DNA of 64,000 nucleotides from Leucobacter aridicollis (GTDB lineage: Bacteria; Actinomycetota; Actinomycetes; Actinomycetales; Microbacteriaceae): contig NZ_CP075339.1 of the NCBI RefSeq assembly GCF_024399335.1, forward strand, positions 1,302,001-1,366,000, given 5' to 3'. Position 1 is the first letter of the stretch. Every line of letters begins with the position of its first letter. This document shows, piece by piece, positions 1-64,000 of the stretch. The translations under genes and the position numbers were made by a program. The notes beneath the pieces were generated by a model. The model did no database searches and was not told the DNA's origin. It worked only from the letters and a program-made list of their open reading frames with translations.

Positions 1-293
1 ACCGGGTGGCCCGTGAGCTGTTCGACGTCGTCGAACTTCAGCATGCTCGGCTTTGCCCGAAACTCACGCTTGAACATGCCGCCGTTGACCTTCGCGTCGC
101 CCGCGGCGACGACGAGGATTGCGCCAGGCACATCGGTCGTGCTCGCAAACGCGAGCGTCTTCGCGATGCGGGCGGGCTCCGTCCCTGCCTGCTTGGCGGC
201 GAGCTCAACTGTGGCGCTCGACTCGGCAAACTCGAGGATGGTGCCTGTCCAGCCCTGCGCGAGTAGGTCAGCGCGTACGGTGTCGATGCTCAT
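1..293 (-). CDS. YbaK/EbsC-type aminoacyl-tRNA deacylase (3' end cut off)
   Basis: The minus-strand frame starts with ATG at 293 and runs off the left edge, so about 97 N-terminal residues are visible and the stop is missing. Text such as TVELAAKQAGTEPARIAKTL followed by GDAKVNGGMFKREF is typical of the YbaK/prolyl-tRNA editing domain, which hydrolyses mischarged aminoacyl-tRNA (for example Cys-tRNA-Pro) in the cytoplasm. The family is about 160 residues long, so roughly 60% is present. A GGAGGA Shine-Dalgarno sits six bases before the ATG, which fixes the start. It lies 30 bases downstream of the last ABC transporter gene on the same strand and could be read through from it. The family call is fairly secure; the tRNA substrate is inferred. 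Confidence 0.8.
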   Translation of the reverse strand, partial: MSIDTVRADLLAQGWTGTILEFAESSATVELAAKQAGTEPARIAKTLAFASTTDVPGAILVVAAGDAKVNGGMFKREFRAKPSMLKFDDVEQLTGHP

Positions 294-323
294 ATCTGAT
301 CCTCCGATTCCTGCGGTGTTGGC

Positions 324-1220
324 TTAGCCGCGCCAGGTCGTGTCGGGAAGCTGCAGCCGCGATGCGACGAGCTCCCTGGTGTACGGGTGCGTCGGGGCTG
401 CAAGAAGCTCCGCGGTAGGGCCGTCCTCGACGATCCTGCCACCCTGCATCACGATCGTGCGCTCCGCGAGCTGCGGGACGATGCCGAGGTCGTGTGTGAT
501 CGTGACGAGGGTGAGCCCGAACTCGGCCCGAAGCTCGGCAAGAAGCCCCAAGACGCGTGCCCGCACGAGCACGTCGAGCGCGCTCACCGGCTCGTCGCCG
601 ACGAGTAGCTCCGGGCCGTGCACGATCGCACGGGCGACCGCGATACGCTGACGCTGCCCTCCTGAGAAGGCGTCGGGGTAGCGGGTTGCGGCGCTCGCTG
701 GCAGCCCGACGCGTTCGAGTACCGCGCGAACCATTGCGCCGTGCTCCCCCTGGAATCCTGCGCCCTCGAGGGACTCCGCCACCGACTGTTCGATTGTGCG
801 GCGCGGGTTGAACGACGAGTACGGGTCTTGGAAGACGAGCCCTGTGCGGCGTCGCAGCCAGCCGAGGTCGCCCGATGTCGGGTCGACCTCCCTGCCCGCA
901 AACTTCACGGTTCCCGCGGTCGGCTTGCTCAGTCCGAGGAGCTGCCTGATGAGGGTTGTCTTCCCCGACCCCGATTCGCCGACGATCGCGACGCTCTCGC
1001 CGCGCTCGATTGTGAGCGAGGCGCTGTCGAGCGCGCGCACGACTTGACCGCGCTCGAACAGCTTCCGCGCGGGCGTGCGAAACTCCTTCGACACGTTCGC
1101 GAGCTCGACGAGCGGGTGCCCGGCCTCGCGCGCGCGTTCAGCCGCGTCGGGAAGGTTCAGCTGCCCCGTCCAGGGGGTGCTGCCCGTCCACTGTGCCGCG
1201 GGCGGTGTCTGCTCATTCAT
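324..1220 (-). CDS. Oligo/dipeptide ABC transporter ATP-binding protein (DppF/OppF type)
   Basis: This 298-residue cytoplasmic ATPase would power peptide import together with the DppD-type subunit just upstream. Visible motifs are Walker A GESGSGKTT, the Q-loop in LVFQDPYSSFNPR, the signature FSGGQRQRIAVARA and Walker B ELLVGDEPVSALD, then the H-loop THDLG. The peptide-ABC phrase FQDPYSSFNPR marks the DppF/OppF class. I chose ATG at 1220 because it overlaps the upstream gene's TGA as ATGA (1217-1220). A longer reading to 1394 has an arginine-rich N-terminus that belongs to another frame. It is the last gene of a five-gene operon. Confidence 0.92.
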   Translation of the reverse strand: MNEQTPPAAQWTGSTPWTGQLNLPDAAERAREAGHPLVELANVSKEFRTPARKLFERGQVVRALDSASLTIERGESVAIVGESGSGKTTLIRQLLGLSKPTAGTVKFAGREVDPTSGDLGWLRRRTGLVFQDPYSSFNPRRTIEQSVAESLEGAGFQGEHGAMVRAVLERVGLPASAATRYPDAFSGGQRQRIAVARAIVHGPELLVGDEPVSALDVLVRARVLGLLAELRAEFGLTLVTITHDLGIVPQLAERTIVMQGGRIVEDGPTAELLAAPTHPYTRELVASRLQLPDTTWRG

Positions 1221-2023
1221 GCAGCTTCCCCTCCCGCTGCCGCGATGAGCGCCCGCGTGACCGCGTGGGTCGGGCGCTCGAGAATCTCGCGCACGCTGCC
1301 CTGTTCGACGATCTCGCCGTCGGCGAAGACGAGCACGCGCTCTGCAACCTGGTTCACGACGGCGATGTCGTGGGTGATACAGACGAGTGAGCACTCGTCA
1401 CGGTCGGTGATCTCGGTGAACAGCTCGAGGATTCCCCGCTGCACTGTCACGTCAAGCGCGGTCGTCGGCTCGTCGGCCAGCAGTAGACCCGGAGACGCCG
1501 AGATCGCAGCCGCGATCGCAGCGCGCTGTCGTTGACCTCCCGACACCTCGTGTGGGTAGGCCCGCACGATGCGTTCAGGATCGCGGAGCCCGACCTGGTG
1601 TGCGAGCCTGAGCGCCGCCTCCCGCCGCTCCCCGCGATCGAGATGGTAGTGGAGAGCGAGTGCCTCGGTCATCTGGACGCCGAGCCGACGAAACGGGCTG
1701 AGAGCGGTCTTCGGTTCCTGGAACACCATTCCGATGCGGTCACCTCGGATCGCAGCGAGCTCGCGGTCCGACAACCCCAGCAGCTCTCGGCCGTTCGCCC
1801 GCACCGAGCCGCTCACTGTCGCCTCGCGGGGGAGTAGGCCAGCGATCGCGAGCGCCGTCATCGTCTTGCCCGAACCGGACCCACCTATGATTCCGAGGCG
1901 TTCACCAGCCTCGAGGCTGAAGCTGATCCCGTGCAGGATCTCAGTGCCGCCAATGGCTACTCGGAGATCTTCGACAACGAGTTCCGTCGCGCCAGTCTCA
2001 AGCTGATCGTGCTGTTCGCTCAC
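1217..2023 (-). CDS. Oligo/dipeptide ABC transporter ATP-binding protein (DppD/OppD type)
   Basis: A 268-residue ABC ATPase with Walker A GGSGSGKTMTALAI, signature VSGGQRQRAAIAAA and Walker B LLLADEPTTALDVTVQ, the last being characteristic of peptide/nickel importer ATPases. It lacks much of the usual C-terminal extension of DppD (about 320 residues), ending shortly after RALIAAAGGEAA. It overlaps the permease upstream and the second ATPase downstream by four bases each, so translation is probably coupled. It works at the inner face of the membrane with the two permeases. Substrate class is inferred from family and operon order. Confidence 0.9.
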   Translation of the reverse strand: MSEQHDQLETGATELVVEDLRVAIGGTEILHGISFSLEAGERLGIIGGSGSGKTMTALAIAGLLPREATVSGSVRANGRELLGLSDRELAAIRGDRIGMVFQEPKTALSPFRRLGVQMTEALALHYHLDRGERREAALRLAHQVGLRDPERIVRAYPHEVSGGQRQRAAIAAAISASPGLLLADEPTTALDVTVQRGILELFTEITDRDECSLVCITHDIAVVNQVAERVLVFADGEIVEQGSVREILERPTHAVTRALIAAAGGEAA

Positions 2024-2868
2024 CTGGGCACCTCCGCTGTCTCGTCGGCTGGGTCACGCATGTCGAGAGCGTCGCGGAGCTGGTCGCCGAACAGGAAGAA
2101 CGCGAGCACTGTCACGGTGATCGCGAGGCCTGGCCAGACCACCGTCTCCGGGTAGATCGACACGAAGCGCTGAGTTGAGGCGAGCATGCCGCCCCATGAT
2201 GGAACGTCTTTTGGAGCACCGAAGCCGAGGTAGCTCAGGCTCGCCTCGGCGAGCACGGCGGTCCCCATCGTCCAGGTGACCTGCACAATATAGATGGGAA
2301 GCACGCTCGGAATGAGGTGGCGAAACAGGATCCGAGTGCGAGAGAGCCCTGCAACTTGAGCCGCGACAACGAAGTCAGCGCCCTGCACCTGTCGAAACTC
2401 GGCGCGCAGCACGCGGCCCATGGAGACGCCAAACGCGATCCCGAGCGCGGCGACGACGATCGGGATGCCGCTGCCGAAGACAGCAGTGAGCATGATCGCG
2501 AGCAGCGTCGTTGGGAAAGCGACGAGCACGTCGATACCCACGGCCACGACTTCCCTTACTGGGCGCTTGCCGAGGCCGCCGAGGAGCGCGAGCAGAAAGC
2601 CGATGACGCTCGCAAGCACGCCGGTTCCGAGCGCAACCCCGAACGAGACGCGGCTGCCAGCGAGGAGGCGCGACGCGATGTCGCGGCCGCTGCCGTCTGT
2701 GCCGAGCCAGTGCTCGGCCGAGGGCGGCAGCCAGACATTTCCTGTCGCGTAGTTTGGATCCTGTGGGAGCCAAAAATAGGAAGCGATCGACACGCACGCG
2801 ACGAGGGCGAGTACGACAACCGCGAAGACACCGACGGGCCTTCGCAAGACTTTTCGGAGGGTCTTCAT
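2020..2868 (-). CDS. Peptide ABC transporter permease (DppC type)
   Basis: A 282-residue membrane protein with an N-terminal segment VFAVVVLALVACVSIASYF, then the DppC-type extracellular stretch ending in HWLGTDGSGRDIASRLLAG, and four or five more membrane helices. The EAA-like loop around AAQVAGLSRTRILFRHLIPS contacts the ATPases. LGTDGxGRD is the hallmark of the DppC/OppC family. The gene overlaps DppB by ATGA at 2865-2868 and DppD at 2020-2023, indicating a tightly coupled operon. Confidence 0.92.
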   Translation of the reverse strand: MKTLRKVLRRPVGVFAVVVLALVACVSIASYFWLPQDPNYATGNVWLPPSAEHWLGTDGSGRDIASRLLAGSRVSFGVALGTGVLASVIGFLLALLGGLGKRPVREVVAVGIDVLVAFPTTLLAIMLTAVFGSGIPIVVAALGIAFGVSMGRVLRAEFRQVQGADFVVAAQVAGLSRTRILFRHLIPSVLPIYIVQVTWTMGTAVLAEASLSYLGFGAPKDVPSWGGMLASTQRFVSIYPETVVWPGLAITVTVLAFFLFGDQLRDALDMRDPADETAEVPR

Positions 2869-3821
2869 TCCTCACCCTCCGCTCGGAGCCGGGGGTCGAT
2901 AATGCGGTGCACCACGTCGACGAGAGCCCCCATGACGAGAATCACGGAGGTGAGTACCAGGAGTGTTGACTGGACCTTCGGGAGATCACGCTCGCCAACA
3001 TCCGAGACAAGCATTGTGCCAAGTCCCGGCAGGCTAAACAATTGCTCGACAACGACGGCGCCGACGAGCAGCGCCGCGGCCTGGAGTCCAAGCATCGAGA
3101 TGATCGACAACCCGACCCCGGGAAGGCCCTGCGTGAGGAGAGCGCGAAGGCGCGAGTTTCCCTGCGACATCGCGGTGCGCACGTGGTCAGCGTCAAGCGC
3201 GCGCAGCGTTGCGCTGCGCACAAGTCTGAAGAGGATCGCACCCTCAATGAGCCCAATTGTGAGCGCAGGCAGCACGAGCGATCTGAACGCATGGAGCGGT
3301 CTCTCCCAGCCGTCGAGCGGGAACCCCTGAGAAGGAAGCCAGCCGAGCCAGGAGGAGAGGACAAGCGTGCCGAGGAGTCCCGCCCACACGACGGGGATCG
3401 CCGACGCAAGCACGCTCGATGCAGACACGAGCTGGCCGAGGGGCGTCGAGTTGCGGTACGCCGCAAAGACACCGAGGGGGAGCGCGACGAGAAGCACGAC
3501 CGCGAGAGACATGATCGTCAGCGGAATGGTGACCTCAGCTTTCTCAGCGAGCTCCGCCGAGATCTCAGTCCCTGTGACAACCGAATGCCCGAGGTCGAAG
3601 CGCAGCACGCCGCCGATCCAGTCGACGTACTGAGTGAACAGCGGGCGGTTCAGACCGAGCTGCTCGCGCAAGTTCTCAACCTGGGCTGGGGACGCCTGGG
3701 TGCCGCCGATGACCTGGGCGACGTCGCCTGGAAGAATTCGCAACGTTGCGAAGATGAGCACGCTCGCGACGAGCCAGGCGAGAGCCAGGAGTCCTGTGCG
3801 GCCAATGATGAATCGCGTCAC
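2865..3821 (-). CDS. Peptide ABC transporter permease (DppB type)
   Basis: A 318-residue permease beginning with GTG. The N-terminal LLALAWLVASVLIFATLRILPGD is the typical first helix of DppB/OppB proteins, followed by the conserved LGLNRPLFTQYVDWIGG segment and about five further helices. It forms the transmembrane channel with the DppC-type partner. It lies 108 bases after the solute-binding gene, a gap that contains a hairpin (3873-3917), a usual arrangement that lets the binding protein be made in excess over the membrane subunits. Confidence 0.92.
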   Translation of the reverse strand: MTRFIIGRTGLLALAWLVASVLIFATLRILPGDVAQVIGGTQASPAQVENLREQLGLNRPLFTQYVDWIGGVLRFDLGHSVVTGTEISAELAEKAEVTIPLTIMSLAVVLLVALPLGVFAAYRNSTPLGQLVSASSVLASAIPVVWAGLLGTLVLSSWLGWLPSQGFPLDGWERPLHAFRSLVLPALTIGLIEGAILFRLVRSATLRALDADHVRTAMSQGNSRLRALLTQGLPGVGLSIISMLGLQAAALLVGAVVVEQLFSLPGLGTMLVSDVGERDLPKVQSTLLVLTSVILVMGALVDVVHRIIDPRLRAEGEE

Positions 3822-3872
3822 GTTCCGAGACTACTCATTCTGGGGCCTCCTGTGTGCGTTGGGACGAGACGT

Positions 3873-3917
3873 GTTCGGGCCCAGAGAGCGCGCAATAGGC
3901 GGCCTCCAGGCCCGAAC
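3873..3917 (-). terminator. Intercistronic hairpin between binding protein and permease genes
   Basis: GTTCGGGCC (3873-3881) pairs perfectly with GGCCCGAAC (3909-3917) around a 27-base loop. It lies just downstream of the solute-binding gene on the minus strand. I read it as an mRNA-stabilising or partially terminating stem; no U-tract follows it. Confidence 0.45.
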
Positions 3918-3929
3918 GGTCGAGACTCG

Positions 3930-5465
3930 CTACTCGTCGATCGAGACTCCGGCGAGGCTGACTCGGGCGTTGGTGTTCACGCTCGGGAAACCAGTGACCT
4001 TCGTACTGATGACATTTGTTGGGGTGTAGTTGAAGAGCCACTTCGCGGGAGCGTCGTCCGCGATAACGCGAGCTGCGTCCTCGAGAAGCTTCGCTTCTGC
4101 GTCCTCGTCGGTACTTGCGAGCGACTCGGCGTACAGGCGCTGCACCTCTGGGCTGTCATAGCCGAAGTAGTAGTCAGGGTTCGCGTAGTTGCCGAGGTCG
4201 CGCGCCTCTGCGTGATCAACATAGCTGAGGTCAAAGTCGTGGTTCGAGTAGACGTCGTTCAACCACGTCGGGAACTCAACAGGCTTTACCTTTGCCGAAA
4301 CGCCGACCTCGGCGAGCTGGCTTGTCACCATGTCGAGCGCTGCGGTGTCGTAGAAGTTCGGCGACGTGATTGTGAGGCTGAGGTTGGACTGGCCGGCCTC
4401 TGCGAGGAGCGCACGCGCAGCCTCGGGGTCGTAGGCGTTCACATCGGTGAGATCGACATATCCGGGCTCAAGCTTTGTGATGGGGCTGCCGAGCTGCACA
4501 GCGTCGCCGTTTTGCGACGCGACAAGGGCTTCGCCGTTGATTGCCATGCTGAGCGCCTTGCGCACTCGAGGGTCGTCGAAGGGGGCACGGGCGCTGTTGT
4601 ACGCGAGCGTGAAGACATCGGCGCTATCTGCACGAACCATCTCGAAGTTCGCGTTGCCCTCGAACTCGGCGCGCAGTGGCGAGAGCAGGGCCGTGTGCAC
4701 GTCAATGTCGCCGTCCTTCAACGCGTTCACTGCGGCGCGGCCCTCGGGGAAGAACCTGAAAGTTGCGCGGTCTACGAGTGCTGGCTCGCCCCAGTAGTCA
4801 GCGTACTTGTCAAGCGTGATGCTGTCGCCCTGCTTCCACCTGGTGAACGTGAACGGGCCGGTGCCGTTGGCAGAGTTTTGGAGGCCGTCGGTCGAACCGC
4901 CTTCGAGAATGACGCCGGCCGAGCCTGCGAGCTCCCAAAGCAGCCGCGAGTTTGGCTGTTCGAGCACGATGCTCACGGTGTTGGCGTCGACCTTCTCGAC
5001 GTTCGCGGCGAACCCGACCGAGTCGGTCGTGAGTGCCGTCGAAAGCGAGGAGACAACGTCGTCGGCAGTGAGTTCGGCACCCGAGTGGAAGGTGACGCCC
5101 GAGCGCAGCGTGAACGTGTATTCGAGCCCATCAGAGCTGACCTCGGGCATCTCTGTCGCGAGAACAGGAACGATGTCGGCGATGCTGCCTGCCTCGATGC
5201 CAACGAGGCCCTGGTAGACGTTGTCGATGAGGACCTGGCCGGTTGCGACGCCTGCGTCGTTTCTCACATCGAGGCTCGTCGGCTCGAGAACCAGCCCGAC
5301 AGCGAGCTCTTTTCGCGAATCGCCGTCGGCAGTCGGGCGGGTGAGTGCGAAGTACGCGGCGACGGCGGCGATGAGGCCGACAAGGATGATGACGCCGATG
5401 ACGATGGGCGTCTTTGAGCGCGTGCGCTTCGTGTACGTCGGCGACTGCGGGTTCGACTCACTCAC
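3930..5465 (-). CDS. ABC transporter family 5 (peptide-type) solute-binding protein
   Basis: A 511-residue extracytoplasmic binding protein, first gene of the operon. An N-terminal basic stretch KRTRSKTP precedes a hydrophobic segment (about residues 20-42, IVIGVIILVGLIAAVAAYF). The mature part shows family 5 features: LEPTSLDVRNDAG, DNVYQGLVGIE, TFTLRSGVTFHSGAELTADD and the late FDLSYVDHAEARD region. There is no lipobox cysteine, so anchoring by the uncleaved N-terminal helix is more likely than a lipoprotein. GTG start with GAGGAG six bases upstream. Ligand unknown; peptides are the default from the permease class. Confidence 0.88.
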   Translation of the reverse strand: MSESNPQSPTYTKRTRSKTPIVIGVIILVGLIAAVAAYFALTRPTADGDSRKELAVGLVLEPTSLDVRNDAGVATGQVLIDNVYQGLVGIEAGSIADIVPVLATEMPEVSSDGLEYTFTLRSGVTFHSGAELTADDVVSSLSTALTTDSVGFAANVEKVDANTVSIVLEQPNSRLLWELAGSAGVILEGGSTDGLQNSANGTGPFTFTRWKQGDSITLDKYADYWGEPALVDRATFRFFPEGRAAVNALKDGDIDVHTALLSPLRAEFEGNANFEMVRADSADVFTLAYNSARAPFDDPRVRKALSMAINGEALVASQNGDAVQLGSPITKLEPGYVDLTDVNAYDPEAARALLAEAGQSNLSLTITSPNFYDTAALDMVTSQLAEVGVSAKVKPVEFPTWLNDVYSNHDFDLSYVDHAEARDLGNYANPDYYFGYDSPEVQRLYAESLASTDEDAEAKLLEDAARVIADDAPAKWLFNYTPTNVISTKVTGFPSVNTNARVSLAGVSIDE

Positions 5466-5696
5466 GGTGACTCCTCGGGTCGATCTGCTCGGCAGATAGG
5501 GCTGTATGGGAGCCTGCGTTAGCTCATGGCGAACGCAGACGGGATCAGCGCGGGCGTGGTGCGCACTGAACGCCTGCGCTTCGCTGCGCGGGTGTCGAGG
5601 ATCGAGACTACGCTGGGCGCACTCGAAGTTGCGTAGCGACGACGACCTTGTTGCAGTGTTGTTACGAACCGCGCGGTCGGTTCCTGCCCGCGGAGG

Positions 5697-6086
5697 CTAG
5701 CGGATGTAACCGCCGTCGCGAAGCCCCGCCTCGACCTCGAACCTGTTGACGAGCGGGTCGCGGCCGGCGAGGAAGTACAGCAGTGGCATCGCGAGGCCAT
5801 AGCGGCGCCACTGACGGCGGTGGACCTGCTCGTGCCTGAGGATTGCTGGGCTGACATTCGCGTCGGTGAGATAGCAAGCCCCGACGCAGCTGCCGCCTCT
5901 GCCAAACGTCCAGCGCGGCATGCCACGAAACACCCACAGCCCGTCGATGCGCTCGACGGCTCCCGTCGACCAGATGCTGCCCCAAATGAAGCCGACGGCA
6001 GTGGCGTAGGCGTACCCGAACCATGCGAACGGGAGATTGCGCCGCGCGCTCGGGCGCGAAACCGCCACTTGGGCGTCACCTGTCAC
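5697..6086 (-). CDS. Small membrane-associated protein with an HEQVH (HExxH) motif
   Basis: A 129-residue protein starting with GTG that overlaps the stop of the arginase-fold gene as GTGA (6083-6086), so the two are probably translated together. One hydrophobic segment lies near the N-terminus (FAWFGYAYATAVGFIWGSIW) and another near the middle (LAMPLLYFLAG). ILRHEQVHRRQW carries the zinc-binding HExxH pattern, and GGSCVGACYL adds two cysteines. I do not recognise a named family with certainty. A metallopeptidase activity is possible, but no third metal ligand can be assigned by eye. Confidence 0.65.
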   Translation of the reverse strand: MTGDAQVAVSRPSARRNLPFAWFGYAYATAVGFIWGSIWSTGAVERIDGLWVFRGMPRWTFGRGGSCVGACYLTDANVSPAILRHEQVHRRQWRRYGLAMPLLYFLAGRDPLVNRFEVEAGLRDGGYIR

Positions 6087-6940
6087 TTGCTGCCGCCTGA
6101 CACGAGGGCGGCGAGCAAGCGCAAGACCGTCGGAGAGTCGTCTGAGGCGATGTCTGAAGTGGCTGGCGCGAACTCGCAGATCGCGGCACCCGCGAGTGAC
6201 GCCTCGGCGACGGCAGCGCGCACGGCAGCGGCGAGATCGGCGACTGCGAGGCCGAACGGCACGGGGGAGTGCACGGCCGAGAACTCGGCAGGGTCAAGCA
6301 CATCGAGGTCGATGTGTACGTAGACGCTCGTCGCCCCAACCTCGGCGAGCCAGCCGCTCACTGCCTCGGCGGGGCCCTCGGACGAAGCTGCGAGGCGGCG
6401 GATGCCGAGCTCGTCGATCGCATGCATTTCTTCAGGATCGACCTCGCGCGCGCCAACAAGAAGCACGCGGCTCGGCGCGACAGGATGCGTGGCGTTCAGG
6501 TCCGCTATGCCGAGGCCGAGCGCGTGCCTCAGCGCCATCCCTGAGGCGGCGCCAGAGGGCGACGTGCTCGGATGCTGCAGATCCGGGTGCGCATCGAACC
6601 AGATCACGGCGACGTCAGGGTCGCGCTCGACTGCGCGGTCGAGGCCGGCGAGCGTTGAGGCGCAATCGCCGCCGAGCGTGATTGCTGGCTCCTCTGCCGT
6701 GCGCAAGATCTCGCGGGCCGCGTCGCGGGCAGCGACAACCGAGCTCAATCGTGCGACTGGCGTCCCGAGCGCATCGCCCGCCTGCTGCGGCACGGCAACG
6801 TCGAAGCGCGCCGCTGGCGGCAGGTCCTCCCTGAGGTGTGCCGCACCGTCAGTGATCAGCATCGCGCGCGAGGACGAGGAGCCCTGCCATTCGGGCATCA
6901 ACAAAAAGATCGATTTGGTCGGCTCAGCCATCGCACCCAC
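6083..6940 (-). CDS. Arginase/agmatinase/formimidoylglutamase-fold hydrolase
   Basis: Up to 285 residues of the ureohydrolase fold. Metal-site motifs are in order: LGGDCAS (usual GGDHS), VIWFDAHPDLQ (DAHxD) and the late YVHIDLDVLDP (DxDxxDP). The first motif has Cys where the family normally has a Mn-binding His, a variant seen in part of the superfamily whose substrate specificity I cannot assign. The start could be GTG at 6940 or ATG at 6931 (MAEPTKSIF); an AAGG lies nine bases before the latter, which I slightly prefer. It is coupled to the small HExxH gene downstream. Confidence 0.85.
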   Translation of the reverse strand: MGAMAEPTKSIFLLMPEWQGSSSSRAMLITDGAAHLREDLPPAARFDVAVPQQAGDALGTPVARLSSVVAARDAAREILRTAEEPAITLGGDCASTLAGLDRAVERDPDVAVIWFDAHPDLQHPSTSPSGAASGMALRHALGLGIADLNATHPVAPSRVLLVGAREVDPEEMHAIDELGIRRLAASSEGPAEAVSGWLAEVGATSVYVHIDLDVLDPAEFSAVHSPVPFGLAVADLAAAVRAAVAEASLAGAAICEFAPATSDIASDDSPTVLRLLAALVSGGSK

Positions 6941-6983
6941 CCTTAGCTATGTGATTCCCTCAGCCTACGCCGGTGTAGCTGAG

Positions 6984-7820
6984 TCAGTGCCCGACAGATA
7001 CAAAATCGATGAGTTCCTCGACGCGGCCGACGAGCTGGGGCTCGAGGTCGCGGAAGTTTCGCACTCTGCCCCTGATTCGCTGCCACGCCTCGGCCGTGTC
7101 GGCGAGGTCTTCAGACGGCCACCCGAGCGCGCGGCAGATGCCCGTCTTCCAGTCAATGCCGCGCGGAATCTTCGGCCACACGGTGAGCCCAAGCCGTTCG
7201 GGCTTCACCGCCTCCCAGATATCGATGTAGGGGTGACCAACGATTCTGACGTGTTCTCCGTGCGGCTCTCGCGCGATGGCCTCTGCGATCCTCGTCTCTT
7301 TCGAGCCCGTGACAAGGTGGTCAAGCAGCACGCCCGCTCGGCGCCCCGGGCCCGGCTTGAACTCGGCGAGCACCTGCTCGAGATGATCTGCGCCGTCGAG
7401 TAGCTCGACAACGATTCCCTCAATACGCAGGTCGTCGCCCCAGACCTGCTCAACGAGCTCGGCGTCATGCTTGCCCTCGACAAAAATTCGGCTCGGCATT
7501 GCGACACGGGCCCGCTCGAGCGGCGCCGCGAACGATCCAGACGCGGTGCGCCGGCGCGCTTGGGACTTCTTCGGCGGAACAAACTTCACGGGCTTGCCAT
7601 CGACGAGGAACGCGTCTGACAGCGGAAACCCGCGCACCGCGCCATCGAAGTCTTCAAGCTTCAGCACGCCGTCGCGAGCGTCAACGACTGCGCCGCAGAA
7701 CTCGGTCAGGCTGTGCTCGACGACGAGACCCTTCGTAAGCTCCACCTCGGCGCGCTCTACTGGCCCGCGGCGTGGCTTCATCCGGGCGATGGGGTCGTTG
7801 TCGTAACGGTTGTCGAACAC
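6984..7820 (-). CDS. DUF3097 family protein
   Basis: A 278-residue cytoplasmic protein matching the actinobacterial DUF3097 family in length and text. An N-terminal small beta domain (about 1-90) is followed by SRIFVEGKHDAELVEQVWG, which resembles the Toprim-type Glu motif EGxxDA, then VLLDHLVTGSKETR and VGHPYIDIWEAVKP. The role of the family is not established; an RNA or DNA transaction is a reasonable guess from the Toprim-like pattern only. GTG start, seven bases after a TAGGCT -10 box, so the mRNA is probably leaderless. Confidence 0.85.
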   Translation of the reverse strand: MFDNRYDNDPIARMKPRRGPVERAEVELTKGLVVEHSLTEFCGAVVDARDGVLKLEDFDGAVRGFPLSDAFLVDGKPVKFVPPKKSQARRRTASGSFAAPLERARVAMPSRIFVEGKHDAELVEQVWGDDLRIEGIVVELLDGADHLEQVLAEFKPGPGRRAGVLLDHLVTGSKETRIAEAIAREPHGEHVRIVGHPYIDIWEAVKPERLGLTVWPKIPRGIDWKTGICRALGWPSEDLADTAEAWQRIRGRVRNFRDLEPQLVGRVEELIDFVSVGH

Positions 7821-7827
7821 GACACTG

Positions 7828-7833
7828 AGCCTA
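7828..7833 (-). promoter_or_regulatory. -10 box TAGGCT of a leaderless promoter
   Basis: On the minus strand TAGGCT is followed by seven bases and then the GTG of the DUF3097 gene. There is no Shine-Dalgarno, so transcription probably starts at the start codon. Confidence 0.55.
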
Positions 7834-7872
7834 GCGAACGCGGGCCGCCGTGCGCCGCAGATACTGGGCTGC

Positions 7873-7878
7873 TACCGT
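7873..7878 (+). promoter_or_regulatory. -10 box TACCGT of a leaderless promoter
   Basis: TACCGT is followed by exactly six bases and the ATG at 7885; there is no Shine-Dalgarno. It supports the shorter start of the crotonase gene. No clear -35 is visible. Confidence 0.65.
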
Positions 7879-7884
7879 GGCGAT

Positions 7885-8955
7885 ATGAACGCTGAAGTTT
7901 CTGAACCGCTCATCCTTGTTGCCCGCGAAGGCGCGGTCACGCGAGTGACGCTCAACCGTCCGAGGGTGATCAACGCACTCAACACCGAGATGTTTGCAGG
8001 GCTTGACGCCGCGCTTGACGCAGCCGCAGGCTCTGCCGCCATCGTGCTTGACGGCGCGGGGGAGCGTGGCTTCTGCGGGGGTGGGGACATCAAACAGATC
8101 GCATTTGGCGGCGACCCGAGGGCGCTGTTCGGCGCCGAGTACCGGGTGGACAACCGCATCAGCGCGTCCCCTGTCCCTGTTGTCGCGCTCATGGACGGCA
8201 TCGCAATGGGCGGCGGCATCGGGCTTGGCGGCCACGCCGCGTTCCGCGTGGTCACCGAACGCTCGAAGCTTGCGATGCCCGAAGCGCGCATTGGGATCAT
8301 GCCCGACGTCGGCGGACACTTCCTGCTTGCGCGGGCGCCGGGAAGGCTCGGCGAGTACCTCGCGATCACCGCGAACGAGATGGGTCCTGCCGATGCGATC
8401 GCGCTTGGATTTGCAGACACCCTCGTTCGCAGCGACAGGCTTGACGACCTGCGGGCTGCGCTTGCCGCAAGCGGCGATCCGGCGGCGACGCTCGCCGAGT
8501 TTGCCGAGCCGGTACCCGACGCGCCGCTCCTGGCCGTGCGCGAATGGTTTGATCCCATCGCCGACGCGGCGCTCACGAGCGTCGACGCGGTGACGGACCC
8601 TGTCGGAGCGAGCGTGGCACTGATTCAGGCGCTTGAGGCGAGCCCGCTGCCCGTCGCGGCCGAGACCGCGGCACTCGTTCGCGGCATGTGTCCGGTCTCG
8701 CTCGTCGTGAGCGTCGCGCAGATTGCGCGGACGAGGGCCGAGGGCCTCACCGTCGCCGAGGTGCTGGAAGACGATTACCGCATCGTGCCCAGGCTCGCTG
8801 TGTTGCCAAACTTCGCTGAGGGCGTGCGTGCGCAGCTCGTCGACAAAGACCGCAACCCGAAGTGGGTGCCCGCGCGAGTCGAGGACGTCAACCCTGACGA
8901 GATCGCCGCGATCCTTGCGCCCCACGACGCTGGGCAGTCTGGCCTCGGCCTGTAG
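7885..8955 (+). CDS. 3-hydroxyisobutyryl-CoA hydrolase / enoyl-CoA hydratase family protein
   Basis: A 356-residue crotonase-fold protein. Oxyanion-hole motifs are GFCGGGDIKQIAFGG and DGIAMGGGIGLGGHAAFRVVTE, followed by LAMPEARIGIMPDVGGHFLLAR. Glu in PEARIGIMPDVGG and the following Asp are the catalytic pair typical of 3-hydroxyisobutyryl-CoA hydrolase. The roughly 350-residue length, with a long C-terminal part containing VLEDDYRIVPRL, also fits that branch rather than a 260-residue hydratase. It would act in valine catabolism, releasing 3-hydroxyisobutyrate. A start 75 bases further up is open but lacks signals; the leaderless promoter fixes ATG 7885. Confidence 0.85.
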   Translation: MNAEVSEPLILVAREGAVTRVTLNRPRVINALNTEMFAGLDAALDAAAGSAAIVLDGAGERGFCGGGDIKQIAFGGDPRALFGAEYRVDNRISASPVPVVALMDGIAMGGGIGLGGHAAFRVVTERSKLAMPEARIGIMPDVGGHFLLARAPGRLGEYLAITANEMGPADAIALGFADTLVRSDRLDDLRAALAASGDPAATLAEFAEPVPDAPLLAVREWFDPIADAALTSVDAVTDPVGASVALIQALEASPLPVAAETAALVRGMCPVSLVVSVAQIARTRAEGLTVAEVLEDDYRIVPRLAVLPNFAEGVRAQLVDKDRNPKWVPARVEDVNPDEIAAILAPHDAGQSGLGL

Positions 8956-9000
8956 CGGGCGGGAGCTGGCTGCGACGCGATCTGGGCCGCGCGGCCGAGC

Positions 9001-9006
9001 TACCCT
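9001..9006 (+). promoter_or_regulatory. -10 box TACCCT of a leaderless promoter
   Basis: TACCCT, six bases, then ATG 9013 of the MocR-type regulator. No Shine-Dalgarno is present. Confidence 0.65.
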
Positions 9007-9012
9007 AGTGGA

Positions 9013-10551
9013 ATGACAGTGGAGCACGATCGGTCAGCTCGACCGGGCGGCCGTGGGCGGCCCCCGCGAGGGGCCCCCAGGGAGTTCCCCGTTGAGCTCG
9101 ACCGCGAACTCGAGACGCCACTGCCTGTGCAGCTCGCGGCCGCGCTTCGCGAGGCAATCGACGCTGGGACGCTGCGGCCTGCAGAGGCAGTTCCGGCGAC
9201 CCGTGAGCTCGCCCGCCGAATTGGCGTGGCGCGCGGCGTCGTCGTCGCGTCCTACGAGCAGCTCATCGCAGAGGGCTACCTCGTCGCGACTCACGGGCGC
9301 GGCACCGCCGTGAACCCGCAGCTTGAACGCATGTCTGCGCCCGCTGGCGGGCGAAGCGACGCGCAAGGCGCGAGATCCGGATCGGCGCCCGGGGTTTCAA
9401 GCAATCGGAATGCCACCGGCACCCCTGGCGCGGACGACGGAGTGCTCGGCCGCGCCCCGCTCGCCCCAGGCGAGCCGATCCCGAGCGCGATCAACAGCCC
9501 GGCGTGGCGTGCTGCCTGGCGGGAGGCGGCGGCTCGGGCCCACGTCGTCGCCCCGGCGCTCGGAGACGACAGGCTGCGCGCTGAAATCGCAGACCACCTG
9601 CGCAGAATGCGCGCCACGGCGCGGTCCGCGGGAGACGTCATTGTGACCGCGGGTACACGCGAGGGGCTAGGCCTGCTGCTCACCGCACTCGGCACGACGC
9701 GCGGGCGCGGCCTTGTTGTGGGCGTCGAAGATCCCGGTCTGCCCTCGCTGCGCGGCGTCGCTGCCCGCCACGGCGCCCGCATCGTCGCACTCCCTACAGA
9801 TAGCGCGGGGCTCGACACCGCGCGCCTCCCCGAGGGTGTGCTCGACCTCGTCATCGTCACGCCGAGCCACCAGTACCCGCTCGGCGGCTCCCTTCCACTG
9901 GTCCGCAGGCGAGAGCTGCTCGACTGGGCGGGGCGGGGCGGCGTTGTGGTCGTTGAAGACGACTTCGACTCAGAGCTTCGCTTTACAGGCAGCCCGCTCC
10001 CGACGCTCGCCGCTCTTGACGACGACGTGGCCGGCTCAGTCGTGCTGCTTGGTACGTTCTCCCGCACCGTCGCGCCATCGTTGTCTGCTGGCTACATGCT
10101 TGCCCCCGCAGGGATCCGCGCGCTTGTTGAACCGGTGCGCAGAGAACTCGGCGGCCCCGTGTCGTCGGTCGTGCAGGTCGCCCTCGCGCACTACCTCGCA
10201 ACGGGGGAGCTGCGCAGGCACACCGCTCGCTTGCTTCGCCGCTACGCCGAGCGCCGCGACCTTGTTTCGGAGCGGCTCGCCGGGACACACGGGGTGCGCG
10301 TCAGGCCGATGGACGGCGGTCTGCACGCAGTCATCGAGTTCGTCGGGCAAGACCCCGCGGACCTGCGGGACAGGGAGGAGGCGGTTGTACGCCTCACCCG
10401 CAGAGCCGGACTCGGCGCTGAACCACTCGGCGGATATTGGCAGCGCAACGGCGCGGGAATGGCTGGGCTCGTGATCGGGCTCGGCGGGCCAGACGATGTC
10501 GCATTTGACGAGGCGCTGCGCTCGCTCGCCGCGGTGTTGAGGGAAGCCTAG
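9013..10551 (+). CDS. MocR-type regulator (GntR HTH fused to aminotransferase domain), PLP lysine replaced
   Basis: A 512-residue protein. Residues about 25-95 form a GntR winged helix (LPVQLAAALREAIDAGTLRP, PATRELARRIGVARGVVVASYEQL, EGYLVATHGRGT). A low-complexity linker (about 105-145) leads to a class I aminotransferase-like domain containing VEDDFDSELRF. At the position of the PLP-binding Lys the protein reads GTFSRTVAP, where the family normally has SK, and the following PSLSAGY lacks the usual phosphate-contacting Arg (consensus LRLGY). Members usually sense PLP or PLP adducts of amines; this one may have lost aldimine formation. It is transcribed from its own leaderless promoter; targets are not evident. 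Confidence 0.88.
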   Translation: MTVEHDRSARPGGRGRPPRGAPREFPVELDRELETPLPVQLAAALREAIDAGTLRPAEAVPATRELARRIGVARGVVVASYEQLIAEGYLVATHGRGTAVNPQLERMSAPAGGRSDAQGARSGSAPGVSSNRNATGTPGADDGVLGRAPLAPGEPIPSAINSPAWRAAWREAAARAHVVAPALGDDRLRAEIADHLRRMRATARSAGDVIVTAGTREGLGLLLTALGTTRGRGLVVGVEDPGLPSLRGVAARHGARIVALPTDSAGLDTARLPEGVLDLVIVTPSHQYPLGGSLPLVRRRELLDWAGRGGVVVVEDDFDSELRFTGSPLPTLAALDDDVAGSVVLLGTFSRTVAPSLSAGYMLAPAGIRALVEPVRRELGGPVSSVVQVALAHYLATGELRRHTARLLRRYAERRDLVSERLAGTHGVRVRPMDGGLHAVIEFVGQDPADLRDREEAVVRLTRRAGLGAEPLGGYWQRNGAGMAGLVIGLGGPDDVAFDEALRSLAAVLREA

Positions 10552-10621
10552 CCGCCAGGCGGTACCGAAAGGGGGCGGCGCCTATCGCACATCAGCCTGT
10601 GGGTGGTCGAACGTGACGCGG

Positions 10622-10627
10622 TACGCT
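10622..10627 (+). promoter_or_regulatory. -10 box TACGCT of a leaderless promoter
   Basis: TACGCT, six bases, then GTG 10634. The spacing favours GTG 10634 over the in-frame GTG at 10613, which lies upstream of the -10. Confidence 0.65.
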
Positions 10628-10633
10628 TGTCGG

Positions 10634-11311
10634 GTGAGCGTTGACAACATCACTGCGAGTATGCAGAACTACCTCAAAGTGATCTGGAGCCTGGCCGAAT
10701 GGTCAGATACCCCGATTACGAATTCGGCGATCGCAGAGTCGGCTGGGGTGCGTCTCTCCACAGTGTCTGATGCGCTTCGTAAGCTCGCCGACTCCGGTCT
10801 CATCGACCACCAGCGCTACGGCACCGTCACCCTCACCGACGAGGGGCGTGAGCTCGCCGTCGTCATGACCCGCAGGCACCGGCTCCTCGAGACCTTCCTC
10901 GTTCGCGTGCTCGACTACTCGTGGGACGAGGTGCACGACGAGGCCGACAGGCTCGAGCACGCAGTCTCCGACGAGATGGTGAATCGGATCGACCGCGTAC
11001 TCGACTACCCGACCCGAGACCCGCATGGCGACCCGATCCCGAGCGCGGACGGCCTCGTACACAGGCCAGCGGCCCAGTTGCTTACCGACATCGCCGCACC
11101 GTGCCGTGTGCGCGTCGAGCGGATCTCTGACGCCGACCCAGAGATGCTCCAGTACTTCGCGTCCCGCGGCATCATCGTCGACGCCGAGCTTTCGTTGCTC
11201 GAGGGCGAGCCGTACTCCGAGACGACAGCTGTCGAGGTGAACGGATCGGGCACGCATGTGCTGCTCGGCAAGGCCGCCTCAGATTCCGTCTGGGCCTCAC
11301 CCCTCGTGTGA
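10634..11311 (+). CDS. DtxR/MntR-family metal-dependent repressor
   Basis: A 225-residue regulator. The N-terminal winged helix (about 1-65; NSAIAESAGVRLSTVSDALRKL) is followed by the metal-binding and dimerisation domain with RRHRLLETFL and VHDEADRLEHAVSDEM, then the conserved PTRDPHGDPIP, and a C-terminal FeoA/SH3-like domain. The residue before the first Tyr of helix 1 (SMQNYLKVIW) is Asn, and the DtxR Cys102 position is Asp (EADRLEH). It is thus neither the Met/Cys set of iron sensors nor the Asp/Glu set of Bacillus MntR. Likely a manganese or iron homeostasis repressor; the metal cannot be decided from sequence. No metal transporter gene is adjacent. Confidence 0.85.
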   Translation: MSVDNITASMQNYLKVIWSLAEWSDTPITNSAIAESAGVRLSTVSDALRKLADSGLIDHQRYGTVTLTDEGRELAVVMTRRHRLLETFLVRVLDYSWDEVHDEADRLEHAVSDEMVNRIDRVLDYPTRDPHGDPIPSADGLVHRPAAQLLTDIAAPCRVRVERISDADPEMLQYFASRGIIVDAELSLLEGEPYSETTAVEVNGSGTHVLLGKAASDSVWASPLV

Positions 11312-11314
11312 GGC
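11294..11314 (+). terminator. Short hairpin over the stop codon of the DtxR-type gene
   Basis: GCCTCAC (11294-11300) and GTGAGGC (11308-11314) form a seven-base-pair stem with a seven-base loop that includes the TGA stop. No U-tract follows, so the terminator role is weak. Confidence 0.3.
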
Positions 11315-11441
11315 ATGCCGCCACAGGCGTGCTTTGGCTGTGCCAATTGGGGCACCCCTCACTGATACCTTTCGTAAAGGAATGCTTCCCCGCGCACGGC
11401 GATACGAGATAATAGGAAAAGTGTCTTGAGAGGAGGCGGAG

Positions 11442-12083
11442 TTGGGCTGGTTTTCCAAGCGTAAGCGGCAGGCGCAGCCGCCGCGCCGCCTCCCGAAGCG
11501 CGTGCTCGCACCCGTTGAAGAAATTGTTGAGCAGGGCCTGCTCGTTGCCGACGTCGCCGTGCGCATGACCGTGAAGAACGCGATCATTATGAACGCGCTC
11601 AAAGAACACGCGGACTACGACGAGGCCCAGATCTTTGAGATGGTACGTGACTCGCTGAACGAGCTCGCCGCCGAGCGGGAGCGCGACGCGAGACATATCT
11701 CGCGGGTCAGGGGTGAGATCAAAGACACAGGCCGCAGCTCGTGGAGCGAGACCGAGTACGGCAATAGCGACAGCCGCACGCTGCGGCACCGGCAAGAGGT
11801 GTACGAGCAGGTCGCGGCCGAGCTTCGGGCTCGAACCGAAAACGATGAGTACCTGCGGGCGACCGTCGAGCGGGCGCGCGGGCTCGCGTGGTCTGAGATT
11901 GGCGACTCGCTCAAAGAGCGCGCGAGCCATCCGTACTACAGCGGTGGGCACGACGATGACTACAAGGACCATCGCGACGAGCGCATTCAGCAGCTCATCG
12001 AGAAGGATCTCACGTCGCTCATCAAGCAGCAGAGCCCGAAAGCGAGCCTCAAGGACCGGATCAGGCTCAAGAGCTCGAAGTAG
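11442..12083 (+). CDS. Conserved hypothetical, charged and mostly helical
   Basis: A 213-residue protein that I do not recognise. The start is TTG, supported by AGGAGG six bases upstream. A basic N-terminus (GWFSKRKRQAQPPRRLPKR) leads to an amphipathic helical body rich in Glu, Arg and Ala with a potential coiled coil at about 55-135, then a histidine/aspartate-rich patch YSGGHDDDYKDHRDER and a basic tail. No signal peptide or membrane helix. It lies convergent to the GNAT gene with nine bases between the stops. Codon use is like its neighbours, so it is a native gene. Confidence 0.75.
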   Translation: MGWFSKRKRQAQPPRRLPKRVLAPVEEIVEQGLLVADVAVRMTVKNAIIMNALKEHADYDEAQIFEMVRDSLNELAAERERDARHISRVRGEIKDTGRSSWSETEYGNSDSRTLRHRQEVYEQVAAELRARTENDEYLRATVERARGLAWSEIGDSLKERASHPYYSGGHDDDYKDHRDERIQQLIEKDLTSLIKQQSPKASLKDRIRLKSSK

Positions 12084-12092
12084 CCGGCTCCG

Positions 12093-12422
12093 TTACTTAG
12101 ACGTGTTGAGCAGTTCCGGGTGCTTCGCGAGGTAGCCCTCGATGAACCAGCACGACGCCTCGACGGTGTGTGCCTGCGCGACTTCCGAGCTGAGGGCGCG
12201 CCTGGCAAGAAGGCCAGAGAGCCCGGTGCCTCGCAGCGAGTCATCAACAAGCGTGTGGTCGAAATCGACGACGCCATCGCGCGGGAATGAATAGTGAGCC
12301 TCGCCAACGAGTTTCGGGCCAGACTCGTCCGCGCGATAGATCGCGAACCGCTGCGCCTCGGGCTCATGGGTGATCGTAATGCCGGCCTCAGCCGCGTCTG
12401 CCTCAGTCAGGTATCTCGCCAT
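12093..12422 (-). CDS. Small GNAT-type N-acetyltransferase (NATD1/YjdJ-like)
   Basis: A 109-residue protein with the compact GNAT core seen in the NATD1-like family: LVGEAHYSFPRDGVVDFDHTLVDDSLRGTGLSGLLARRAL, where DSLRGTGLSGLL is the acetyl-CoA pyrophosphate loop (R/Q-x-x-G-x-G/A) and HTLVD is the family signature. Substrate is unknown. The promoter is leaderless and lies back-to-back with that of the lipoprotein gene. Confidence 0.82.
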   Translation of the reverse strand: MARYLTEADAAEAGITITHEPEAQRFAIYRADESGPKLVGEAHYSFPRDGVVDFDHTLVDDSLRGTGLSGLLARRALSSEVAQAHTVEASCWFIEGYLAKHPELLNTSK

Positions 12423-12428
12423 GCTCGT

Positions 12429-12434
12429 AGCTTA
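12429..12434 (-). promoter_or_regulatory. -10 box TAAGCT (minus strand) of a leaderless promoter
   Basis: TAAGCT on the minus strand, six bases, then ATG at 12422. It is seven bases from the oppositely oriented -10 at 12442-12447. Confidence 0.65.
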
Positions 12435-12441
12435 ACCCCGT

Positions 12442-12447
12442 TATCCT
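12442..12447 (+). promoter_or_regulatory. -10 box TATCCT of a leaderless promoter
   Basis: TATCCT, six bases, then GTG 12454. The -35 zone of this promoter would fall inside the divergent GNAT coding sequence. Confidence 0.65.
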
Positions 12448-12453
12448 GAAAGG

Positions 12454-12960
12454 GTGCGAGCAAGATTTCTTCTAGGGGCGGCGGTCGTCGCTGTGCTCGC
12501 GCTCACAGGATGTTCGGCCCCGGAACCCGAGCCCGAGGAGCTGACAGTGTCGGCCGCAGGGGCCCGCTATCTCGATGCGGTGTGCCCAGTGAACCAGGTC
12601 TGGGACAACGTTGACGCAGCGCTCGACCGGCTCCGCCTGGCCGTCGCCCGCGGTGATTCGGCTGACACCGGCCCCATTATTGTCGAACTTGAGGCGCTGC
12701 AGAAGAGCTCGGCTGCCGCTGCGGAACGCCTCACTGATCCGGCTGTCGTATGGCCCGACAAAGCCGAGGCGGCGGTTGCCGCAGTCGCCGAGACACTTGA
12801 GGCTGACGCGCAGCAGGCAGCGGAGGTCGCTGGGCTCGACGCCGACGCAATCGCCGGGTACTCATGGGAGGGCGGCGGAACGATCGCTGGCGCGGCTGCA
12901 GATACGCGCGCCGCGCTCGGGCTTCCGGCCGATGCCGGAGCGGCCTGCGCCGAACGCTAG
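12454..12960 (+). CDS. Secreted lipoprotein of unknown function
   Basis: A 168-residue protein with a lipoprotein signal peptide: basic MRARF, hydrophobic LLGAAVVAVLAL and lipobox LTGC with the cysteine at residue 20, followed by an acidic/proline spacer PEPEPEE. The mature part is Ala-rich and helical (EALQKSSAAAAERLTDPAVVW, ADAQQAAEVAGLDAD) with two cysteines (VCPVN and AACAE near the C-terminus) that may form a disulphide. I do not recognise the family. GTG start set by the leaderless promoter. Confidence 0.8.
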   Translation: MRARFLLGAAVVAVLALTGCSAPEPEPEELTVSAAGARYLDAVCPVNQVWDNVDAALDRLRLAVARGDSADTGPIIVELEALQKSSAAAAERLTDPAVVWPDKAEAAVAAVAETLEADAQQAAEVAGLDADAIAGYSWEGGGTIAGAAADTRAALGLPADAGAACAER

Positions 12961-13095
12961 GCGCCTACTGGGTCCCTGGCGGGAACACTGGTTTTTAGGG
13001 CTCGCGGGCACTGCGATGGGGTGCGATGCTCTGAGATACCAACTGTTCGCCCGCATTTGAGTCTCTGTGGGTGTGTTCGGTGGCCGCAACGGGCG

Positions 13096-13101
13096 TAGAA
13101 T
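13096..13101 (+). promoter_or_regulatory. -10 box TAGAAT upstream of the MFS gene
   Basis: TAGAAT lies nine bases before ATG 13111, giving a leader of only a few bases or none. The CCTCCT next to the ATG is not a Shine-Dalgarno. Confidence 0.5.
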
Positions 13102-13110
13102 ATCCCTCCT

Positions 13111-14586
13111 ATGCCAACTTCAGACGACGCTTCAGAATTCACCGAACCTCACGACCCCGCAGAGCGTGCATTCGGTCCACGCGAGCGCCTTGCAATCTGG
13201 CTTCTCCTCGGATCGGCGTTCGTCGTGATCCTCAACGAGACGATCATGGGCGTTGCGCTCCCAGAACTCATGCATACCCTCGGCATCTCCGCGTCAGAAG
13301 GACAGTGGCTGACGACCGCGTTCTTGCTCACCATGAGTGTCGTGATCCCGATCACGGGCATGCTTATTCAGCGAGTACCAACGCGGGCGCTCTTTATTGC
13401 CGCAATGTCGCTCTTCAGCGTCGGCACACTCGTCGCCGCGCTCGCGCCCGGCCTCGCGATGCTTCTTGTCGGCCGCGTCGTCCAGGCCTGTGGCACGGCG
13501 ATCATGATGCCGCTGCTGATGACCACGGTCGTGACGCTCGTTCCCGCAGGCCAGCGCGGGCGAATCATGGGCCGAATCTCCATTGTGATGTCTGTCGCGC
13601 CAGCGCTCGGCCCGACAGTTTCGGGCATGATCCTCGAGGTGCTGAGCTGGCGTTGGCTCTTCCTCATCGTGCTTCCAATTGCTGTCGTCGCGCTCGTGTT
13701 GGGCGGGGCGAGGATGCCAAACGTTGGCGTGCGAAAGCGCACCACGATTGACGTGCTCTCCGTAGCGTTGTCGGTGCTGGGCTTTGGTGGGCTCGTATTC
13801 GGGCTGAGCGAGATCGGCAGTGCTGCGAACGGAAACGCGCTTGTTCCGCCAGCGATCCCAGCAGGGGTCGGTGCGGTCGCGCTCGCGCTCTTCATCTGGC
13901 GCCAGCTCGCACTGCAGCGCGCTGACAGGGCGCTACTCGACCTGCGGACCTTCAAGAGCCGCCCGTACGCGCTCTCCGTGATCCTGATCGCCTGTGCGGC
14001 GATGGCGCTGTTCGGTTCGCTCATCCTCGTGCCGATCTACGCGCAGAATGTGCTGGGACTTACGCCGCTGCAGACAGGCTTGCTCTTGCTGCCAGGCGGC
14101 CTACTCATGGGCCTGCTTGGCCCGGTCGTCGGGCGAATCATTGACGCCAAGGGCATCAGGCCGATGCTCATCCCAGGCACGATCATCACGGCCCTCGCAC
14201 TGCTCAGCATGGGACTGTTCACTGAAACAACGACAGTCTGGCAAGTACTTGCAACCCACCTCGTGCTCAGCGTCGGACTCGCTGGAGTGTTTACGCCGCT
14301 GTTCTCTGTCTCGCTCGGATCGCTACCAGTCGAGCTCGCCTCCCACGGTAGTGCGATGCTCTCGACGGTGCAGCAGGTCGCCGGTGCTGCAGGCACGGCG
14401 CTCTTCGTCACCGTGATGACCCTCATCTCGGTGTCCTGGGCAGGGGGCGATCCGGCCGCGGTTGACGCTGAGGCGCTCGCTCACGGCACGCGTGTCGCGT
14501 TCATCATCGGCGGTGTCATCGCCTCGCTCGGCGCGATTGTGGCCCTGTTCGTGCGTGAGGCAGAAGCGGAGCAGCGGTCGGTCTAG
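13111..14586 (+). CDS. MFS drug exporter, DHA2 (EmrB/QacA) family
   Basis: A 491-residue transporter with about 14 hydrophobic segments, as expected for DHA2 proton antiporters. Motif A appears as LIQRVPTRALFIAAM and motif C as SVAPALGPTVSGMILEVLSWRWLF; NETIMGVALPELM in the first helix is the DHA2 signature (motif D1-like). It would export drugs or toxic metabolites across the inner membrane. It stands alone with its own promoter and a terminator at 14610-14646. The convergent tandem HxlR gene may or may not control it; nothing in the sequence ties them directly. Confidence 0.9.
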   Translation: MPTSDDASEFTEPHDPAERAFGPRERLAIWLLLGSAFVVILNETIMGVALPELMHTLGISASEGQWLTTAFLLTMSVVIPITGMLIQRVPTRALFIAAMSLFSVGTLVAALAPGLAMLLVGRVVQACGTAIMMPLLMTTVVTLVPAGQRGRIMGRISIVMSVAPALGPTVSGMILEVLSWRWLFLIVLPIAVVALVLGGARMPNVGVRKRTTIDVLSVALSVLGFGGLVFGLSEIGSAANGNALVPPAIPAGVGAVALALFIWRQLALQRADRALLDLRTFKSRPYALSVILIACAAMALFGSLILVPIYAQNVLGLTPLQTGLLLLPGGLLMGLLGPVVGRIIDAKGIRPMLIPGTIITALALLSMGLFTETTTVWQVLATHLVLSVGLAGVFTPLFSVSLGSLPVELASHGSAMLSTVQQVAGAAGTALFVTVMTLISVSWAGGDPAAVDAEALAHGTRVAFIIGGVIASLGAIVALFVREAEAEQRSV

Positions 14587-14609
14587 GCGACGTCGTGGGG
14601 CTGCGTCCG

Positions 14610-14646
14610 GCTGCGCTTGGCCCGAGTATCGCGGGCCGAGCGCAGC
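14610..14646. terminator. Terminator hairpin shared by MFS and HxlR genes
   Basis: GCTGCGCTTGGCCCG (14610-14624) pairs with CGGGCCGAGCGCAGC (14632-14646), 15 pairs with one position that is a U-G wobble on the plus strand and an A-C mismatch on the minus; loop of seven. No U-tract. Confidence 0.6.
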
Positions 14647-14700
14647 TACGCCGTCCGGCCGCCAGGCTTCCTGCTCGAAGGGCGGGGAGGACACCTGGAG

Positions 14701-15651
14701 CTAGGCGCCAGACAGGTCGACCTCATGACCACGAACGGTGGCTCGGCAATGGTCGCACACAAGCACGCCACGGAACTCGTCGCCACACGTTTTGTGAGTG
14801 CGCTTCAATACCGCGTCGTCTGCTGGGCTGCGCCACCGCTCGGACCAGTCAACTACCACAGCAAGCACGGGGAACAGGTCGCTACCCTTTCGTGTGAGAC
14901 GGTACTCCGACCAGTCCGGCCTATCCGTCAGCTGTACCTGTTCGAGGATCTCGCGGTCGCAAAGTGCTGCAAGCCGCTCGCTCAGCACAATCGGTGGTGG
15001 CCCGAGGAACGCCTCGAAGTCGCGGAACCTGCGCACGCCTGCGAACGCTGCGGCAACGATGACCGCTGACCACCGATTGCCAAAGACAGTCATTGTGTCG
15101 GGGTAGAACGCTGACGACTCGGTCCGCCCTCCGCGAGTGGCGCGCCGACGAGTCTGTGCGCCTGGAGTTGACCGGGCCCAGCCTCCGGCGGGGCCCCATG
15201 ACAGGGAAACGTTCTCGGGGCAGGCTTCTTCGCCGCATGAACGGCAGCAGTAGATAGGTGACATTTCCTTGCCGCACGTCAAGTGGCGGATCGGGGGAGT
15301 CGCATAGCTGTGTGAAGTCACCCACCTGCGCTCCCACGTCCAGATTGCGAGTAGAAGCTGCCAAATCGAGGAACCCTTGGGGGTGAGAAGGTACTCCGAC
15401 CGCGCTGGCCGGGCTTGATAGATGTGGCGCTCGAGGAGGCCCTCGTCGACGAGCCGTTCAAGCCTTCCACTGAGCACCGCGTGAGATATTGGCATGCGAT
15501 CGCGAAAATCTGAATATCGCGTCGCGCCTGAGAGCGCCACACGGAGCAGAAGCAAAGTCCATTCGTCGCCGAGCAGACCGAAAGTGACACCCAGGCTGTT
15601 TGGCTCGAGCGTTCCCGATTTCGAAGCACTACTGCTGGCCGTGTGGGTCAT
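14701..15651 (-). CDS. Tandem HxlR-type regulator with duplicated cysteine tails
   Basis: A 316-residue protein, about twice the usual HxlR length, made of two HxlR winged helices: residues about 18-115 (FGLLGDEWTLLLLRVALSG, SHAVLSGRLERLVDEGLLER, RSEYLLTPKG) and about 182-280 (FGNRWSAVIVAAAFAG, VLSERLAALCDREILEQ, WSEYRLTRKG). Each is followed by a matching motif: H123-x2-C126-G-x8/9-C-x2-C139 and H286-x2-C289-G-x9-C299-x2-C302, which looks like a zinc-ribbon tail. Such tandem HxlR proteins often control thioester catabolism genes. The leaderless promoter faces the acyl-CoA ligase operon, which is a plausible target. DNA partner and ligand unknown. Confidence 0.85.
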   Translation of the reverse strand: MTHTASSSASKSGTLEPNSLGVTFGLLGDEWTLLLLRVALSGATRYSDFRDRMPISHAVLSGRLERLVDEGLLERHIYQARPARSEYLLTPKGSSIWQLLLAIWTWERRWVTSHSYATPPIRHLTCGKEMSPIYCCRSCGEEACPENVSLSWGPAGGWARSTPGAQTRRRATRGGRTESSAFYPDTMTVFGNRWSAVIVAAAFAGVRRFRDFEAFLGPPPIVLSERLAALCDREILEQVQLTDRPDWSEYRLTRKGSDLFPVLAVVVDWSERWRSPADDAVLKRTHKTCGDEFRGVLVCDHCRATVRGHEVDLSGA

Positions 15652-15657
15652 GGCTTT

Positions 15658-15663
15658 AGGTTA
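15658..15663 (-). promoter_or_regulatory. -10 box TAACCT (minus strand) of a leaderless promoter
   Basis: On the minus strand TAACCT, six bases, then ATG at 15651 of the tandem HxlR gene. Confidence 0.65.
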
Positions 15664-15730
15664 CCGCCAGGGGTGCGGCGCGTACTAGAGGGATGGACCT
15701 GCGCGGTGATTGACGCAAACCCTTGCCTCA

Positions 15731-15752
15731 CTCTGTTAACTGCAGTAACCTC
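15731..15752 (+). promoter_or_regulatory. Shared operator copy 1, upstream of the ligase-thiolase operon
   Basis: The element begins CTCTGTTAACTGCAGTAAC and is centred on an imperfect TAACT-NN-AGTTA inverted repeat. It lies 75-96 bases before the ligase ATG. Near-identical elements sit before two other genes of the island. It is flanked by an outer inverted repeat AACCCTTG (15718-15725) and CAAGGGTT (15758-15765). Confidence 0.6.
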
Positions 15753-15826
15753 TCGTTCAAGGGTTCGCGGACATCGGCGTCTTCGCGCCCCGTACGAGCG
15801 CTACCGGACCGGCAAGGAGGCCACCG

Positions 15827-17587
15827 ATGAACACACTCGCAGGCGGACTGCATGAACAATCACGCGTCGACGATTTTGTATCGAGAGGATGGTGGACAAG
15901 CGAAACGATTGACGGACTCTTCTGGCGGCAGGTCGAAGAACGCTCGGCGGAACTCGCCGTTGTCGACCCGCTCAATCGGGTGTCCCTCGACGGTGAGGCG
16001 CCGCGTCGGCTCACCTGGGGCGAGGTCGGTGCCGAGGTTGCCTGGCTCGCGGCGCGGTTTCTCGAACATGGAGTGCAGTCGGGTGATGTGATCGGCATGC
16101 AGCTTCCGAACAGTATCGAACAGCTTGAGGTCTATCTCGCCGCGTGGACCATCGGCGCAATCGTCTCGCCCCTCGCGATGCAGTACCGGGAATTTGAGAT
16201 CACTAACGCCGCCAACGACGCGGCGTTTGATGCATACGTGTGTGGGGACAGTTTTGGGGACCGGCGTATGGCCGAGGAGATCTCTCAACTGCGTGAAGGC
16301 GTACCGTCTCTACGTGTTGTGTTCAGTATCGGTCGCGCTGAAGTTCCGGCGATCCCCGGAGTCATACGTCTCGCTCCGCAGCCGGCGGATGCGGACGAAG
16401 CGGTAGCAATCGAGGGTTTCCGAGCATCGCGCCCGAACGATCCGAATGAGTGCGTGACGATCTGTTGGACCTCGGGTACCGAAGGGCAGCCCAAGGGGGT
16501 GATGCGTGCGCACTACGACTGGTTGAGCTTTAGCTGGGCCGTGATCGACGCCCTGAAAGCGGCTGGCTCCCGCGATCAGGGAGGTGCCGGCGAGCTGCAG
16601 GAGCTCGGTGCTGACGACGTGCTCTTGAACCCGTTTCCGCTGATCAATATGGCGGGGGTCTGTGGATTCCTGTTGCCGTGGCTGAGGACCGGCTGCGTGC
16701 TCGTGCAGCACCACCCTTTTGACGGGCCCACGTTCTTCGCGCAGGTCGCCACTGAGCGAGTGACCTGCACGATTCTGCCACCTGCGTTGCTCTGGATGCT
16801 GCTGAACAACGATGAGCTCCTCGCCAAAGTTGATCTATCGAGCCTCACCCGCATCGGGTCAGGGTCTGCGCCACTGCAGCCGGCGATGGTGCGTGGGTGG
16901 CAGGAACGGTTTGGATTGCGAGTTATCAACTTCTTCGGCTCGAACGAGGGAGTGTCGTTGCTGTCGAGTGGTGAGGATTTTCCCGACCCCGACGAGCGGG
17001 CGAACTACTTCCCGAGGTACGGTGCCGAGGGCACAACGTGGGCGTCGCGCGTGTCAACGTGGGTGCACCACAAGCTTGTCGACCTCGAGACCGGGCAAGT
17101 AATCACTGAGAGCGGGCGCCCAGGTGAGCTGCACATCAGCGGCCCGCAGCTCTTCGGGCGCTATGTGAAGGCTGACAGCCTCGCGAACCCCTTTGATGAG
17201 GAGGGGTACCTGAAGACCGGCGATGTCTTTGAAATTGCGGGCGAGCGAAACCAGTTTCTGCGATACGTGGATCGAGCGAAAGACCTCATTATTCGCGGCG
17301 GCATGAACATCGCTCCGGCTTCCCTTGAACAGCTGATCACCGAGCATCCGGCAGTTCTTGAGGTTGCTGTCGTCGGTGACCCCGACGAGATGCTTGGTGA
17401 GCGCGTGGCTGCGATTGTCGTGCTCCGACCGGGAGCCGAGCTCTCACTCGACGAACTGGTCGAGTTTCTTCGTGCGCGCAAGATTGCGTCGTTCAAGCTC
17501 CCCGAGCGACTTGCGGTAATCGATGCGCTCCCGCGCAACCCAGTAGGAAAGGTGTTGAAGCGAGAGCTTCGACTTGCGGCCGTATAG
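15827..17587 (+). CDS. AMP-dependent acyl-CoA synthetase/ligase (ANL superfamily)
   Basis: A 586-residue adenylate-forming enzyme that would activate a carboxylic acid to its CoA thioester. Motifs in order: ITICWTSGTEGQPKG-type P-loop (seen as CWTSGTEGQPKGVMRAH, about residues 210-225), GSGSAPLQPAMV, INFFGSNEG, then YLKTGDVFE (A8 Asp), YVDRAKDLIIRGGMNIAP hinge and NPVGKVLKRELR carrying the catalytic Lys. AAGGAGG six bases before ATG 15827. It is followed 27 bases later by the thiolase. Length and text fit fatty-acid or cyclohexane/aromatic acid ligases; the actual acid is unknown. Confidence 0.9.
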   Translation: MNTLAGGLHEQSRVDDFVSRGWWTSETIDGLFWRQVEERSAELAVVDPLNRVSLDGEAPRRLTWGEVGAEVAWLAARFLEHGVQSGDVIGMQLPNSIEQLEVYLAAWTIGAIVSPLAMQYREFEITNAANDAAFDAYVCGDSFGDRRMAEEISQLREGVPSLRVVFSIGRAEVPAIPGVIRLAPQPADADEAVAIEGFRASRPNDPNECVTICWTSGTEGQPKGVMRAHYDWLSFSWAVIDALKAAGSRDQGGAGELQELGADDVLLNPFPLINMAGVCGFLLPWLRTGCVLVQHHPFDGPTFFAQVATERVTCTILPPALLWMLLNNDELLAKVDLSSLTRIGSGSAPLQPAMVRGWQERFGLRVINFFGSNEGVSLLSSGEDFPDPDERANYFPRYGAEGTTWASRVSTWVHHKLVDLETGQVITESGRPGELHISGPQLFGRYVKADSLANPFDEEGYLKTGDVFEIAGERNQFLRYVDRAKDLIIRGGMNIAPASLEQLITEHPAVLEVAVVGDPDEMLGERVAAIVVLRPGAELSLDELVEFLRARKIASFKLPERLAVIDALPRNPVGKVLKRELRLAAV

Positions 17588-17614
17588 CGGAGGCGTGAGC
17601 GATAGGAGGTGACT

Positions 17615-18808
17615 GTGGTTCGGGATGCTCTGATCTTCGACGCGGTGCGAACCCCGCGTGGACGTGTGCGTCGCGAGGGTGGAACGCTCTCGGACGTTCC
17701 TTCCTATGAGCTGCTTGCCGGCCTGCTCACAGAGCTGTCGCGCCGAGGGCTACCCGCCGAGCTTGTCGACGACGTCATTGTCGGTGTCAGCACCCCCGTG
17801 GGGGAACAGGGGGCTGACCTTGCGCGTGTCGCAATCTCAGCGGCTGACTGGCCTGACTCAGTCAGTGGCGGGGTGGTGTCTCGAATGTGCTGTTCGGGCC
17901 TTGACGCGATTGCGTCTGGCGCTGCGCAGGTGTTGAGCGGAGGCGGTGAGCTTGTTGTGGCTGGCGGAGCCGAATCGATGTCGCGAACGCCGATGTTTGC
18001 CGACAACCCGGCGTTTGCGCTCGACGAGAATCTCGCAGACGCGACCGGATTTGTGACGATTGGTGTGGCCGCCGATTTTATGGCCGCGCGATTCGGTATT
18101 TCACGCGCTGAACTCGACGATTGGGCCGTCCGCTCGCACGCGCTGTCGCTCACCGCGAGCGTCCCAGCATCGGTTGTCGCCGTCGAGCGCGATGGCGAGA
18201 CCTTGCTTGGGCGCGACGAAGGTGCGCGACCCGGACTGAGCGCGGCGGCACTAGCTGAGCTTCCCGCGCTCTGTGAATCAGACCCGACCTGGGAACGCGC
18301 CCTCTCGCGGTTCGCGTTTGAAGGTCTCGAAAGCGCACCCGCCGGTCGCCACACGGTTGCGACGGCGCCGCAGCTCGCTGACGCGGCCTCTGCAGTGCTG
18401 CTCGGAACCGCTGCGGGGGGCCATGCCGCAGGGTTGAAACCGCGGGGGCGGATCGTCTCTTGGGCGCATGCTGCGGTGCGTTCGCCGGGCCTGTGGGCCG
18501 GTGAACACGCAGCCAGGAAAGCTCTCGCCCGCGCAGAACTGGGCGTCGGTGACATTGCAGTGGCCGAACTCAACGAGTCGTTCGCAGTTACTCCAGTGTT
18601 GCTGGGGCGTCAGCTCGGCATAGCCCCCGACCTCGTCAACGCGTATGGTGGGGCGCTAGCGCTTGGTCACCCCCTTGGGGCGAGCGGTGGGATCCTGCTC
18701 GCGACGGCGATTGAGCGGCTCGGAGCGGTCGGGGGTGGCTACGGACTCCTCGTGATCCCAGCCGCGCTTGGTCTCGCGACCGCGGTTGTCGTGGAGGCGT
18801 TCGGGTAG
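17615..18808 (+). CDS. Thiolase-family protein lacking the C-terminal catalytic cysteine
   Basis: A 397-residue thiolase-fold protein. The nucleophile loop VVSRMCCSGLDAIASG keeps the acylated Cys (residue 92), the NESFAVTPVL motif is present, and the histidine loop NAYGGALALGHPLGASGG carries His352. The C-terminal motif, normally CxGGGxG with the second catalytic Cys, reads YGLLVIPAALGLATAVVVE, with no cysteine. Thiolytic cleavage or Claisen condensation through the classical two-cysteine mechanism is therefore doubtful. AGGAGG lies five bases before GTG 17615, which I prefer to the overlapping GTG at 17609. It follows the ligase in one operon. Confidence 0.85.
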   Translation: MVRDALIFDAVRTPRGRVRREGGTLSDVPSYELLAGLLTELSRRGLPAELVDDVIVGVSTPVGEQGADLARVAISAADWPDSVSGGVVSRMCCSGLDAIASGAAQVLSGGGELVVAGGAESMSRTPMFADNPAFALDENLADATGFVTIGVAADFMAARFGISRAELDDWAVRSHALSLTASVPASVVAVERDGETLLGRDEGARPGLSAAALAELPALCESDPTWERALSRFAFEGLESAPAGRHTVATAPQLADAASAVLLGTAAGGHAAGLKPRGRIVSWAHAAVRSPGLWAGEHAARKALARAELGVGDIAVAELNESFAVTPVLLGRQLGIAPDLVNAYGGALALGHPLGASGGILLATAIERLGAVGGGYGLLVIPAALGLATAVVVEAFG

Positions 18809-18858
18809 CGCACGGAGTGGGGCGGCACATTGAGGCATATGTATGCAGTAGTCGAAAG

Positions 18859-18881
18859 CTCTGTTAATTGAAGTTATTGAG
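18859..18881 (+). promoter_or_regulatory. Shared operator copy 2, upstream of the SCP2-type thiolase
   Basis: The element begins CTCTGTTAATTGAAGTTATT. It lies 24-46 bases before ATG 18905, between the two thiolase genes, so the second half of the cluster probably has its own promoter here. Confidence 0.6.
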
Positions 18882-18904
18882 TCCTGATTTGAAAGGAGCG
18901 TCGA

Positions 18905-20134
18905 ATGCCAGGGAACAACGTGTGGGTACTTGGCGGGTACCAGAGCGACTTTGCCCGAAACCTGAGTCGCGAGGGTCGCGGCCTTGCCGAGCTCACCGCG
19001 GAGGTGATCGACGGAGCGCTCGAAGGCGCCAAAGTTGACGCTGAAGAAGTCGGCGTAGTGCACGTCGGCAACGCGTTCGGGGAGCTTTTCGCCGACCAAG
19101 CGCAGCTCGGCGCAATGCCAGCGACAGTGCGAGAGTCACTCTGGGGTGTGCCGGCATCGCGCCACGAGGCTGCGTGTGCCTCGGGAAGCGTCGCCGCGCT
19201 CGCCGCGATTGCTGACCTTCGTGCGGGAAACTATGACGTCGCCCTCGTTGTGGGGGTGGAAGTCGAGAAAACAGTCTTAGGTGCGCAAGGCGCCGCGTTC
19301 ATGGGAACCGCGGCATGGACGGGGCATGAGGGCGAAAAAGCCACATTCATGTGGCCATTTATGTTCGCGGCTGTGGCTGACGAATACGATCGGAGGTTCG
19401 GGCTCGACGACGCACACCTGCGCGCCCTCTCGCAGCTCAACCTTGGCAATGCAAAACGCAACCCACTTGCGCAAACACGCGGCTGGGACGTGCCAGACCT
19501 TCTAGCTCACGGTACCGACGACGAGCTCAATCCACCAGTCGAAGGGCGTCTGCGGCGCTACGACTGCAGTCAGATGACAGACGGCGGAGCCGGAGTCGTG
19601 CTCGTGAGCGACGCCTACTTGCGCGATCACCCAAGGGCGCGGCCCCTCGCGCGGATCGCCGGCTGGGGCCACCGCACGGCTGGGCTCGGACTGAAGCAAA
19701 AGTTCGAGAAGAGCGCGGGGGAGCACTATGTGTTTCCGCATCTCAAACGCGCCGTTGACGAGGCGTTTGGCCGGGCCGGTGTCGACCTCACGATGTTGCA
19801 CGGCCTCGAAACCCATGACTGTTTTTCAGCAAGCGAATACGTCGCAATTGATCACATTGGACTCACCGCCCCCGGTGAGTCCTGGCGCGCGATTGAGGAT
19901 GGCTCGATTGAGCTCGGCGGGCGGTTTCCAATCAACCCAAGCGGCGGTCTCATCGGCGGGGGACATCCCGTTGGAGCAACGGGAATTCGGATGCTATTCG
20001 ATGCCGGAAAACAAGTGGCAGGTGCCGCTGGCGAGACGCAAGTAGAGGGAGCCGAGCGCTTCGCGACTCTGAATTTTGGCGGCTCAACATCGACAACCGT
20101 TTCGTTCGTTGTCGAAGCTGCTCCCGGCCGCTAG
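18905..20134 (+). CDS. SCP2/nonspecific lipid-transfer-type thiolase
   Basis: A 409-residue protein of the SCP2-thiolase subfamily. Nucleophile Cys91 sits in RHEAACASGSVAALA; LETHDCFSASEY carries the subfamily HDCF motif, and NPSGGLIGGGHPVGATG the histidine loop. The subfamily includes enzymes that cleave branched or steroid side chains and aldol-type relatives that need a DUF35 partner; no DUF35 gene is visible here. AAAGGAG lies six bases before the ATG. It is followed after 42 bases by the dioxygenase gene, probably in the same transcript. Confidence 0.88.
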   Translation: MPGNNVWVLGGYQSDFARNLSREGRGLAELTAEVIDGALEGAKVDAEEVGVVHVGNAFGELFADQAQLGAMPATVRESLWGVPASRHEAACASGSVAALAAIADLRAGNYDVALVVGVEVEKTVLGAQGAAFMGTAAWTGHEGEKATFMWPFMFAAVADEYDRRFGLDDAHLRALSQLNLGNAKRNPLAQTRGWDVPDLLAHGTDDELNPPVEGRLRRYDCSQMTDGGAGVVLVSDAYLRDHPRARPLARIAGWGHRTAGLGLKQKFEKSAGEHYVFPHLKRAVDEAFGRAGVDLTMLHGLETHDCFSASEYVAIDHIGLTAPGESWRAIEDGSIELGGRFPINPSGGLIGGGHPVGATGIRMLFDAGKQVAGAAGETQVEGAERFATLNFGGSTSTTVSFVVEAAPGR

Positions 20135-20176
20135 ATCAACTGCTTGTACACCCCAGGTCAAGAAAGAGGAAACACC

Positions 20177-21694
20177 ATGGACGTTGAAATTGTTGGACGA
20201 CTGCTCTCGACGCTTCCGGAGGAGGATGACCACCCCTACCGAACCGGCCCGTGGCGGCCGCAAACAACCGAGTGGAAAACAGACGACTTGGAGGTCGTCT
20301 CAGGTGAGATTCCACACGACCTCGACGGGGTGTACCTGCGCAACACTGAGAACCCTGTCCACCCGTCGCTGAAGAACTATCACCCGTTCGATGGTGACGG
20401 CATGATCCACGTTGTCGGGTTTAGAGACGGCACGGCGTTCTATCGCAACCGTATGATCCGTACCGACGGCTACCTCGCAGAGCAGGAGGCGGGACAGGCG
20501 CTCTGGGCTGGGATCGCCGAGAACCCGAAGCTCGCGTTGCGTGAGGACGGCTGGGGTGCCCGCGGCAGGATGAAGGACGCGTCGAGTACTGACGTCGTGG
20601 TCCATCGTGGGATGGCGCTCACAAGCTTCTACCAGTGCGGTGACATGTACAGGCTCGACCCGTTCTCGGCGGAAACCCGCGGCAAAGAAGACTTCAACGG
20701 CGCCTTCCCGTTCAAGTGGGGAGTCTCCGCGCACCCCAAGGTCGATGACAGGACAGGGGAGATGCTGTTCTTCAACTACAGCAAGGAAGCGCCCTACATG
20801 CACTACGGCGTGGTGGATCAGCAGAATGACCTCGTGCACTACGTTGACGTGCCGCTGCCGGGAGCGAGGCTGCCGCACGACATGGCGTTTACCGAGAACT
20901 ACGCGATCCTGAACGATTTTCCGCTGTTCTGGGACGAGGAGGCGCTCAAGCACGGTCACCATGCGGCCCGGTTTCACCGGGACATGCCGAGCCGATTTGG
21001 CGTCATCCCGCGGCGCGGACAAACGAGCGACATCCGGTGGTTTGAGGCCGAGGCAACCTACGTGCTGCACTTTGTCAATGCCTACGAAGAAGGCGATGAG
21101 ATTGTCATTGACGGGTTCTTTCAGGGGGACCCAGAACCGAAGGACACGGGTCAGGGGAGCAAGTGGGAACGCGCATTTAGGTTCCTCGCCCTTGATCGGA
21201 TGCAGGCGCGGCTCCACCGTTGGCGACTCAACCTCGTCACTGGCAAGGTGCGTGAGCAGCAGCTGAGTGACACGATCACTGAGTTTGGCATGATGAACGG
21301 AGACTTCCAGACCGATGACTATCGTTACGCCTATGCGGCGACAGGGAAGCCAGGGTGGTTTCTGTTCGACGGTCTCGTGCGGCACGACCTCAAGACCGGC
21401 AGCGAGGAGAGATACAGCTTTGGAGATGGTGTCTTTGGGAGCGAGACTGCTGTCGCTCCGAAGGTGGGTGGCACAGCCGAAGATGACGCATATCTTGTCA
21501 CGATTATCAGTGACATGGCTGCGGACGCCTCGTACTGCGTCGTGTTCGATGCTGCTCGCGTGAGCGATGGGCCGGTGTGCAAGCTCAAATTGCCCGAGCG
21601 AGTCTCGAGCGGCACCCACTCGACCTGGGCTGCCGGTGCGGAACTGCGCCGCTGGCGAGAGGACGATAACGCTGCGTCTGCGGTCGGTCTGTAG
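20177..21694 (+). CDS. Carotenoid-cleavage-dioxygenase-family oxygenase (lignostilbene dioxygenase-like)
   Basis: A 505-residue seven-bladed propeller oxygenase. The four iron-binding histidines are identifiable: His186 (VSAHPK), His234 (RLPHDMAF), His298 (YVLHFVNAY) and His481 (SSGTHSTW). The N-terminal GVYLRNTENP and HPFDGDGMIH are strong family signatures. Members split a carbon-carbon double bond with O2, giving two carbonyl products. Bacterial members act on apocarotenoids, stilbenes or 4-vinyl/propenyl phenols; context with an acyl-CoA ligase and thiolases suggests a phenylpropanoid- or terpenoid-like substrate, which is inference. ATG 20177 follows AAGAGGA and removes an implausible upstream extension. 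Confidence 0.9.
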   Translation: MDVEIVGRLLSTLPEEDDHPYRTGPWRPQTTEWKTDDLEVVSGEIPHDLDGVYLRNTENPVHPSLKNYHPFDGDGMIHVVGFRDGTAFYRNRMIRTDGYLAEQEAGQALWAGIAENPKLALREDGWGARGRMKDASSTDVVVHRGMALTSFYQCGDMYRLDPFSAETRGKEDFNGAFPFKWGVSAHPKVDDRTGEMLFFNYSKEAPYMHYGVVDQQNDLVHYVDVPLPGARLPHDMAFTENYAILNDFPLFWDEEALKHGHHAARFHRDMPSRFGVIPRRGQTSDIRWFEAEATYVLHFVNAYEEGDEIVIDGFFQGDPEPKDTGQGSKWERAFRFLALDRMQARLHRWRLNLVTGKVREQQLSDTITEFGMMNGDFQTDDYRYAYAATGKPGWFLFDGLVRHDLKTGSEERYSFGDGVFGSETAVAPKVGGTAEDDAYLVTIISDMAADASYCVVFDAARVSDGPVCKLKLPERVSSGTHSTWAAGAELRRWREDDNAASAVGL

Positions 21695-21736
21695 CCTTCG
21701 GTCTACCTGCCATCGCACGGAAGGGCGCTGCGGGGT

Positions 21737-21768
21737 GAAGGGGGCCTTCTCGTGGGCCGGCCCCCTTC
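21737..21768. terminator. Terminator hairpin between dioxygenase and flavoprotein genes
   Basis: GAAGGGGGCC (21737-21746) pairs perfectly with GGCCCCCTTC (21759-21768) around 12 bases. It lies between convergent stops at 21694 and 21772. Confidence 0.6.
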
Positions 21769-21771
21769 CGG

Positions 21772-22758
21772 CTACCGCGACTGTGCGCCTGCGGTTCTCG
21801 CGAACAGGCGTTCGGACGCGGCTCGGTACTCGGCGCTCAGCGTTTCGACAACAGCGGCAGTGGGTGTGACAGCGTCAATGATCTCAATGCCCTGACCCGC
21901 TGCCCAGATGTCACGCCACCTCCCCTGGACGTTGCCTGCCGCGTTGTAGTTTGGTGCGTGACCAGCTGGGTGAGCGTTGGAAATGTCGATTCCGTTGGCT
22001 TCAAGGCTCGGCCGCAACCACGAGGCGTTCGCACCAGTGATGGCTGCCGTCACGACGAGATCGTCGGCCCCGTGCTCGACGACCATCTCCTTGTATGCGC
22101 GAGGTGCCATGCTCTCTTCGGTGGCGAGAAACCGCGTGCCAACATAGACAAGGTCCGCTCCGGCAGCGATCGCGCCGGCGACGCCCCAGCCGTCGCCGAT
22201 ACCTCCGCCAATGATCACTAGGCCGCTGAAGAATTCACGGACGCCCGAGACAAAAGCAAAAGGTGAGAGGTGGCCGGTGTGGCCGCCCGCCCCTGCGCTC
22301 ACACAGGCCAGTCCGTCGGCGCCGGCAGCGACTGCCTTGCGTGCGAGGGCGATGCTGACGACGTCAGCGACGACTATCCCGCCGTAGGCGTGGACCGCCG
22401 CGATGACTGGGGCGGGCGAGCCAAGGGCGGTAATCACGATCGGGGGCTTGTGCTTCGCGAGGATTTCGATGTCAGCTGAGAGGCGCTCGTTGCTGCTGTG
22501 GGTAATGAGGTTCAGCGCCCACGGGGCGGGGGACTCGCCCTGGGCCCGCGCCTCGTCAAGACGGGTGCGAATCTCCGTCAACCACTGGTCGAGTTGCCCT
22601 GGGGTTCTGCAGTTGGGGGCTGGGAACGCTCCGATCGCTCCCGCCCGGCAAGTCGCGACGACGAGGTCGGGGCCCGAGATGAGAAACATCGGAGCCGCGA
22701 TCACGGGTGTCACGAGCTTCTGCACGACGTCCCGGTGGAATGAGTCTCTGTTGAACAT
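21772..22758 (-). CDS. Nitronate monooxygenase / NMO-like FMN enzyme
   Basis: A 328-residue TIM-barrel flavoprotein. Family text includes VIAAPMFLISGPDLVVA at the N-terminus, ADVVSIALARKAVAAGADGL, the FMN loop SAGAGGHTGHLSPFAF with the catalytic-type His, IIGGGIGDGWGVAGAIAAGADLVYVGTRFLATEES. Such enzymes oxidise nitronates, or act as enoyl reductases in related branches. AAGGAGG lies just before ATG 22758, so I prefer it to the in-frame ATG at 22776. It lies downstream of the TetR gene on the same strand and carries operator copy 3, tying it to the island. Confidence 0.85.
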   Translation of the reverse strand: MFNRDSFHRDVVQKLVTPVIAAPMFLISGPDLVVATCRAGAIGAFPAPNCRTPGQLDQWLTEIRTRLDEARAQGESPAPWALNLITHSSNERLSADIEILAKHKPPIVITALGSPAPVIAAVHAYGGIVVADVVSIALARKAVAAGADGLACVSAGAGGHTGHLSPFAFVSGVREFFSGLVIIGGGIGDGWGVAGAIAAGADLVYVGTRFLATEESMAPRAYKEMVVEHGADDLVVTAAITGANASWLRPSLEANGIDISNAHPAGHAPNYNAAGNVQGRWRDIWAAGQGIEIIDAVTPTAAVVETLSAEYRAASERLFARTAGAQSR

Positions 22759-22771
22759 GCGCCTCCTTGCG

Positions 22772-22793
22772 CTCATTGCTTCAGTTCACAGAG
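22772..22793 (-). promoter_or_regulatory. Shared operator copy 3, upstream of the flavoprotein gene
   Basis: Read on the minus strand it begins CTCTGTGAACTGAAGCAATG, matching copies 1 and 2 at CTCTGT-N-AA-Y-TG-M-AG. It lies 14-35 bases before ATG 22758. Confidence 0.6.
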
Positions 22794-22856
22794 TAAGCCT
22801 ATCGCGTTGACGGCTCTGTCGACAGTGGTCACGAAGCGCTTGGGCGAGGCGGCTCG

Positions 22857-23537
22857 TCAGTGACGAGCGGGGCCCGGCTCGCCAGCCGCGACGAGCCCAG
22901 CAATGAGAGCCCTGAGGCCAAACTCGAAGGTCTCGACTGTCACAGTTGTTTGAAGCTCTGCGGCGTGCGCGCTCGCACTCTCTTCAGCGCTCGTGAGGTT
23001 TGGAGCAAGCTCGGGGTTGTTGACCGGGCGGAGGTTGTCGGCCGGCGCCAATGAGTCGAGCGCTGAGCCAATGACGAACGATTCGATCGCAACGATGGCG
23101 GGCACAATCCGCTTCTCGGGGTAGCTGTCGCGGCGCATTGCTGCGGCGATTCGCTCATAATCAATGATTGATTCTGGCTCATCGTCGACGGGCATAGTCG
23201 CAAGAGCGGCGATGATTCCCGGGTGCGCCCCGAAGGTGTCACGGTATGCCCGAGCCCAGTCTGCGATCGCGACGTGCCAGGGGCGCGATTCAAAGCCATG
23301 GTCGCCGACGCGGCGGGTGAGTTGACCGCGCATGCCAGCGATGAGCTCGTCCTTGCCCGCGAAGTAGTGGTGCAGGGCCGACGGGCGGACCTCGAGATTT
23401 CGGGCAAGTGCAGCGAGAGTGAAGTCGCCACCTTTCACGTCCGCGAGTTCAAAAGCGGCGGCGAGAATTCGCTCTCGCGAGAGGATCGCCTGGCGCGGTC
23501 GGCCCGCTGGCCTGTGGGCTTCTGGCGCCGTTGTCAT
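22857..23537 (-). CDS. TetR-family regulator, probable regulator of the catabolic island
   Basis: A 226-residue regulator. The N-terminal HTH is at about 18-65: SRERILAAAFELADVKGGDFTLAALARNLEVRPSALHHYFAGKDELIAGM. The C-terminal domain is of the TetR_C type with a helical ligand pocket and an Ala/Ser-rich insertion. It sits between the flavoprotein gene and the divergent amidohydrolase, in the middle of genes that share a palindrome-like element, so it is the best candidate for the protein that binds it; this is inference. ATG 23537 begins MTTAPEAHRPAGRPRQ; a longer frame upstream lacks signals. Confidence 0.88.
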   Translation of the reverse strand: MTTAPEAHRPAGRPRQAILSRERILAAAFELADVKGGDFTLAALARNLEVRPSALHHYFAGKDELIAGMRGQLTRRVGDHGFESRPWHVAIADWARAYRDTFGAHPGIIAALATMPVDDEPESIIDYERIAAAMRRDSYPEKRIVPAIVAIESFVIGSALDSLAPADNLRPVNNPELAPNLTSAEESASAHAAELQTTVTVETFEFGLRALIAGLVAAGEPGPARH

Positions 23538-23561
23538 TGCACATCCTTCTTCTGCGGGGTT

Positions 23562-23595
23562 GCAGACCTTATTGAATCTGCGTAAATTAAAGTTG
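23562..23595. promoter_or_regulatory. Divergent TetR/amidohydrolase regulatory region with a weak fourth operator
   Basis: GCAGA (23562-23566) and TCTGC (23577-23581) are inverted around ten bases, and AAATTAAAGTTG (23584-23595) matches the core AAYTNNAGTTR of the shared element. This lies between TetR (start 23537) and the amidohydrolase (start 23647). Confidence 0.4.
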
Positions 23596-23646
23596 CTCCG
23601 CGTCTCATTCGAGGATACGGGGTCACACGAACCGAGGGGGACCACC

Positions 23647-25284
23647 GTGGGAGAAGCGACTGCCGACCTGATTATTGCGGGTGCGCGCGTGCACTCACTT
23701 GTGGCCGGCGACGCCGATCTCTCGCCTCGCTCAATCGCGATCGCTGGCGGTCGCATCATCGCGGTGGGGAAGCCCGATGAGATCGCCGAGGCCTTCAGCG
23801 GGCCGAACACTCAGATCGATGACGCGAGCGGATCTACAATCACTCCCGGCCTGATCGATGCGCACCTGCACCCGATCCAAGGCGTGGAGCTGTGCCAGGG
23901 GGTTGACCTCGGAAGCGTGCGCGATCTGCGCGACCTCCGAAACGCGCTCGGTGCTGAGGCAGCGAGGGTGCGCGCGGGCTCCGCTGGGGGGTGGGTCCGC
24001 GCGTGGAACCTCGATTACGCCGTGTTTGACGGCGCACCGCTCGACTCCCGCTTCCTTGACGACGCCGTCGGCGACCTGCCGGCGATGGTGTTCTTCTTTG
24101 ACTTCCATACTGCCGTCGCGAGCGCAGAGGCGCTGCGGCTTGCGGGAATCACGGGCGCCAGGGAATTCGACGACACTTCCGTGATCGTCGTCGACTCGTC
24201 GGGCGTGCCAACCGGAGAGCTCCGAGAGGACAGCGCCTACCAGCCGATCCTCGAGATTGCCCCAAAGCCGACCCGCGACGAGACACTCGAAGCGGCCCGC
24301 GCGACATTCGCGAAGATGCGGCGCTCGGGCCTTACCGGCGGCACCATCATGGACGGCAACTCCGAGACGCTCGACCTGCTCCAGGCTCTCGACACCACTG
24401 GCATGGGGCTTCCAGTTCGCATCGTGAGCGCAATGGACATCAAGCCGAGCTACTCGGCGGAGACACGAGCTGCAATCAAGGCGCAGGTCGACCGGGGCGG
24501 GAACCGGTGGCGCGGCGGCGTCATCAAACTCTACGCCGACGGTGTCATTGACACGGGGGCTGGCTGGCTCTACGAGGCCGACGCCGATGGGGCAGGGCTC
24601 ACCGGGTTTTGGCCGAATCAGGCAGACTTCGCCGCGACAGTGAAAGAGTTTGCGGAAGCTGGGTTCCAGATCGCGACGCACGCAATCGGCGACCGTGCTG
24701 TCGGCGAGACGATCACCGCGTACGAGGCCGCCGGGCCCATCGCCCGTACCGGAGTGCCGCACCGCATCGAGCACCTCGAGACGCTCACCCCTGACGACGT
24801 CGAGCGCCTGGCGGCGAACGGCATCACTGCGTCGATGCAGCTTCCACACATGCAATGGCGCATCGCCGACGGCAGTGACGAGTGGGCGAGACGGCTCGGA
24901 CCCGAGCGCGCAGCCCGCGGCTGGGCAGCTGGCTCCGTCACGCGAGCGGGCGCGCCACTCGCCCTTGGCTCCGACTGGCCGATCGCAGACCTCGATGCGC
25001 GCATCGGCCTCGCCTGGGCTATGCTTCGGCGTGCCCCCGGCGACACGGACGGGTTCGTCTACGAGCCTGAAGAACGACTTTCCGCCGCCCAAGCGCTACA
25101 CGGATACACCCGCGGTGCAGCGCTCGCGCAGGGCGACGACGACCTCGGCATCATCCGTGCCGGTGCTCGTGCAGACCTCGCCGTGTGGTCTGCGGATCCC
25201 CTCGGGGTGTCAGGCGACGATCTCGCCACACTCCCCGTCCGGGCAACATACCTTGACGGGCTACGCACGTCGCACGTCGAATAG
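23647..25284 (+). CDS. Amidohydrolase family 3 metal-dependent hydrolase (YtcJ-like)
   Basis: A 545-residue member of the metallo-dependent hydrolase superfamily. ADLIIAGARVHSL and the TPGLIDAHLHP motif (two metal-binding His) form the N-terminal part; later GFQIATHAIGDRAV, RIEHLETLTP and GSDWPIADLDAR provide the remaining His and Asp ligands. The C-terminal strand with LAVWSADPLGVSGDD is typical of family 3. The substrate is probably an amide, lactam or imide; unknown. GTG 23647 after GAGGGG is chosen because the upstream extension is antisense to the TetR gene. Divergent from TetR and probably co-transcribed with the antiporter 54 bases downstream. Confidence 0.88.
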   Translation: MGEATADLIIAGARVHSLVAGDADLSPRSIAIAGGRIIAVGKPDEIAEAFSGPNTQIDDASGSTITPGLIDAHLHPIQGVELCQGVDLGSVRDLRDLRNALGAEAARVRAGSAGGWVRAWNLDYAVFDGAPLDSRFLDDAVGDLPAMVFFFDFHTAVASAEALRLAGITGAREFDDTSVIVVDSSGVPTGELREDSAYQPILEIAPKPTRDETLEAARATFAKMRRSGLTGGTIMDGNSETLDLLQALDTTGMGLPVRIVSAMDIKPSYSAETRAAIKAQVDRGGNRWRGGVIKLYADGVIDTGAGWLYEADADGAGLTGFWPNQADFAATVKEFAEAGFQIATHAIGDRAVGETITAYEAAGPIARTGVPHRIEHLETLTPDDVERLAANGITASMQLPHMQWRIADGSDEWARRLGPERAARGWAAGSVTRAGAPLALGSDWPIADLDARIGLAWAMLRRAPGDTDGFVYEPEERLSAAQALHGYTRGAALAQGDDDLGIIRAGARADLAVWSADPLGVSGDDLATLPVRATYLDGLRTSHVE

Positions 25285-25338
25285 TCTCACCCCACACCAC
25301 CCAACCGAGCGGCACCGTCGCTCCCTCGAAAGGCCACC

Positions 25339-26718
25339 GTGGTCCAAAACACTGCTCTGGCGCTGCTGCCAGTCCTTACCGTCCTTGTCGTGTCGGTGCT
25401 CACCAAGCGAGCACTGCTCGGCCTCTTCTCGGGCGCCATCGTTGGCGCAATCCTCATCGGTGGATGGGGGTTCTTCGACTCGCTCGTCGGGCTCGTTGGC
25501 TCCTCCCTGTCGAACGAGACCGTGCACTGGCTCGTGCTGGTCGTCGTATTGTTCGGCATCCTCATCGCCTACTTCAACGTGTCGGGGGCCGTCAGCGACT
25601 TCGCCAAGTGGACGGAGCGGTTCGTAAACTCACGCCGCAAGTCGCTGCTGCTCACCTGGCTGCTCACGATCGCGCTGTTCATCGACGACTACCTGAACGC
25701 GCTCACTGTGGGCACCTCGATGAAGCGTGTCACCGACCGCTACAACGTGCCACGCACCATGCTCGGCTCTGTCGTGAAGCTCACGTCAGCCCCGATCGCG
25801 ATTGTCATCCCGTTCTCAACCTGGGCGATCTTCTTCTCGGCGCTGCTTGAGCAGGATGGCGTGACCGTGAACGGTTCGGGCTTCGGCGCATACATCGCTG
25901 GTCTGCCGTATGTCTTCTTCGGCTGGATCGCGCTGATCGTCGGCCTGCTTCTCGCCCTCGGCGTGCTGCCCCTGGTTGGGCCGCTGAAGCGTGAGCAGGC
26001 GCGCGTCGATCTGACGGGCGACACGCTTCCCGAGGGGCTGACCCCCGAGGAGCGCGCCTTCGAACTCGCTGAAGACGGCTCCGAGGGCAAGCGCCCGCTG
26101 CCGTTCAACTTCCTCATTCCGATTATCACCCTCGTTGTCGTGACGATCCTCACCGAGGTCGACATCGTGAAGGGCGCCGCAGCTGCCGTCGTCGTCGCAA
26201 TCATCCTCTATCTCGTGCAGCGCCGGATGACATTCAAGGACGTCGTTGAGCAGGCGTTCGAGGGCATCATGAGCATGGCGTACGTCATGGTGCTGTTCGT
26301 GCTCGCCTTCATGGTGCAGCAGATCAACATGGATCTCCAGCTCGCTGACTGGGTCATTGGCGCGACCGAGCCAATCATGAACGGCGCCCTGCTGCCCGCG
26401 ATCGTGTTCCTCGTCTGTGGCCTCTACGCGTACGCGACAGGCGCGTTCTGGGACCTCGCCGCTGTCATCACACCCGTCGTGCTGCCACTTGCAATCGCTG
26501 TTGGTGTCGACCCGGTGCTCGCAGGCGCAGCGGTCTTCTCGGGTGCCGCACTCGGCTCCACGACATGCCTGTACGGCGACGGCATGATCCTCGCGTCGAA
26601 GTCGGTTGGCGTGAAGCCTTTGAACTTGATGCTCTCGATCCTGCCGTACGCAGGGTTTGCCGCAGCGCTGTCGTTCATCGCCTACCTCATCGCAGGGTAC
26701 GTCTCCTTCGGCGGCTAA
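25339..26718 (+). CDS. NhaC-family Na+/H+ (or organic ion) antiporter
   Basis: A 459-residue membrane protein with about 11-12 hydrophobic segments, matching the NhaC family length. The signature FIDDYLNALTVGTSMKRVTDRYNVPR and later AYATGAFWDLAAVITPVVLPLA are characteristic. A hydrophilic loop (about 215-255) lies mid-protein. NhaC relatives exchange protons for Na+, or malate/lactate for Na+; pairing with an amidohydrolase leaves substrate uptake possible. GTG start with GAAAGG five bases upstream; a strong terminator follows at 26739-26780. Confidence 0.9.
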   Translation: MVQNTALALLPVLTVLVVSVLTKRALLGLFSGAIVGAILIGGWGFFDSLVGLVGSSLSNETVHWLVLVVVLFGILIAYFNVSGAVSDFAKWTERFVNSRRKSLLLTWLLTIALFIDDYLNALTVGTSMKRVTDRYNVPRTMLGSVVKLTSAPIAIVIPFSTWAIFFSALLEQDGVTVNGSGFGAYIAGLPYVFFGWIALIVGLLLALGVLPLVGPLKREQARVDLTGDTLPEGLTPEERAFELAEDGSEGKRPLPFNFLIPIITLVVVTILTEVDIVKGAAAAVVVAIILYLVQRRMTFKDVVEQAFEGIMSMAYVMVLFVLAFMVQQINMDLQLADWVIGATEPIMNGALLPAIVFLVCGLYAYATGAFWDLAAVITPVVLPLAIAVGVDPVLAGAAVFSGAALGSTTCLYGDGMILASKSVGVKPLNLMLSILPYAGFAAALSFIAYLIAGYVSFGG

Positions 26719-26738
26719 ACGCGCGCCTCGCCAGCGTG

Positions 26739-26780
26739 GACAGAGTGCCCCGGCCGCCCAGGCGGCCGGGGCACTCTGTC
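26739..26780 (+). terminator. Long perfect hairpin terminator after the antiporter gene
   Basis: A 20-base-pair perfect stem (26739-26758 with 26761-26780), GC-rich, with almost no loop. It lies 20 bases after the antiporter stop. Confidence 0.75.
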
Positions 26781-26850
26781 GCCTGGCGCCAAATTTCGGG
26801 CATTGATAGGTTGGAAGGAGACCCCAGTCATCCACCATCGGAGGCCCCGC

Positions 26851-27345
26851 ATGCCCGCGCCCGCACTCTCGTCGTCGACTCTCGCGCAACATCTGAATGC
26901 CCGCGCCCAGCGACGCCGGTTCGGGGTGGCAGTCGCCGCAGTCGCGGTCGCAGTCGGGCTGCTGACGGGGTGCACATCGCCTTCGTCTGCCCCTGAGCCC
27001 AGCGATCCGGCCGGTGTTGTTGCGATCCCCGACACCGCCGCGGCCGGCCAGATCGAGTGGGCGCTCGGGCTGTTGAACGCCGACACCGACATCACCGTCG
27101 ATCAGCTTGAAGGCCGGTTCACGAAGGAGTTCCTCGCTCAAATGCCGGCAGAAGACCTCGCGGCCCAGCTGAACGAGGGCGTACGGCCGCTTAAGCCGTT
27201 CAAGACGACTGACTACGCCGACGTGAGCGAGGTCGTCGGCGCGGCGCGCATCACTGCGGCGAACGCGGAATCGTTCTCGCTCGAGGTGCGGGTCGAACCA
27301 GATGGCACGATCTCCGAGATGCTGATCCGCCCCGCAGGCAAGTAG
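26851..27345 (+). CDS. Lipoprotein resembling the N-terminal domain of LpqF/ORF12-type proteins
   Basis: A 164-residue exported lipoprotein: basic QRRRF, hydrophobic VAVAAVAVAVG and lipobox LLTGC. The mature region (AAGQIEWALGLLNADTDITVDQLEGRF, EFLAQMPAEDLAAQLNEGVRP, FKTTDYADVSEVVGAARI) resembles the small NTF2-like domain that precedes a beta-lactamase-type domain in LpqF/ORF12 proteins, but here the protein stops after it. The resemblance is by eye and moderate. ATG 26851 preceded by GGAGG at six bases. Convergent with the response-regulator gene. Confidence 0.7.
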   Translation: MPAPALSSSTLAQHLNARAQRRRFGVAVAAVAVAVGLLTGCTSPSSAPEPSDPAGVVAIPDTAAAGQIEWALGLLNADTDITVDQLEGRFTKEFLAQMPAEDLAAQLNEGVRPLKPFKTTDYADVSEVVGAARITAANAESFSLEVRVEPDGTISEMLIRPAGK

Positions 27346-27365
27346 TGGCAGGTAAGTAGCGGTCG

Positions 27366-28205
27366 CTAGGCGCCTGGCGGCGGAACCAACCGGTACAGCA
27401 CCTCGGGCCGGCCGCGCTTGCCATACCGGTGGGACAGATCGATCGATCCAATGTCAACAAGGTAATCGAGGTAGCGTCTCGCAGTCGCCGACGACACTGC
27501 GCACGCTGCGGCGAGTTCGGCGGACGTGAGTGGAATTATCGGATCCAACGCATCGATGATCTCGGTCAGCGTGACGTGCGAGATCCCCTTGGGCAGGCGT
27601 GCGCCAGGCGCCTGGGAGGTCAGCCCGGCCCGCTCGGCCCGCCCGGCCTGACCGGCGCCGCCCTGCACAGCGTCGACCTGCCCACCCGCGATGCGCTGCG
27701 CTCCCTGGTGTTCCCGCCGCGCCTGGACGCTGCCGGTAGACAGCAGTCTGTCGATCTCGCCCTGCGCGAGCGGAAGCTCCCGGGCGTCGTGAGGGCGCGC
27801 TTGGCCTCGCGCGAGGTCGCTGCGGTAGACCCGTAACCTGCCGAGAAGCGCCGATTCTGTGAACGGCTTGACGAGGTAGCCGACAACCTGGCCTGCGAGA
27901 GCCTGGCGCACCGTGACGCGATCCTGGGAGGCGCTGATGACAAGCACGTCGGGCGACGCTGGTCCGAGCGTGCGCACACGGTTCAGTACTTCCACCCCGC
28001 TAATGTCTGGGAGCCGCATGTCGAGCAGCACCAGATCGACCTCGCCGTGCACGATCTGCTCGACCGCGGCCAGCCCGGTGCCGACAGCGGCGACGACGGC
28101 AAAGCCCGGAGCGTTCGCGATGAAGCGGCTGTGCAGTTGCCGCGCGCCAGTGTCGTCGTCGACGATGAGCACCCGGGTGTCTGGCCCGGTGCGGGGAGTG
28201 GTCAT
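27366..28205 (-). CDS. CitB/DcuR-type response regulator
   Basis: A 279-residue regulator. The receiver domain (about 10-130) has acidic pocket VDDD, phosphoacceptor Asp62 in LVLLDMRLPD, ISAS and VKPF with the conserved Lys. A linker of about 60 residues rich in Gln, Gly and Ala (about 150-210) leads to a C-terminal helix-turn-helix LTSAELAAACAVSSATARRYLDYL and the wing HRYGKRGRPEVLYRL, as in CitB. It overlaps the kinase gene by ATGA (28202-28205). The likely target is the divergent tctCBA operon. Confidence 0.88.
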   Translation of the reverse strand: MTTPRTGPDTRVLIVDDDTGARQLHSRFIANAPGFAVVAAVGTGLAAVEQIVHGEVDLVLLDMRLPDISGVEVLNRVRTLGPASPDVLVISASQDRVTVRQALAGQVVGYLVKPFTESALLGRLRVYRSDLARGQARPHDARELPLAQGEIDRLLSTGSVQARREHQGAQRIAGGQVDAVQGGAGQAGRAERAGLTSQAPGARLPKGISHVTLTEIIDALDPIIPLTSAELAAACAVSSATARRYLDYLVDIGSIDLSHRYGKRGRPEVLYRLVPPPGA

Positions 28206-29437
28206 CTCGCCTCCATGGTGAACCTGAACCGGGCGCCGCCAGAGGCAGACCGACTGACCTCGACAGTCCCGCCGCGGCCGGCGACCGTGCGTCGCACGAG
28301 GTCGAGGCCGATGCCACGGCCGGTGCCCGTGCGATCCGACTTTGTCGAGACACCACGTGTGAAGAGCCGCTCGATGTCGGCGGCCGGGATCCCGTCACCG
28401 TCATCAGAGATGTCGCCGTGAAAGACCCCGTCGACCTCGGTCAGCGCGCAGAGCACGACCGTCGCGTGTGCCTCTCCGGCATTCCTGCAAAGATTGGCGA
28501 CAACGAGGACCACCTCCTCATCAACCTCGCTCGTGACCGCGAATTCGGCTTCCAGCCTGGCCCCGTGCGCTCCAAGCTCGGCGCGCAGCGCATCCACTGT
28601 CGCTCGGAGAAGTGGTTGGGTGCTCAGACTCGCGCCGTGGGCCGTCGTGGTGACGGGGGAGACCCCCTCGATGTAATGCAGCGCCTCGCTTGTGTCGCCG
28701 TGAGTGACGAGCCCGTGGATGACGTGCAGCCTGGTCACGAACTCGTGCGACTGTTCCTGCAGCGCGGCAGCGGTGCGCCGCAGCCCCTCGTGCTCACGCG
28801 CCTCCGCATCCAACCGGCGGAAGCGGCGCTCGAGCAGTGCTGCCACCGTCGAGCTCAGTAGCGTTCCCACCACGAGCGCGCCGAGCGCCCATGGGAGGAG
28901 CCGTCGGAGCGCTTCCGACGCGTCGTCGGCGATGCGGCTCTCAAGGATGCCGACCGAGAGCGCTCCGATGATCTCTCCGTCAGTGGCTCGAACGGGCACC
29001 TTCGCGCGCAGCGTGCGCCCAATAGTGCCCGTCTCCGTGCCAAGAAACGTCTCGCCGGCGAGCACCGACGAGTTGTCTGTCGAGACGCGCTTGCCGCGCT
29101 CGGCCGGGGTCGGGTGGGTGACGCGGATGCCGCGCTCATCAGAGATAACGACATAGTCGACGCCGGCGGCCCGCTCGATCACGTCGGCGAGCGGCTGGAG
29201 CTCGGCGGCGGCCGCGGAGACATCCGAGTGGACGAGCGCGAGCGCCGAGCGCACCTGGGTGAGCTCGGCGAGGCTCGACGCCACACTCGACACGCGTTCG
29301 CCGGTGGTCTCGCGGATACCGCGCTCTTGCACGGTGTAGGCGATGCCGGTAGTGAGCACGACGACCGCGACCACAATCACTGTCGGAGCGAACAGCATGA
29401 CAAGCCGCGCCCCACGGGCAGTGAACTTCTTCGCCAC
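28202..29437 (-). CDS. CitA/DcuS-type sensor histidine kinase
   Basis: A 411-residue membrane kinase. Helix 1 (about 12-35) and helix 2 (about 180-200) flank an extracytoplasmic PAS domain with GIRVTHPTP (Arg105, His108) and TLRAKVPV (Arg144, Lys146), the arginine, histidine and lysine positions that bind citrate in Klebsiella CitA. The cytoplasmic part has the phospho-acceptor His231 in EQSHEFVTRLHVIHGLV and the ATP-binding domain LCRNAGEA, DDGDGIP, GRGIGLDLV. The usual second, cytoplasmic PAS domain is absent. GTG start after AAGGAGG. It probably senses citrate or another tricarboxylate for tct control. Confidence 0.9.
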   Translation of the reverse strand: MAKKFTARGARLVMLFAPTVIVVAVVVLTTGIAYTVQERGIRETTGERVSSVASSLAELTQVRSALALVHSDVSAAAAELQPLADVIERAAGVDYVVISDERGIRVTHPTPAERGKRVSTDNSSVLAGETFLGTETGTIGRTLRAKVPVRATDGEIIGALSVGILESRIADDASEALRRLLPWALGALVVGTLLSSTVAALLERRFRRLDAEAREHEGLRRTAAALQEQSHEFVTRLHVIHGLVTHGDTSEALHYIEGVSPVTTTAHGASLSTQPLLRATVDALRAELGAHGARLEAEFAVTSEVDEEVVLVVANLCRNAGEAHATVVLCALTEVDGVFHGDISDDGDGIPAADIERLFTRGVSTKSDRTGTGRGIGLDLVRRTVAGRGGTVEVSRSASGGARFRFTMEAR

Positions 29438-29610
29438 CGTCGCTACCTCCTTGTCGACGCTTCAGTTTAGACCGGTCGTGCATCCCGGGGTCCGGCGCAC
29501 TGTGAGCATCAAAGGTGTCAAATGCGTCCGGCCTGCCAGCAGCGAGGCCGACGTGGCACTGTTGGTGCCGAGTACGGCGCACCGGCGCCCTCACAAAGGA
29601 GTGAAAACCC

Positions 29611-30633
29611 GTGGAAGAACCTTCCAGCGCGGCAGAGCCGCGCGAAGACACACGGCGGGCGAGGCCCGCCACGAGGCTTATCGGTGGCGTGATCGCCGCG
29701 GCCGCGATCGGCGTCGCCGCCTTCGGTTCCATCAGCGCGGCGTCTGCTGGGCAAGATATTACGTCGTCGCTCACGATCGTGGCCCCCGCGGCCGCCGGTG
29801 GCGGCTGGGACACTGTCGCCCGCGAGATGCAGCAAGCGCAGCGTGCGAACGGCCTCACCGCGAACGTGCAGGTCGTGAATATGCCAGGCGCGGGCGGAAC
29901 GATCGCGCTCGGAAACATGACTCGGTTCGAGGGTCGGGCGAACACGGTACTCGTCGGGGGTACCGGGCTGCTCGCGGCAACGATCCAGTACGACTCGACC
30001 GCGACGCTTAATGACGTCACACCGCTTGCGGTGCTGTTCGACGAGTACGACGTCATTGTCGTGCCCGCTGACTCGCCTTACGAAACGCTCGACGAACTCG
30101 TCGCCGCGTGGCAGGAAGACCCTGGGGCGGTGCCCTGGACCGGCGGCGGATCCTTCGATCAGCTCGTGGTGACCGACCTCGCCCTTGCGGCGGGTATCGA
30201 TCCCGTCGACACCACGTACATTTCCTCGGACGGCGGCGGCGAGGCTGTTGCGGCGCTGCTCAACGGGACGGCTCAGGCTGCCGCCGGAGGGTACCCGGAC
30301 AACATCGACCAGATCGAGTCCGGCCGTCTGCGGGCGCTCGCGCTCATCGCGGAGGAGCCCGTTACTGGCATCGACATTCCGACGGCGCGCGCGCAGGGGT
30401 ACGATGTCACGCTCGCCAACTGGCGCATGCTTGCGGCGCCCGCCGCGATTACCGACGAGGAGACGGCGCAGCTCACCGAGCTCATCGAGGATTCGGTCGC
30501 CACCCCGGAGTGGTTGGCCGCGGTCGAGCGCTATCACTGGAGCGAACACTTCATGGTTGGCCCCGACGTCTCGGCATTCCTCGAAAACGAACGCGGGCGC
30601 ATCACGCGACTCTACGAGGAGATGGGGCAATGA
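29611..30633 (+). CDS. tctC: Tripartite tricarboxylate transporter substrate-binding protein TctC
   Basis: A 340-residue periplasmic-type binding protein of the TctC/Bug family. A twin-basic N-region and hydrophobic segment (about 22-45) end in SAASAGQD, with a likely signal peptidase I site after ASA; no lipobox cysteine. Family text: VAPAAAGGGWDTVAREM, NMPGAGGTIALGNM, PWTGGGSFDQLVVTDLA, GGGEAVAALLNGTAQAAAGGYPDNI. It binds tricarboxylates or related acids outside the cell for TctAB. AAGGAG precedes GTG 29611. First gene of the operon, divergent from citAB. Confidence 0.92.
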   Translation: MEEPSSAAEPREDTRRARPATRLIGGVIAAAAIGVAAFGSISAASAGQDITSSLTIVAPAAAGGGWDTVAREMQQAQRANGLTANVQVVNMPGAGGTIALGNMTRFEGRANTVLVGGTGLLAATIQYDSTATLNDVTPLAVLFDEYDVIVVPADSPYETLDELVAAWQEDPGAVPWTGGGSFDQLVVTDLALAAGIDPVDTTYISSDGGGEAVAALLNGTAQAAAGGYPDNIDQIESGRLRALALIAEEPVTGIDIPTARAQGYDVTLANWRMLAAPAAITDEETAQLTELIEDSVATPEWLAAVERYHWSEHFMVGPDVSAFLENERGRITRLYEEMGQ

Positions 30634-31262
30634 GTTACTCACACAATCCGACGGCGATGTCCGCCGTCATCGGCGAAGAGATTTCGCTGACGGCGGGGAA
30701 GGATCGAGGCCGGGCGCTGCTCGTGCAGCTCATCATGCCGGCTGTGCTGCTCGCGTTCGCAGGGTACCTCGCGGTCGGCATGATCACCATGCGGGTGCCC
30801 GAAGGTACCGCGTTCCCAGGCCCGAGGTTCTTTCCAGCGCTCATCGCCGGTGGGCTCACACTCTTCGCGGTCCTGCTCGCGGTCGCTGCGCTACGTGAGC
30901 ATCAGCGCGCGGCGACGCAGGCGGATGCTGGAGATCCCGCGATTCTCACCGGTGAAGGCGCCGATGTCGAGGAAGGCGACGCCGAGGAAGGCAGTGCCGA
31001 GCATGCCCGCGCGGTCAGGATCGACTGGGCGTCCCTCACGTGGGTCATTGGATCCTTCCTCGCGTTCACCATCGTGCTGCCATACCTCGGCTGGATCATC
31101 GCCGCGGCGCTGCTGTTCTGGGGCGTCGCGCGCGGTTTCGGCGCACGCAGGCCGCTCGCGATCCTCATCGTTGGCCTCACGCTGAGCTCGATCGTTTACA
31201 TCGCATTCGACATGGCGCTCGGGATGTCGCTCCCGTCTGGCGTTCTGGGCTGGGAGTTCTGA
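30630..31262 (+). CDS. tctB: Tripartite tricarboxylate transporter small subunit TctB
   Basis: A 210-residue membrane protein with four hydrophobic segments arranged in two pairs: VQLIMPAVLLAFAGYLAVG, FPALIAGGLTLFAVLLAVA, WVIGSFLAFTIVLPYLG and LAILIVGLTLSSIVYIAF. An acidic loop (about 95-125) separates the pairs. FPGPRFFPALIAGG is the family signature. It overlaps tctC as ATGA (30630-30633) and is followed by tctA after one base. It is the small membrane component of the importer. Confidence 0.9.
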   Translation: MSYSHNPTAMSAVIGEEISLTAGKDRGRALLVQLIMPAVLLAFAGYLAVGMITMRVPEGTAFPGPRFFPALIAGGLTLFAVLLAVAALREHQRAATQADAGDPAILTGEGADVEEGDAEEGSAEHARAVRIDWASLTWVIGSFLAFTIVLPYLGWIIAAALLFWGVARGFGARRPLAILIVGLTLSSIVYIAFDMALGMSLPSGVLGWEF

Positions 31263-31263
31263 C

Positions 31264-32802
31264 ATGGAAACACTACAACTTCTGCTAGACGGCTTCGCTG
31301 GAGCCCTGAGCCTGCAAAACCTGCTCTGGGTGCTCATCGGCTGTGTCCTCGGGACCGCGGTCGGCGTATTGCCTGGCCTCGGGTCATCGATGGCAGTCGC
31401 GCTGCTGCTGCCGGTCACGTTCTCGCTCGAGCCGACAGCAGCGTTCATCATGTTCGCCGGCGTGTACTTCGGTGGCCTGTTCGGTGACTCGACAATGGGT
31501 ATCCTGATGAACACGCCGGGCCAGGCGTCGGCGATTGCTTCGACGTTCGAAGGGCACAAGATGGCGCTCAACGGGCGCGCCGCGCAGGCCCTCGCGACCG
31601 CGGCAATCGGCGCATTTATCGGCGGTATCGTGGCATCGGTCGTCGTCGTCTTCCTCGCGCCGGTGCTCGCCGACTTCTCAACAAGGTTCGGCCCAGCAGA
31701 GTTCTTTGCGCTCGCAGTGTTCGCCTTCGCGGCGACATCATCCGTGGTGACCGACAGCGCGATCAGGGGTCTCGCGTCGCTCTTCATCGGGCTGGGGATC
31801 GCGGTCATTGGCATCGACGGCGTCTCCGGGGCGCCCCGCTTCACGATGGACTCGCCGAACCTGTTCGACGGCATTTCGCTCGTCACCGTCACCGTCGCCG
31901 TCCTTGCGCTCGGCGAGGTGATTTACGTTGCCTGTCTCGAACGGCACGTCTCGGGTGGCAAGATCATTCGGCCCAAGGGGCGGCCGTGGCTGTCACGCGC
32001 CGAGCTTCGCGAGGCAGCTCCGGCCTGGGCGCGCGGCACCGCGATCGGGCTGCCCTTCGGAGTGATCCCTGCCGGCGGCTCCGAGATTCCCACATTCCTC
32101 GCATACGGGCTCGAGAAGCGGCTCGACGCTCGGCGCGCGCAACCGAAGTTTGGCACCGGCGCGATCCGCGGCCTTGCGGCCCCGGAGGCGGCCGGGAACT
32201 CGACAACTGGCATGGCGATGGGCGCGCTGCTCGCGCTCGGCCTGCCGATCTCGGCGACCGCCGCCATCATGCTTGCTGCGTTCAGACAGTACGGGCTGCA
32301 GCCTGGTCCGCTACTGTTCGAGCGCGCCCCCGATCTGGTGTGGGCGTTGCTCGCTAGCTTCTTCATTGCGATGATCGTGCTGCTGATCCTGAACCTGCCG
32401 TTCGCGATGCTGTGGGCGCGACTACTGCTCATCCCGCGACCCTACTTGTACGCGGGGATCACAGTGTTCTGCGCGTTCGGCATCTACGCTACGTCGGGCT
32501 CTACATTTGATCTGCTCGTGCTGCTCGGCGTCGGTATCGTCGGATTCTTGATGCGGGCGCTCGACTTCCCGATCGCACCGCTCATCATTGGCATGGTGCT
32601 CGGCCCGCTCGCAGAGACGAGTCTGCGCGATGCCGCGATGAGCGCAAACGGTGACTTCTCCGTGCTCGTACAAGGTCCAATCGTGCTCACGCTCTACGGG
32701 CTGCTCGTGCTCGTGCTCGGCTTCGCGGTGAGCGGGCGTATCCGGGCGCGCAGGGCCAGGGCGCGTGCTGAGCGTCCACCAGAGGAGGCGGCACTCCGCT
32801 AG
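31264..32802 (+). CDS. tctA: Tripartite tricarboxylate transporter large permease TctA
   Basis: A 512-residue permease with about 11-12 membrane segments. Conserved TctA text: GTAVGVLPGLGSSMAVALLLP, FGDSTMGILMNTPGQASAIASTFEGH, RGTAIGLPFGVIPAGGSEIPTFLAYGLEK and AAPEAAGNSTTGM-like (LAAPEAAGNSTTGMAMGALLALGLP). It completes the tctCBA operon, which a CitAB-type system divergently adjoins. A large hairpin follows at 32831-32879. Confidence 0.93.
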   Translation: METLQLLLDGFAGALSLQNLLWVLIGCVLGTAVGVLPGLGSSMAVALLLPVTFSLEPTAAFIMFAGVYFGGLFGDSTMGILMNTPGQASAIASTFEGHKMALNGRAAQALATAAIGAFIGGIVASVVVVFLAPVLADFSTRFGPAEFFALAVFAFAATSSVVTDSAIRGLASLFIGLGIAVIGIDGVSGAPRFTMDSPNLFDGISLVTVTVAVLALGEVIYVACLERHVSGGKIIRPKGRPWLSRAELREAAPAWARGTAIGLPFGVIPAGGSEIPTFLAYGLEKRLDARRAQPKFGTGAIRGLAAPEAAGNSTTGMAMGALLALGLPISATAAIMLAAFRQYGLQPGPLLFERAPDLVWALLASFFIAMIVLLILNLPFAMLWARLLLIPRPYLYAGITVFCAFGIYATSGSTFDLLVLLGVGIVGFLMRALDFPIAPLIIGMVLGPLAETSLRDAAMSANGDFSVLVQGPIVLTLYGLLVLVLGFAVSGRIRARRARARAERPPEEAALR

Positions 32803-32830
32803 TACCCGGCGTCTCGCCAAATCAAAGATG

Positions 32831-32879
32831 CTGCAGGATTCGTGCGCTCGGACCGGGTCCGAGCGCACGAATCCTGCAG
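32831..32879. terminator. Perfect 23-bp hairpin at the TctA/TetR convergent junction
   Basis: The left arm 32831-32853 (starting CTGCAGGATTCG) and right arm 32857-32879 are perfect inverted repeats around three bases. It lies between convergent stops 32802 and 32951, so it can serve both genes. Confidence 0.75.
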
Positions 32880-32950
32880 AAGCTTGTGTCGTTTGGGTGC
32901 GTGTAGACGATCGTGGGATTGGAGCCGCGCCAGCGACCACTCGGCGCAGC

Positions 32951-33628
32951 TCACCGCAGTTGCTCTGAGATTCTCCCCAGCACGTCGTCGGGGGAGGCGC
33001 CCACGTCGAACGCCGCGACGACGACCCGTGAGGCGCCGCGCTCGCCCCCAAACCAGGGCGCGAACCTGCCGATCAGGTCGGTGAGTTCACGCTCGAGCTC
33101 CTCGAACGCATGATTGTCGCCGAACTTCATCCAGCGGCGTAGCGCTGCGTTGTGGACCGCGACGACGGCCGCGGCAACCGCGATCGAACCCCAGTCGGGG
33201 GTGCCGGGTGCTGCGACGCGCGCCAGGTAGCGCTGAAACATTCGCTCGTAGCGATGGGTGATGACGAGCTCGCGCTCACGCAAGAGTGGCGTGCTGCGGA
33301 GCAGCTGGGAGCGCATCCTGGCTGTCACAGGATCGCGCGTCAGCACCCGCGACACCTCCAGCGTGCCCTGCGCGATCGTCGCAGACGCGCTGAGATCGGA
33401 CGCGTCAAGCTGCTCCTGCAGCTGGCTCAGCGCGAAGTCATGATCGGCGAACACGACGTCTTCCTTGCTGCCGAACCGTCTGAAGAACGTACTGCGGCTC
33501 ATGCCGATCGCGTCTGCGAGGCTGCTCGTTGTGGTCTGCTCGTAGCCGTGCTCGGTGAGGTAGCGCACTGCCGTCGCCTGCGGCGAGTCAGGTGCAGTGT
33601 GAGTATTCGCTGTGTTGAGGGCGCCCAT
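32951..33628 (-). CDS. TetR-family regulator divergent from acyl-CoA dehydrogenase
   Basis: A 225-residue TetR protein. HTH at about 20-65: AVRYLTEHGYEQTTTSSLADAIGMSRSTFFRRFGSKEDVVFADHDF. The C-terminal domain resembles the MftR-like TetR_C. It is read leaderlessly from its own TAACTT box and faces the acyl-CoA dehydrogenase across an intergenic region that holds a perfect palindrome in the dehydrogenase promoter. Control of fatty acyl-CoA oxidation is the natural guess. Confidence 0.88.
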   Translation of the reverse strand: MGALNTANTHTAPDSPQATAVRYLTEHGYEQTTTSSLADAIGMSRSTFFRRFGSKEDVVFADHDFALSQLQEQLDASDLSASATIAQGTLEVSRVLTRDPVTARMRSQLLRSTPLLRERELVITHRYERMFQRYLARVAAPGTPDWGSIAVAAAVVAVHNAALRRWMKFGDNHAFEELERELTDLIGRFAPWFGGERGASRVVVAAFDVGASPDDVLGRISEQLR

Positions 33629-33634
33629 GGGGGA

Positions 33635-33640
33635 AAGTTA
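33635..33640 (-). promoter_or_regulatory. -10 box TAACTT (minus strand) of a leaderless promoter
   Basis: On the minus strand TAACTT, six bases, then ATG 33628 of the TetR gene. Confidence 0.6.
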
Positions 33641-33718
33641 GCACAGCGGTGAAACCCGGTGCCGCATACGTTTCGCTTTCGTGGTGCGGAAGTTGTCGTG
33701 TGGTCGAATCGAGTGGCC

Positions 33719-33747
33719 TTGATTTGAGACTCAGTCTCAGGCATACT
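33719..33747 (+). promoter_or_regulatory. Acyl-CoA dehydrogenase promoter with operator palindrome in the spacer
   Basis: -35 TTGATT (33719-33724), a 17-base spacer and -10 CATACT (33742-33747). The perfect palindrome TGAGACTCAGTCTCA occupies 33725-33739, filling nearly the whole spacer, so a bound TetR dimer would exclude RNA polymerase. Confidence 0.7.
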
Positions 33748-33804
33748 TCTGAAGACGCGCCGCGACCACTGGCGCCCAGGACGACAAACGATGGAGTGTC
33801 GAGT

Positions 33805-35562
33805 ATGGCAATCGCAAATTTCGCCCAGCAGACTGTTCCCGATGCTGAAACCTACGTGCCGCCTGTCGCGGACTACGCGTTTCTGCTCGGTGAAGCGTTC
33901 GGCACTGATGTTGTGGCCAGGGCCACTGGCAACGCACTGAGCGCGGCTGACGCCGGCGACGCACTTGAAGCCGCGGGTGAGTTCGCGGCCGAGGTGTTCG
34001 CGCCGCTGAATCGCTCCGGTGACCAGCAGGGCGCGCAGCTTGTCGACGGCAACGTGCGCACGCCCGAGGGGTTCCGGGATGCCTATAAGTCGTTCGCTGA
34101 GGCCGGCTGGGTGTCGGCATCGGTCGCCGAAGAGGCGGGGGGAGATGGCCTCCCCGGATCAGTCACCGCTGCGCTCTCAGAGTTCTGGAATGCCTCAAAC
34201 GCCGCGTTTGCGCTCTGCCCCGCGCTCAGCCACGGCGCGATCCGCGCGATCCAGGCGAATGCATCAGACGAGCTCCGCGCCGCCTACCTCCCGAAGCTCG
34301 TGAGTGGCGAGTGGACGGGCACGATGAACCTCACCGAGCCGCAGGCCGGTAGTGACCTGGGCGCCGTGCGCACGATGGCGCGCGACAACGGTGACGGGAG
34401 CTGGGCCGTGAGCGGCCAGAAGATCTTCATCACCTGGGGCGATCACGACGTGGCAGACAACATCGTGCACCTCGTGCTCGCGCGCACGGAGGGGGCACCT
34501 GAGGGGCACCGCGGTCTGTCGCTCTTCGTCGTGCCAAAGTTCGTGCTCGATGCCTCGGGCGCGCCCGGTGAACGAAACTCGGTCGTCACCGTCGGTCTCG
34601 AGCACAAGCTCGGAATTCACGCGAGCCCCACCTGCGTGTTGCAGTTCGAGAACGCGACAGGCTACCTCGTTGGCGAGCTCAACCAGGGCCTCATAGGCAT
34701 GTTCGTCATGATGAACGAGGCGCGCGTCGGAATTGGTGTTCAGGGCCTCGGGCTGGCCGATCGGGCGTACCAGCGTGCGTTCGCGTACGCGCACAACAGG
34801 GTGCAGGGCGCCGTCATCGGGCTTCCTGCAGGCACCCCCATCGCCGGGCACCCTGACGTTCGCCGCCTGCTCGTGTCGATGGCGAGCCGCATCTCGGCGA
34901 TGCGTGCCTTCTCGGTGCTTGTCGGCGACGTCCACGACCGGGCTGAGTCCGATGGAACCGGGGCGCTTGCCGAGCTGTTCGTTCCGATCCTGAAGTCCTG
35001 GCTCACCGAGCAGGCTGTGCACATTTCCTCCGACGCCGTGCAGGTGCACGGTGGCATGGGCTTCATCGAGGAGACGGGCGCCGCCCAGCACTTCCGCGAT
35101 GCGCGCATCATGCCGATCTACGAGGGCACCACGGCGATCCAGTCGAACGACCTTGTCGGGCGCAAGGTGCTCCGCGACGGGGGGCAGACCCTCGGGCAGG
35201 TGTTCGAGATGATCCGTGAGCAGATCGCGGCACTGTCCGCGACGGGCGACGCGCTTGCCGCCCGAGTTGCAGAGCGCACCGAGCGCGCCGTGGCGGCAGC
35301 GGAGCGTGCAACTCAGGCGCTGCTTGGGTTCGCCTCGAGCCCACGCGACGCCTACGCAGTGTCCGTGCCATTCCAGGAGTTGCTTGCAACGCTCATCGGT
35401 GGCTGGATGCACGCGATGACCGCGACCGCCGTCCTCGCGCACGGGGAACGCACGGCCGACGACGCGCGACGTCTCGATGAGGCGGACTTCTACAGTGCGC
35501 ATCACCTCGTCCAGGTGCACGCGCTAGCGGAGACTGTCGCCGCGGGCGAGATCGGCCAGTAG
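33805..35562 (+). CDS. FadE-type acyl-CoA dehydrogenase with C-terminal extension
   Basis: A 585-residue flavoprotein, longer than the 380-residue standard, as in FadE5/DmdC-type enzymes with an extra C-terminal helical domain. Motifs: TMNLTEPQAGSDLGAVRT (FAD loop), VSGQKIFITWGDHD, GLEHKLGIHASPTCVLQF, MMNEARVGIGVQGLG, QVHGGMGFIEETGAAQHFRDARIMPIYEGTTAIQSNDLVGRK. It would oxidise acyl-CoA to 2-enoyl-CoA in the cytoplasm. ATG 33805 with GGAG eight bases upstream; a longer frame upstream runs through the promoter. Probably repressed by the divergent TetR. Confidence 0.92.
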   Translation: MAIANFAQQTVPDAETYVPPVADYAFLLGEAFGTDVVARATGNALSAADAGDALEAAGEFAAEVFAPLNRSGDQQGAQLVDGNVRTPEGFRDAYKSFAEAGWVSASVAEEAGGDGLPGSVTAALSEFWNASNAAFALCPALSHGAIRAIQANASDELRAAYLPKLVSGEWTGTMNLTEPQAGSDLGAVRTMARDNGDGSWAVSGQKIFITWGDHDVADNIVHLVLARTEGAPEGHRGLSLFVVPKFVLDASGAPGERNSVVTVGLEHKLGIHASPTCVLQFENATGYLVGELNQGLIGMFVMMNEARVGIGVQGLGLADRAYQRAFAYAHNRVQGAVIGLPAGTPIAGHPDVRRLLVSMASRISAMRAFSVLVGDVHDRAESDGTGALAELFVPILKSWLTEQAVHISSDAVQVHGGMGFIEETGAAQHFRDARIMPIYEGTTAIQSNDLVGRKVLRDGGQTLGQVFEMIREQIAALSATGDALAARVAERTERAVAAAERATQALLGFASSPRDAYAVSVPFQELLATLIGGWMHAMTATAVLAHGERTADDARRLDEADFYSAHHLVQVHALAETVAAGEIGQ

Positions 35563-35584
35563 CCCGCCTGTTGGGGTGTAATTG

Positions 35585-35624
35585 CGCCTGCCCGGCCGCT
35601 GCTTTGGTAGCGGGCGGGCAGGCG
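35585..35624. terminator. Terminator hairpin at the acyl-CoA dehydrogenase/LysR junction
   Basis: CGCCTGCCCGGCCGCT (35585-35600) and AGCGGGCGGGCAGGCG (35609-35624) pair at 15 of 16 positions around an eight-base loop, between convergent stops. Confidence 0.7.
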
Positions 35625-35644
35625 TCGCTCCGTGGTACCTGCCG

Positions 35645-36580
35645 CTATGCCTGGCTGACGTGCCGCGAGTCAAGAGCGCTGATTGAGCGCCTCACCGCCT
35701 CGGCGAGCTGGCGAACCGCGGCGCTTGGGCCAGCCTGGCCAGCGGGTGCCGCGAGCAGCAGCTCTCGCGTGAACCGTGCGTCGGCGATGGGTCGCAGAAC
35801 CACGCCCTCGGGCACGTTCGATTTCATGAGTGTTGGCACCAAAGCGACGCCCATATTCGCTGCGATGAGACCGAGTACCACAGCGTAGTCGTCGGTCCGC
35901 ACCGGAACTGTGAGCTTTACGCGAGTCTCGTCGAAGAGCTCGCGGACGAGGTCGTCGAGGGTGTCGCCGGGTGTTGAACCCATCACCCAGTTCTCGCCAC
36001 CGAGCTGCAGGAGCGCCTCCGTGTCGAACTCCTCGACGTGTGCCAGCTCGTGATGAGCCGGAAGTGCGAGGAGCATCGGGTCAGTGAATACGTGGGTTGT
36101 GTGTACCTCTGAGCGCAGGGGGAGGGCATAGCTCCCAGCGGCGTAGACGAGCGCTGCGTCGAGCGTGTGCTGGTTGACGCCGCCGACGAGGGGCATGACC
36201 TCTGCGAGGGTGGCATCGAGTTCGATGCCAAGCTCCGAAAGCCTGGAGGCGATGCCAGGCAGGATCCGCGCGGCGGCGGTCGGGAAGATCCCGAACCGTA
36301 GTCTGACGTGTCCGAGCTGTGCGAGGTCGCGCACGTCGGTCAGCGTGCGGTCGGCGAGTCCGAGGATCTCTTCGCCGCGCTCGAGCATGAGTAGGCCCGC
36401 GTTGGTGAGGCGGGAACCGCGGCTGCTGCGCGACGTGAGTTCGGTGCCAACGAGCCTGTCGAGGTTCTTGAGGTGATAGTCGACTGTGGGCTGACTCCAC
36501 CCGAGCCTGGAGGCGGCGCGCGCGACGGAGCCCTCTGCCGCGACGGCGCTGAGCGCTTGGAGTTGGCGAAGGTCGATCAC
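35645..36580 (-). CDS. LysR-family transcriptional regulator
   Basis: A 311-residue LysR protein: HTH at residues 1-60 (VIDLRQLQALSAVAAEGSVARAASRLGWSQPTVDYHLKNLDRLVG) and a two-lobed effector domain (about 90-300). The start is GTG 36580 with GGGAG six bases upstream; a much longer open frame upstream is antisense to the decarboxylase gene and is rejected. It is divergent from that decarboxylase, with an imperfect palindrome between them, so autoregulation and control of the neighbour are likely. Confidence 0.9.
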   Translation of the reverse strand: MIDLRQLQALSAVAAEGSVARAASRLGWSQPTVDYHLKNLDRLVGTELTSRSSRGSRLTNAGLLMLERGEEILGLADRTLTDVRDLAQLGHVRLRFGIFPTAAARILPGIASRLSELGIELDATLAEVMPLVGGVNQHTLDAALVYAAGSYALPLRSEVHTTHVFTDPMLLALPAHHELAHVEEFDTEALLQLGGENWVMGSTPGDTLDDLVRELFDETRVKLTVPVRTDDYAVVLGLIAANMGVALVPTLMKSNVPEGVVLRPIADARFTRELLLAAPAGQAGPSAAVRQLAEAVRRSISALDSRHVSQA

Positions 36581-36626
36581 ATGTGCTCCCGGAATAGCTG
36601 AGGCCAAGGCGAGGAAATTAGCGCCC

Positions 36627-36647
36627 TGATACATACAGTATATGTCA
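36627..36647. promoter_or_regulatory. Candidate LysR binding site
   Basis: TGATACATAC and GTATATGTCA are arranged as a 21-base imperfect palindrome around a central A (eight of ten pairs match). It lies between the LysR start (36580) and the decarboxylase start (36695). Confidence 0.5.
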
Positions 36648-36694
36648 CTAGGGAGTTGAATCGGGGGTTCTCCAGGCACCGGCGCAGGGCCACT

Positions 36695-38224
36695 ATGAAA
36701 GGTATGCCTATTGAGAATCATGTGACCCAGCAGGACGCCCCCTACGCGTCCGCCCTCGAGCGCTTCGCGGACGCGGGGCCGCAGAGTTTGATGGTGCCTG
36801 GGCACGGCTGTGCGCCAGAGGCCGGAGGCGAGCATCTCTCGCGCCTGTTTGGCGAGCGTGCAGTGCAGCTCGATGTGCCGCTCATGCTCGACGGCATCGA
36901 CCTCGGACCTGGCTCGCCGCTCGCACAGGCACTCGAACTTGCTGCTGACGCCTGGGGCGCTCGTCGCACGTGGTTCCTGACGAACGGGGCGTCGCAGGGC
37001 AACCGCACCGCGGCCTTCGCGGTTCGGGGCCTCGGAGAGCGGGTACTCATGCAGCGCAGCTCGCACTCGAGCTTCACCGACGGCGTGCTGCTCGCAGGCC
37101 TCATCCCAGCGTTTGTCGCCCCGAACGTCGACCACGACCACGGAATCGCGCACGGTCTCACCCCCGAGGTGCTCGACGAGGCGCTCACGACCGAGGCCGA
37201 AGCTGGCCGTGGAGTGCAGAGCGTCTATGTTGTCTCGCCGAGCTACTTCGGCTCGACGGCCGATGTGGCAGGCCTCGCGCGCGTTGCGCACGCGCACGGA
37301 GCTGCCCTCATCGTCGACGGCGCGTGGGGCGCGCACTTCGGGTTCCATGAGGATCTCCCTGACTCGCCCGTCCGCCTCGGCGCCGACCTCGTGATCTCCA
37401 GCACCCACAAGCTCGCGGGCTCGTTCACCCAGTCGGCGATGCTGCACATGGGCGACACTGAGTTCGCAGATCGGCTTGAGCCGCTCGTGAACCGCTCCTA
37501 CACGATGACCGCATCGACCTCCGCGAGCGCGCTGCTCATGGGCTCGCTCGATTCTGCACGTCACGCGCTAATGAACGGCAAGGAGCAGATCGGCCGCTCG
37601 ATCGAGCTCTCCGAGGAGTTCCGTGAACGTCTGCGGGCGAGCGAACACTTCACGGTCATCAGTGATGACTTCGGGGATTTCCCCGATATCGTGAGCGTCG
37701 ATCCGCTGCGGATTCCGATCGATGTGAGCCGTCTAGGCCGCAGCGGTCACTGGGTACGCGACCGCATGATCTCTGAGCACGGCGTGTACTTCGAGATGTC
37801 GACAGCCACGACAATCGTGGCCGTCATCGGCGCCCTCGCCACCCCAGACCTTGACAGGGTCATGGCCGGTCTCGAAGCTGTCGCTGAGGAGGCAGTCGCG
37901 GGCAATGGCGGGCCAAGCGAACTTGGCGCGTTCCCCGAGCTGCCTGAGGCTGGCACGCTCCGAATGCTGCCGCGCGCGGCGTTCTTCGCCGAGAGCATCC
38001 TCGTGACGGCTCATCAGGCGATCGGTCAGATCTCGGCCGACACACTCGCGGCGTACCCTCCCGGTATTCCGAACCTGGTGCCTGGCGAGGAGATCACCGA
38101 GGAGACAGTGACGTTCTTGCAGGCGGTAGCCGCCTCGCCGACAGGCTACGTTCGCGGCGCTGCAGACCCGCTCGTTGCGACGTTCCGCGTCGTCCGTGAC
38201 CCGCTAACGGCAAGCGCCAACTAG
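36695..38224 (+). CDS. Orn/Lys/Arg decarboxylase-fold PLP enzyme
   Basis: A 509-residue fold-type I PLP enzyme of the Orn/Lys/Arg decarboxylase group (the shorter Bacillus-type form without an N-terminal wing domain). Signatures: LMVPGHGCAPEAG near the N-terminus, FLTNGASQGNRTAAFA, YVVSPSYFGSTADV, LIVDGAWGAHFGFH and the PLP lysine in VISSTHKLAGSFTQSAML. A C-terminal domain with PNLVPGEEITEETV completes the family pattern. It would decarboxylate a basic amino acid to a polyamine precursor; arginine, lysine and ornithine cannot be told apart by eye. ATG 36695 is used; ATG 36704 is close behind. Divergent LysR is its likely regulator. Confidence 0.88.
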   Translation: MKGMPIENHVTQQDAPYASALERFADAGPQSLMVPGHGCAPEAGGEHLSRLFGERAVQLDVPLMLDGIDLGPGSPLAQALELAADAWGARRTWFLTNGASQGNRTAAFAVRGLGERVLMQRSSHSSFTDGVLLAGLIPAFVAPNVDHDHGIAHGLTPEVLDEALTTEAEAGRGVQSVYVVSPSYFGSTADVAGLARVAHAHGAALIVDGAWGAHFGFHEDLPDSPVRLGADLVISSTHKLAGSFTQSAMLHMGDTEFADRLEPLVNRSYTMTASTSASALLMGSLDSARHALMNGKEQIGRSIELSEEFRERLRASEHFTVISDDFGDFPDIVSVDPLRIPIDVSRLGRSGHWVRDRMISEHGVYFEMSTATTIVAVIGALATPDLDRVMAGLEAVAEEAVAGNGGPSELGAFPELPEAGTLRMLPRAAFFAESILVTAHQAIGQISADTLAAYPPGIPNLVPGEEITEETVTFLQAVAASPTGYVRGAADPLVATFRVVRDPLTASAN

Positions 38225-38241
38225 TACTACGACCCGGTCAG

Positions 38242-38276
38242 GCCGGCTTGCGCGCTGGGAAGCCTCGCAAGCCGGC
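38242..38276 (+). terminator. Hairpin after the decarboxylase gene
   Basis: GCCGGCTTGCG (38242-38252) pairs with CGCAAGCCGGC (38266-38276), 11 base pairs, loop of 13. A competing stem uses GCCGGCAG (38271-38278) with CTGCCGGC (38288-38295). Confidence 0.6.
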
Positions 38277-38315
38277 AGGCCTGATGTCTGCCGGCCCGGT
38301 GGACTAGGCCGTGCA

Positions 38316-38381
38316 CAGACGCCGCCCACCACCGGTGGCCGAGGCCCGCAGACGCCGCCCACCACCGGTGGCCGAGGCCCG
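38316..38381. repeat. Two-copy 33-bp tandem repeat
   Basis: Two identical 33-base units (38316-38348 and 38349-38381), starting CAGACGCCGCCCACCACC and containing ACCGGT, follow each other directly; a partial third copy diverges after a few bases. It is noncoding, between a convergent gene pair. Confidence 0.85.
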
Positions 38382-38407
38382 CAGCCGCCGCTTCCGGGTA
38401 CAACAAA

Positions 38408-38438
38408 GGGCGGGCCCGGCAATTGCCAGCACCCGCCC
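38408..38438 (-). terminator. Terminator of the small membrane protein gene
   Basis: On the minus strand GGGCGGG and CCCGCCC enclose an inner stem and are followed by TTTGTTGT, a U-rich tail. It lies 15 bases after the stop at 38453. Confidence 0.7.
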
Positions 38439-38452
38439 CGTGCGCGAAAGCG

Positions 38453-38695
38453 TTAGGCCTTCTTCTTGTTCTTCTCGAAGAGGTTGCCGATCAGCGTCGA
38501 ACCGACGAGCACGACGCCGAGCAGTACGATGCCGACGATCGAGATCGCAACGACGTCGACGGGCTGGCCAGCTGCCGAGAACGGTGCGTGCGTGTCGACC
38601 TTCTCGACGCCCTCCGACGCGAACGCGGGCGCGCTGACCAGAACGGTAGCGAGCGCGACAGAAGCGGCGGTTGCAATGCGTGTGCGGATCTTCAC
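38453..38695 (-). CDS. Small secreted, membrane-anchored protein
   Basis: An 80-residue protein. A clear signal peptide (KIRTRIATAASVALATVLVSAPAFA) with a probable cleavage after AFA is followed by about 20 residues outside, then one membrane helix (VVAISIVGIVLLGVVLVGSTLIG) and a basic tail NLFEKNKKKA. I do not recognise the family. GTG start with GAGGAG five bases upstream and its own terminator show that it is a real gene. Confidence 0.75.
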   Translation of the reverse strand: MKIRTRIATAASVALATVLVSAPAFASEGVEKVDTHAPFSAAGQPVDVVAISIVGIVLLGVVLVGSTLIGNLFEKNKKKA

Positions 38696-38777
38696 TGTGT
38701 CTCCTCAGAAATCTGTGAGCGCACGGCATCCTGCCGCGCACCCTCCTATTCTGCCCTATTTTTCGACGGCGCGTGGA

Positions 38778-38783
38778 TAAGCT
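38778..38783 (+). promoter_or_regulatory. -10 box TAAGCT of a leaderless promoter
   Basis: TAAGCT, six bases, then ATG 38790 of the DUF885 gene; no Shine-Dalgarno. Confidence 0.65.
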
Positions 38784-38789
38784 CTATTC

Positions 38790-40544
38790 ATGAGTCTCGA
38801 ACGCGAAACTACAGCCATTGACAAGATCGCCGAGGATTGGGTCGATGCGCTGACTGAACACGATCCGATCACTGGCAGCTACATTGGGCGCGAGAGCGCA
38901 CACGCCCGTCTGAACGACTTCTCGCCCGCGGGCAGCGACGCTATCGCAGGAGTCATGCGCGACACCCTCGCGACGCTCCGCGAGGCGACCCCAGCCGACG
39001 ACGTCGACAGGGTGACGAAGATCGACCTCACGGCAGAACTCGAGCTGTCGCTCGCGCGCCACGACGCTGGCGAGGAGCTGCGAAATCTGAACGTCATCGA
39101 GTCGCCGAGCCAGCAGGTTCGCGACATCTTCGACATCATGCCGAGCGACACCGAGGGCGACTGGGCGAACATCGCTGCCCGCATGGCGGCGGTGCCCGAG
39201 GCGATGCGTTCCTACCGCGAGTCGCTCGACGCAGGGGTGGCGCGTGGGCTGGTTCCGGCGCTGCGCCAGGTGAGAGAGGTTGCCGCCCAGCTGCGCCGCA
39301 CCGCCGGGATGTCGCCGCTCATTCAACCACGCGGCTCCGTGCCAGACGGTGCGGCACCGGCCGCGGGGCCGAGGGGGTTCTTTGCGGAGCTCGCCGAGCG
39401 CGCGGGGGAGTCCGTCCCGGAGTCGCTCCGTCAGGATCTCGCGAAGGCCGCCGACGCAGCCTCTGAGGCGTACGCTGGTCTCGCCAACTTCCTGGATACG
39501 CACCTCTCGGCGCACGCTCCCGAAACCGATGCGTTTGGACGCGAGCGCTACGAGCTCGCCTCGGAGGTCTTCCTTGGCGCGAAGGTCGATCTCGACGAGA
39601 CCTACGAGTGGGGCGTAGAAGAGCTTCGCCGCATGGTCGACGAGCAGGAGCGCATCGCGGGGGAGATCCTCGGGGAGAAGCCGCGCCCGGGAATTGTTGC
39701 CGACGCGATCGCGCACCTTGACGGCGACACCTCGCGCAAGCTACACGGCACCGATGCGCTGCAGAAGTGGATGCAGGAGACGAGCGACCGTGCGGTCTCC
39801 GAGCTTGGAGCGACCCAGTTCGACATTCCCGAGGAGATCCGCACCCTCGAGTGCATGATCGCTCCGACGCAGGAGGGCGGGATCTACTACACGGGGCCGT
39901 CGAGCGACTTCTCACGCCCCGGGCGCATATGGTGGTCGGTACCCGAGGGGGTCACAGAGTTCGACACGTGGCGGGAGCTCACCACTGTGTATCACGAGGG
40001 TGTTCCTGGCCACCACTTGCAGATCGGCCAAGCTGTTGTGAACAGCGGAACGCTGAACGAGTGGCGCCGTCAGCTCGCGGGCAGCTCGGGCAACGCCGAG
40101 GGCTGGGCGCTCTACGCCGAGCGCCTCATGGAGCAGCTCGGCTACCTCGATGACCCCGCGGACCGCCTCGGCATGCTCGATGGCCAGCGCATGCGCGCTG
40201 CCCGCGTCGTGCTCGACATCGGCGTGCACCTGGGCAAGCAGCGCCCAGACGGCGGTGGCGTCTGGGACGGCGAGTACGCCTTCGAGTTCATGGCCGAAAA
40301 CGTGAACATGAATGATAGCTTCGTTCGCTTTGAAGTGCTCCGCTACCTTGGGTGGGCGGGCCAGGCGCCGTCGTACAAGATCGGGCAGCGCATCTGGGAG
40401 GACCTGCGCGACGAGGCGAAGGCTCGTGCGGAGCAGAGCGGCGGCAAGTTCGACATTCGTGACTTCCACCGCGAGGCGCTCAAGCTTGGCGTCACGAGAC
40501 TCGACACGCTGCAGGCAGCTATGCGCGGCGAACTCGCGGGCTAG
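38790..40544 (+). CDS. DUF885 family putative metallopeptidase
   Basis: A 584-residue protein with no signal peptide. The family hallmark TVYHEGVPGHHLQIGQAV (HExxxGHH-type zinc site) lies at about 400-417, followed by GNAEGWALYAERLMEQLGY, whose Glu would be a further ligand as in gluzincin-like peptidases. The N-terminal half is helical. It is probably a cytoplasmic zinc peptidase; substrate unknown. Leaderless promoter; a terminator follows. Confidence 0.88.
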   Translation: MSLERETTAIDKIAEDWVDALTEHDPITGSYIGRESAHARLNDFSPAGSDAIAGVMRDTLATLREATPADDVDRVTKIDLTAELELSLARHDAGEELRNLNVIESPSQQVRDIFDIMPSDTEGDWANIAARMAAVPEAMRSYRESLDAGVARGLVPALRQVREVAAQLRRTAGMSPLIQPRGSVPDGAAPAAGPRGFFAELAERAGESVPESLRQDLAKAADAASEAYAGLANFLDTHLSAHAPETDAFGRERYELASEVFLGAKVDLDETYEWGVEELRRMVDEQERIAGEILGEKPRPGIVADAIAHLDGDTSRKLHGTDALQKWMQETSDRAVSELGATQFDIPEEIRTLECMIAPTQEGGIYYTGPSSDFSRPGRIWWSVPEGVTEFDTWRELTTVYHEGVPGHHLQIGQAVVNSGTLNEWRRQLAGSSGNAEGWALYAERLMEQLGYLDDPADRLGMLDGQRMRAARVVLDIGVHLGKQRPDGGGVWDGEYAFEFMAENVNMNDSFVRFEVLRYLGWAGQAPSYKIGQRIWEDLRDEAKARAEQSGGKFDIRDFHREALKLGVTRLDTLQAAMRGELAG

Positions 40545-40566
40545 CGGCTGCGGCTGCCGTCACAGC

Positions 40567-40616
40567 GCGGCCCGTCATCCACCCCACATGGGCGGTGGTT
40601 GGCGGGCCGCGTTTTA
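40567..40616 (+). terminator. Rho-independent terminator after the DUF885 gene
   Basis: GCGGCCCG (40567-40574) pairs with CGGGCCGC (40603-40610), with an inner CCACC/GGTGG stem, followed by GTTTTAT. Confidence 0.75.
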
Positions 40617-40701
40617 TGTCTGCCGAGATCGGCGCAGGTCTGCAAAGATTGTCGCGAAGGGTGCTCCACGGGGGAGCGCTCACCGTGTCACGGAGGCAAT
40701 C

Positions 40702-42153
40702 GTGTCCAACGAAGAACCAACGCCCTCGCTCATCGAGCGCACGGGTATCGAGATCGTGCCCGAGGGCGCACGCACCGCCAAACCGAGGGACCTGTTTTGG
40801 CCGTGGTTCGCGGCAAACGTCTCGGTCTTTGGCATGTCGTATGGCTCGTTCGTGCTTGGCTTTGGCATCTCGTTTTGGCAGGCGACGGCAGTATCGATTA
40901 TTGGCATCGTCGTATCGTTCTTTCTGTGCGGCCTCATCGCCATCGCGGGCAAACGAGGATCGGCACCGACAATGGTGTTGTCGCGCGCGGCGTTCGGCGT
41001 GCACGGCCAGAAAGTACCCGGCATTATTTCGTGGCTGACGTCAATCGGTTGGGAGACGTTTCTTGCGATCATGGCTGTCCTGGCGACCGCCACGGTGATC
41101 ACGCAGCTTGGGGGTGACGGCGGCGTCGCAGTGAAACTCATCGCAGCGATTGTGGTTGCCGCGCTCATCGTCGTCGCGTCGGTGCTCGGGTACCACACGA
41201 TCATGAAGTTGCAGTCGATCCTGACATGGATCACCGGTGCTGTGACGGTCCTCTACATCCTCCTCGCGGCCCCGCACATCGATCTTGCCGCGGTACTGGC
41301 GATTCCCGCTGGGAGCACCGGTAACGTGATTGGCGCGCTCGTCATGGTGATGACCGGCTTCGGCCTCGGCTGGATCAACATTGCTGCCGACTGGTCGCGC
41401 TACCAGCGCCGTGATGCCTCCGACGGGTCGATCATCCTGTGGAACACTATTGGCGGCGCGCTTGCGCCCGTGATCCTTGTCGTCTTCGGTCTGTTGCTCG
41501 CCGGGTCAGACCCGGCGCTCATGGACGCCGTCGGAAACGACCCGATCGGCGCCCTCGCGACGCTGCTGCCTGTGTGGGTGCTGATCCCGTTCCTGCTCAC
41601 GGCGGTGCTCGCGCTCGTCTCGGGCGCCGTGCTCGGGATCTACTCGTCGGGGCTCACGCTCCTGAGTCTCGGGATCAGGATCCCACGCCCCGCGGCCGCC
41701 GGATTCGACGGGCTGATCCTCACAGCGGGGACGATTTGGGTGGTGTTCTTCGCCGAGGGGTTCCTTGGTCCGTTCCAGAGCTTCCTCATCACGCTCGGAG
41801 TGCCGCTCGCGTCGTGGGCAGGGATCCTGATCGCCGATATTCTTCGCCGCAAGCGCGACTACGACGAGGTCGCCTTGTTCGACGCCCGCGGCCGCTATGG
41901 CTCGTGGGACTGGATCTCGGTGGCAATCTTCGTTGCCGCCTCGGCGATCGGCTGGGGCTTCGTGACGAACGGCTTCGCCGCCGACGCCCCCTGGAACAAC
42001 TGGCAGGGCTACCTGCTCGGATTCATCGGTGGCAAGGACGGCGAGTGGGCCTACGCGAACCTCGGCGTGTTCTTCGCGCTCGTGCTCTCGTTCGTCGTCG
42101 CCTGGTTCGCGCGTGCGGGGAAGATTCATCGGCAGGAGATGATCGGGCGGTAG
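40702..42153 (+). CDS. NCS1-family purine/cytosine permease
   Basis: A 483-residue membrane protein with 12 predicted helices. N-terminal TAKPRDLFWPWFAANVSVFGMSYGSFVLG and SRAAFGVHGQKVPGIISWLTSIGWE are NCS1 signatures, as is the FGLGWINIAADWSRYQRRD stretch. It would import cytosine, a purine or a related nucleobase or vitamin with a cation. GTG 40702 lies five bases after GGAGG; a longer frame upstream runs antisense through the terminator. No catabolic partner gene is adjacent. Confidence 0.88.
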   Translation: MSNEEPTPSLIERTGIEIVPEGARTAKPRDLFWPWFAANVSVFGMSYGSFVLGFGISFWQATAVSIIGIVVSFFLCGLIAIAGKRGSAPTMVLSRAAFGVHGQKVPGIISWLTSIGWETFLAIMAVLATATVITQLGGDGGVAVKLIAAIVVAALIVVASVLGYHTIMKLQSILTWITGAVTVLYILLAAPHIDLAAVLAIPAGSTGNVIGALVMVMTGFGLGWINIAADWSRYQRRDASDGSIILWNTIGGALAPVILVVFGLLLAGSDPALMDAVGNDPIGALATLLPVWVLIPFLLTAVLALVSGAVLGIYSSGLTLLSLGIRIPRPAAAGFDGLILTAGTIWVVFFAEGFLGPFQSFLITLGVPLASWAGILIADILRRKRDYDEVALFDARGRYGSWDWISVAIFVAASAIGWGFVTNGFAADAPWNNWQGYLLGFIGGKDGEWAYANLGVFFALVLSFVVAWFARAGKIHRQEMIGR

Positions 42154-42222
42154 CTGCCTGGCTCAGCGCCAGCCTCGCTGAGGCGGTGGCTTCCGCTGCT
42201 CAGCCGGTGCGGTCTCATTGCG

Positions 42223-42273
42223 GTTGGCAGTTGTGGTCGCCTCAAAACATCTGAGGCGACCACAACTGCCAAC
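42223..42273. terminator. Perfect 22-bp hairpin at the permease/helicase convergent junction
   Basis: Arms 42223-42244 (starting GTTGGCAGTTGTGG) and 42252-42273 are perfect inverted repeats around AAACATC. It sits between stops 42153 and 42293 and can serve both genes. Confidence 0.75.
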
Positions 42274-42292
42274 TCGGGAGGCGCGTCTGGGG

Positions 42293-42499
42293 TTAGGCGC
42301 TGCGCTGGCCGCCACCCTGGCGGCGCTGGCCTCCCTGACCGCCCTGGCCGCCTGGCCGAGCGCCGCCGGGGCGCCCGCCCTGGCCGCCCGAGCGCTGCCC
42401 CTGGCCGCCCCGCTGCCCCTGGCCGCCCCGCTGGCCGCCCGAGCGCTGTCCGCCCTGGCCGGCAGCTGCCGAGCCCTGGCCTCCCTGGCCTCCGCCGCC
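42293..42499 (-). repeat. Low-complexity Gly/Gln/Arg coding repeats
   Basis: The last 68 codons of the DEAD-box helicase are built of short GGQ, GQR and RSGGQ repeats. It is coding low complexity, comparable with RGG RNA-binding tails. Confidence 0.8.
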
Positions 42500-43876
42500 A
42501 CGGCGGGACCGCTTGCGCTTTGCGTTGGCTCCCGTTGAGGATCCTGACCCTGCAGGATTGTGGCCCGCAGCGCGCTGCTGTGCGGCCTGCGCCTCAGCAC
42601 GGCGCTGCTCGGTGAGCTTCGGGTCGACGCGCGGAGCAACCTCGCCGATGAGCTCGAGGACCTCGCGGTTGACGCTCTTCGCCATCGGGTCGACCTGCAG
42701 CGGCGTGACGTGGATCTTCGCCGCGCGCATGAGCTGGCGCATCTCGCCACGCTGCTCGGGGAGCACGATCGTGACGACGTCGCCCTCATTGCCAGCGCGA
42801 GCGGTACGGCCTGAGCGGTGCAGGTACGCCTTGTGCTCGACAGGTGGATCGATGTGGACGACGAGGTCAACACCGTCAACGTGCACACCGCGAGCCGCGA
42901 CGTCGGTCGCGACGAGCACCTTCGTCTCGCCCGAGACGAACTCGGCAAGGTTGCGGTCACGGGCGTTCTGCGACAGGTTGCCCTGGAGCTCGACCGCTGG
43001 AATGCCGGCGGCCGTAAGCTGCTTCGCGAGCTTCTTCGCCTGGTGCTTCATTCGGGTGAAGAGGATGCGCCGGGTGGTCCCACTCGCGAGCGCCTCGATG
43101 AGGGCGTCCTTCTGGCCCTTGCCCGACACCTCGAAGATATGGTGCGTCAGCTGCGGCACGGGGGACTCGGCCGAATCGACAGAGTGCATGACGGGGTCGT
43201 GCAGATACTTCTTCACGATGTTGTCGACACCGTTGTCAAGGGTCGCGCTGAAGAGGAGGCGCTGGCCCTGCTTCGGGGTCTTGTTCATGATGCGCGTGAC
43301 GACAGGGAGGAAGCCCATGTCTGCCATGTGGTCTGCCTCGTCGAGCACGGTGATCTCGACGCCGTCGAGCGTCAGTACTCCCTGCTTGAGCAGGTCGTCG
43401 AGACGGCCAGGGGCAGCAACGACGATGTCAACACCGGCCTCGAGCGCGACCTCCTGGCGGCGCTGCGGCACGCCTCCGAAGATTGTCGTGACCTTAAGCC
43501 CGACGGGATCGGACAGCATCTTGAGCGTCTCGGCGATCTGCGTGACGAGTTCGCGGGTCGGTGCGAGGACGATCGCGCGGGGCCGCGACGGGCGGCGCTT
43601 CTTCGCTGCCTCGCCCGCGGCGATACCAGCTTCCCCGCCTGCGAGGTTCGCCGCGATCGGGATGCCGAACGCGATTGTCTTGCCTGAGCCAGTGCGGCCA
43701 CGGCCGAGAACGTCGCGCCCCTTCAACGTATCTGGGAGGGTGTCGCGCTGGATCGGGAACGGAGCTGTCTTGCCGTTCTTGTCGAGTGCATGGGCGATGG
43801 GAACGGGCACGCCGAGGTCGGCGAAAGTCTGAGTGGTCACGCGGTGTTTGGTACTTCCTGCGTTGGTGTGGGTCAT
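42293..43876 (-). CDS. DEAD-box RNA helicase (RhlE/CsdA-like) with RGG-type tail
   Basis: A 527-residue helicase. Motifs in order: Q motif FPIQRDTLPDTLKGRD, motif I GRGRTGSGKT, Ia APTRELVTQIA, II VLDEADHMADMGF, III FSATL, IV/V ILFTRMKHQAKKLAKQL and VATDVAARGVHVDGVDLVVHIDPP, VI HRSGRTARAG. After residue about 400 comes a basic segment KRKRSRR and the Gly/Gln/Arg tail. It would unwind RNA in ribosome assembly or mRNA decay, probably with cold or growth-phase control. The tail likely binds RNA non-specifically. Confidence 0.93.
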   Translation of the reverse strand: MTHTNAGSTKHRVTTQTFADLGVPVPIAHALDKNGKTAPFPIQRDTLPDTLKGRDVLGRGRTGSGKTIAFGIPIAANLAGGEAGIAAGEAAKKRRPSRPRAIVLAPTRELVTQIAETLKMLSDPVGLKVTTIFGGVPQRRQEVALEAGVDIVVAAPGRLDDLLKQGVLTLDGVEITVLDEADHMADMGFLPVVTRIMNKTPKQGQRLLFSATLDNGVDNIVKKYLHDPVMHSVDSAESPVPQLTHHIFEVSGKGQKDALIEALASGTTRRILFTRMKHQAKKLAKQLTAAGIPAVELQGNLSQNARDRNLAEFVSGETKVLVATDVAARGVHVDGVDLVVHIDPPVEHKAYLHRSGRTARAGNEGDVVTIVLPEQRGEMRQLMRAAKIHVTPLQVDPMAKSVNREVLELIGEVAPRVDPKLTEQRRAEAQAAQQRAAGHNPAGSGSSTGANAKRKRSRRGGGGQGGQGSAAAGQGGQRSGGQRGGQGQRGGQGQRSGGQGGRPGGARPGGQGGQGGQRRQGGGQRSA

Positions 43877-44021
43877 GGAGGATTTCCCCCGGTAGTGTCA
43901 GTCTACTTGGCTCCCCTGTGGAGAGGCGGAAGCGAGCGGCCAGGGCTCACCGACGGCGACTGTCGGCGGCGCACGGTACCGTCAATATGTACAGCAGGAG
44001 CTGCGACGGAAAAGAGGTGCA

Positions 44022-47000
44022 ATGTTCGTTCGCGAGACCGAGTCAGGGCCGCTCATTGTGACGAGCGCGAGCGACCTCACCGCGGCGAGCATGTGCGAGT
44101 TCGCGTTCCTGCGACGGGTCGACGTGAAGCTCGGCAGGGCAGTCGTCGTGCCACCAGACGACGACGTGATGCTTGCCAGAGCCGGGGCGCTTGGCGACGA
44201 ACATGAAGAGCGTGTGCTGTCAGAGCTTCGCGAAGCCTACGGCGAAGGCCGTGCAGGCGAGCCTGGCGGTGTCGTTGAGATTCCGCGGCCCGCCGCGATG
44301 ACCCCTGACGCGCTCGCAACTGTCGCCGCAGAGACAGTGACTGCCCTTGTCGGAGGTGCTAAAGTCGTGTTCCAAGCGACATTCTTCGACCCTGAGCAGC
44401 GGCAGGCGGCCCCCGGGCACGGCGAACCAGCAATTGCGTTTCTTGGATTCGCAGACTTCCTTGAGCTGCACGATGACGGGAGCTACGAGGTCCAAGACAC
44501 GAAGCTCGCTCGCCGAGCTAAGGTCACCGCACTGATGCAGCTTGCCGCGTACGCCGAGCAGCTCGATCGCATCGGGGTTCCTGTGGCGAGCGAGGCGACG
44601 CTGATTCTCGGCTCAGGAGAGCGCACCTCCCACAAGATCGGAGACATCGCTCCCGTGTTTCGTCGCCGCCGGGCTCGCTTGCACAGGCTGCTGCTCGAAA
44701 GCTTCGCCTCGGTGGGGCCAGACGGTCGGTGGGCGAGCGCCCCTGGCGTTGCCTGGGGTGCTGACGGGATCAGCGCGTGCGGTCGCTGCGAGGTGTGCGA
44801 ACCCGAGATTCAAAGATCCCGTGACCCGCTCCTCATCGCCGGACTGTACCCCCGTCAGCGGGAGGCCCTCGTCTCGGCTGGCCTCACGACGATTGACGCC
44901 GTCGCCGAGGCGCTTCCCGCGATCGAGACTGGGGCGCTCGCGGTGCCCGGGCTCACTGATGCGGCCCTCGAACGCATCGCGCTGCAGGCCGCCGTGCAGA
45001 TCGAGACAGAACAGACGGGGTCGGGTGCTGGAGTTTCAGCCCCGCCGAGTTTCAGAGTTGTTTCCCCGACGTCACTCGCGGCGCTTCCCGCGCCGAACCC
45101 TGGTGACCTGTTCTTCGATTTCGAGGGCGACCCGTTCTACAGGGAAACCCGCGACGGGACCGCTCACTGGAACCTCGACTACCTGTTTGGCATGGTCGAC
45201 GAACGTGAGGAATTCACTGCGATCTGGGCGCACACGCTGAGTGAAGAACGTGCAGCGCTCGAACGCTTCATCGCGTTCGTACGTGAGCGGCGCGAACAGT
45301 ACCCCGGTATGCGGATCTACCACTACGCGAGTTACGAGCGCACCCACCTGCTGTCGATTGCGGCGCGCCACGGTGTGTGCGAGGCAGAGGTTGACAAGCT
45401 GCTGCGCGAGCACGTGCTCGTCGACCTGTATCCGATCGTGCGGCAGGCGCTCAGGGTCGGATCGCGTTCGTATTCGATAAAGAAGCTCGAGCCGCTGTAC
45501 ATGGGCGCAGAGGTGCGTGCGGAAGACGGGGTGGTGAACGGCGCGCAGTCAGTTGTTGAGTACGCAGAGGCCGCCGCACAGCTCACCTCCAGCGATGCCG
45601 TTGAACGCGCTGCCGGGCAGCGCCGGCTTGACGACATCGCTGACTACAACAGGTACGACTGCGTGTCCACGCTCAGGCTGCGAGACTGGCTCCTCGGGAT
45701 CGCGCGCGAGCATGGGGTTGCGCCGACGAGCCCAGACCTGTTGGCGGGGAGCGGCGAACCACCAGTCGAACTCAGCCTGCTCGGTGAACAGCTACGTGAG
45801 CTCGCTGAGGCAGAGTCAGACGCCGCGGCCCGCACCGCGCTGAAACTCGCAGCCAGCGCTATCGACTATCACCAGCGTGAGCAGAAATCGTTCTGGTGGG
45901 CTCACTTCGCGAGGCTCGTTGATCCCGTCGAAGACTGGGCAGACACGCGTGACGTTGTCGTCGCAGACGCCGAGGCGAGTGAGGTGCCAGAGGAGTGGCA
46001 CAGGGCGCCCCGAGCGCGGGTCGAGCGGCGGCGCGTGCGGCTGCGCGGCGATGTCGCTCCGGGGAGCACGCTGAAGCCCGGAACGCAGATGTTCGCACTG
46101 TACGAACACCCCGCGCCGTTCCCGCAGTGGGGCGGGGCGCCCGGGGCGCGCGCCGCGCGCCAGGTCGAGGTGATCGAACGGCACGAAGACGGCGTCACGA
46201 TTGAAGAGAGACTCCCGAACGATGCTGCCCCATTTGCGACGCTGCCGATCGCGGTGACGCCAGGGCCGCCGCCGCCCGCAGGGCGACAGAAAGGCGCGAT
46301 CGAGGAGTGGGGCAGTTCGCTCGTCGCCGCGAAACTGCTCGGGGAGACGCCCCGCGACCCCGTCTACGCCCTGCTCACCCGATCACGACCGACGCTTCAG
46401 GACGGCACCGGGCTCGTCTCGCCGAGCTCTCCTGAGGCGCTCTCTGCCGGCGGCAGCGAAGATGCGAGGACGATCGGCGCCGTGCTCGCGAGTCTCCGTG
46501 GACTCGACGAGGCAGCCCTCGCCGTCCAGGGGCCACCTGGAACAGGGAAAACGTACCTTGCAGCTCGGGTCATCCGACGGCTCGTCGAACGAGACGGCTG
46601 GCGTATCGGCGTTGTCGCGCAGTCTCACAAGGTCGTCGAGAACGTGCTCGAGGGCGTGGTTTCGGCTGGGCTTGATGCGAGGCTTGTCGCAAAGGTGCCG
46701 CAGGGCGGCAAGCTCGCGCCAGGGACTGAGCAGCCCGGCTACACCGTGCTTCGCCGCGACGGCTATGCCTCGTTCATCGACGGGCTCGGGGGCCGCGGGG
46801 CCGTCATCGGCGGTACGGCATGGGATTTTTCAAACGAGGATCGCTTCCCGAGGCGCAGCCTCGACCTGCTTGTCATCGACGAGGCGGGGCAGTTCTCCCT
46901 CGCGCCGACAATCGCAGCGTCTGTGTCAGCACAGCGGATTCTCCTGCTTGGTGACCAGCAGCAGTTGCCGCAGGTGTCGCAGGGCTCACACCCCGAACCT

Positions 47001-47750
47001 GTCGACCAGGCGGCCCTGTCGTGGCTGCTGGACGGCGGCGAGACGATGCCGGAGCAGCTCGGATACTTCCTCGCGGAGACCCGCAGGATGCGCCCGGAGC
47101 TCACCGAGGTTGTCTCTGAACTCTCATACGCAGGCAGGCTGCACGCGCACCCGAGTACACTGGATCGATCGGTGTCAGGCGCGGACGGGCCCGGTCTGCA
47201 CTGGCGGCCAGTCGAACATCGCGGAAACTCGACGAGCTCGGTCGAGGAAGCCGCCGCAGTGGTCGCGACAATTGAGCGGCTCCTCGGCATGCGCAACACC
47301 CCGGCTGCAGTGCTGCGGGAGGCAGACCGTCGCGCGGGCACCAAGGAAGCCGGAGCCGGCAGTGCGGGTCTCGACTGTGGCGGCCCTGTCGCGGGGCGCC
47401 CGCTCACCGAGTCCGACGTGATCGTCGTCGCCGCCTACAACGCCCAGGTCGAGTGCGTGTCTGAAGCCCTCGCCGGTGTTGGGCTCTCAGGTGTCCGGGT
47501 GGGAACTGTCGACCGGTTCCAGGGGCAAGAGGCTGTGATTTCGCTCGTGACGCTCGCCGCCTCGAGCCCCGAAGACGTGCCGCGCGGGCTCGAGTTCTTG
47601 CTCATGCGCAACCGCCTCAACGTGGCGATCAGTCGGGCGCAGTGGGCGAGCTATTTGTTCTCGGCGCCGAGCCTCGGCGACGGACTTCCGACCTCTGCTG
47701 AGGGGGTCGCGGCGCTTTCTGGTTACCTCAGACTCACCGAGCGCGGGTAA
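44022..47750 (+). CDS. TM0106-type RecB-like nuclease fused to RNase H-like and SF1 helicase domains
   Basis: A 1242-residue protein. Domains: RecB/PD-(D/E)XK-like nuclease (about 10-250; FLGFADFLEL and VQDTKLARRAK), three cysteines in SACGRCEVC (about 250-258) that may bind metal or an iron-sulphur cluster, a helix-hairpin-helix-like stretch (about 275-320), a DnaQ/RNase H-like exonuclease (LFFDFEGDPFY about 363, YHYASYERTH, DYNRYDCVSTLRLRDW), then a Upf1/Dna2-type helicase: Walker A GPPGTGKTYLAARV (about 837), II LVIDEAGQF (about 953), III LLGDQQQLPQV, V GTVDRFQGQE, VI RNRLNVAISRAQ. A DNA or RNA repair/processing machine; the biological role is not established. AAAGAGG precedes the ATG. Confidence 0.88.
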   Translation: MFVRETESGPLIVTSASDLTAASMCEFAFLRRVDVKLGRAVVVPPDDDVMLARAGALGDEHEERVLSELREAYGEGRAGEPGGVVEIPRPAAMTPDALATVAAETVTALVGGAKVVFQATFFDPEQRQAAPGHGEPAIAFLGFADFLELHDDGSYEVQDTKLARRAKVTALMQLAAYAEQLDRIGVPVASEATLILGSGERTSHKIGDIAPVFRRRRARLHRLLLESFASVGPDGRWASAPGVAWGADGISACGRCEVCEPEIQRSRDPLLIAGLYPRQREALVSAGLTTIDAVAEALPAIETGALAVPGLTDAALERIALQAAVQIETEQTGSGAGVSAPPSFRVVSPTSLAALPAPNPGDLFFDFEGDPFYRETRDGTAHWNLDYLFGMVDEREEFTAIWAHTLSEERAALERFIAFVRERREQYPGMRIYHYASYERTHLLSIAARHGVCEAEVDKLLREHVLVDLYPIVRQALRVGSRSYSIKKLEPLYMGAEVRAEDGVVNGAQSVVEYAEAAAQLTSSDAVERAAGQRRLDDIADYNRYDCVSTLRLRDWLLGIAREHGVAPTSPDLLAGSGEPPVELSLLGEQLRELAEAESDAAARTALKLAASAIDYHQREQKSFWWAHFARLVDPVEDWADTRDVVVADAEASEVPEEWHRAPRARVERRRVRLRGDVAPGSTLKPGTQMFALYEHPAPFPQWGGAPGARAARQVEVIERHEDGVTIEERLPNDAAPFATLPIAVTPGPPPPAGRQKGAIEEWGSSLVAAKLLGETPRDPVYALLTRSRPTLQDGTGLVSPSSPEALSAGGSEDARTIGAVLASLRGLDEAALAVQGPPGTGKTYLAARVIRRLVERDGWRIGVVAQSHKVVENVLEGVVSAGLDARLVAKVPQGGKLAPGTEQPGYTVLRRDGYASFIDGLGGRGAVIGGTAWDFSNEDRFPRRSLDLLVIDEAGQFSLAPTIAASVSAQRILLLGDQQQLPQVSQGSHPEPVDQAALSWLLDGGETMPEQLGYFLAETRRMRPELTEVVSELSYAGRLHAHPSTLDRSVSGADGPGLHWRPVEHRGNSTSSVEEAAAVVATIERLLGMRNTPAAVLREADRRAGTKEAGAGSAGLDCGGPVAGRPLTESDVIVVAAYNAQVECVSEALAGVGLSGVRVGTVDRFQGQEAVISLVTLAASSPEDVPRGLEFLLMRNRLNVAISRAQWASYLFSAPSLGDGLPTSAEGVAALSGYLRLTERG

Positions 47751-47753
47751 CGT
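47748..47753 (+). promoter_or_regulatory. -10 box TAACGT of a leaderless promoter, overlapping the upstream stop codon
   Basis: TAACGT, six bases, then ATG 47760. Its first three bases are the TAA stop of the nuclease-helicase gene. Confidence 0.6.
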
Positions 47754-47759
47754 GGAGCC

Positions 47760-49031
47760 ATGGTAAAGGTTCCTGGCCCCTTCAAGACGCCGCCGTCGAT
47801 CACGCTTGACCCGAAGCCGCTCGCAGACGTGCCCGGCGCGCCGCTCGCGTCACCTTCCGAGTCTGCTCGGACGCCGCGGAGCGCCTCTCGCCGCTCAGAG
47901 ATCCCGGTATTTGAGGTCATGCAGATCACCGACGAGGTGGCACGTCGGCGGCACGCGGGACACGACGTTGTCTCGCTGTGCGCGGGGGAGCCGAGTGCCC
48001 GGCCAGCCCCAGGCACGCTGCAGCCCGCTGGGTATACGGGCCCGCTCGGCACCACCCCTCTCCGGGAGGCAATCGCCGGCCACTACCGAGACTGGTATGG
48101 CGTCGAGATTGACCCCGGGCGCGTGGCAGTGACGACAGGCTCCTCGGGCGCGTTCCAGCTCGTGTTTCTTACCGCCTTCGACCCTGGCGACAGGGTCGCC
48201 CTCGTGAGCCCCGGGTACCCCGCGTACCGGAATATCCTCACAGCGCTCGGAGTGCACGTTGTCGAAATCGCGACGGGGCCCGAGACGCGGTATCAGCCGA
48301 CGCCCGAGCTTCTCAGTGAGGCGGTGCGCGAACACGGTGAACTTGCCGGCTTGATCGTGGCCTCGCCCGCCAATCCGACAGGAACCATGCTCGCCCGGGC
48401 AGAGCTCCAGGCACTGACCGAGTGGTGCGCGGCGAACAGAACGCGGTTCATCAGCGACGAGATCTATCACGGGATCACGTTCGTCGATGCTGGCCCAGAC
48501 TCACGCGGCGTGAGCGCAGTCCAGCTCGACAGCGAGGCCATCGTCATCAACTCGTTCTCGAAATATTGGGGCATGACGGGCTGGCGACTCGGCTGGGCGC
48601 TCCTCCCCGAAGACCTCGTCGCCCCATTCGAGGCGCTCGCGTCGAACTTTGCACTCTCACCCCCTGCTCCTGCACAGGAGCTCGCGATGCGGGCGTTCTC
48701 GCCAGAGACCTACGCTGAGCGGGACGGCATTGTCCGAGGGTTTGCGAAGGCACGGGCGCTGATCCTTGAAGCTGAATCAGCGCTGAACTGGGGCACGGCA
48801 GCGCCGTCAGACGGCGCGTTCTATTACTACTCCGAGCTCGGGCCGCAGCTGGAACGCTTCGAGAACTCATCGTCGTACGCTCGGGCACTGCTTGAAGGTG
48901 CCGACGTCGCGGTCGTTCCAGGCGGCGACTTCGACCCCGTCGCCGGGCATCGCGCCGTGCGGCTCTCGTATGCTGCAGGCGAAGCGGCGGTCGCGGAGGC
49001 ACTCGACCGCATCATTCGCTTCCAGGGGTAG
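47760..49031 (+). CDS. Class I/II pyridoxal-phosphate aminotransferase
   Basis: A 423-residue aminotransferase. Family motifs: SLCAGEPSARPA near the N-terminus, TTGSSGAFQLVF, ASPANPTGTM (Asn contact), FISDEIYHGITF (Asp-x-x-Tyr), NSFSKYWGMTGWRLGWALL with the PLP lysine, and the C-terminal HRAVRLSYA Arg that binds the substrate carboxylate. The amino acid pair is unknown. Transcribed leaderlessly; the -10 box lies at the end of the upstream gene. Confidence 0.9.
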   Translation: MVKVPGPFKTPPSITLDPKPLADVPGAPLASPSESARTPRSASRRSEIPVFEVMQITDEVARRRHAGHDVVSLCAGEPSARPAPGTLQPAGYTGPLGTTPLREAIAGHYRDWYGVEIDPGRVAVTTGSSGAFQLVFLTAFDPGDRVALVSPGYPAYRNILTALGVHVVEIATGPETRYQPTPELLSEAVREHGELAGLIVASPANPTGTMLARAELQALTEWCAANRTRFISDEIYHGITFVDAGPDSRGVSAVQLDSEAIVINSFSKYWGMTGWRLGWALLPEDLVAPFEALASNFALSPPAPAQELAMRAFSPETYAERDGIVRGFAKARALILEAESALNWGTAAPSDGAFYYYSELGPQLERFENSSSYARALLEGADVAVVPGGDFDPVAGHRAVRLSYAAGEAAVAEALDRIIRFQG

Positions 49032-49078
49032 AGCGGGGGCGGCTCAGTTGCCGTTCTTTGGGCCGTAGGTATGTGAAA

Positions 49079-49125
49079 GACGCAAGATATGCCGGGGGCC
49101 TCAGGGGCCTGGCATATCTTGCGTC
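49079..49125. terminator. Perfect 15-bp hairpin at the aminotransferase/49179 convergent junction
   Basis: GACGCAAGATATGCC (49079-49093) pairs exactly with GGCATATCTTGCGTC (49111-49125); the 17-base loop has further GC pairing potential. Confidence 0.7.
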
Positions 49126-49178
49126 GATCGCAGGTGGTGCGTGTGGTGGCGCAGCGCGGTGAACTGCAGCAGCGCAGC

Positions 49179-49712
49179 CTACTTCAAGCGGATCGGCGTT
49201 CCAACCGAGATCCCGAAGCGGGCCTGCAACGCATCGGTGATGGTTCCCGCAGTCTTCGGATCGTTCATCGGGGCGGGGGCTGCGCCGAGCGCCGCCACAA
49301 CTGCGGCTCCGCCGGGAAGGTCGAGTTCGATCGCGGTGATGGCCGAGGCGAGGGGCCCCTCGAGGCCAGCAACCGCGCGCGAGATCGCTGAACGGACTGC
49401 CCGCGTCAGCGCCTCGATGTCTGCCGGGTCGAGGTGCTCTGCCGAGTCAACTGGTAGGGGCCCGCCAACGGCGCGTGGCCGACCAAGCTCAACCTCGCTC
49501 CGCGTATAGGTGACCCCGTCACCTGTGACGACCTCGGCGATCGCGGTCGACCCTTCCGGCGAGGTGACGAGCCGCACGAGCACGTCGAGCTCGTTCGAAG
49601 TCGAAACGGGGCTCGACGAGGCGCCGGCAAATGGCAGCGGAATGCCCGAAGGGGCGCCACCGTGATCGTGCTGATCTGGTGACGCCCCTCCGAAGGTGAA
49701 CTTAAGATCCAT
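49179..49712 (-). CDS. Conserved hypothetical protein
   Basis: A 177-residue protein I do not recognise. The N-terminus is Gly/His/Asp-rich (FGGASPDQHDHGGAPSG), the rest alternates strands and helices (LDVLVRLVTSPEGSTAIAEVVTGDG, ADIEALTRAVRSAISRAVAGLEG) and ends GISVGTPIRLK. No signal peptide or membrane helix. Codon bias is normal and the start is set by a TACTCT box seven bases upstream, so it is expressed. Confidence 0.65.
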   Translation of the reverse strand: MDLKFTFGGASPDQHDHGGAPSGIPLPFAGASSSPVSTSNELDVLVRLVTSPEGSTAIAEVVTGDGVTYTRSEVELGRPRAVGGPLPVDSAEHLDPADIEALTRAVRSAISRAVAGLEGPLASAITAIELDLPGGAAVVAALGAAPAPMNDPKTAGTITDALQARFGISVGTPIRLK

Positions 49713-49719
49713 AGGATCC

Positions 49720-49725
49720 AGAGTA
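49720..49725 (-). promoter_or_regulatory. -10 box TACTCT (minus strand) of a leaderless promoter
   Basis: On the minus strand TACTCT, seven bases, then ATG 49712. Confidence 0.5.
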
Positions 49726-49736
49726 CTCCTTAGTGA

Positions 49737-50864
49737 TTACGCGTTTGCTGCGAGAACCTCGTCGACTGCCTTGAAGGGCAGCTCGGGGAACGCGTCAACG
49801 ACGCCCTTGAAGGTGATGACACCGTCGTGAGCGTTCAGGCCCTTTGCGAGTGCCTCATCGGCCTGCAGTGCCTTGACCCAGCCCTTGTCGGCGAGTGCGA
49901 CGACGTAGGGGAGGGTTGCGTTGGTGAGCGCAGCGGTCGAGGTCTCGGGAACCGCGCCAGGCATGTTCGCGACGCAGTAGTAGATCGAGTTGTGCACCGG
50001 GAAGGTGGGATCGTCGTGCGTGGTCGGGCGCGAGTTCTCGAAGCAGCCGCCCTGGTCGATCGCGATGTCGACGAGTACCGAGCCGGCCTTCATCTGAGCA
50101 ACCATCTCGTCGGTGACGAGCTTCGGTGCCTTCTCACCCGGGATGAGGACCGAGCCGATGACGAGGTCAGCGTCCTTCAGTGCCTCGGTGATGTTGTGAG
50201 CGTTCGAGGTGCGGGTCTGGATACGACCGTTGAACTCGTCCTCGAGCTGCTTGAGGCGGGGGATCGCGATGTCGATTACGGTGACCTCTGCGCCCATACC
50301 GTACGCGATGCGTGCAGCCTGCTCGCCTGCAGCGCCGCCGCCGATGACGACGACCTTGCCACGGCGGGTAGCGGTGACGCCACCGAGGAGGATGCCGCGG
50401 CCGCCGTTTGCCTTCATGAGCGAGTATGCGCCGACCTGCACCGAGAGACGACCAGCGACCTCAGACATGGGGGCGAGGAGCGGAAGGCCGCGGTTCGCGA
50501 GCTGCACGGTCTCGTACGCGATGGCGGTGGTGCCCGACTTCACGACTGCCTCGGAGAGGGTCTTGTCTGCCGCGAGGTGCAGGTAGGTGAAGAGCACCTG
50601 GTCCTTGCGCATCTTGTCGTACTCGGAAGCGATGGGCTCCTTGACCTTGAGGATCATGTCGCTGTCAGCCCACACCTGGTCGGCCGAGGGGACGATCGTC
50701 GCGCCTGCGGCTACGTACTCATCGTCAGTGATGGCCGAGCCGAGGCCGGCGCCAGCCTGCACGAGTACTTCGTGGCCGCGGCGCTTGAGTTCGAACACGC
50801 CCGCCTGCGTGATGGCGACGCGGTTCTCGTTGTTCTTGATTTCGGTGGGAATACCGACGCGCAT
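49737..50864 (-). CDS. ald: Alanine dehydrogenase
   Basis: A 375-residue NAD-dependent enzyme converting L-alanine to pyruvate and ammonia. Motifs: N-terminal [33 protein letters not shown] with the catalytic His, [29 protein letters not shown], dinucleotide-binding [28 protein letters not shown] and [13 protein letters not shown] with the catalytic Asp. Length equals the family norm. ATG 50864 has GGAG six bases upstream; the longer frame is not needed. Divergent from the Lrp-type regulator, the arrangement of ald and aldR in mycobacteria. Confidence 0.95.
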
Positions 50865-51062
50865 GATCTTCTCCAAATAAATGCGTAACGGGTGTGTAGT
50901 TTGCATCGCGGTATCCGTTGAAGTTCGTCTACAAAAGGGTCGAAACAGCGGATGTGGCGCGATAGACTTGAAGTATATTCGATATCCGCAGAGGTTTGGT
51001 GAATTCTCTTCGGAATCAGTTGTTGAGCCCGCCGCACATGAAGTGGAAGAGGAAATTCACGC
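50865..51062. promoter_or_regulatory. Divergent ald/AldR control region
   Basis: The 198-base region between ald and the Lrp-type gene has an AT-rich centre around 50961-50986 including ATATTCGATAT, with ATAT arms. I see no certain -10/-35 set; AldR-type regulators bind here in related species. Confidence 0.4.
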
Positions 51063-51545
51063 ATGGAATCGAAGAATCTTCGCCTCGAGAACGATCTAGA
51101 CGCGGTTGACCGCAAGATTATGGAAGAGCTGCAGGCGAACGGTCGGATGACGAACGCTGAGCTCGCCGAGCGTGTCGGCGTGGCTGCATCGACGTGCATC
51201 GCTCGCGTTCGCAGTCTTGTCTCCCGCCGCGTCATCACTGGGTTTACCGCCGCAGTCGACCCGCGAGCAATGGGACTCGACCTGCAGGTGCTTGTCAGTG
51301 TCACAGTGCGGTCAGGCGCGCGGCAGCGCATCGCCGAGATGAGTGACGAGCTGCGGGCGCTGCCAGAAGTTATGCAGCTCTTCTTCCTGGGTGGCGTTGA
51401 GGACTTCATCATTCACCTCGCCGCCCGCGACTCGGACCACGTGCGCGACTTCGTGATGGAGAATCTGTCCGCGCACCCAGCGGTGTCTTCCACTCGCACA
51501 AGCATCGTCTTCAGCCACCACCAGAACCCCGTTCGCCAGCCATAG
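51063..51545 (+). CDS. Lrp/AsnC-family regulator (AldR-like)
   Basis: A 160-residue regulator: HTH at about 12-65 (LDAVDRKIMEELQANGRMTNAELAERVGVAASTCIARVRSLVSRRVITGF) and an AsnC ligand-binding/dimer domain (QVLVSVTVRSGARQRIAEMSDELRALPEVMQLFFLGGVEDFIIHLAARD). Placed head-to-head with ald, it fits mycobacterial AldR, which controls alanine dehydrogenase in response to amino acids. The GAGG upstream gives a conventional start. Confidence 0.9.
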   Translation: MESKNLRLENDLDAVDRKIMEELQANGRMTNAELAERVGVAASTCIARVRSLVSRRVITGFTAAVDPRAMGLDLQVLVSVTVRSGARQRIAEMSDELRALPEVMQLFFLGGVEDFIIHLAARDSDHVRDFVMENLSAHPAVSSTRTSIVFSHHQNPVRQP

Positions 51546-51700
51546 GTGACGCCCGCAGCTCGGCCGGAGGCGGGTACGCCACCGCTGTGGCGCGCTCGCC
51601 CAGACCCGGCGTAGGCTGGAGAACGGTCGCCGCAGATCCGCGGCCGACCGCTGAATCACCAGCCGCCGGGCAGCCGGCGGGAAATGAGGGGTGGATCGCC

Positions 51701-52282
51701 GTGTCTCGTGCGCTACTGATCGTCGACGTCCAGAACGACTTTACGGAGGGCGGGGCGCTCGGAGTCGATGGCGGTGCGGCCGTCGCGGCGGGCGTGACCG
51801 AGCTGCTTCGAAACGCTCGCGAGGCCGAGCAGTACTCCCTCGTCGTCGCGTCGCGAGATTGGCACGACGCCGACAACGACAACGGCGGGCACTTTGCGGC
51901 GCCGGGAACTGATCCTGACTTTGCCGGGACCTGGCCTACTCACTGCGTCGGTGGGACCCCGGGCGCCCAGTATCACCCGGCGCTCGACATTGATCGCATC
52001 GACGTGCATGTTCGAAAGGGGATGGGCGAGCCCGCGTACTCTGCGTTCGAAGGGGTCGCGGGCGACGGCCGGACGCTCGCGGTCACGCTGCGTGAGGCCG
52101 GCGTCGACGAGCTCGACGTTGTCGGTATCGCGACCGACTACTGTGTGCGCGCCTCGGCGCTCGACGCGCAGGAGCTCGGCATGCGCGTTCGCGTTCGGGG
52201 TGACCTCATCGCTGGAGTTGCGCCTGAGACATCTGTCGCCGCCATTCGCGAGCTTGCCACTGCAGGCATCGAGATCCTGTAG
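51701..52282 (+). CDS. pncA: Nicotinamidase/pyrazinamidase
   Basis: A 193-residue isochorismatase-fold amidase. Catalytic triad residues are visible: Asp in LLIVDVQNDF, Lys in VHVRKGMGEP and Cys in GIATDYCVRASA. Metal ligands come from SRDWHDAD...GGHF. It converts nicotinamide to nicotinate in NAD salvage (and pyrazinamide to pyrazinoate). GTG 51701 starts right at VSRALLIVDVQNDF; an upstream extension of about 38 residues lacks family similarity. Confidence 0.92.
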   Translation: MSRALLIVDVQNDFTEGGALGVDGGAAVAAGVTELLRNAREAEQYSLVVASRDWHDADNDNGGHFAAPGTDPDFAGTWPTHCVGGTPGAQYHPALDIDRIDVHVRKGMGEPAYSAFEGVAGDGRTLAVTLREAGVDELDVVGIATDYCVRASALDAQELGMRVRVRGDLIAGVAPETSVAAIRELATAGIEIL

Positions 52283-52351
52283 GGAGCGGTCGCCGCGCCG
52301 CGCCCACCCGGTGAGCGGCCGCCGCGAGGACGTGTCTGCGAAGGATCGCAG

Positions 52352-53788
52352 CTAGTCAGTCACCTGCTCCGGAACGTCGACTGTTGCAGTGAGTGGCTCG
52401 CCGTTGCGCACGAGGCGGCGCTTGGTGATCTGCCAGGCGACCGCGAGCGCGACGAACCAGACTGGCGTGAACGCGAGCGGCAGCCGAGTGTCGGCAGCGA
52501 GCGACAGCGTCACGAGGATGAACGCGAAGAAGGCGAGCACGATCCACGGGGTGACGCGGGCGAGCGGGGTGCGGAACTTGGAAGTTGCATGCCGCTCCGG
52601 GTGCTTGCGCAGGTAACAAATGAAGCTGATCGCGATCATGCTCCACACGAAGATGATGAATGTGGAAGCGACAGATGTGACGAACGTGAACGCCTCGATG
52701 ACGCTCTCTCCGAGCAGCAGGATCGGCACGACCGAGAGCACGAACACTGTCGAGAAGAACACCGCACGACGTGGAACCCCGCGGGCATCGGTGAGAGCGA
52801 AACCCCGGGGAGCGTGGCCGTCGCGAGCGAGCGAATGCATCATGCGAGTGCCCGAGTAGAAGCCCGAGTTCGCGCTCGAAGCAGCTGACGTGAGTACGAC
52901 GAGGTTGATGGCGAACGCCGCAGCTGCGAACCCTGCGTACGCGAACGTCGTGACGAACGGACTCTGATCGGGGTCAAGCTTGTTCCAGGGAGTGATCGCC
53001 ATAATCACGGTGAGCGCGCCAATGTAGAAGATGAGCACGCGAACCACGATCGAGTTGATCGCGCGCGGGAGGTTGTGTGTGGGATCCTTCGTCTCTGCAG
53101 CGGCGGTGCCAACGAGTTCGACGCCGATGAATGAGAAGATTCCGAGCTGGAAACCGAGAAGGAAGCCGCTCGCGCCGAACGGGAACAGTCCGCCATGCTC
53201 CCACAGGTGCGTGAGTGACGCTGAAGTTCCAGTGTCGGGGTTCTTGAATCCGCTCACGAGCAGGAAGACCCCCGTCGCAATGAGCGCGAGGATCGCGACG
53301 ATCTTGATGAGCGAGAACCAGAACTCGAACTCGCCAAAGAACTTCACGGGCTGCAGGTTTAACAGGACAAGCACGGCAGCGGTGATGAGGGCTGGTACCC
53401 AGTTCGGGATGTCGGCGTTGATGTATGAAACGTAGCTCGTGATCGCGATGATGTCTGCGATGCAGATCACGATCCATGTCACCCAGTAGGTCCAAGAGAC
53501 GAAGAACCCCGCCCACGGCCCGATGAGGTCTTTCGCGATGTCGCCGAACGTCTTGTAGTTCAGGTTCGAGAGCAGCAGCTCACCAAGCGCCCGCATGAGC
53601 AGGAACATCATGCAGCCGATGCCCGCGTAAATGAACAGCACGGAGGGGCCCGTCAGGCTGATGACCTTTCCAGAACCGAGGAACAGGCCGGTACCGATCG
53701 CCCCGCCGATGGCGATGAGCTGCAAATGTCTGTTCGTGAGTCCGCGTTCGAGGCCGTCGTGAGCGTCTGCGGGGGCCTGTCGGGCCAT
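52352..53788 (-). CDS. cycA: Amino acid permease, CycA-like (D-Ala/D-Ser/Gly) of the APC family
   Basis: A 478-residue transporter with 12 hydrophobic segments. N-terminal LERGLTNRHLQLIAIGGAIGTGLFLGSGKVISLTGPS is the APC/AAT signature; VELVGTAAAETKDPTHNLPRAINSIVVRVLIFYIGAL and SANSGFYSGTRMMHSLARDGHAP are typical of the CycA branch. It imports alanine, glycine or D-serine with a proton. Proximity to ald and the AldR-like gene supports an alanine role, though the symbol is assigned only by resemblance and context. Confidence 0.85.
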   Translation of the reverse strand: MARQAPADAHDGLERGLTNRHLQLIAIGGAIGTGLFLGSGKVISLTGPSVLFIYAGIGCMMFLLMRALGELLLSNLNYKTFGDIAKDLIGPWAGFFVSWTYWVTWIVICIADIIAITSYVSYINADIPNWVPALITAAVLVLLNLQPVKFFGEFEFWFSLIKIVAILALIATGVFLLVSGFKNPDTGTSASLTHLWEHGGLFPFGASGFLLGFQLGIFSFIGVELVGTAAAETKDPTHNLPRAINSIVVRVLIFYIGALTVIMAITPWNKLDPDQSPFVTTFAYAGFAAAAFAINLVVLTSAASSANSGFYSGTRMMHSLARDGHAPRGFALTDARGVPRRAVFFSTVFVLSVVPILLLGESVIEAFTFVTSVASTFIIFVWSMIAISFICYLRKHPERHATSKFRTPLARVTPWIVLAFFAFILVTLSLAADTRLPLAFTPVWFVALAVAWQITKRRLVRNGEPLTATVDVPEQVTD

Positions 53789-54050
53789 TGGGCGTGTTCC
53801 GTTTCTCTGAGCTGCGTCGGGGTTCGCCGGGAGCGCGTCTCATCGTCACACGGCCACACCGACATATCACTGCGCGGTCACACGCAGCGGCATAAGAGGC
53901 CGGACGTGTGGGCACGCGCGTCACACACGCTAGCAATCGGCATGTACGCGGCGCTCGCCGCTTGAGCAAACCTTGAGACTTGAGTGGCCTTTCGGGCGCC
54001 TGTCGAAGTTGCCGGCGGGGATACCGCTGGGCCGAGTCGCGGGGCTCCGG

Positions 54051-55787
54051 CTACTCTTCGGCCATGGGCGAGAGCCGCGCCTCCTGGGCGTCGAGTGCGA
54101 GCCCCGCCGCGCGAAGCGCCTGCGAGCTGTAGCGGCCGATCGCGCGCTCCTCGATGAGTGTTGCGCGCTGCGCTTCGAGTGCGATTCTCGTCAGCCGCAG
54201 GTATGCCTCGGCGGGGGTTTCCGCGGCTTGTACCGGGATCGCCCCTGTCTCGTGGAAGCGCAGGGCGAGCGGCCCGAGAGCCGCTTTCGTTGAGATCTTC
54301 GCGCGCTGCACGACGGTATCTGGCGTCATCTGCCGGTTCGGGTCTTCGCTCTCGACGGTGAGCTCGTCGTCGATCGCTTCGAGCCCCGCGTCAACGAGGT
54401 CGTGACTGAGTGCCCGAACCTCAGTGTCGTCAGCTCCCGACTTCACACCGCGCGGCCACAACCACCGAATGACAGCCGGCAGCGTGAGGCCGTGGAGGAG
54501 GAGCGTCGCGACCGCGACGAGGAATGCGATGAGAATGATCTGCGGGCGGTACGGGACATCAGTCGAGATCGACTGCGCGGCGGCGAGCGTCACGACGCCC
54601 CGCATGGCACTCCAGGTGAGCACTACGCCGTCACGCCATCCAAGTTGCTGCTCGAGCTCGTGCTCGAGGTCGGCCTTCGCTCGGTCCTGCATGAGTTTCA
54701 GGCGGCGTTTGGCCCGCTCGTCGTCAGCGCGGCCGTTCTTCGCGAGGCGCGCCTCCATCCGCGCCAGCTCATCGCCCTTTGCTTTCCTGCGCCTCGGTTC
54801 GCCGCGCATGAGGAACACGAGCGGCACGACGAAGAGTGCGCGGGTGACGATAAGCAGCAGCACGAGCGCACCGGCGATCAGAGCGACGTGACCCAGGTGG
54901 AACGTCGAATCGGTGACCTCATTCACGAGCACGTGCAGCTGCAATCCCATGATGAGAAAGACGCCGTTCTCCAAGATGAACTGCACGGTCCGCCAGTTCA
55001 GCCGCTCGTTCGTTCGGGCGATCGCGCTGAACCGCCGTACCGAGTGATAGCCGGTGTACAAGCCCGTTACGACGACCGAGAGCACGCCGGAGGCGCCGAT
55101 GACTTCGGCGGGGATGAACGCAACGAATGGGACGACAAACGACACGAGCGTGTCGTGAACTGGGTTGTTGAGCCTGGCGCGGATCCATACGGTGAGGAAG
55201 CCCATCAGGAGTCCGACAGCGATCGCTGCGACGACCGAGAACACGAATGCGCCAGCCGCCTCCCAGAACACGAAGCTGCCTGAGACAGCCGCGAGCGCGG
55301 TGCGCAGCAGCACGAGCGACGTCGCGTCGTTCACGAGGCTCTCACCCTCGAGGATAGCTACGATGCGCTCGGGCAGCCCGAGTCGCTTGCCGATCGAGGT
55401 TGCGGCGACGGCGTCGGGTGGGCTGATGACTGCGCCGAGCGCGACGGCAGCGGGGAAGGGGAGAGCAGGCACTACGAGGTGGAGGAGCCACCCGACGAGC
55501 AACGCGGAAATGATGACGAGCAGCACCGACAGGCCGGCCACCGGTCGAAGATTTCGACGGAAGTCCACGAAGGGCACGTTCATTGCGGCCGAGTACAGCA
55601 GCGGCGGCAGCACGCCGAGCAGGATGATCTCTGGATTGATCTCGATGAGCGGAACGCCTGGCAGATAGCCGATCCCGATGCCGACGACAACGAGCACGAG
55701 CGGTGCCGCGATTCCGATACGGCCGCTGACCAGGGAGACCCCCACAAGCACGACGACGGCTGCTACTGCGACAAGTGCAAGCTCCAT
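54051..55787 (-). CDS. CPA1-family Na+/H+ antiporter (NhaP type)
   Basis: A 578-residue membrane protein. About 12 hydrophobic segments occupy the first 420 residues; LGAVISPPDAVAATSIGKRLGLP carries the CPA1 ion-binding SPPDAVA motif and EGESLVNDATSLVLLR the second conserved stretch. An intracellular basic/acidic loop (RGEPRRRKAKGDELARMEARLAKNG) separates the last helices, and a soluble C-terminal tail of about 150 residues follows. It would exchange Na+ for H+ for pH and salt balance. Confidence 0.9.
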   Translation of the reverse strand: MELALVAVAAVVVLVGVSLVSGRIGIAAPLVLVVVGIGIGYLPGVPLIEINPEIILLGVLPPLLYSAAMNVPFVDFRRNLRPVAGLSVLLVIISALLVGWLLHLVVPALPFPAAVALGAVISPPDAVAATSIGKRLGLPERIVAILEGESLVNDATSLVLLRTALAAVSGSFVFWEAAGAFVFSVVAAIAVGLLMGFLTVWIRARLNNPVHDTLVSFVVPFVAFIPAEVIGASGVLSVVVTGLYTGYHSVRRFSAIARTNERLNWRTVQFILENGVFLIMGLQLHVLVNEVTDSTFHLGHVALIAGALVLLLIVTRALFVVPLVFLMRGEPRRRKAKGDELARMEARLAKNGRADDERAKRRLKLMQDRAKADLEHELEQQLGWRDGVVLTWSAMRGVVTLAAAQSISTDVPYRPQIILIAFLVAVATLLLHGLTLPAVIRWLWPRGVKSGADDTEVRALSHDLVDAGLEAIDDELTVESEDPNRQMTPDTVVQRAKISTKAALGPLALRFHETGAIPVQAAETPAEAYLRLTRIALEAQRATLIEERAIGRYSSQALRAAGLALDAQEARLSPMAEE

Positions 55788-55866
55788 CGCCCTAGTTTCT
55801 CATGCGCGGCATGGCTCGGGAAAGTCCACGGTGTCGGCTGCGGCGGGCGCGAACGGGGGTGCCCAG

Positions 55867-57126
55867 CTATCTGGGTGCGAGTGCGATCTCCGGATCGGCC
55901 TCGCCGTAGAACGCAGCCCACGGCCTCGATGCAGAGCCGAGCGCGCCAACGTCGAGGCGTTCGCCGTCGAACGGCGTGCACGCGATGACTCGCGTCTTCG
56001 GGTCGCGCCGCCACGTACCGACTGCGCGGCCCCCGTGCACGATGGTCGCGAGAAACATGCCGTTCTTCCCAGGGATCAGATGGCCGAGGTGTCGCGCGTC
56101 AAACTGGGGCGACCGCTCCGAGAAGCCGAGGATGTGTTCGTCGAACGCTGGGAGCAGCTGCCAGTGATCGTGATCGGCGCCCGGTGACTGGGTCTCCACC
56201 GCCTCGAGCGCTTCTGGCGCGGCCCACAGTGCGCCCGCGGCACCGGTCACCCCGTCGCGCCGAGCCTCGACGATTGCCCCCTGCTCGGCCGCAAGGGCGA
56301 GCCCGTGCGCAGCGCTCGCCGCTGGGAGCATTGCCCACGACGCGAGGTCCTTGCGGCTCACCGCTCCTCGCCCGCGCACGTAGCGGGCGGCGAATTCGGC
56401 GAGCGCTTCATCGCCCGTGAGGTCACGCGGCCGCCGAATCCACTCGTCGGCGAGTACGAGGCGCGGTTCAGGATCGGCCTGCGTGCCCGCATCTTGGCGC
56501 ACTGGGCCAAACGTTGTGAGGCCGTTCTGGCACAGCCACCAAATGAGGTGGTAGCGCCAGCTCGGCTGCCAGTCGATCCCTGCGTCGGTCCATGCCTGGG
56601 CGAGTTCGGTGCGGTTGAGGCTCGTGCCAGCGAGTGCGGCGAGCGAAACCTCGGTCGCGCGATCAAGCACGGCATCGCTCATGCCGAGAAACGCACGCCG
56701 CTTTGCAGCACCGGCGACAACTCGGGGGTTCGTCAGCCGCTGCATCCACCCGATGTCCTCTGCAGGCACGAGATGGACGGTGCCGCGCATCGGCCAGGAC
56801 CTCACGATTGCGCCAGCGTTCATCGCAGCGACGACGTCGGCTGAGGTGGTGCCCGATGCACGGACGCCGACGGCCCAGCGCGACGACCGCCAGTCCTGTC
56901 CCTGCAACGCGAAAAGGTGAGATACAACGGCACGTACGCGCCCTGTGGCCGCAGTGGCGCCCGCTGCTGAGCTGGCGGCGGCCACCGCTGGGTGTGCCGC
57001 CGAGTCGGCTGGGTGCGCCGCCTGGGCGGCAGGGCGTGCCTCCAGGTCTGCTGCGTTCGCCGAGTCGAGCCCGAGCGCGTACATTCGCGCTCGGAGGAGC
57101 GCATCGTCGGTCAGCGTGAGCGCCAC
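55867..57126 (-). CDS. AlkZ-like winged-helix DNA-binding protein (HTH_42 family)
   Basis: A 419-residue protein of the HTH_42/YcaQ-AlkZ group, whose studied members are DNA glycosylases acting on crosslinks or alkylated bases. VVSHLFALQGQDWRSSRWAVGVR contains a QxQ/D motif at the place of the catalytic site of AlkZ proteins; RSWPMRGTVHLVPAEDIGWMQRLT and DEHILGFSERSPQ are further family signatures. An Ala/His-rich linker near residues 30-60 is low complexity. GTG 57126 starts three bases after the stop of the upstream OYE gene, so the two are coupled. Confidence 0.85.
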   Translation of the reverse strand: MALTLTDDALLRARMYALGLDSANAADLEARPAAQAAHPADSAAHPAVAAASSAAGATAATGRVRAVVSHLFALQGQDWRSSRWAVGVRASGTTSADVVAAMNAGAIVRSWPMRGTVHLVPAEDIGWMQRLTNPRVVAGAAKRRAFLGMSDAVLDRATEVSLAALAGTSLNRTELAQAWTDAGIDWQPSWRYHLIWWLCQNGLTTFGPVRQDAGTQADPEPRLVLADEWIRRPRDLTGDEALAEFAARYVRGRGAVSRKDLASWAMLPAASAAHGLALAAEQGAIVEARRDGVTGAAGALWAAPEALEAVETQSPGADHDHWQLLPAFDEHILGFSERSPQFDARHLGHLIPGKNGMFLATIVHGGRAVGTWRRDPKTRVIACTPFDGERLDVGALGSASRPWAAFYGEADPEIALAPR

Positions 57127-57129
57127 GGT

Positions 57130-58215
57130 TTAGAACCGTGCCCGGTGGTACTGGGGCGGAACGAGATCCGCCGCGTCTTCCGCGCGCAGCTCGGAGGCCC
57201 ACTGCAGCGGCAGGTGGGGGTTCGTGAGGAGCGGCCTGCCAAGAAAGACGACGTCGGCCTGGCCCGTCACGAGGATGCTCTCGGCCTGCTGCGCCGACGT
57301 GATGAGCCCAACCGCGCCAACTGGCAGCGGCCCGCGACCTACGCGTTCGGCTAGCGGCACCTGGTAGGAGGGGCCGACCCTCGGCGGGGCGACCGGGAGG
57401 TTGCCTGCAGATGAAACGTCGACGAGGTCTGCGCCGTCCTCGGCAAGCCACTCAGCGACACTGGCGGCCTCCTCGACCTCGAAGCCATCAGCCGTCCATT
57501 CGCTCGCCGAGATTCGCACAAGCATCGGGAGCTCAGGGTGTGCGGCCCGGACCCCGCGGACAACTTCACGCAGCAGCCGAGCTCGGTTCTCGAGTGGGCC
57601 GCCGTACTCGTCGGTGCGGTCGTTTGACAGCGGCGACAGAAACTCGTGCAACAAGTAGCCGTGAGCTGCGTGCACCTCGACGGCGTCGAAGCCCGCGCGG
57701 ACCGCGCGCCCGGCGGCGGCGACAAACGCATCGACGAGGGCGGGAAGCTCGGCGGTGTCAAGTGCCCGCGGTACCGCGTGCGCTTCGCTGAAACGAATCG
57801 CTGATGGCGCGACGGGCTCCCAGCCACCTGACTCCACGGGCTCTGTTCCCGTCGGAAGGCCTGGCCACGCCTTGTAAGTGGACGCCTTGCGGCCGGCGTG
57901 TGCGAGCTGGACAGCAATGCGGGCGCCGTGTGAGTGCGCGATATCGACGACACGGCCGAACGCCCGCTCGTGCTCCTCGCCCCAGATGCCGAGATCTTCG
58001 GGGGAAATGCGCCCTTCGGGAACGACGGCGGTTGCTTCGACAACGACGAGCCCGGCGCCACCGCGTGCAAGCCCGCCGATGTGCTGCAGGTGCCAATCTC
58101 GGGGGATTCCGTCGCGCTCTGCCACTGAGTATTGGCACATCGGAGCAACCCAAAGTCGGTTTCGGACCTGGAGCCCGCGGAGCGTGAACGGCTGGAAGAG
58201 GAGCGGATTTGCCAT
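57130..58215 (-). CDS. NADH:flavin oxidoreductase, Old Yellow Enzyme family (YqjM-like)
   Basis: A 361-residue FMN enzyme. [25 protein letters not shown] with the YqjM-type Cys, [53 protein letters not shown] and [32 protein letters not shown] are diagnostic. It reduces electron-poor double bonds with NAD(P)H. ATG 58215 is fixed by a leaderless promoter; a longer frame is antisense to the DUF2130 gene. Confidence 0.93.
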
Positions 58216-58221
58216 GGCCCC

Positions 58222-58227
58222 AGGGTA
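58222..58227 (-). promoter_or_regulatory. -10 box TACCCT (minus strand) of a leaderless promoter
   Basis: On the minus strand TACCCT, six bases, then ATG 58215 of the OYE gene. Confidence 0.65.
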
Positions 58228-58335
58228 ACGACTCCCACCGACAACCGCATTGCCGACTGGGCCGCGTCGCGCACGCCGTGTCGGTCGTGCATGAGAAGCT
58301 TGGTGCAGTGTTCGAAGAGCTGCCGAGGAGATGAG

Positions 58336-59727
58336 ATGCGCGAGATCAAATGCCCACACTGTGGCGAGGCGTTCACCGTCGACGAGGCAGGCTATGCAGA
58401 CATTCTGAAGCAGGTCAGAGACGCAGAGTTCGAGCAGCAGCTGCACGACAGGCTGGAACTCGCAGAGCGCGAGAAGCTCAGCGCCCTCGAGCTTGCGCGA
58501 ACGGCAGCCGAAAGCAAACTCCGTGAAGCGGCAGCAGAGAAGGATGCCGCCATTCAGGATCTGCGGGCGAAGCTCGAAGCGGGGGAGACCGCCAAGCGCC
58601 TCGCCGTCGCGGAGGCGCTCGGCGATGTCGAGAAGCAGCGCGACGCTCTCAAAACGCAGCTTGAGCAGTCGAAGCGCGACGCGGAGGCTGCCGTTGACCT
58701 CGCTACCGCGAAGCTCGAGGCGGCGCAGCAGCGCGCCGCGGCCGAGAAGGAGGCGGAGATCCAGGCTTTGCGCGCGAAGCTCGAGTCGGTCGAGGTCGCG
58801 CAGCGGCTCGCGATCACCGAGGCGGTGAGCGTTGTCGAGCGCGAGCGCGACGAGCTCAAGAACGGGCTCGAGCGCGCCGAGCTTTCGCAGCAGCTGTCGG
58901 AGCAGGCACTGAAAGATCGCTACGAGACTCAGCTGAAAGATCGCGACGAGGCGATCGAGCGGCTCCGCGACATGAAGGCTCGGCTGTCGACAAAGATGGT
59001 GGGTGAGACACTCGAGCAGCACTGCGAGACGACGTTTAACCAGATTCGCGCGACCGCATTTCCGAACGCCTACTTCGAAAAAGACAACGACGCGTCTGGC
59101 GGCACCAAGGGCGACTACATCTTCCGTGACCTCGATGACGGGGTTGAGATCGTCTCAATCATGTTTGAGATGAAGAACGAGAACGACACGACGCAGACCA
59201 AGCAGCGAAATGAAGACTTCCTGAAGAAGCTCGATGAAGACCGGCGTGCCAAAGGGTGCGAGTACGCCGTGCTTGTGTCGCTGCTTGAACCCGAGAGTGA
59301 ACTGTACAACAGCGGCATCGTTGACGTGTCGCACAGGTTTGAGAAGATGTACGTCATCCGGCCACAGTTCTTCATTCCGATGATCACGCTGCTGCGGAAC
59401 GCCTCCCTGGGTGCGCTGCAGTACAAGTCTGAGCTCGAGCTCGTGCGGTCTCAGAACATCGACATCACAAACTTCGAGAGCGAGCTTGAAACGTTCAAGG
59501 GTGCGTTCGCCAAGAACTTCGAGCTCGCCGAGCGCCAGTTCGGTGACGCGATCGATCGGATCGACAAGTCAATTGCCGAGATGCAGAAAGTGAAAGACTT
59601 GCTCATGCGCTCGGGAAACAACCTTCGGCTCGCGAACAACAAGGCGCAAGACGTGTCAATCAAAAAGCTCACCCGCGGCAACCCGACGATGCAACACAAG
59701 TTCGCTGAGCTTGATCCCGGTGAGTAG
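58336..59727 (+). CDS. DUF2130 coiled-coil protein with nuclease-like core
   Basis: A 463-residue soluble protein. Residues 1-15 carry half a zinc ribbon (CPHCGEAF); about 25-225 form a long coiled coil rich in Glu, Ala, Lys and Arg; about 230-420 is the DUF2130 domain with [30 protein letters not shown], an arrangement (D...ExK) reminiscent of PD-(D/E)XK nucleases. The family function is not established. GAGGAG five bases before ATG 58336. It is divergent from the OYE gene and upstream of the DUF3516 helicase. Confidence 0.88.
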
Positions 59728-59801
59728 CCGAGCGGTCAGGCATCGTCAACGGCAGCGGGAGACGCCGCGCCCCCATCACAACCCGTCAGAGTTAGGACAC
59801 C

Positions 59802-62372
59802 ATGCACCTCGGAGAGATCCTCGACACCGAGCGCTTCGCTGAACCGGACGAGGTCTTCGCGATGTTCGAAGAGTGGGCATGGGAGGTGCGCGGGCTGCGC
59901 CTGTACCCGGCGCAGGAGGAAGCCATCCTCGGGATGACTCTCGGCTCGAACGTCGTCCTTGCCACGCCCACGGGAACAGGGAAGTCGCTCGTGGCGCTCG
60001 GCGCACACTTTGCTGCCCTCGCCGAGGGGCGGCGCACTGTCTACACCGCACCCATCAAGGCGCTCGTGAGCGAAAAGTTCTTCGAGCTCGTCGCCGTGTT
60101 TGGTGCCGACAGGGTCGGCATGATCACAGGCGACACTGCAATCAACTCAGATGCGCCGATCATCTGCTGCACGGCTGAGATCCTCGCGAACCTCGCGTTG
60201 CGTGACAAGACAGCGAATGGGATCACCCAGGTCGTCATGGACGAGTTCCATTTCTACGCTGAGCCTGATCGAGGCTGGGCGTGGCAGGTGCCGCTGCTGC
60301 TGATGGCGGACGCGCAGTTCCTCCTCATGTCGGCGACACTCGGTGACGTTACTGAACTCGCCGACGACCTGAGCCGGAGGACGGGCCGTGACACGGAACT
60401 CGTGACTGGCGTCGAACGGCCGGTACCGCTCGATTTCAGCTACGCCGTCGCCCCGACGCACGAGGTCATCGAGCAGCTCGTTGAGGATCGCCAGACACCC
60501 GCATACCTCGTGCATTTCAATCAGTCGCACGCAGTCGAGCAGGCGCAGGCTCTCGCAAGCATCAAACTCGTGGACCGCGCCGGGCGCGACGAGATCGCCG
60601 AGGCGATCGGGGCGTTCAGATTCTCGGCTGGCTTTGGTCAGTCACTCTCGCGGCTGGTTCGCTCGGGAATCGGCGTACACCACGCAGGTATGCTTCCGAA
60701 GTACCGCCGCCTCGTTGAGCAACTCGCGCAGCGCGGGCTCCTCAAAGTCATCTGCGGCACGGACACCCTCGGCGTAGGGATCAATGTGCCGATCCGCACC
60801 GTCGTCATTACCGCGCTCACGAAGTACGACGGCGAGAAGATGCGCCGCCTCTCGGCGCGGGAATTCCACCAGATCGCAGGTCGCGCGGGCCGTGCCGGCT
60901 TCGACACCGAGGGTGACGTCATTGCGCTCGCCCCGGAGTTTGAGGTCGAGAACGCCCGCGCTGCCGCGAAGGCGGCTGCCAAAGCAAGCGGCGGCAAGAA
61001 GGCAAAACCGGCGAAGAAGAAGTCGCCGCCGCAGGGGTTCGTTGCCTGGAACGAACAGACGCTTGACAAGCTCGTGGCGGCGTCGCCAGAGCCGCTCGTG
61101 AGCCGCATGCGGATCACTCACTCGATGGTGCTCGGCGTCATTGGCCGCGGTGAGGATTTCGAGGGCGATGCGCTCGCGACGCTCCGCACCCTAGTGTTCG
61201 ACAGCCACGAGCCGCGTGCCGCGCAGTTCGCCCACGCGCGAACCGCGATCGAGATCTTCCGTACGCTTGTGCGCGGTGGGATCGTCGAGACCTACGTCGA
61301 CGGTTCAGGGCAGAAGCTTTTGCGTCTCACCGTCGAGCTCCAGTCGAACTTTGCGCTGAACCAGCCGCTGTCGCCATTCGCACTTGCCGCGCTAGAGCTG
61401 CTCGACCCCGAATCGGAAAGCTACGCGCTCGATGCGATCTCAGTCATCGAAGCGACGCTCGAAGATCCGCGCGCGATCGTCCGCGCCCAGGAGCATCGCG
61501 CACGCGGCGAGGCGATCGGGGCGATGAAAGCCGAGGGCATCGAGTACGAGGAGCGCATGGAGCTGCTCGAGGAGATCACCCACCCGCAGCCGCTCGCCGA
61601 CCTCCTCAGCGAAGCATTCGAAGCGTATCTGAAGGAAGTGCCCTGGGCGCGCGACTACGAATTGCGGCCGAAATCGGTCGTGCGAGACATGATCGAGCGC
61701 GCCTTCGGGTTCCGCGACCTCGTGAACTACTACGGTCTGGGCCGGGCCGAGGGCGGTGTGCTCCGCTACCTGAGCGATGCGTACCGTGCGCTCGAGCGGA
61801 CCGTGCCCGAGGCGGCAAAGACGGAGGAGCTCGACGAGATCATCGAGTGGCTCGGGGAGCTCGTCCGGCAAGTTGACTCGAGCTTGATCGACGAGTGGAC
61901 CGAGCTGTCGAATCCGGATGTGGCTGCCGCGCTCGCCGCGGAGCGCGATTCGAACGAGACAGCACTCGTCGGGCCGCCACCGGCGCGCTCGCTCCTCGCG
62001 AACGAGCGGGCGTTCATGGTGATGGTGCGTAATGCCCTGTTTCGGCGAGTGCAGGCGGCGGCGTTCGAACAGTATGACGAGCTCGAGGCGCTCGACGCTT
62101 CCAATGGTTTCGCCGTGCAGAAATGGCGCGACGCCCTTGACGGATACTTCACCGAGTACGACGAGATCAGGGTCGACAGTGATGCCCGCGCCGCTGGCCT
62201 GCTCACGCTCGACAAGTCCCGGGCGGGTGCAGGGGCGTGGGAGTTCAGACAGGTGCTTCTCGATCCCGCGGGCGACCGAGACTGGGGTATTGAGGGCGAG
62301 ATCGACCTCGCTGCTTCCGAGCTTGAGGGCGAACCTGTTGTGCACGTCACCCGCGTTGGGCCGACGGTCTGA
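59802..62372 (+). CDS. DEAD/DEAH-box helicase with DUF3516 domain
   Basis: An 856-residue SF2 helicase. Motif I ATPTGTGKSLVALG, Ia APIKALVSEKFFE, II VVMDEFHFYAEPDRG (DExH), III LMSATLGDVT, VI HQIAGRAGRAGFDTEGDVIAL. A Lys/Ala-rich insertion (about 385-405, KAAAKASGGKKAKPAKKK) separates the core from the C-terminal DUF3516 region, the actinobacterial Ski2-like arrangement. It is probably an RNA helicase; partner and substrate are unknown. AGGA five bases before the ATG. Confidence 0.92.
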   Translation: MHLGEILDTERFAEPDEVFAMFEEWAWEVRGLRLYPAQEEAILGMTLGSNVVLATPTGTGKSLVALGAHFAALAEGRRTVYTAPIKALVSEKFFELVAVFGADRVGMITGDTAINSDAPIICCTAEILANLALRDKTANGITQVVMDEFHFYAEPDRGWAWQVPLLLMADAQFLLMSATLGDVTELADDLSRRTGRDTELVTGVERPVPLDFSYAVAPTHEVIEQLVEDRQTPAYLVHFNQSHAVEQAQALASIKLVDRAGRDEIAEAIGAFRFSAGFGQSLSRLVRSGIGVHHAGMLPKYRRLVEQLAQRGLLKVICGTDTLGVGINVPIRTVVITALTKYDGEKMRRLSAREFHQIAGRAGRAGFDTEGDVIALAPEFEVENARAAAKAAAKASGGKKAKPAKKKSPPQGFVAWNEQTLDKLVAASPEPLVSRMRITHSMVLGVIGRGEDFEGDALATLRTLVFDSHEPRAAQFAHARTAIEIFRTLVRGGIVETYVDGSGQKLLRLTVELQSNFALNQPLSPFALAALELLDPESESYALDAISVIEATLEDPRAIVRAQEHRARGEAIGAMKAEGIEYEERMELLEEITHPQPLADLLSEAFEAYLKEVPWARDYELRPKSVVRDMIERAFGFRDLVNYYGLGRAEGGVLRYLSDAYRALERTVPEAAKTEELDEIIEWLGELVRQVDSSLIDEWTELSNPDVAAALAAERDSNETALVGPPPARSLLANERAFMVMVRNALFRRVQAAAFEQYDELEALDASNGFAVQKWRDALDGYFTEYDEIRVDSDARAAGLLTLDKSRAGAGAWEFRQVLLDPAGDRDWGIEGEIDLAASELEGEPVVHVTRVGPTV

Positions 62373-62447
62373 CGACGGCGGGGGAGAAGCTGGTGCCGCA
62401 GCTGCTGGGCGCAAGCTCCCCGGCGGAGAGCAGGGCCATCTGACGCT

Positions 62448-63602
62448 CTAGTCAGCCCTCCCCTCGACTGTCTCCTCGTCGAAGATCTCCTCGGTGTCCT
62501 GGCCAAGGAGCCGCGGCGGGGCAGCGACGCTGCCTGGGGTTCGCGACAGCTTGATCGGAATTCCGAGCGTCTTGCGTCCAGCAAGCTCAAGCACCATTGA
62601 CCGCGCGCGAGCCTGTTCGTCGGTGAGCGCCTCGCTCACCGACTGCACGACCCCTGCCGGTATGCCACGCGCCCGGAGCTCTTCGTCCAACGCTCCGCGC
62701 GTGAGCGCAGCGATCAGCGGGGAGAGCACGGCCTTCAGATCCAGCCGGTTGCGGACCCGATCGCCGTTTGTGCGGAACCTCGGGTCAGTCGCAAGTGCTG
62801 GGACGCCAAGGAACTCGCAGAACCGATCGAACTGATCGTCGTTGCCGACTGCGATGAAGATCTGGCCGTCCAGCGCGTCGAAGCTGTCATACGGCTGAAT
62901 AGTCGGGTGCGCCGAGCCACTACGTTTGGCCTCTGTGCCGTCTGCAAGCCACGAGGCTGAATGCGGGTGCAACAATGACAACGACGTGTCGAACAACGAC
63001 AAGTCCACAAGCTGGCCAAGCCCGCTGTGACCACGCTCGTGCAGAGCAAACATGATGCCGTTTACCGCGTAGAAGCCCGTCACCATGTCTACCACAGGCA
63101 CACCGACCTTGAGCGGTGGGCCGTCCGCCTCGCCGTTGACGCTCATCAGGCCGCCCAACGCTTGCGCAACGGCGTCGTATCCCGGCAGTCCTCCACGAGG
63201 ACCCTCGGAGCCAAAGCCCGTAATCCTGCAGTGCACAAGTCGCGGCCAGCGGGTGCGAATCGTCTCATCCGAGAGCCCCCAGGACTCCAGCGTTCCGTGT
63301 CGAAAGTTCTCAACAAGCACGTCAGCGCTATCAAGGAGTGTGTGCAGGCGGCTCCTGCCTGAATCGCTTTTGAGATCGAGGCAGACATTTCGCTTGTTGC
63401 GGTTCAGGCCCTCGTAGTAGGCGCTTGATCCCTCACCAACGAACGGCGGACCCCAGCGGCGTGTATCGTCACCGGACCGGGCTTCGACTTTGATCACGTC
63501 CGCCCCATGATCACCGAGGATCTGGGTGCACAGCGGCCCCGCGAGAACACGCGATAGATCGATCACACGAAGGCCTGCGAGCGACCCGAACTGATAGCCC
63601 AT
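62448..63602 (-). CDS. CaiB/BaiF-family (class III) CoA-transferase
   Basis: A 384-residue enzyme that transfers CoA between acids, or with succinyl-CoA as donor. The N-terminal VIDLSRVLAGPLCTQILGDHGADVIKVEARSGDDTRRWGPPF is the family signature and KVGVPVVDMVTGFYAVN carries the catalytic Asp. The C-terminal RTPGSVAAPPRLLGQDTEEI is also typical. It follows the acyl-CoA dehydrogenase by ten bases on the same strand, so the pair is an operon for CoA-ester catabolism of an unknown acid. Confidence 0.92.
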   Translation of the reverse strand: MGYQFGSLAGLRVIDLSRVLAGPLCTQILGDHGADVIKVEARSGDDTRRWGPPFVGEGSSAYYEGLNRNKRNVCLDLKSDSGRSRLHTLLDSADVLVENFRHGTLESWGLSDETIRTRWPRLVHCRITGFGSEGPRGGLPGYDAVAQALGGLMSVNGEADGPPLKVGVPVVDMVTGFYAVNGIMFALHERGHSGLGQLVDLSLFDTSLSLLHPHSASWLADGTEAKRSGSAHPTIQPYDSFDALDGQIFIAVGNDDQFDRFCEFLGVPALATDPRFRTNGDRVRNRLDLKAVLSPLIAALTRGALDEELRARGIPAGVVQSVSEALTDEQARARSMVLELAGRKTLGIPIKLSRTPGSVAAPPRLLGQDTEEIFDEETVEGRAD

Positions 63603-63612
63603 TGGGTGCCCC

Positions 63613-64000
63613 TCAGTACGACTTTGGAAGTCCGAGAACGTGAACTGCGACGTAGTTGAGCACCATCTCTTGGCTCACGGGGGCGAGACGGAGGATGCGC
63701 GATTCGCGGAAGTAGCGTTCGACGTTGTACTCCTTTGCATACCCCATCCCACCCAGGGTCTGCATTGCCGTGTCCGCGGCGGCGAAGCCGGCCTCCGCGC
63801 ACAGCCATTTGGCCATGTTTGCCTGGCTGCCAACTGGCATTCCTGCGTCGTAGCGCCATGCGGCCTCCCGTGCCATCAGCCCGGCCGCATCCAGGTGTGT
63901 TTGGCACTTCGCGAGTGGGAAGGCAATGCCTTGATTCTTGCCAATCGGCCTGTCGAACACGACGCGTTCTTTCGCGTACTTCACGGCTATCTCCATCGCG
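63613..64000 (-). CDS. Acyl-CoA dehydrogenase, C-terminal part (5' end outside window)
   Basis: The last roughly 129 residues are visible; the gene continues beyond the right edge. AMEIAVKYAKERVVFDRPIGKNQGIAFPLAKCQTHLDAAGLMAREAAW, AMQTLGGMGYAKEYNVERYFRESRILRLAPVSQEMVLNYV are characteristic of the C-terminal helical FAD domain of short-chain acyl-CoA dehydrogenases, including the GGMGY loop. It oxidises an acyl-CoA to the enoyl form. The visible ATG at 63996 is internal. Confidence 0.92.
   Translation of the reverse strand, partial: AMEIAVKYAKERVVFDRPIGKNQGIAFPLAKCQTHLDAAGLMAREAAWRYDAGMPVGSQANMAKWLCAEAGFAAADTAMQTLGGMGYAKEYNVERYFRESRILRLAPVSQEMVLNYVAVHVLGLPKSY

Follow-up and report, generated by a model that had tools for sequence, protein, structure and literature searches.

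A promoter-embedded element and a fused HxlR-type regulator predicted to control an oxygenase–thiolase gene set in Leucobacter aridicollis and other actinobacteria

In the window, i.e. the 64,000-nucleotide stretch of the Leucobacter aridicollis genome that was analysed, a conserved 18-bp element marks a small regulon comprising genes for a ligase, two thiolases, an RPE65/carotenoid-oxygenase-family dioxygenase and a flavoprotein, and the element is kept before orthologous genes. The sites are most likely read by a fused HxlR-type regulator encoded inside the gene set and not by the neighbouring TetR-family protein. We hold it to be highly probable that the three elements in the window are operators of the fused HxlR, which would block RNA polymerase when bound and would be released by an inducer. 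The same predicted switch recurs in many other actinobacteria. The features concerned are as follows.

14602..22873, no strand: 8.3-kb unit with the catabolic genes and their own regulator, missing from G301 (L078), a close relative
14701..15651, minus: fused (tandem) HxlR-type regulator, 316 aa, proposed operator reader (PF01638, 122.5 bits, two stretches)
15723..15751, plus: inferred core promoter at operator 1, assigned by eye (-35 TTGCCT, 15723-15728; 17-bp spacer; -10 TAACCT, 15746-15751)
15730..15747, plus: predicted operator 1, ACTCTGTTAACTGCAGTA, 5' of the ligase gene and divergent from hxlR
15827..17587, plus: AMP-binding acyl-CoA ligase (PF00501, PF13193)
17609..18808, plus: acetyl-CoA C-acyltransferase-type thiolase (PF00108, PF02803; TIGR01930 above cut-off)
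18858..18875, plus: predicted operator 2, GCTCTGTTAATTGAAGTT, 5' of the SCP2-thiolase/dioxygenase operon
18905..20134, plus: SCP2-type thiolase (NF004936, 674.2 bits, cut-off 375)
20174..21694, plus: RPE65/carotenoid-oxygenase-family dioxygenase (PF03055, 417.9 bits)
21772..22776, minus: nitronate-monooxygenase-family flavoprotein (PF03060, 105.2 bits)
22777..22794, minus: predicted operator 3, ACTCTGTGAACTGAAGCA, 5' of the flavoprotein gene
22857..23537, minus: TetR-family regulator, assigned to the neighbouring amidohydrolase-transporter module, outside the regulon
23571..23589, plus: distinct conserved site ATTGAATCTGCGTAAATTA, proposed TetR operator, between tetR and the amidohydrolase gene, overlapping the "weaker copy" discussed below

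The three sites were found where the original prediction had placed them, at 15731, 18859 and 22793 (minus strand), in noncoding gaps preceding the ligase, SCP2-thiolase and flavoprotein genes. The pattern CTCTGTKAAYTGMAG has exactly three exact matches in the 3.6-Mb genome, all at these promoters, compared with about 0.015 expected and none for the reversed pattern, a count that is post hoc because the pattern was derived from the sites themselves. With up to three mismatches allowed, the 18-mer has 14 matches in the genome, i.e. the three sites (0, 0 and 1 mismatch) and 11 others with exactly 3, versus 18 for its reversed control. A weight-matrix scan had been suggested together with the prediction, and a held-out matrix, built from nine sites that all lie in other genomes, ranked the three sites first to third in the window at 30.1, 27.2 and 25.2 bits, the next match scoring 12.8 bits. 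A fourth, weaker copy claimed at 23584-23595 reached 7.3 bits and rank 24 with the same matrix; it sits in a different conserved element and is background. All three sites fall inside a 7.1-kb stretch, as chance or a recent within-genome duplication of one promoter segment might have left them, but their flanks are dissimilar and conservation of the element extends to genera from several orders, which makes such an origin extremely improbable; recent promoter duplication was rejected because the flanks differ between the sites.

Across genomes, the conserved element is an asymmetric 18-mer, ACTCTGNTANYTGNAGTA, which stands as a footprint inside otherwise diverged gaps; its ACTCTG half is nearly fixed and its NTANYTGNAGTA half is more variable. 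The inverted repeat of the form TAACT-NN-AGTTA that had been proposed survives only in part, as the inverted arrangement is limited to the outer ACT/AGT and self-complementarity, measured on a piece picked by its symmetry score, was 0.60, 0.61 and 0.50 for the three sites in the window. A simple palindromic operator was rejected because symmetry is weak in every site.

The spacer between the -35 and -10 boxes, 17-18 bp long at the best-defined promoters, is filled by the element, which ends within the -10 box. Among the 64 operator matches in the 80 fused-HxlR loci described below, 58 run into TAnnnT, the last base of the hexamer being T. In 38 of 48 TAnnnT matches, a long frame has its start codon 6-7 nt further on; this count was made with a slightly looser pattern on the forward strand of L123-L183, where one more match lacks TAnnnT. 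At the SCP2 and flavoprotein promoters of Leucobacter, the -10 box fits poorly. If the element were instead a promoter for an alternative sigma factor, it would also lie at this position and end in a -10 hexamer; conservation, however, is unbroken over all 18 bp including the spacer and does not fall into two boxes, and no sigma-factor domain was detected in 20 neighbouring frames profiled at six loci, a partial sample, so that we attach very little weight to this possibility.

Overlap with the -10 box is the usual position of a repressor, and a site that fills the spacer and enters the -10 box makes repression the likeliest mode of action. The fused HxlR might instead bind and activate, the site serving as a spacer element that aids RNA polymerase, and at most mycobacterial sites no clear -35 box was seen by eye. 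Against this, the clearest promoters already have a spacer of 17-18 bp, and the site extends over the -10 box itself; activation therefore appears unlikely, although HxlR of B. subtilis is a formaldehyde-dependent activator (PMC7835342) and the regulatory sign could accordingly be reversed here.

The fused HxlR, which the original prediction left out, accompanies both the pathway and the element. It scores 122.5 bits against PF01638 (gathering threshold 20.8) and has the winged-helix fold of the family, with two winged-helix domains in a single chain of 316 aa instead of one per chain, each followed by an H-x2-C-x9-C-x2-C motif. The eight residues of these motifs are invariant in 56 aligned sequences (the window included), drawn from 120 proteins listed, and the structure model has a pLDDT of 88.1 and a pTM of 0.86. 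The fused form constitutes a large group: there are 472 homologues, and the 120 of them that were listed all span 91% or more of the query. The protein of the window is apparently rare in the family of Leucobacter: a search of 398 family genomes at E 1e-45 returned only the protein of the window, a result that says nothing on the other four cluster-bearing genomes, which are missing from the ten genus genomes shown in that search.

Operator 1 is kept in all four other Leucobacter loci that hold the ligase promoter (L056, L057, L058 and L106) and operator 3 in all three that hold the flavoprotein promoter (L056, L057 and L190). Operator 2 is kept in two of the four with that gap (L056 and L057) and is missing from L058 and from the short gap of L106. 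In a scan of 54 genomes of the genus at up to one mismatch, nine matches were found in seven genomes, eight of them in pathway loci, namely those of the five oxygenase-bearing genomes and of G329, which carries a remnant with ligase and flavoprotein genes; no gene of the cluster lies within about 1.5 kb of the ninth match (G316). Matches are thus present in 5/5 oxygenase-bearing and 2/49 other genomes (Fisher p 7e-6, taken as if the genomes were unrelated). Since the reversed control gave the same total (nine matches in nine genomes), the evidence is where the matches lie and not how many there are. One stretch without the cluster (L098) holds a one-mismatch match to the 15-mer. In a fragmented MAG (G328), the HxlR (57%) and the oxygenase (90%) lie on separate contigs.

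The best 80 of 182 fused-HxlR loci were analysed. An oxygenase gene is present in 71, in 68 of these within 150 bp, and ACTCTGNTANYTGNAGTA occurs in 62 of the 80 at up to one mismatch and in 70 at up to two; at up to one mismatch there are 64 operator matches, compared with none for the reversed pattern and none for a Markov resample. In the ten loci without a match at up to two mismatches, three (L166, L182 and L183) begin inside the first pathway gene, five (L130, L133, L144, L152 and L168) have diverged back-to-back half-sites with at least three mismatches, and two (L107 and L111) showed no RPE, SCP2-thiolase or ligase gene at the thresholds applied. In L114 and L127, the matches do not precede a recognised pathway gene. 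In 12 whole genomes (about 68 Mb), those of 12 of the 80 loci hand-picked for spread, all 14 operator matches at up to one mismatch lie inside fused-HxlR loci, versus three matches for the reversed control. As the loci are kin, these counts are not independent, and the linkage of HxlR and pathway is correlational.

The original prediction had assigned control of the regulon to TetR (22857-23537), which would bind the three elements and the weaker fourth beside its own gene, and in the window, as in L056 and L057, the tetR gene does adjoin the cluster. The gap of tetR, however, holds a different site, ATTGAATCTGCGTAAATTA, which is the sole match in the genome at up to two mismatches and occurs within one mismatch in 28 of 32 TetR intergenic regions, whereas the regulon element occurs in none of the 32, its best match having five mismatches; the weaker copy ranks only 24th. 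These 32 regions, the window included, come from 44 long stretches with a TetR homologue. In the 12 left out (L043, L045, L047-L050, L052-L055, L099 and L101), the TetR does not exceed 44% identity and the adjacent amidohydrolase gene is missing, disrupted or about 30% identical, and short TetR loci were excluded from the counts. TetR, amidohydrolase and transporter form a separate module with its own site, which is kept in relatives without the catabolic genes. No pathway gene was found at 24 TetR loci of the genus within the stretches examined, and only one of the 80 fused-HxlR loci has this TetR gene, which is lacking from the other 79 in stretches that reach up to 17 kb. In G325 (L058), neither TetR nor MFS accompanies the catabolic genes within the stretch examined on the HxlR side, the other side ending at the contig end, and the TetR homologue is on another contig (L096) without catabolic genes. 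TetR was rejected as the regulator of this regulon because its conserved site differs and linkage is lacking, and control by it is accordingly regarded as very improbable.

The catabolic genes and hxlR also behave as a unit. G301 can be aligned to both flanks of the missing 8.3 kb, at 82 and 88%, and 51 bp separate the two alignments. The window was also scanned for a tRNA that might mark an integration site, and none was found.

Given the observed sites, their conservation, the genomic linkage and the promoter geometry, we infer that the fused HxlR would bind the three elements and act as a repressor. Two non-identical winged helices on one polypeptide would amount to a covalently joined pseudo-dimer, and an asymmetric site that is no palindrome would suit such a protein. 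Because the site fills a sigma-70-type spacer and runs into the -10 box, the bound protein would block RNA polymerase, and an inducer, probably a pathway intermediate, would free the promoter. The gap with operator 1 separates the divergent hxlR and ligase genes, and the site could also serve autoregulation of hxlR.

Our broader reading, which we favour by a modest degree, is that of a widespread, apparently undescribed actinobacterial regulon, in which a fused HxlR-HxlR pseudo-heterodimer with two H-C-C-C modules (possibly zinc-binding) would read one asymmetric 18-bp core-promoter operator, often of leaderless mRNAs, and control a conserved pathway of an alkene-cleaving RPE65-type oxygenase, a CoA ligase, an SCP2-type thiolase and a flavoprotein, joined in some genera by a branched-chain-amino-acid-type ABC importer. 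In many mycobacteria, the linked set would shrink to the SCP2-thiolase, the oxygenase and the regulator. The best match in the window to the ABC gene of Mumia is only 26%. No such regulon was found by title or opening of the abstract among the matches listed in the open-licence PMC literature, and the matches listed there gave no assigned role for the oxygenase-thiolase gene pair. A large group of fused HxlR regulators thereby gains a specific predicted operator and target set, which make HxlR binding, sign and inducer directly testable, and the inducer would in turn hint at which substrate the oxygenase-thiolase pair, shared by organisms from Leucobacter to environmental mycobacteria, acts on.

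The dioxygenase shares its family (PF03055, 417.9 bits) and four His with the carotenoid cleavage oxygenases and lignostilbene dioxygenases. Its candidate Fe ligands, His 187, 235, 299 and 482, are invariant in five Leucobacter proteins and align with His of a lignostilbene dioxygenase. It lies under the curated cut-off of all three NCBIfam models matched, including those for lignostilbene dioxygenases (NF053778 and NF053780; 234.7 vs 800 and 195.1 vs 650 bits, respectively). Where lignostilbene dioxygenases have the Tyr and Lys that bind the phenol, the alignment shows other residues in this protein. Lys135 and Tyr103 are named for the enzyme of PMC6097328, and Rv0913c is named as a putative cleavage oxygenase in PMC5133782.

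KstR-type regulons are catabolic regulons controlled by a TetR protein. Like them, the present system is a catabolic regulon of small size close to a tetR gene, but this TetR goes with another conserved site and with a conserved module apart from the regulon. PA1607 and PA1374 of Pseudomonas aeruginosa (2f2e and 4gcv), described as "putative transcription factors", are single-domain chains, unlike the fused HxlR. The HxlR/DUF24 (PF01638) regulators HxlR, HypR and YodB of B. subtilis are dimers of single-domain chains, whereas the protein described here carries two winged helix-turn-helix domains per chain. The N-terminal sensing Cys that marks the thiol-sensing subgroup (Cys11 of HxlR) is present in neither half in an ungapped hand alignment, which places Asn18 there in the first half and no Cys in the second. 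In further distinction from these regulators, an invariant H-C-C-C motif ends each half of the fused protein, and its predicted site is asymmetric.

Around the three operator sites, the gene set encodes an AMP-binding ligase, a thiolase, an SCP2-type thiolase, an RPE65/carotenoid-oxygenase-family enzyme, and a nitronate-monooxygenase-family flavoprotein. At its left end, divergent from the ligase gene, lies a gene that the original prediction did not mention; its 316-aa product carries two winged-helix domains of the HxlR type (the fused HxlR). The right end of the set holds the genes for TetR, an amidohydrolase, and an NhaC/DctM-type transporter. The positions originally predicted for the three sites were borne out by the sequence.

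Features in the window
14602..22873, catabolic unit
14701..15651, minus strand, fused HxlR gene, the proposed operator reader
15730..15747, plus strand, operator before the ligase gene
18858..18875, plus strand, operator before the SCP2-thiolase gene
20174-21694, oxygenase gene
22777..22794, minus strand, operator before the flavoprotein gene
22857..23537, minus strand, tetR
23571-23589, putative second regulatory site in the tetR-amidohydrolase gap, unrelated to the regulon operator (from conservation)

The oxygenase retains the four iron-binding histidines but falls below the curated cut-off of all three models that it matched (lignostilbene, apocarotenoid). No other protein of the unit is as well conserved: identity in four relatives is 97, 94, 92, and 90%, and the ligase, thiolases, flavoprotein, and regulator share ~67-87% identity with their counterparts in loci L056-L058. 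The MFS gene to the left of the unit is a tandem pair in L057, L081, and L087, the copies showing 87-88% and 56-57% identity to that of the window.

CTCTGTKAAYTGMAG has three matches in the 3,604,182-base genome, all inside the island; ~0.015 matches are expected from base composition, and the reversed pattern gave none in the same genome. With up to three mismatches, an 18-base version matched 14 times in the genome (the three sites and 11 places with exactly three mismatches), and its reversed control 18 times. Because CTCTGTKAAYTGMAG was derived from the sites themselves, a weight matrix was also constructed from nine sites, exclusively from other Leucobacter genomes. In the window, this matrix ranked the three sites first, second, and third (30.1, 27.2, and 25.2 bits), the next-best score being 12.8 bits. 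The 'weaker copy' proposed as a fourth site (23584-23595) scored 7.3 bits, rank 24 in the window, and lies outside the regulon.

Conservation before orthologous genes was also confirmed: in alignments of the three promoters, the element stands out as conserved sequence where the rest of the gap has diverged. It is present before the ligase gene in all four aligned genomes and in L106, before the flavoprotein gene in all three aligned and in L190, and before the SCP2-thiolase gene in three of four; there, L058 lacks it, as does L106, whose gap is short. A genus scan (at most one mismatch) yielded nine matches in 7 of 54 genomes, a total not above chance, since the reversed control equally gave nine (in nine genomes); the non-chance-like part is the placement of eight of the nine at pathway loci. 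The seven genomes are five oxygenase-bearing ones, G329, which has a ligase/flavoprotein remnant, and G316, where the one-mismatch match has no cluster gene within ~1.5 kb. When the retrieved loci were scanned separately with the 15-mer, one cluster-less locus (L098) contained a one-mismatch match. At the start of a G329 contig (C66; L190, 1-520), a ligase fragment directly abuts a flavoprotein-gene fragment with operator 3 upstream, either because the cluster has decayed or because of an assembly join.

The operator accompanies the pathway and, in a range of genera, the fused HxlR. One genome per species was searched with aligned fused HxlR sequences, and the best 80 of 182 loci came from Leucobacter, Nocardioides, Pimelobacter, Aeromicrobium, Mumia, Humibacillus, Janibacter, Terrabacter, Sciscionella, Nocardia, Streptomyces, Mycobacterium, and others. 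The oxygenase (≥60% identity) is present in 71 of these best 80, and in 68 of the 71 no more than 150 bp separate it from the regulator; at ≥55% identity, the SCP2-thiolase, ligase, and flavoprotein are found in 64, 11, and 9 of the 80, respectively. The consensus ACTCTGNTANYTGNAGTA, read from some of these promoters and thus partly derived from the loci being counted, had 64 matches at one mismatch or fewer and 20 more at two in the 1.26 Mb of the best 80 loci, which are mutually related, so that the counts are not independent events. The reversed pattern gave none and five, and a first-order Markov resample none at either level. Of the 84 matches, 75 lie at most 400 bp upstream of a pathway-gene or hxlR start and nine elsewhere. 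Across 12 whole genomes reached via these loci (~68 Mb), all 14 matches at one mismatch or fewer fall inside fused-HxlR loci; the reversed control gave three.

A pair of related sites precedes a branched-chain-amino-acid-type ABC-transporter ATPase gene in Mumia, two Humibacillus strains, and Janibacter (assigned by Pfam in Mumia and by 65-69% identity in the others). The two sites are spaced by ~27 bp, and the second is a variant of the ACACTGTTAATTGAAGTG type.

Operator pairs before the ABC-transporter ATPase gene
L116, ~15500
L120, 15081-15125
L121, ~15450
L122, from 14839

Mycobacteria with divergent SCP2-thiolase/oxygenase genes carry two back-to-back half-sites, TTGACAGAGTnACTCTGTCAA, in L130, L133, L142, L158, L168, and L175.

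The catabolic unit and the TetR-amidohydrolase-transporter genes are two modules, not one. The latter occur at 26 further genus loci among the fetched stretches, and 24 of the 27 loci, window included, contain no catabolic gene (7.7-19.9 kb examined per locus). The TetR match includes a stop codon in five of the genomes concerned (G299, G313, G332, G336, and G345). The catabolic unit, judged by the oxygenase gene, is present in 5 of 54 genus genomes. G301 lacks the window's 14602-22873, its flanks aligning at 82% and 88% with 51 bp between them. In G325, the two modules are on different contigs; that of the unit has no TetR or MFS gene on the HxlR side and terminates on the other side. The GC content of the unit is 62.6%, against 65.7-65.9% outside. 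Among 398 sampled family genomes, the fused HxlR was detected only in the window's own (E 1e-45), and it is frequent in more distant actinobacteria; the unit may have come from outside the family.

ATTGAATCTGCGTAAATTA, in the tetR-amidohydrolase gap, is the sole genome match at two mismatches or fewer, and the 'weaker copy' overlaps its end. Across 32 such gaps, it is exact in 24 and has one mismatch in four, three in three, and five in one; the regulon operator never comes closer than five mismatches in these gaps. In two more distant relatives (L046 and L051), the site is a perfect palindrome, TTATTTAAT-GGC-ATTAAATAA. TetR would thus have its own, distinct site. The proposal of a TetR regulon was not upheld: TetR belongs to a separate module with a different conserved gap site and is found in 1 of the best 80 of 182 fused-HxlR loci, and on present evidence the three operators do not constitute its regulon.

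Among the papers listed in searches of the open-access literature, none was on the operator or the regulon. Fused HxlR proteins are numerous in databases, and HxlR regulators are well known.
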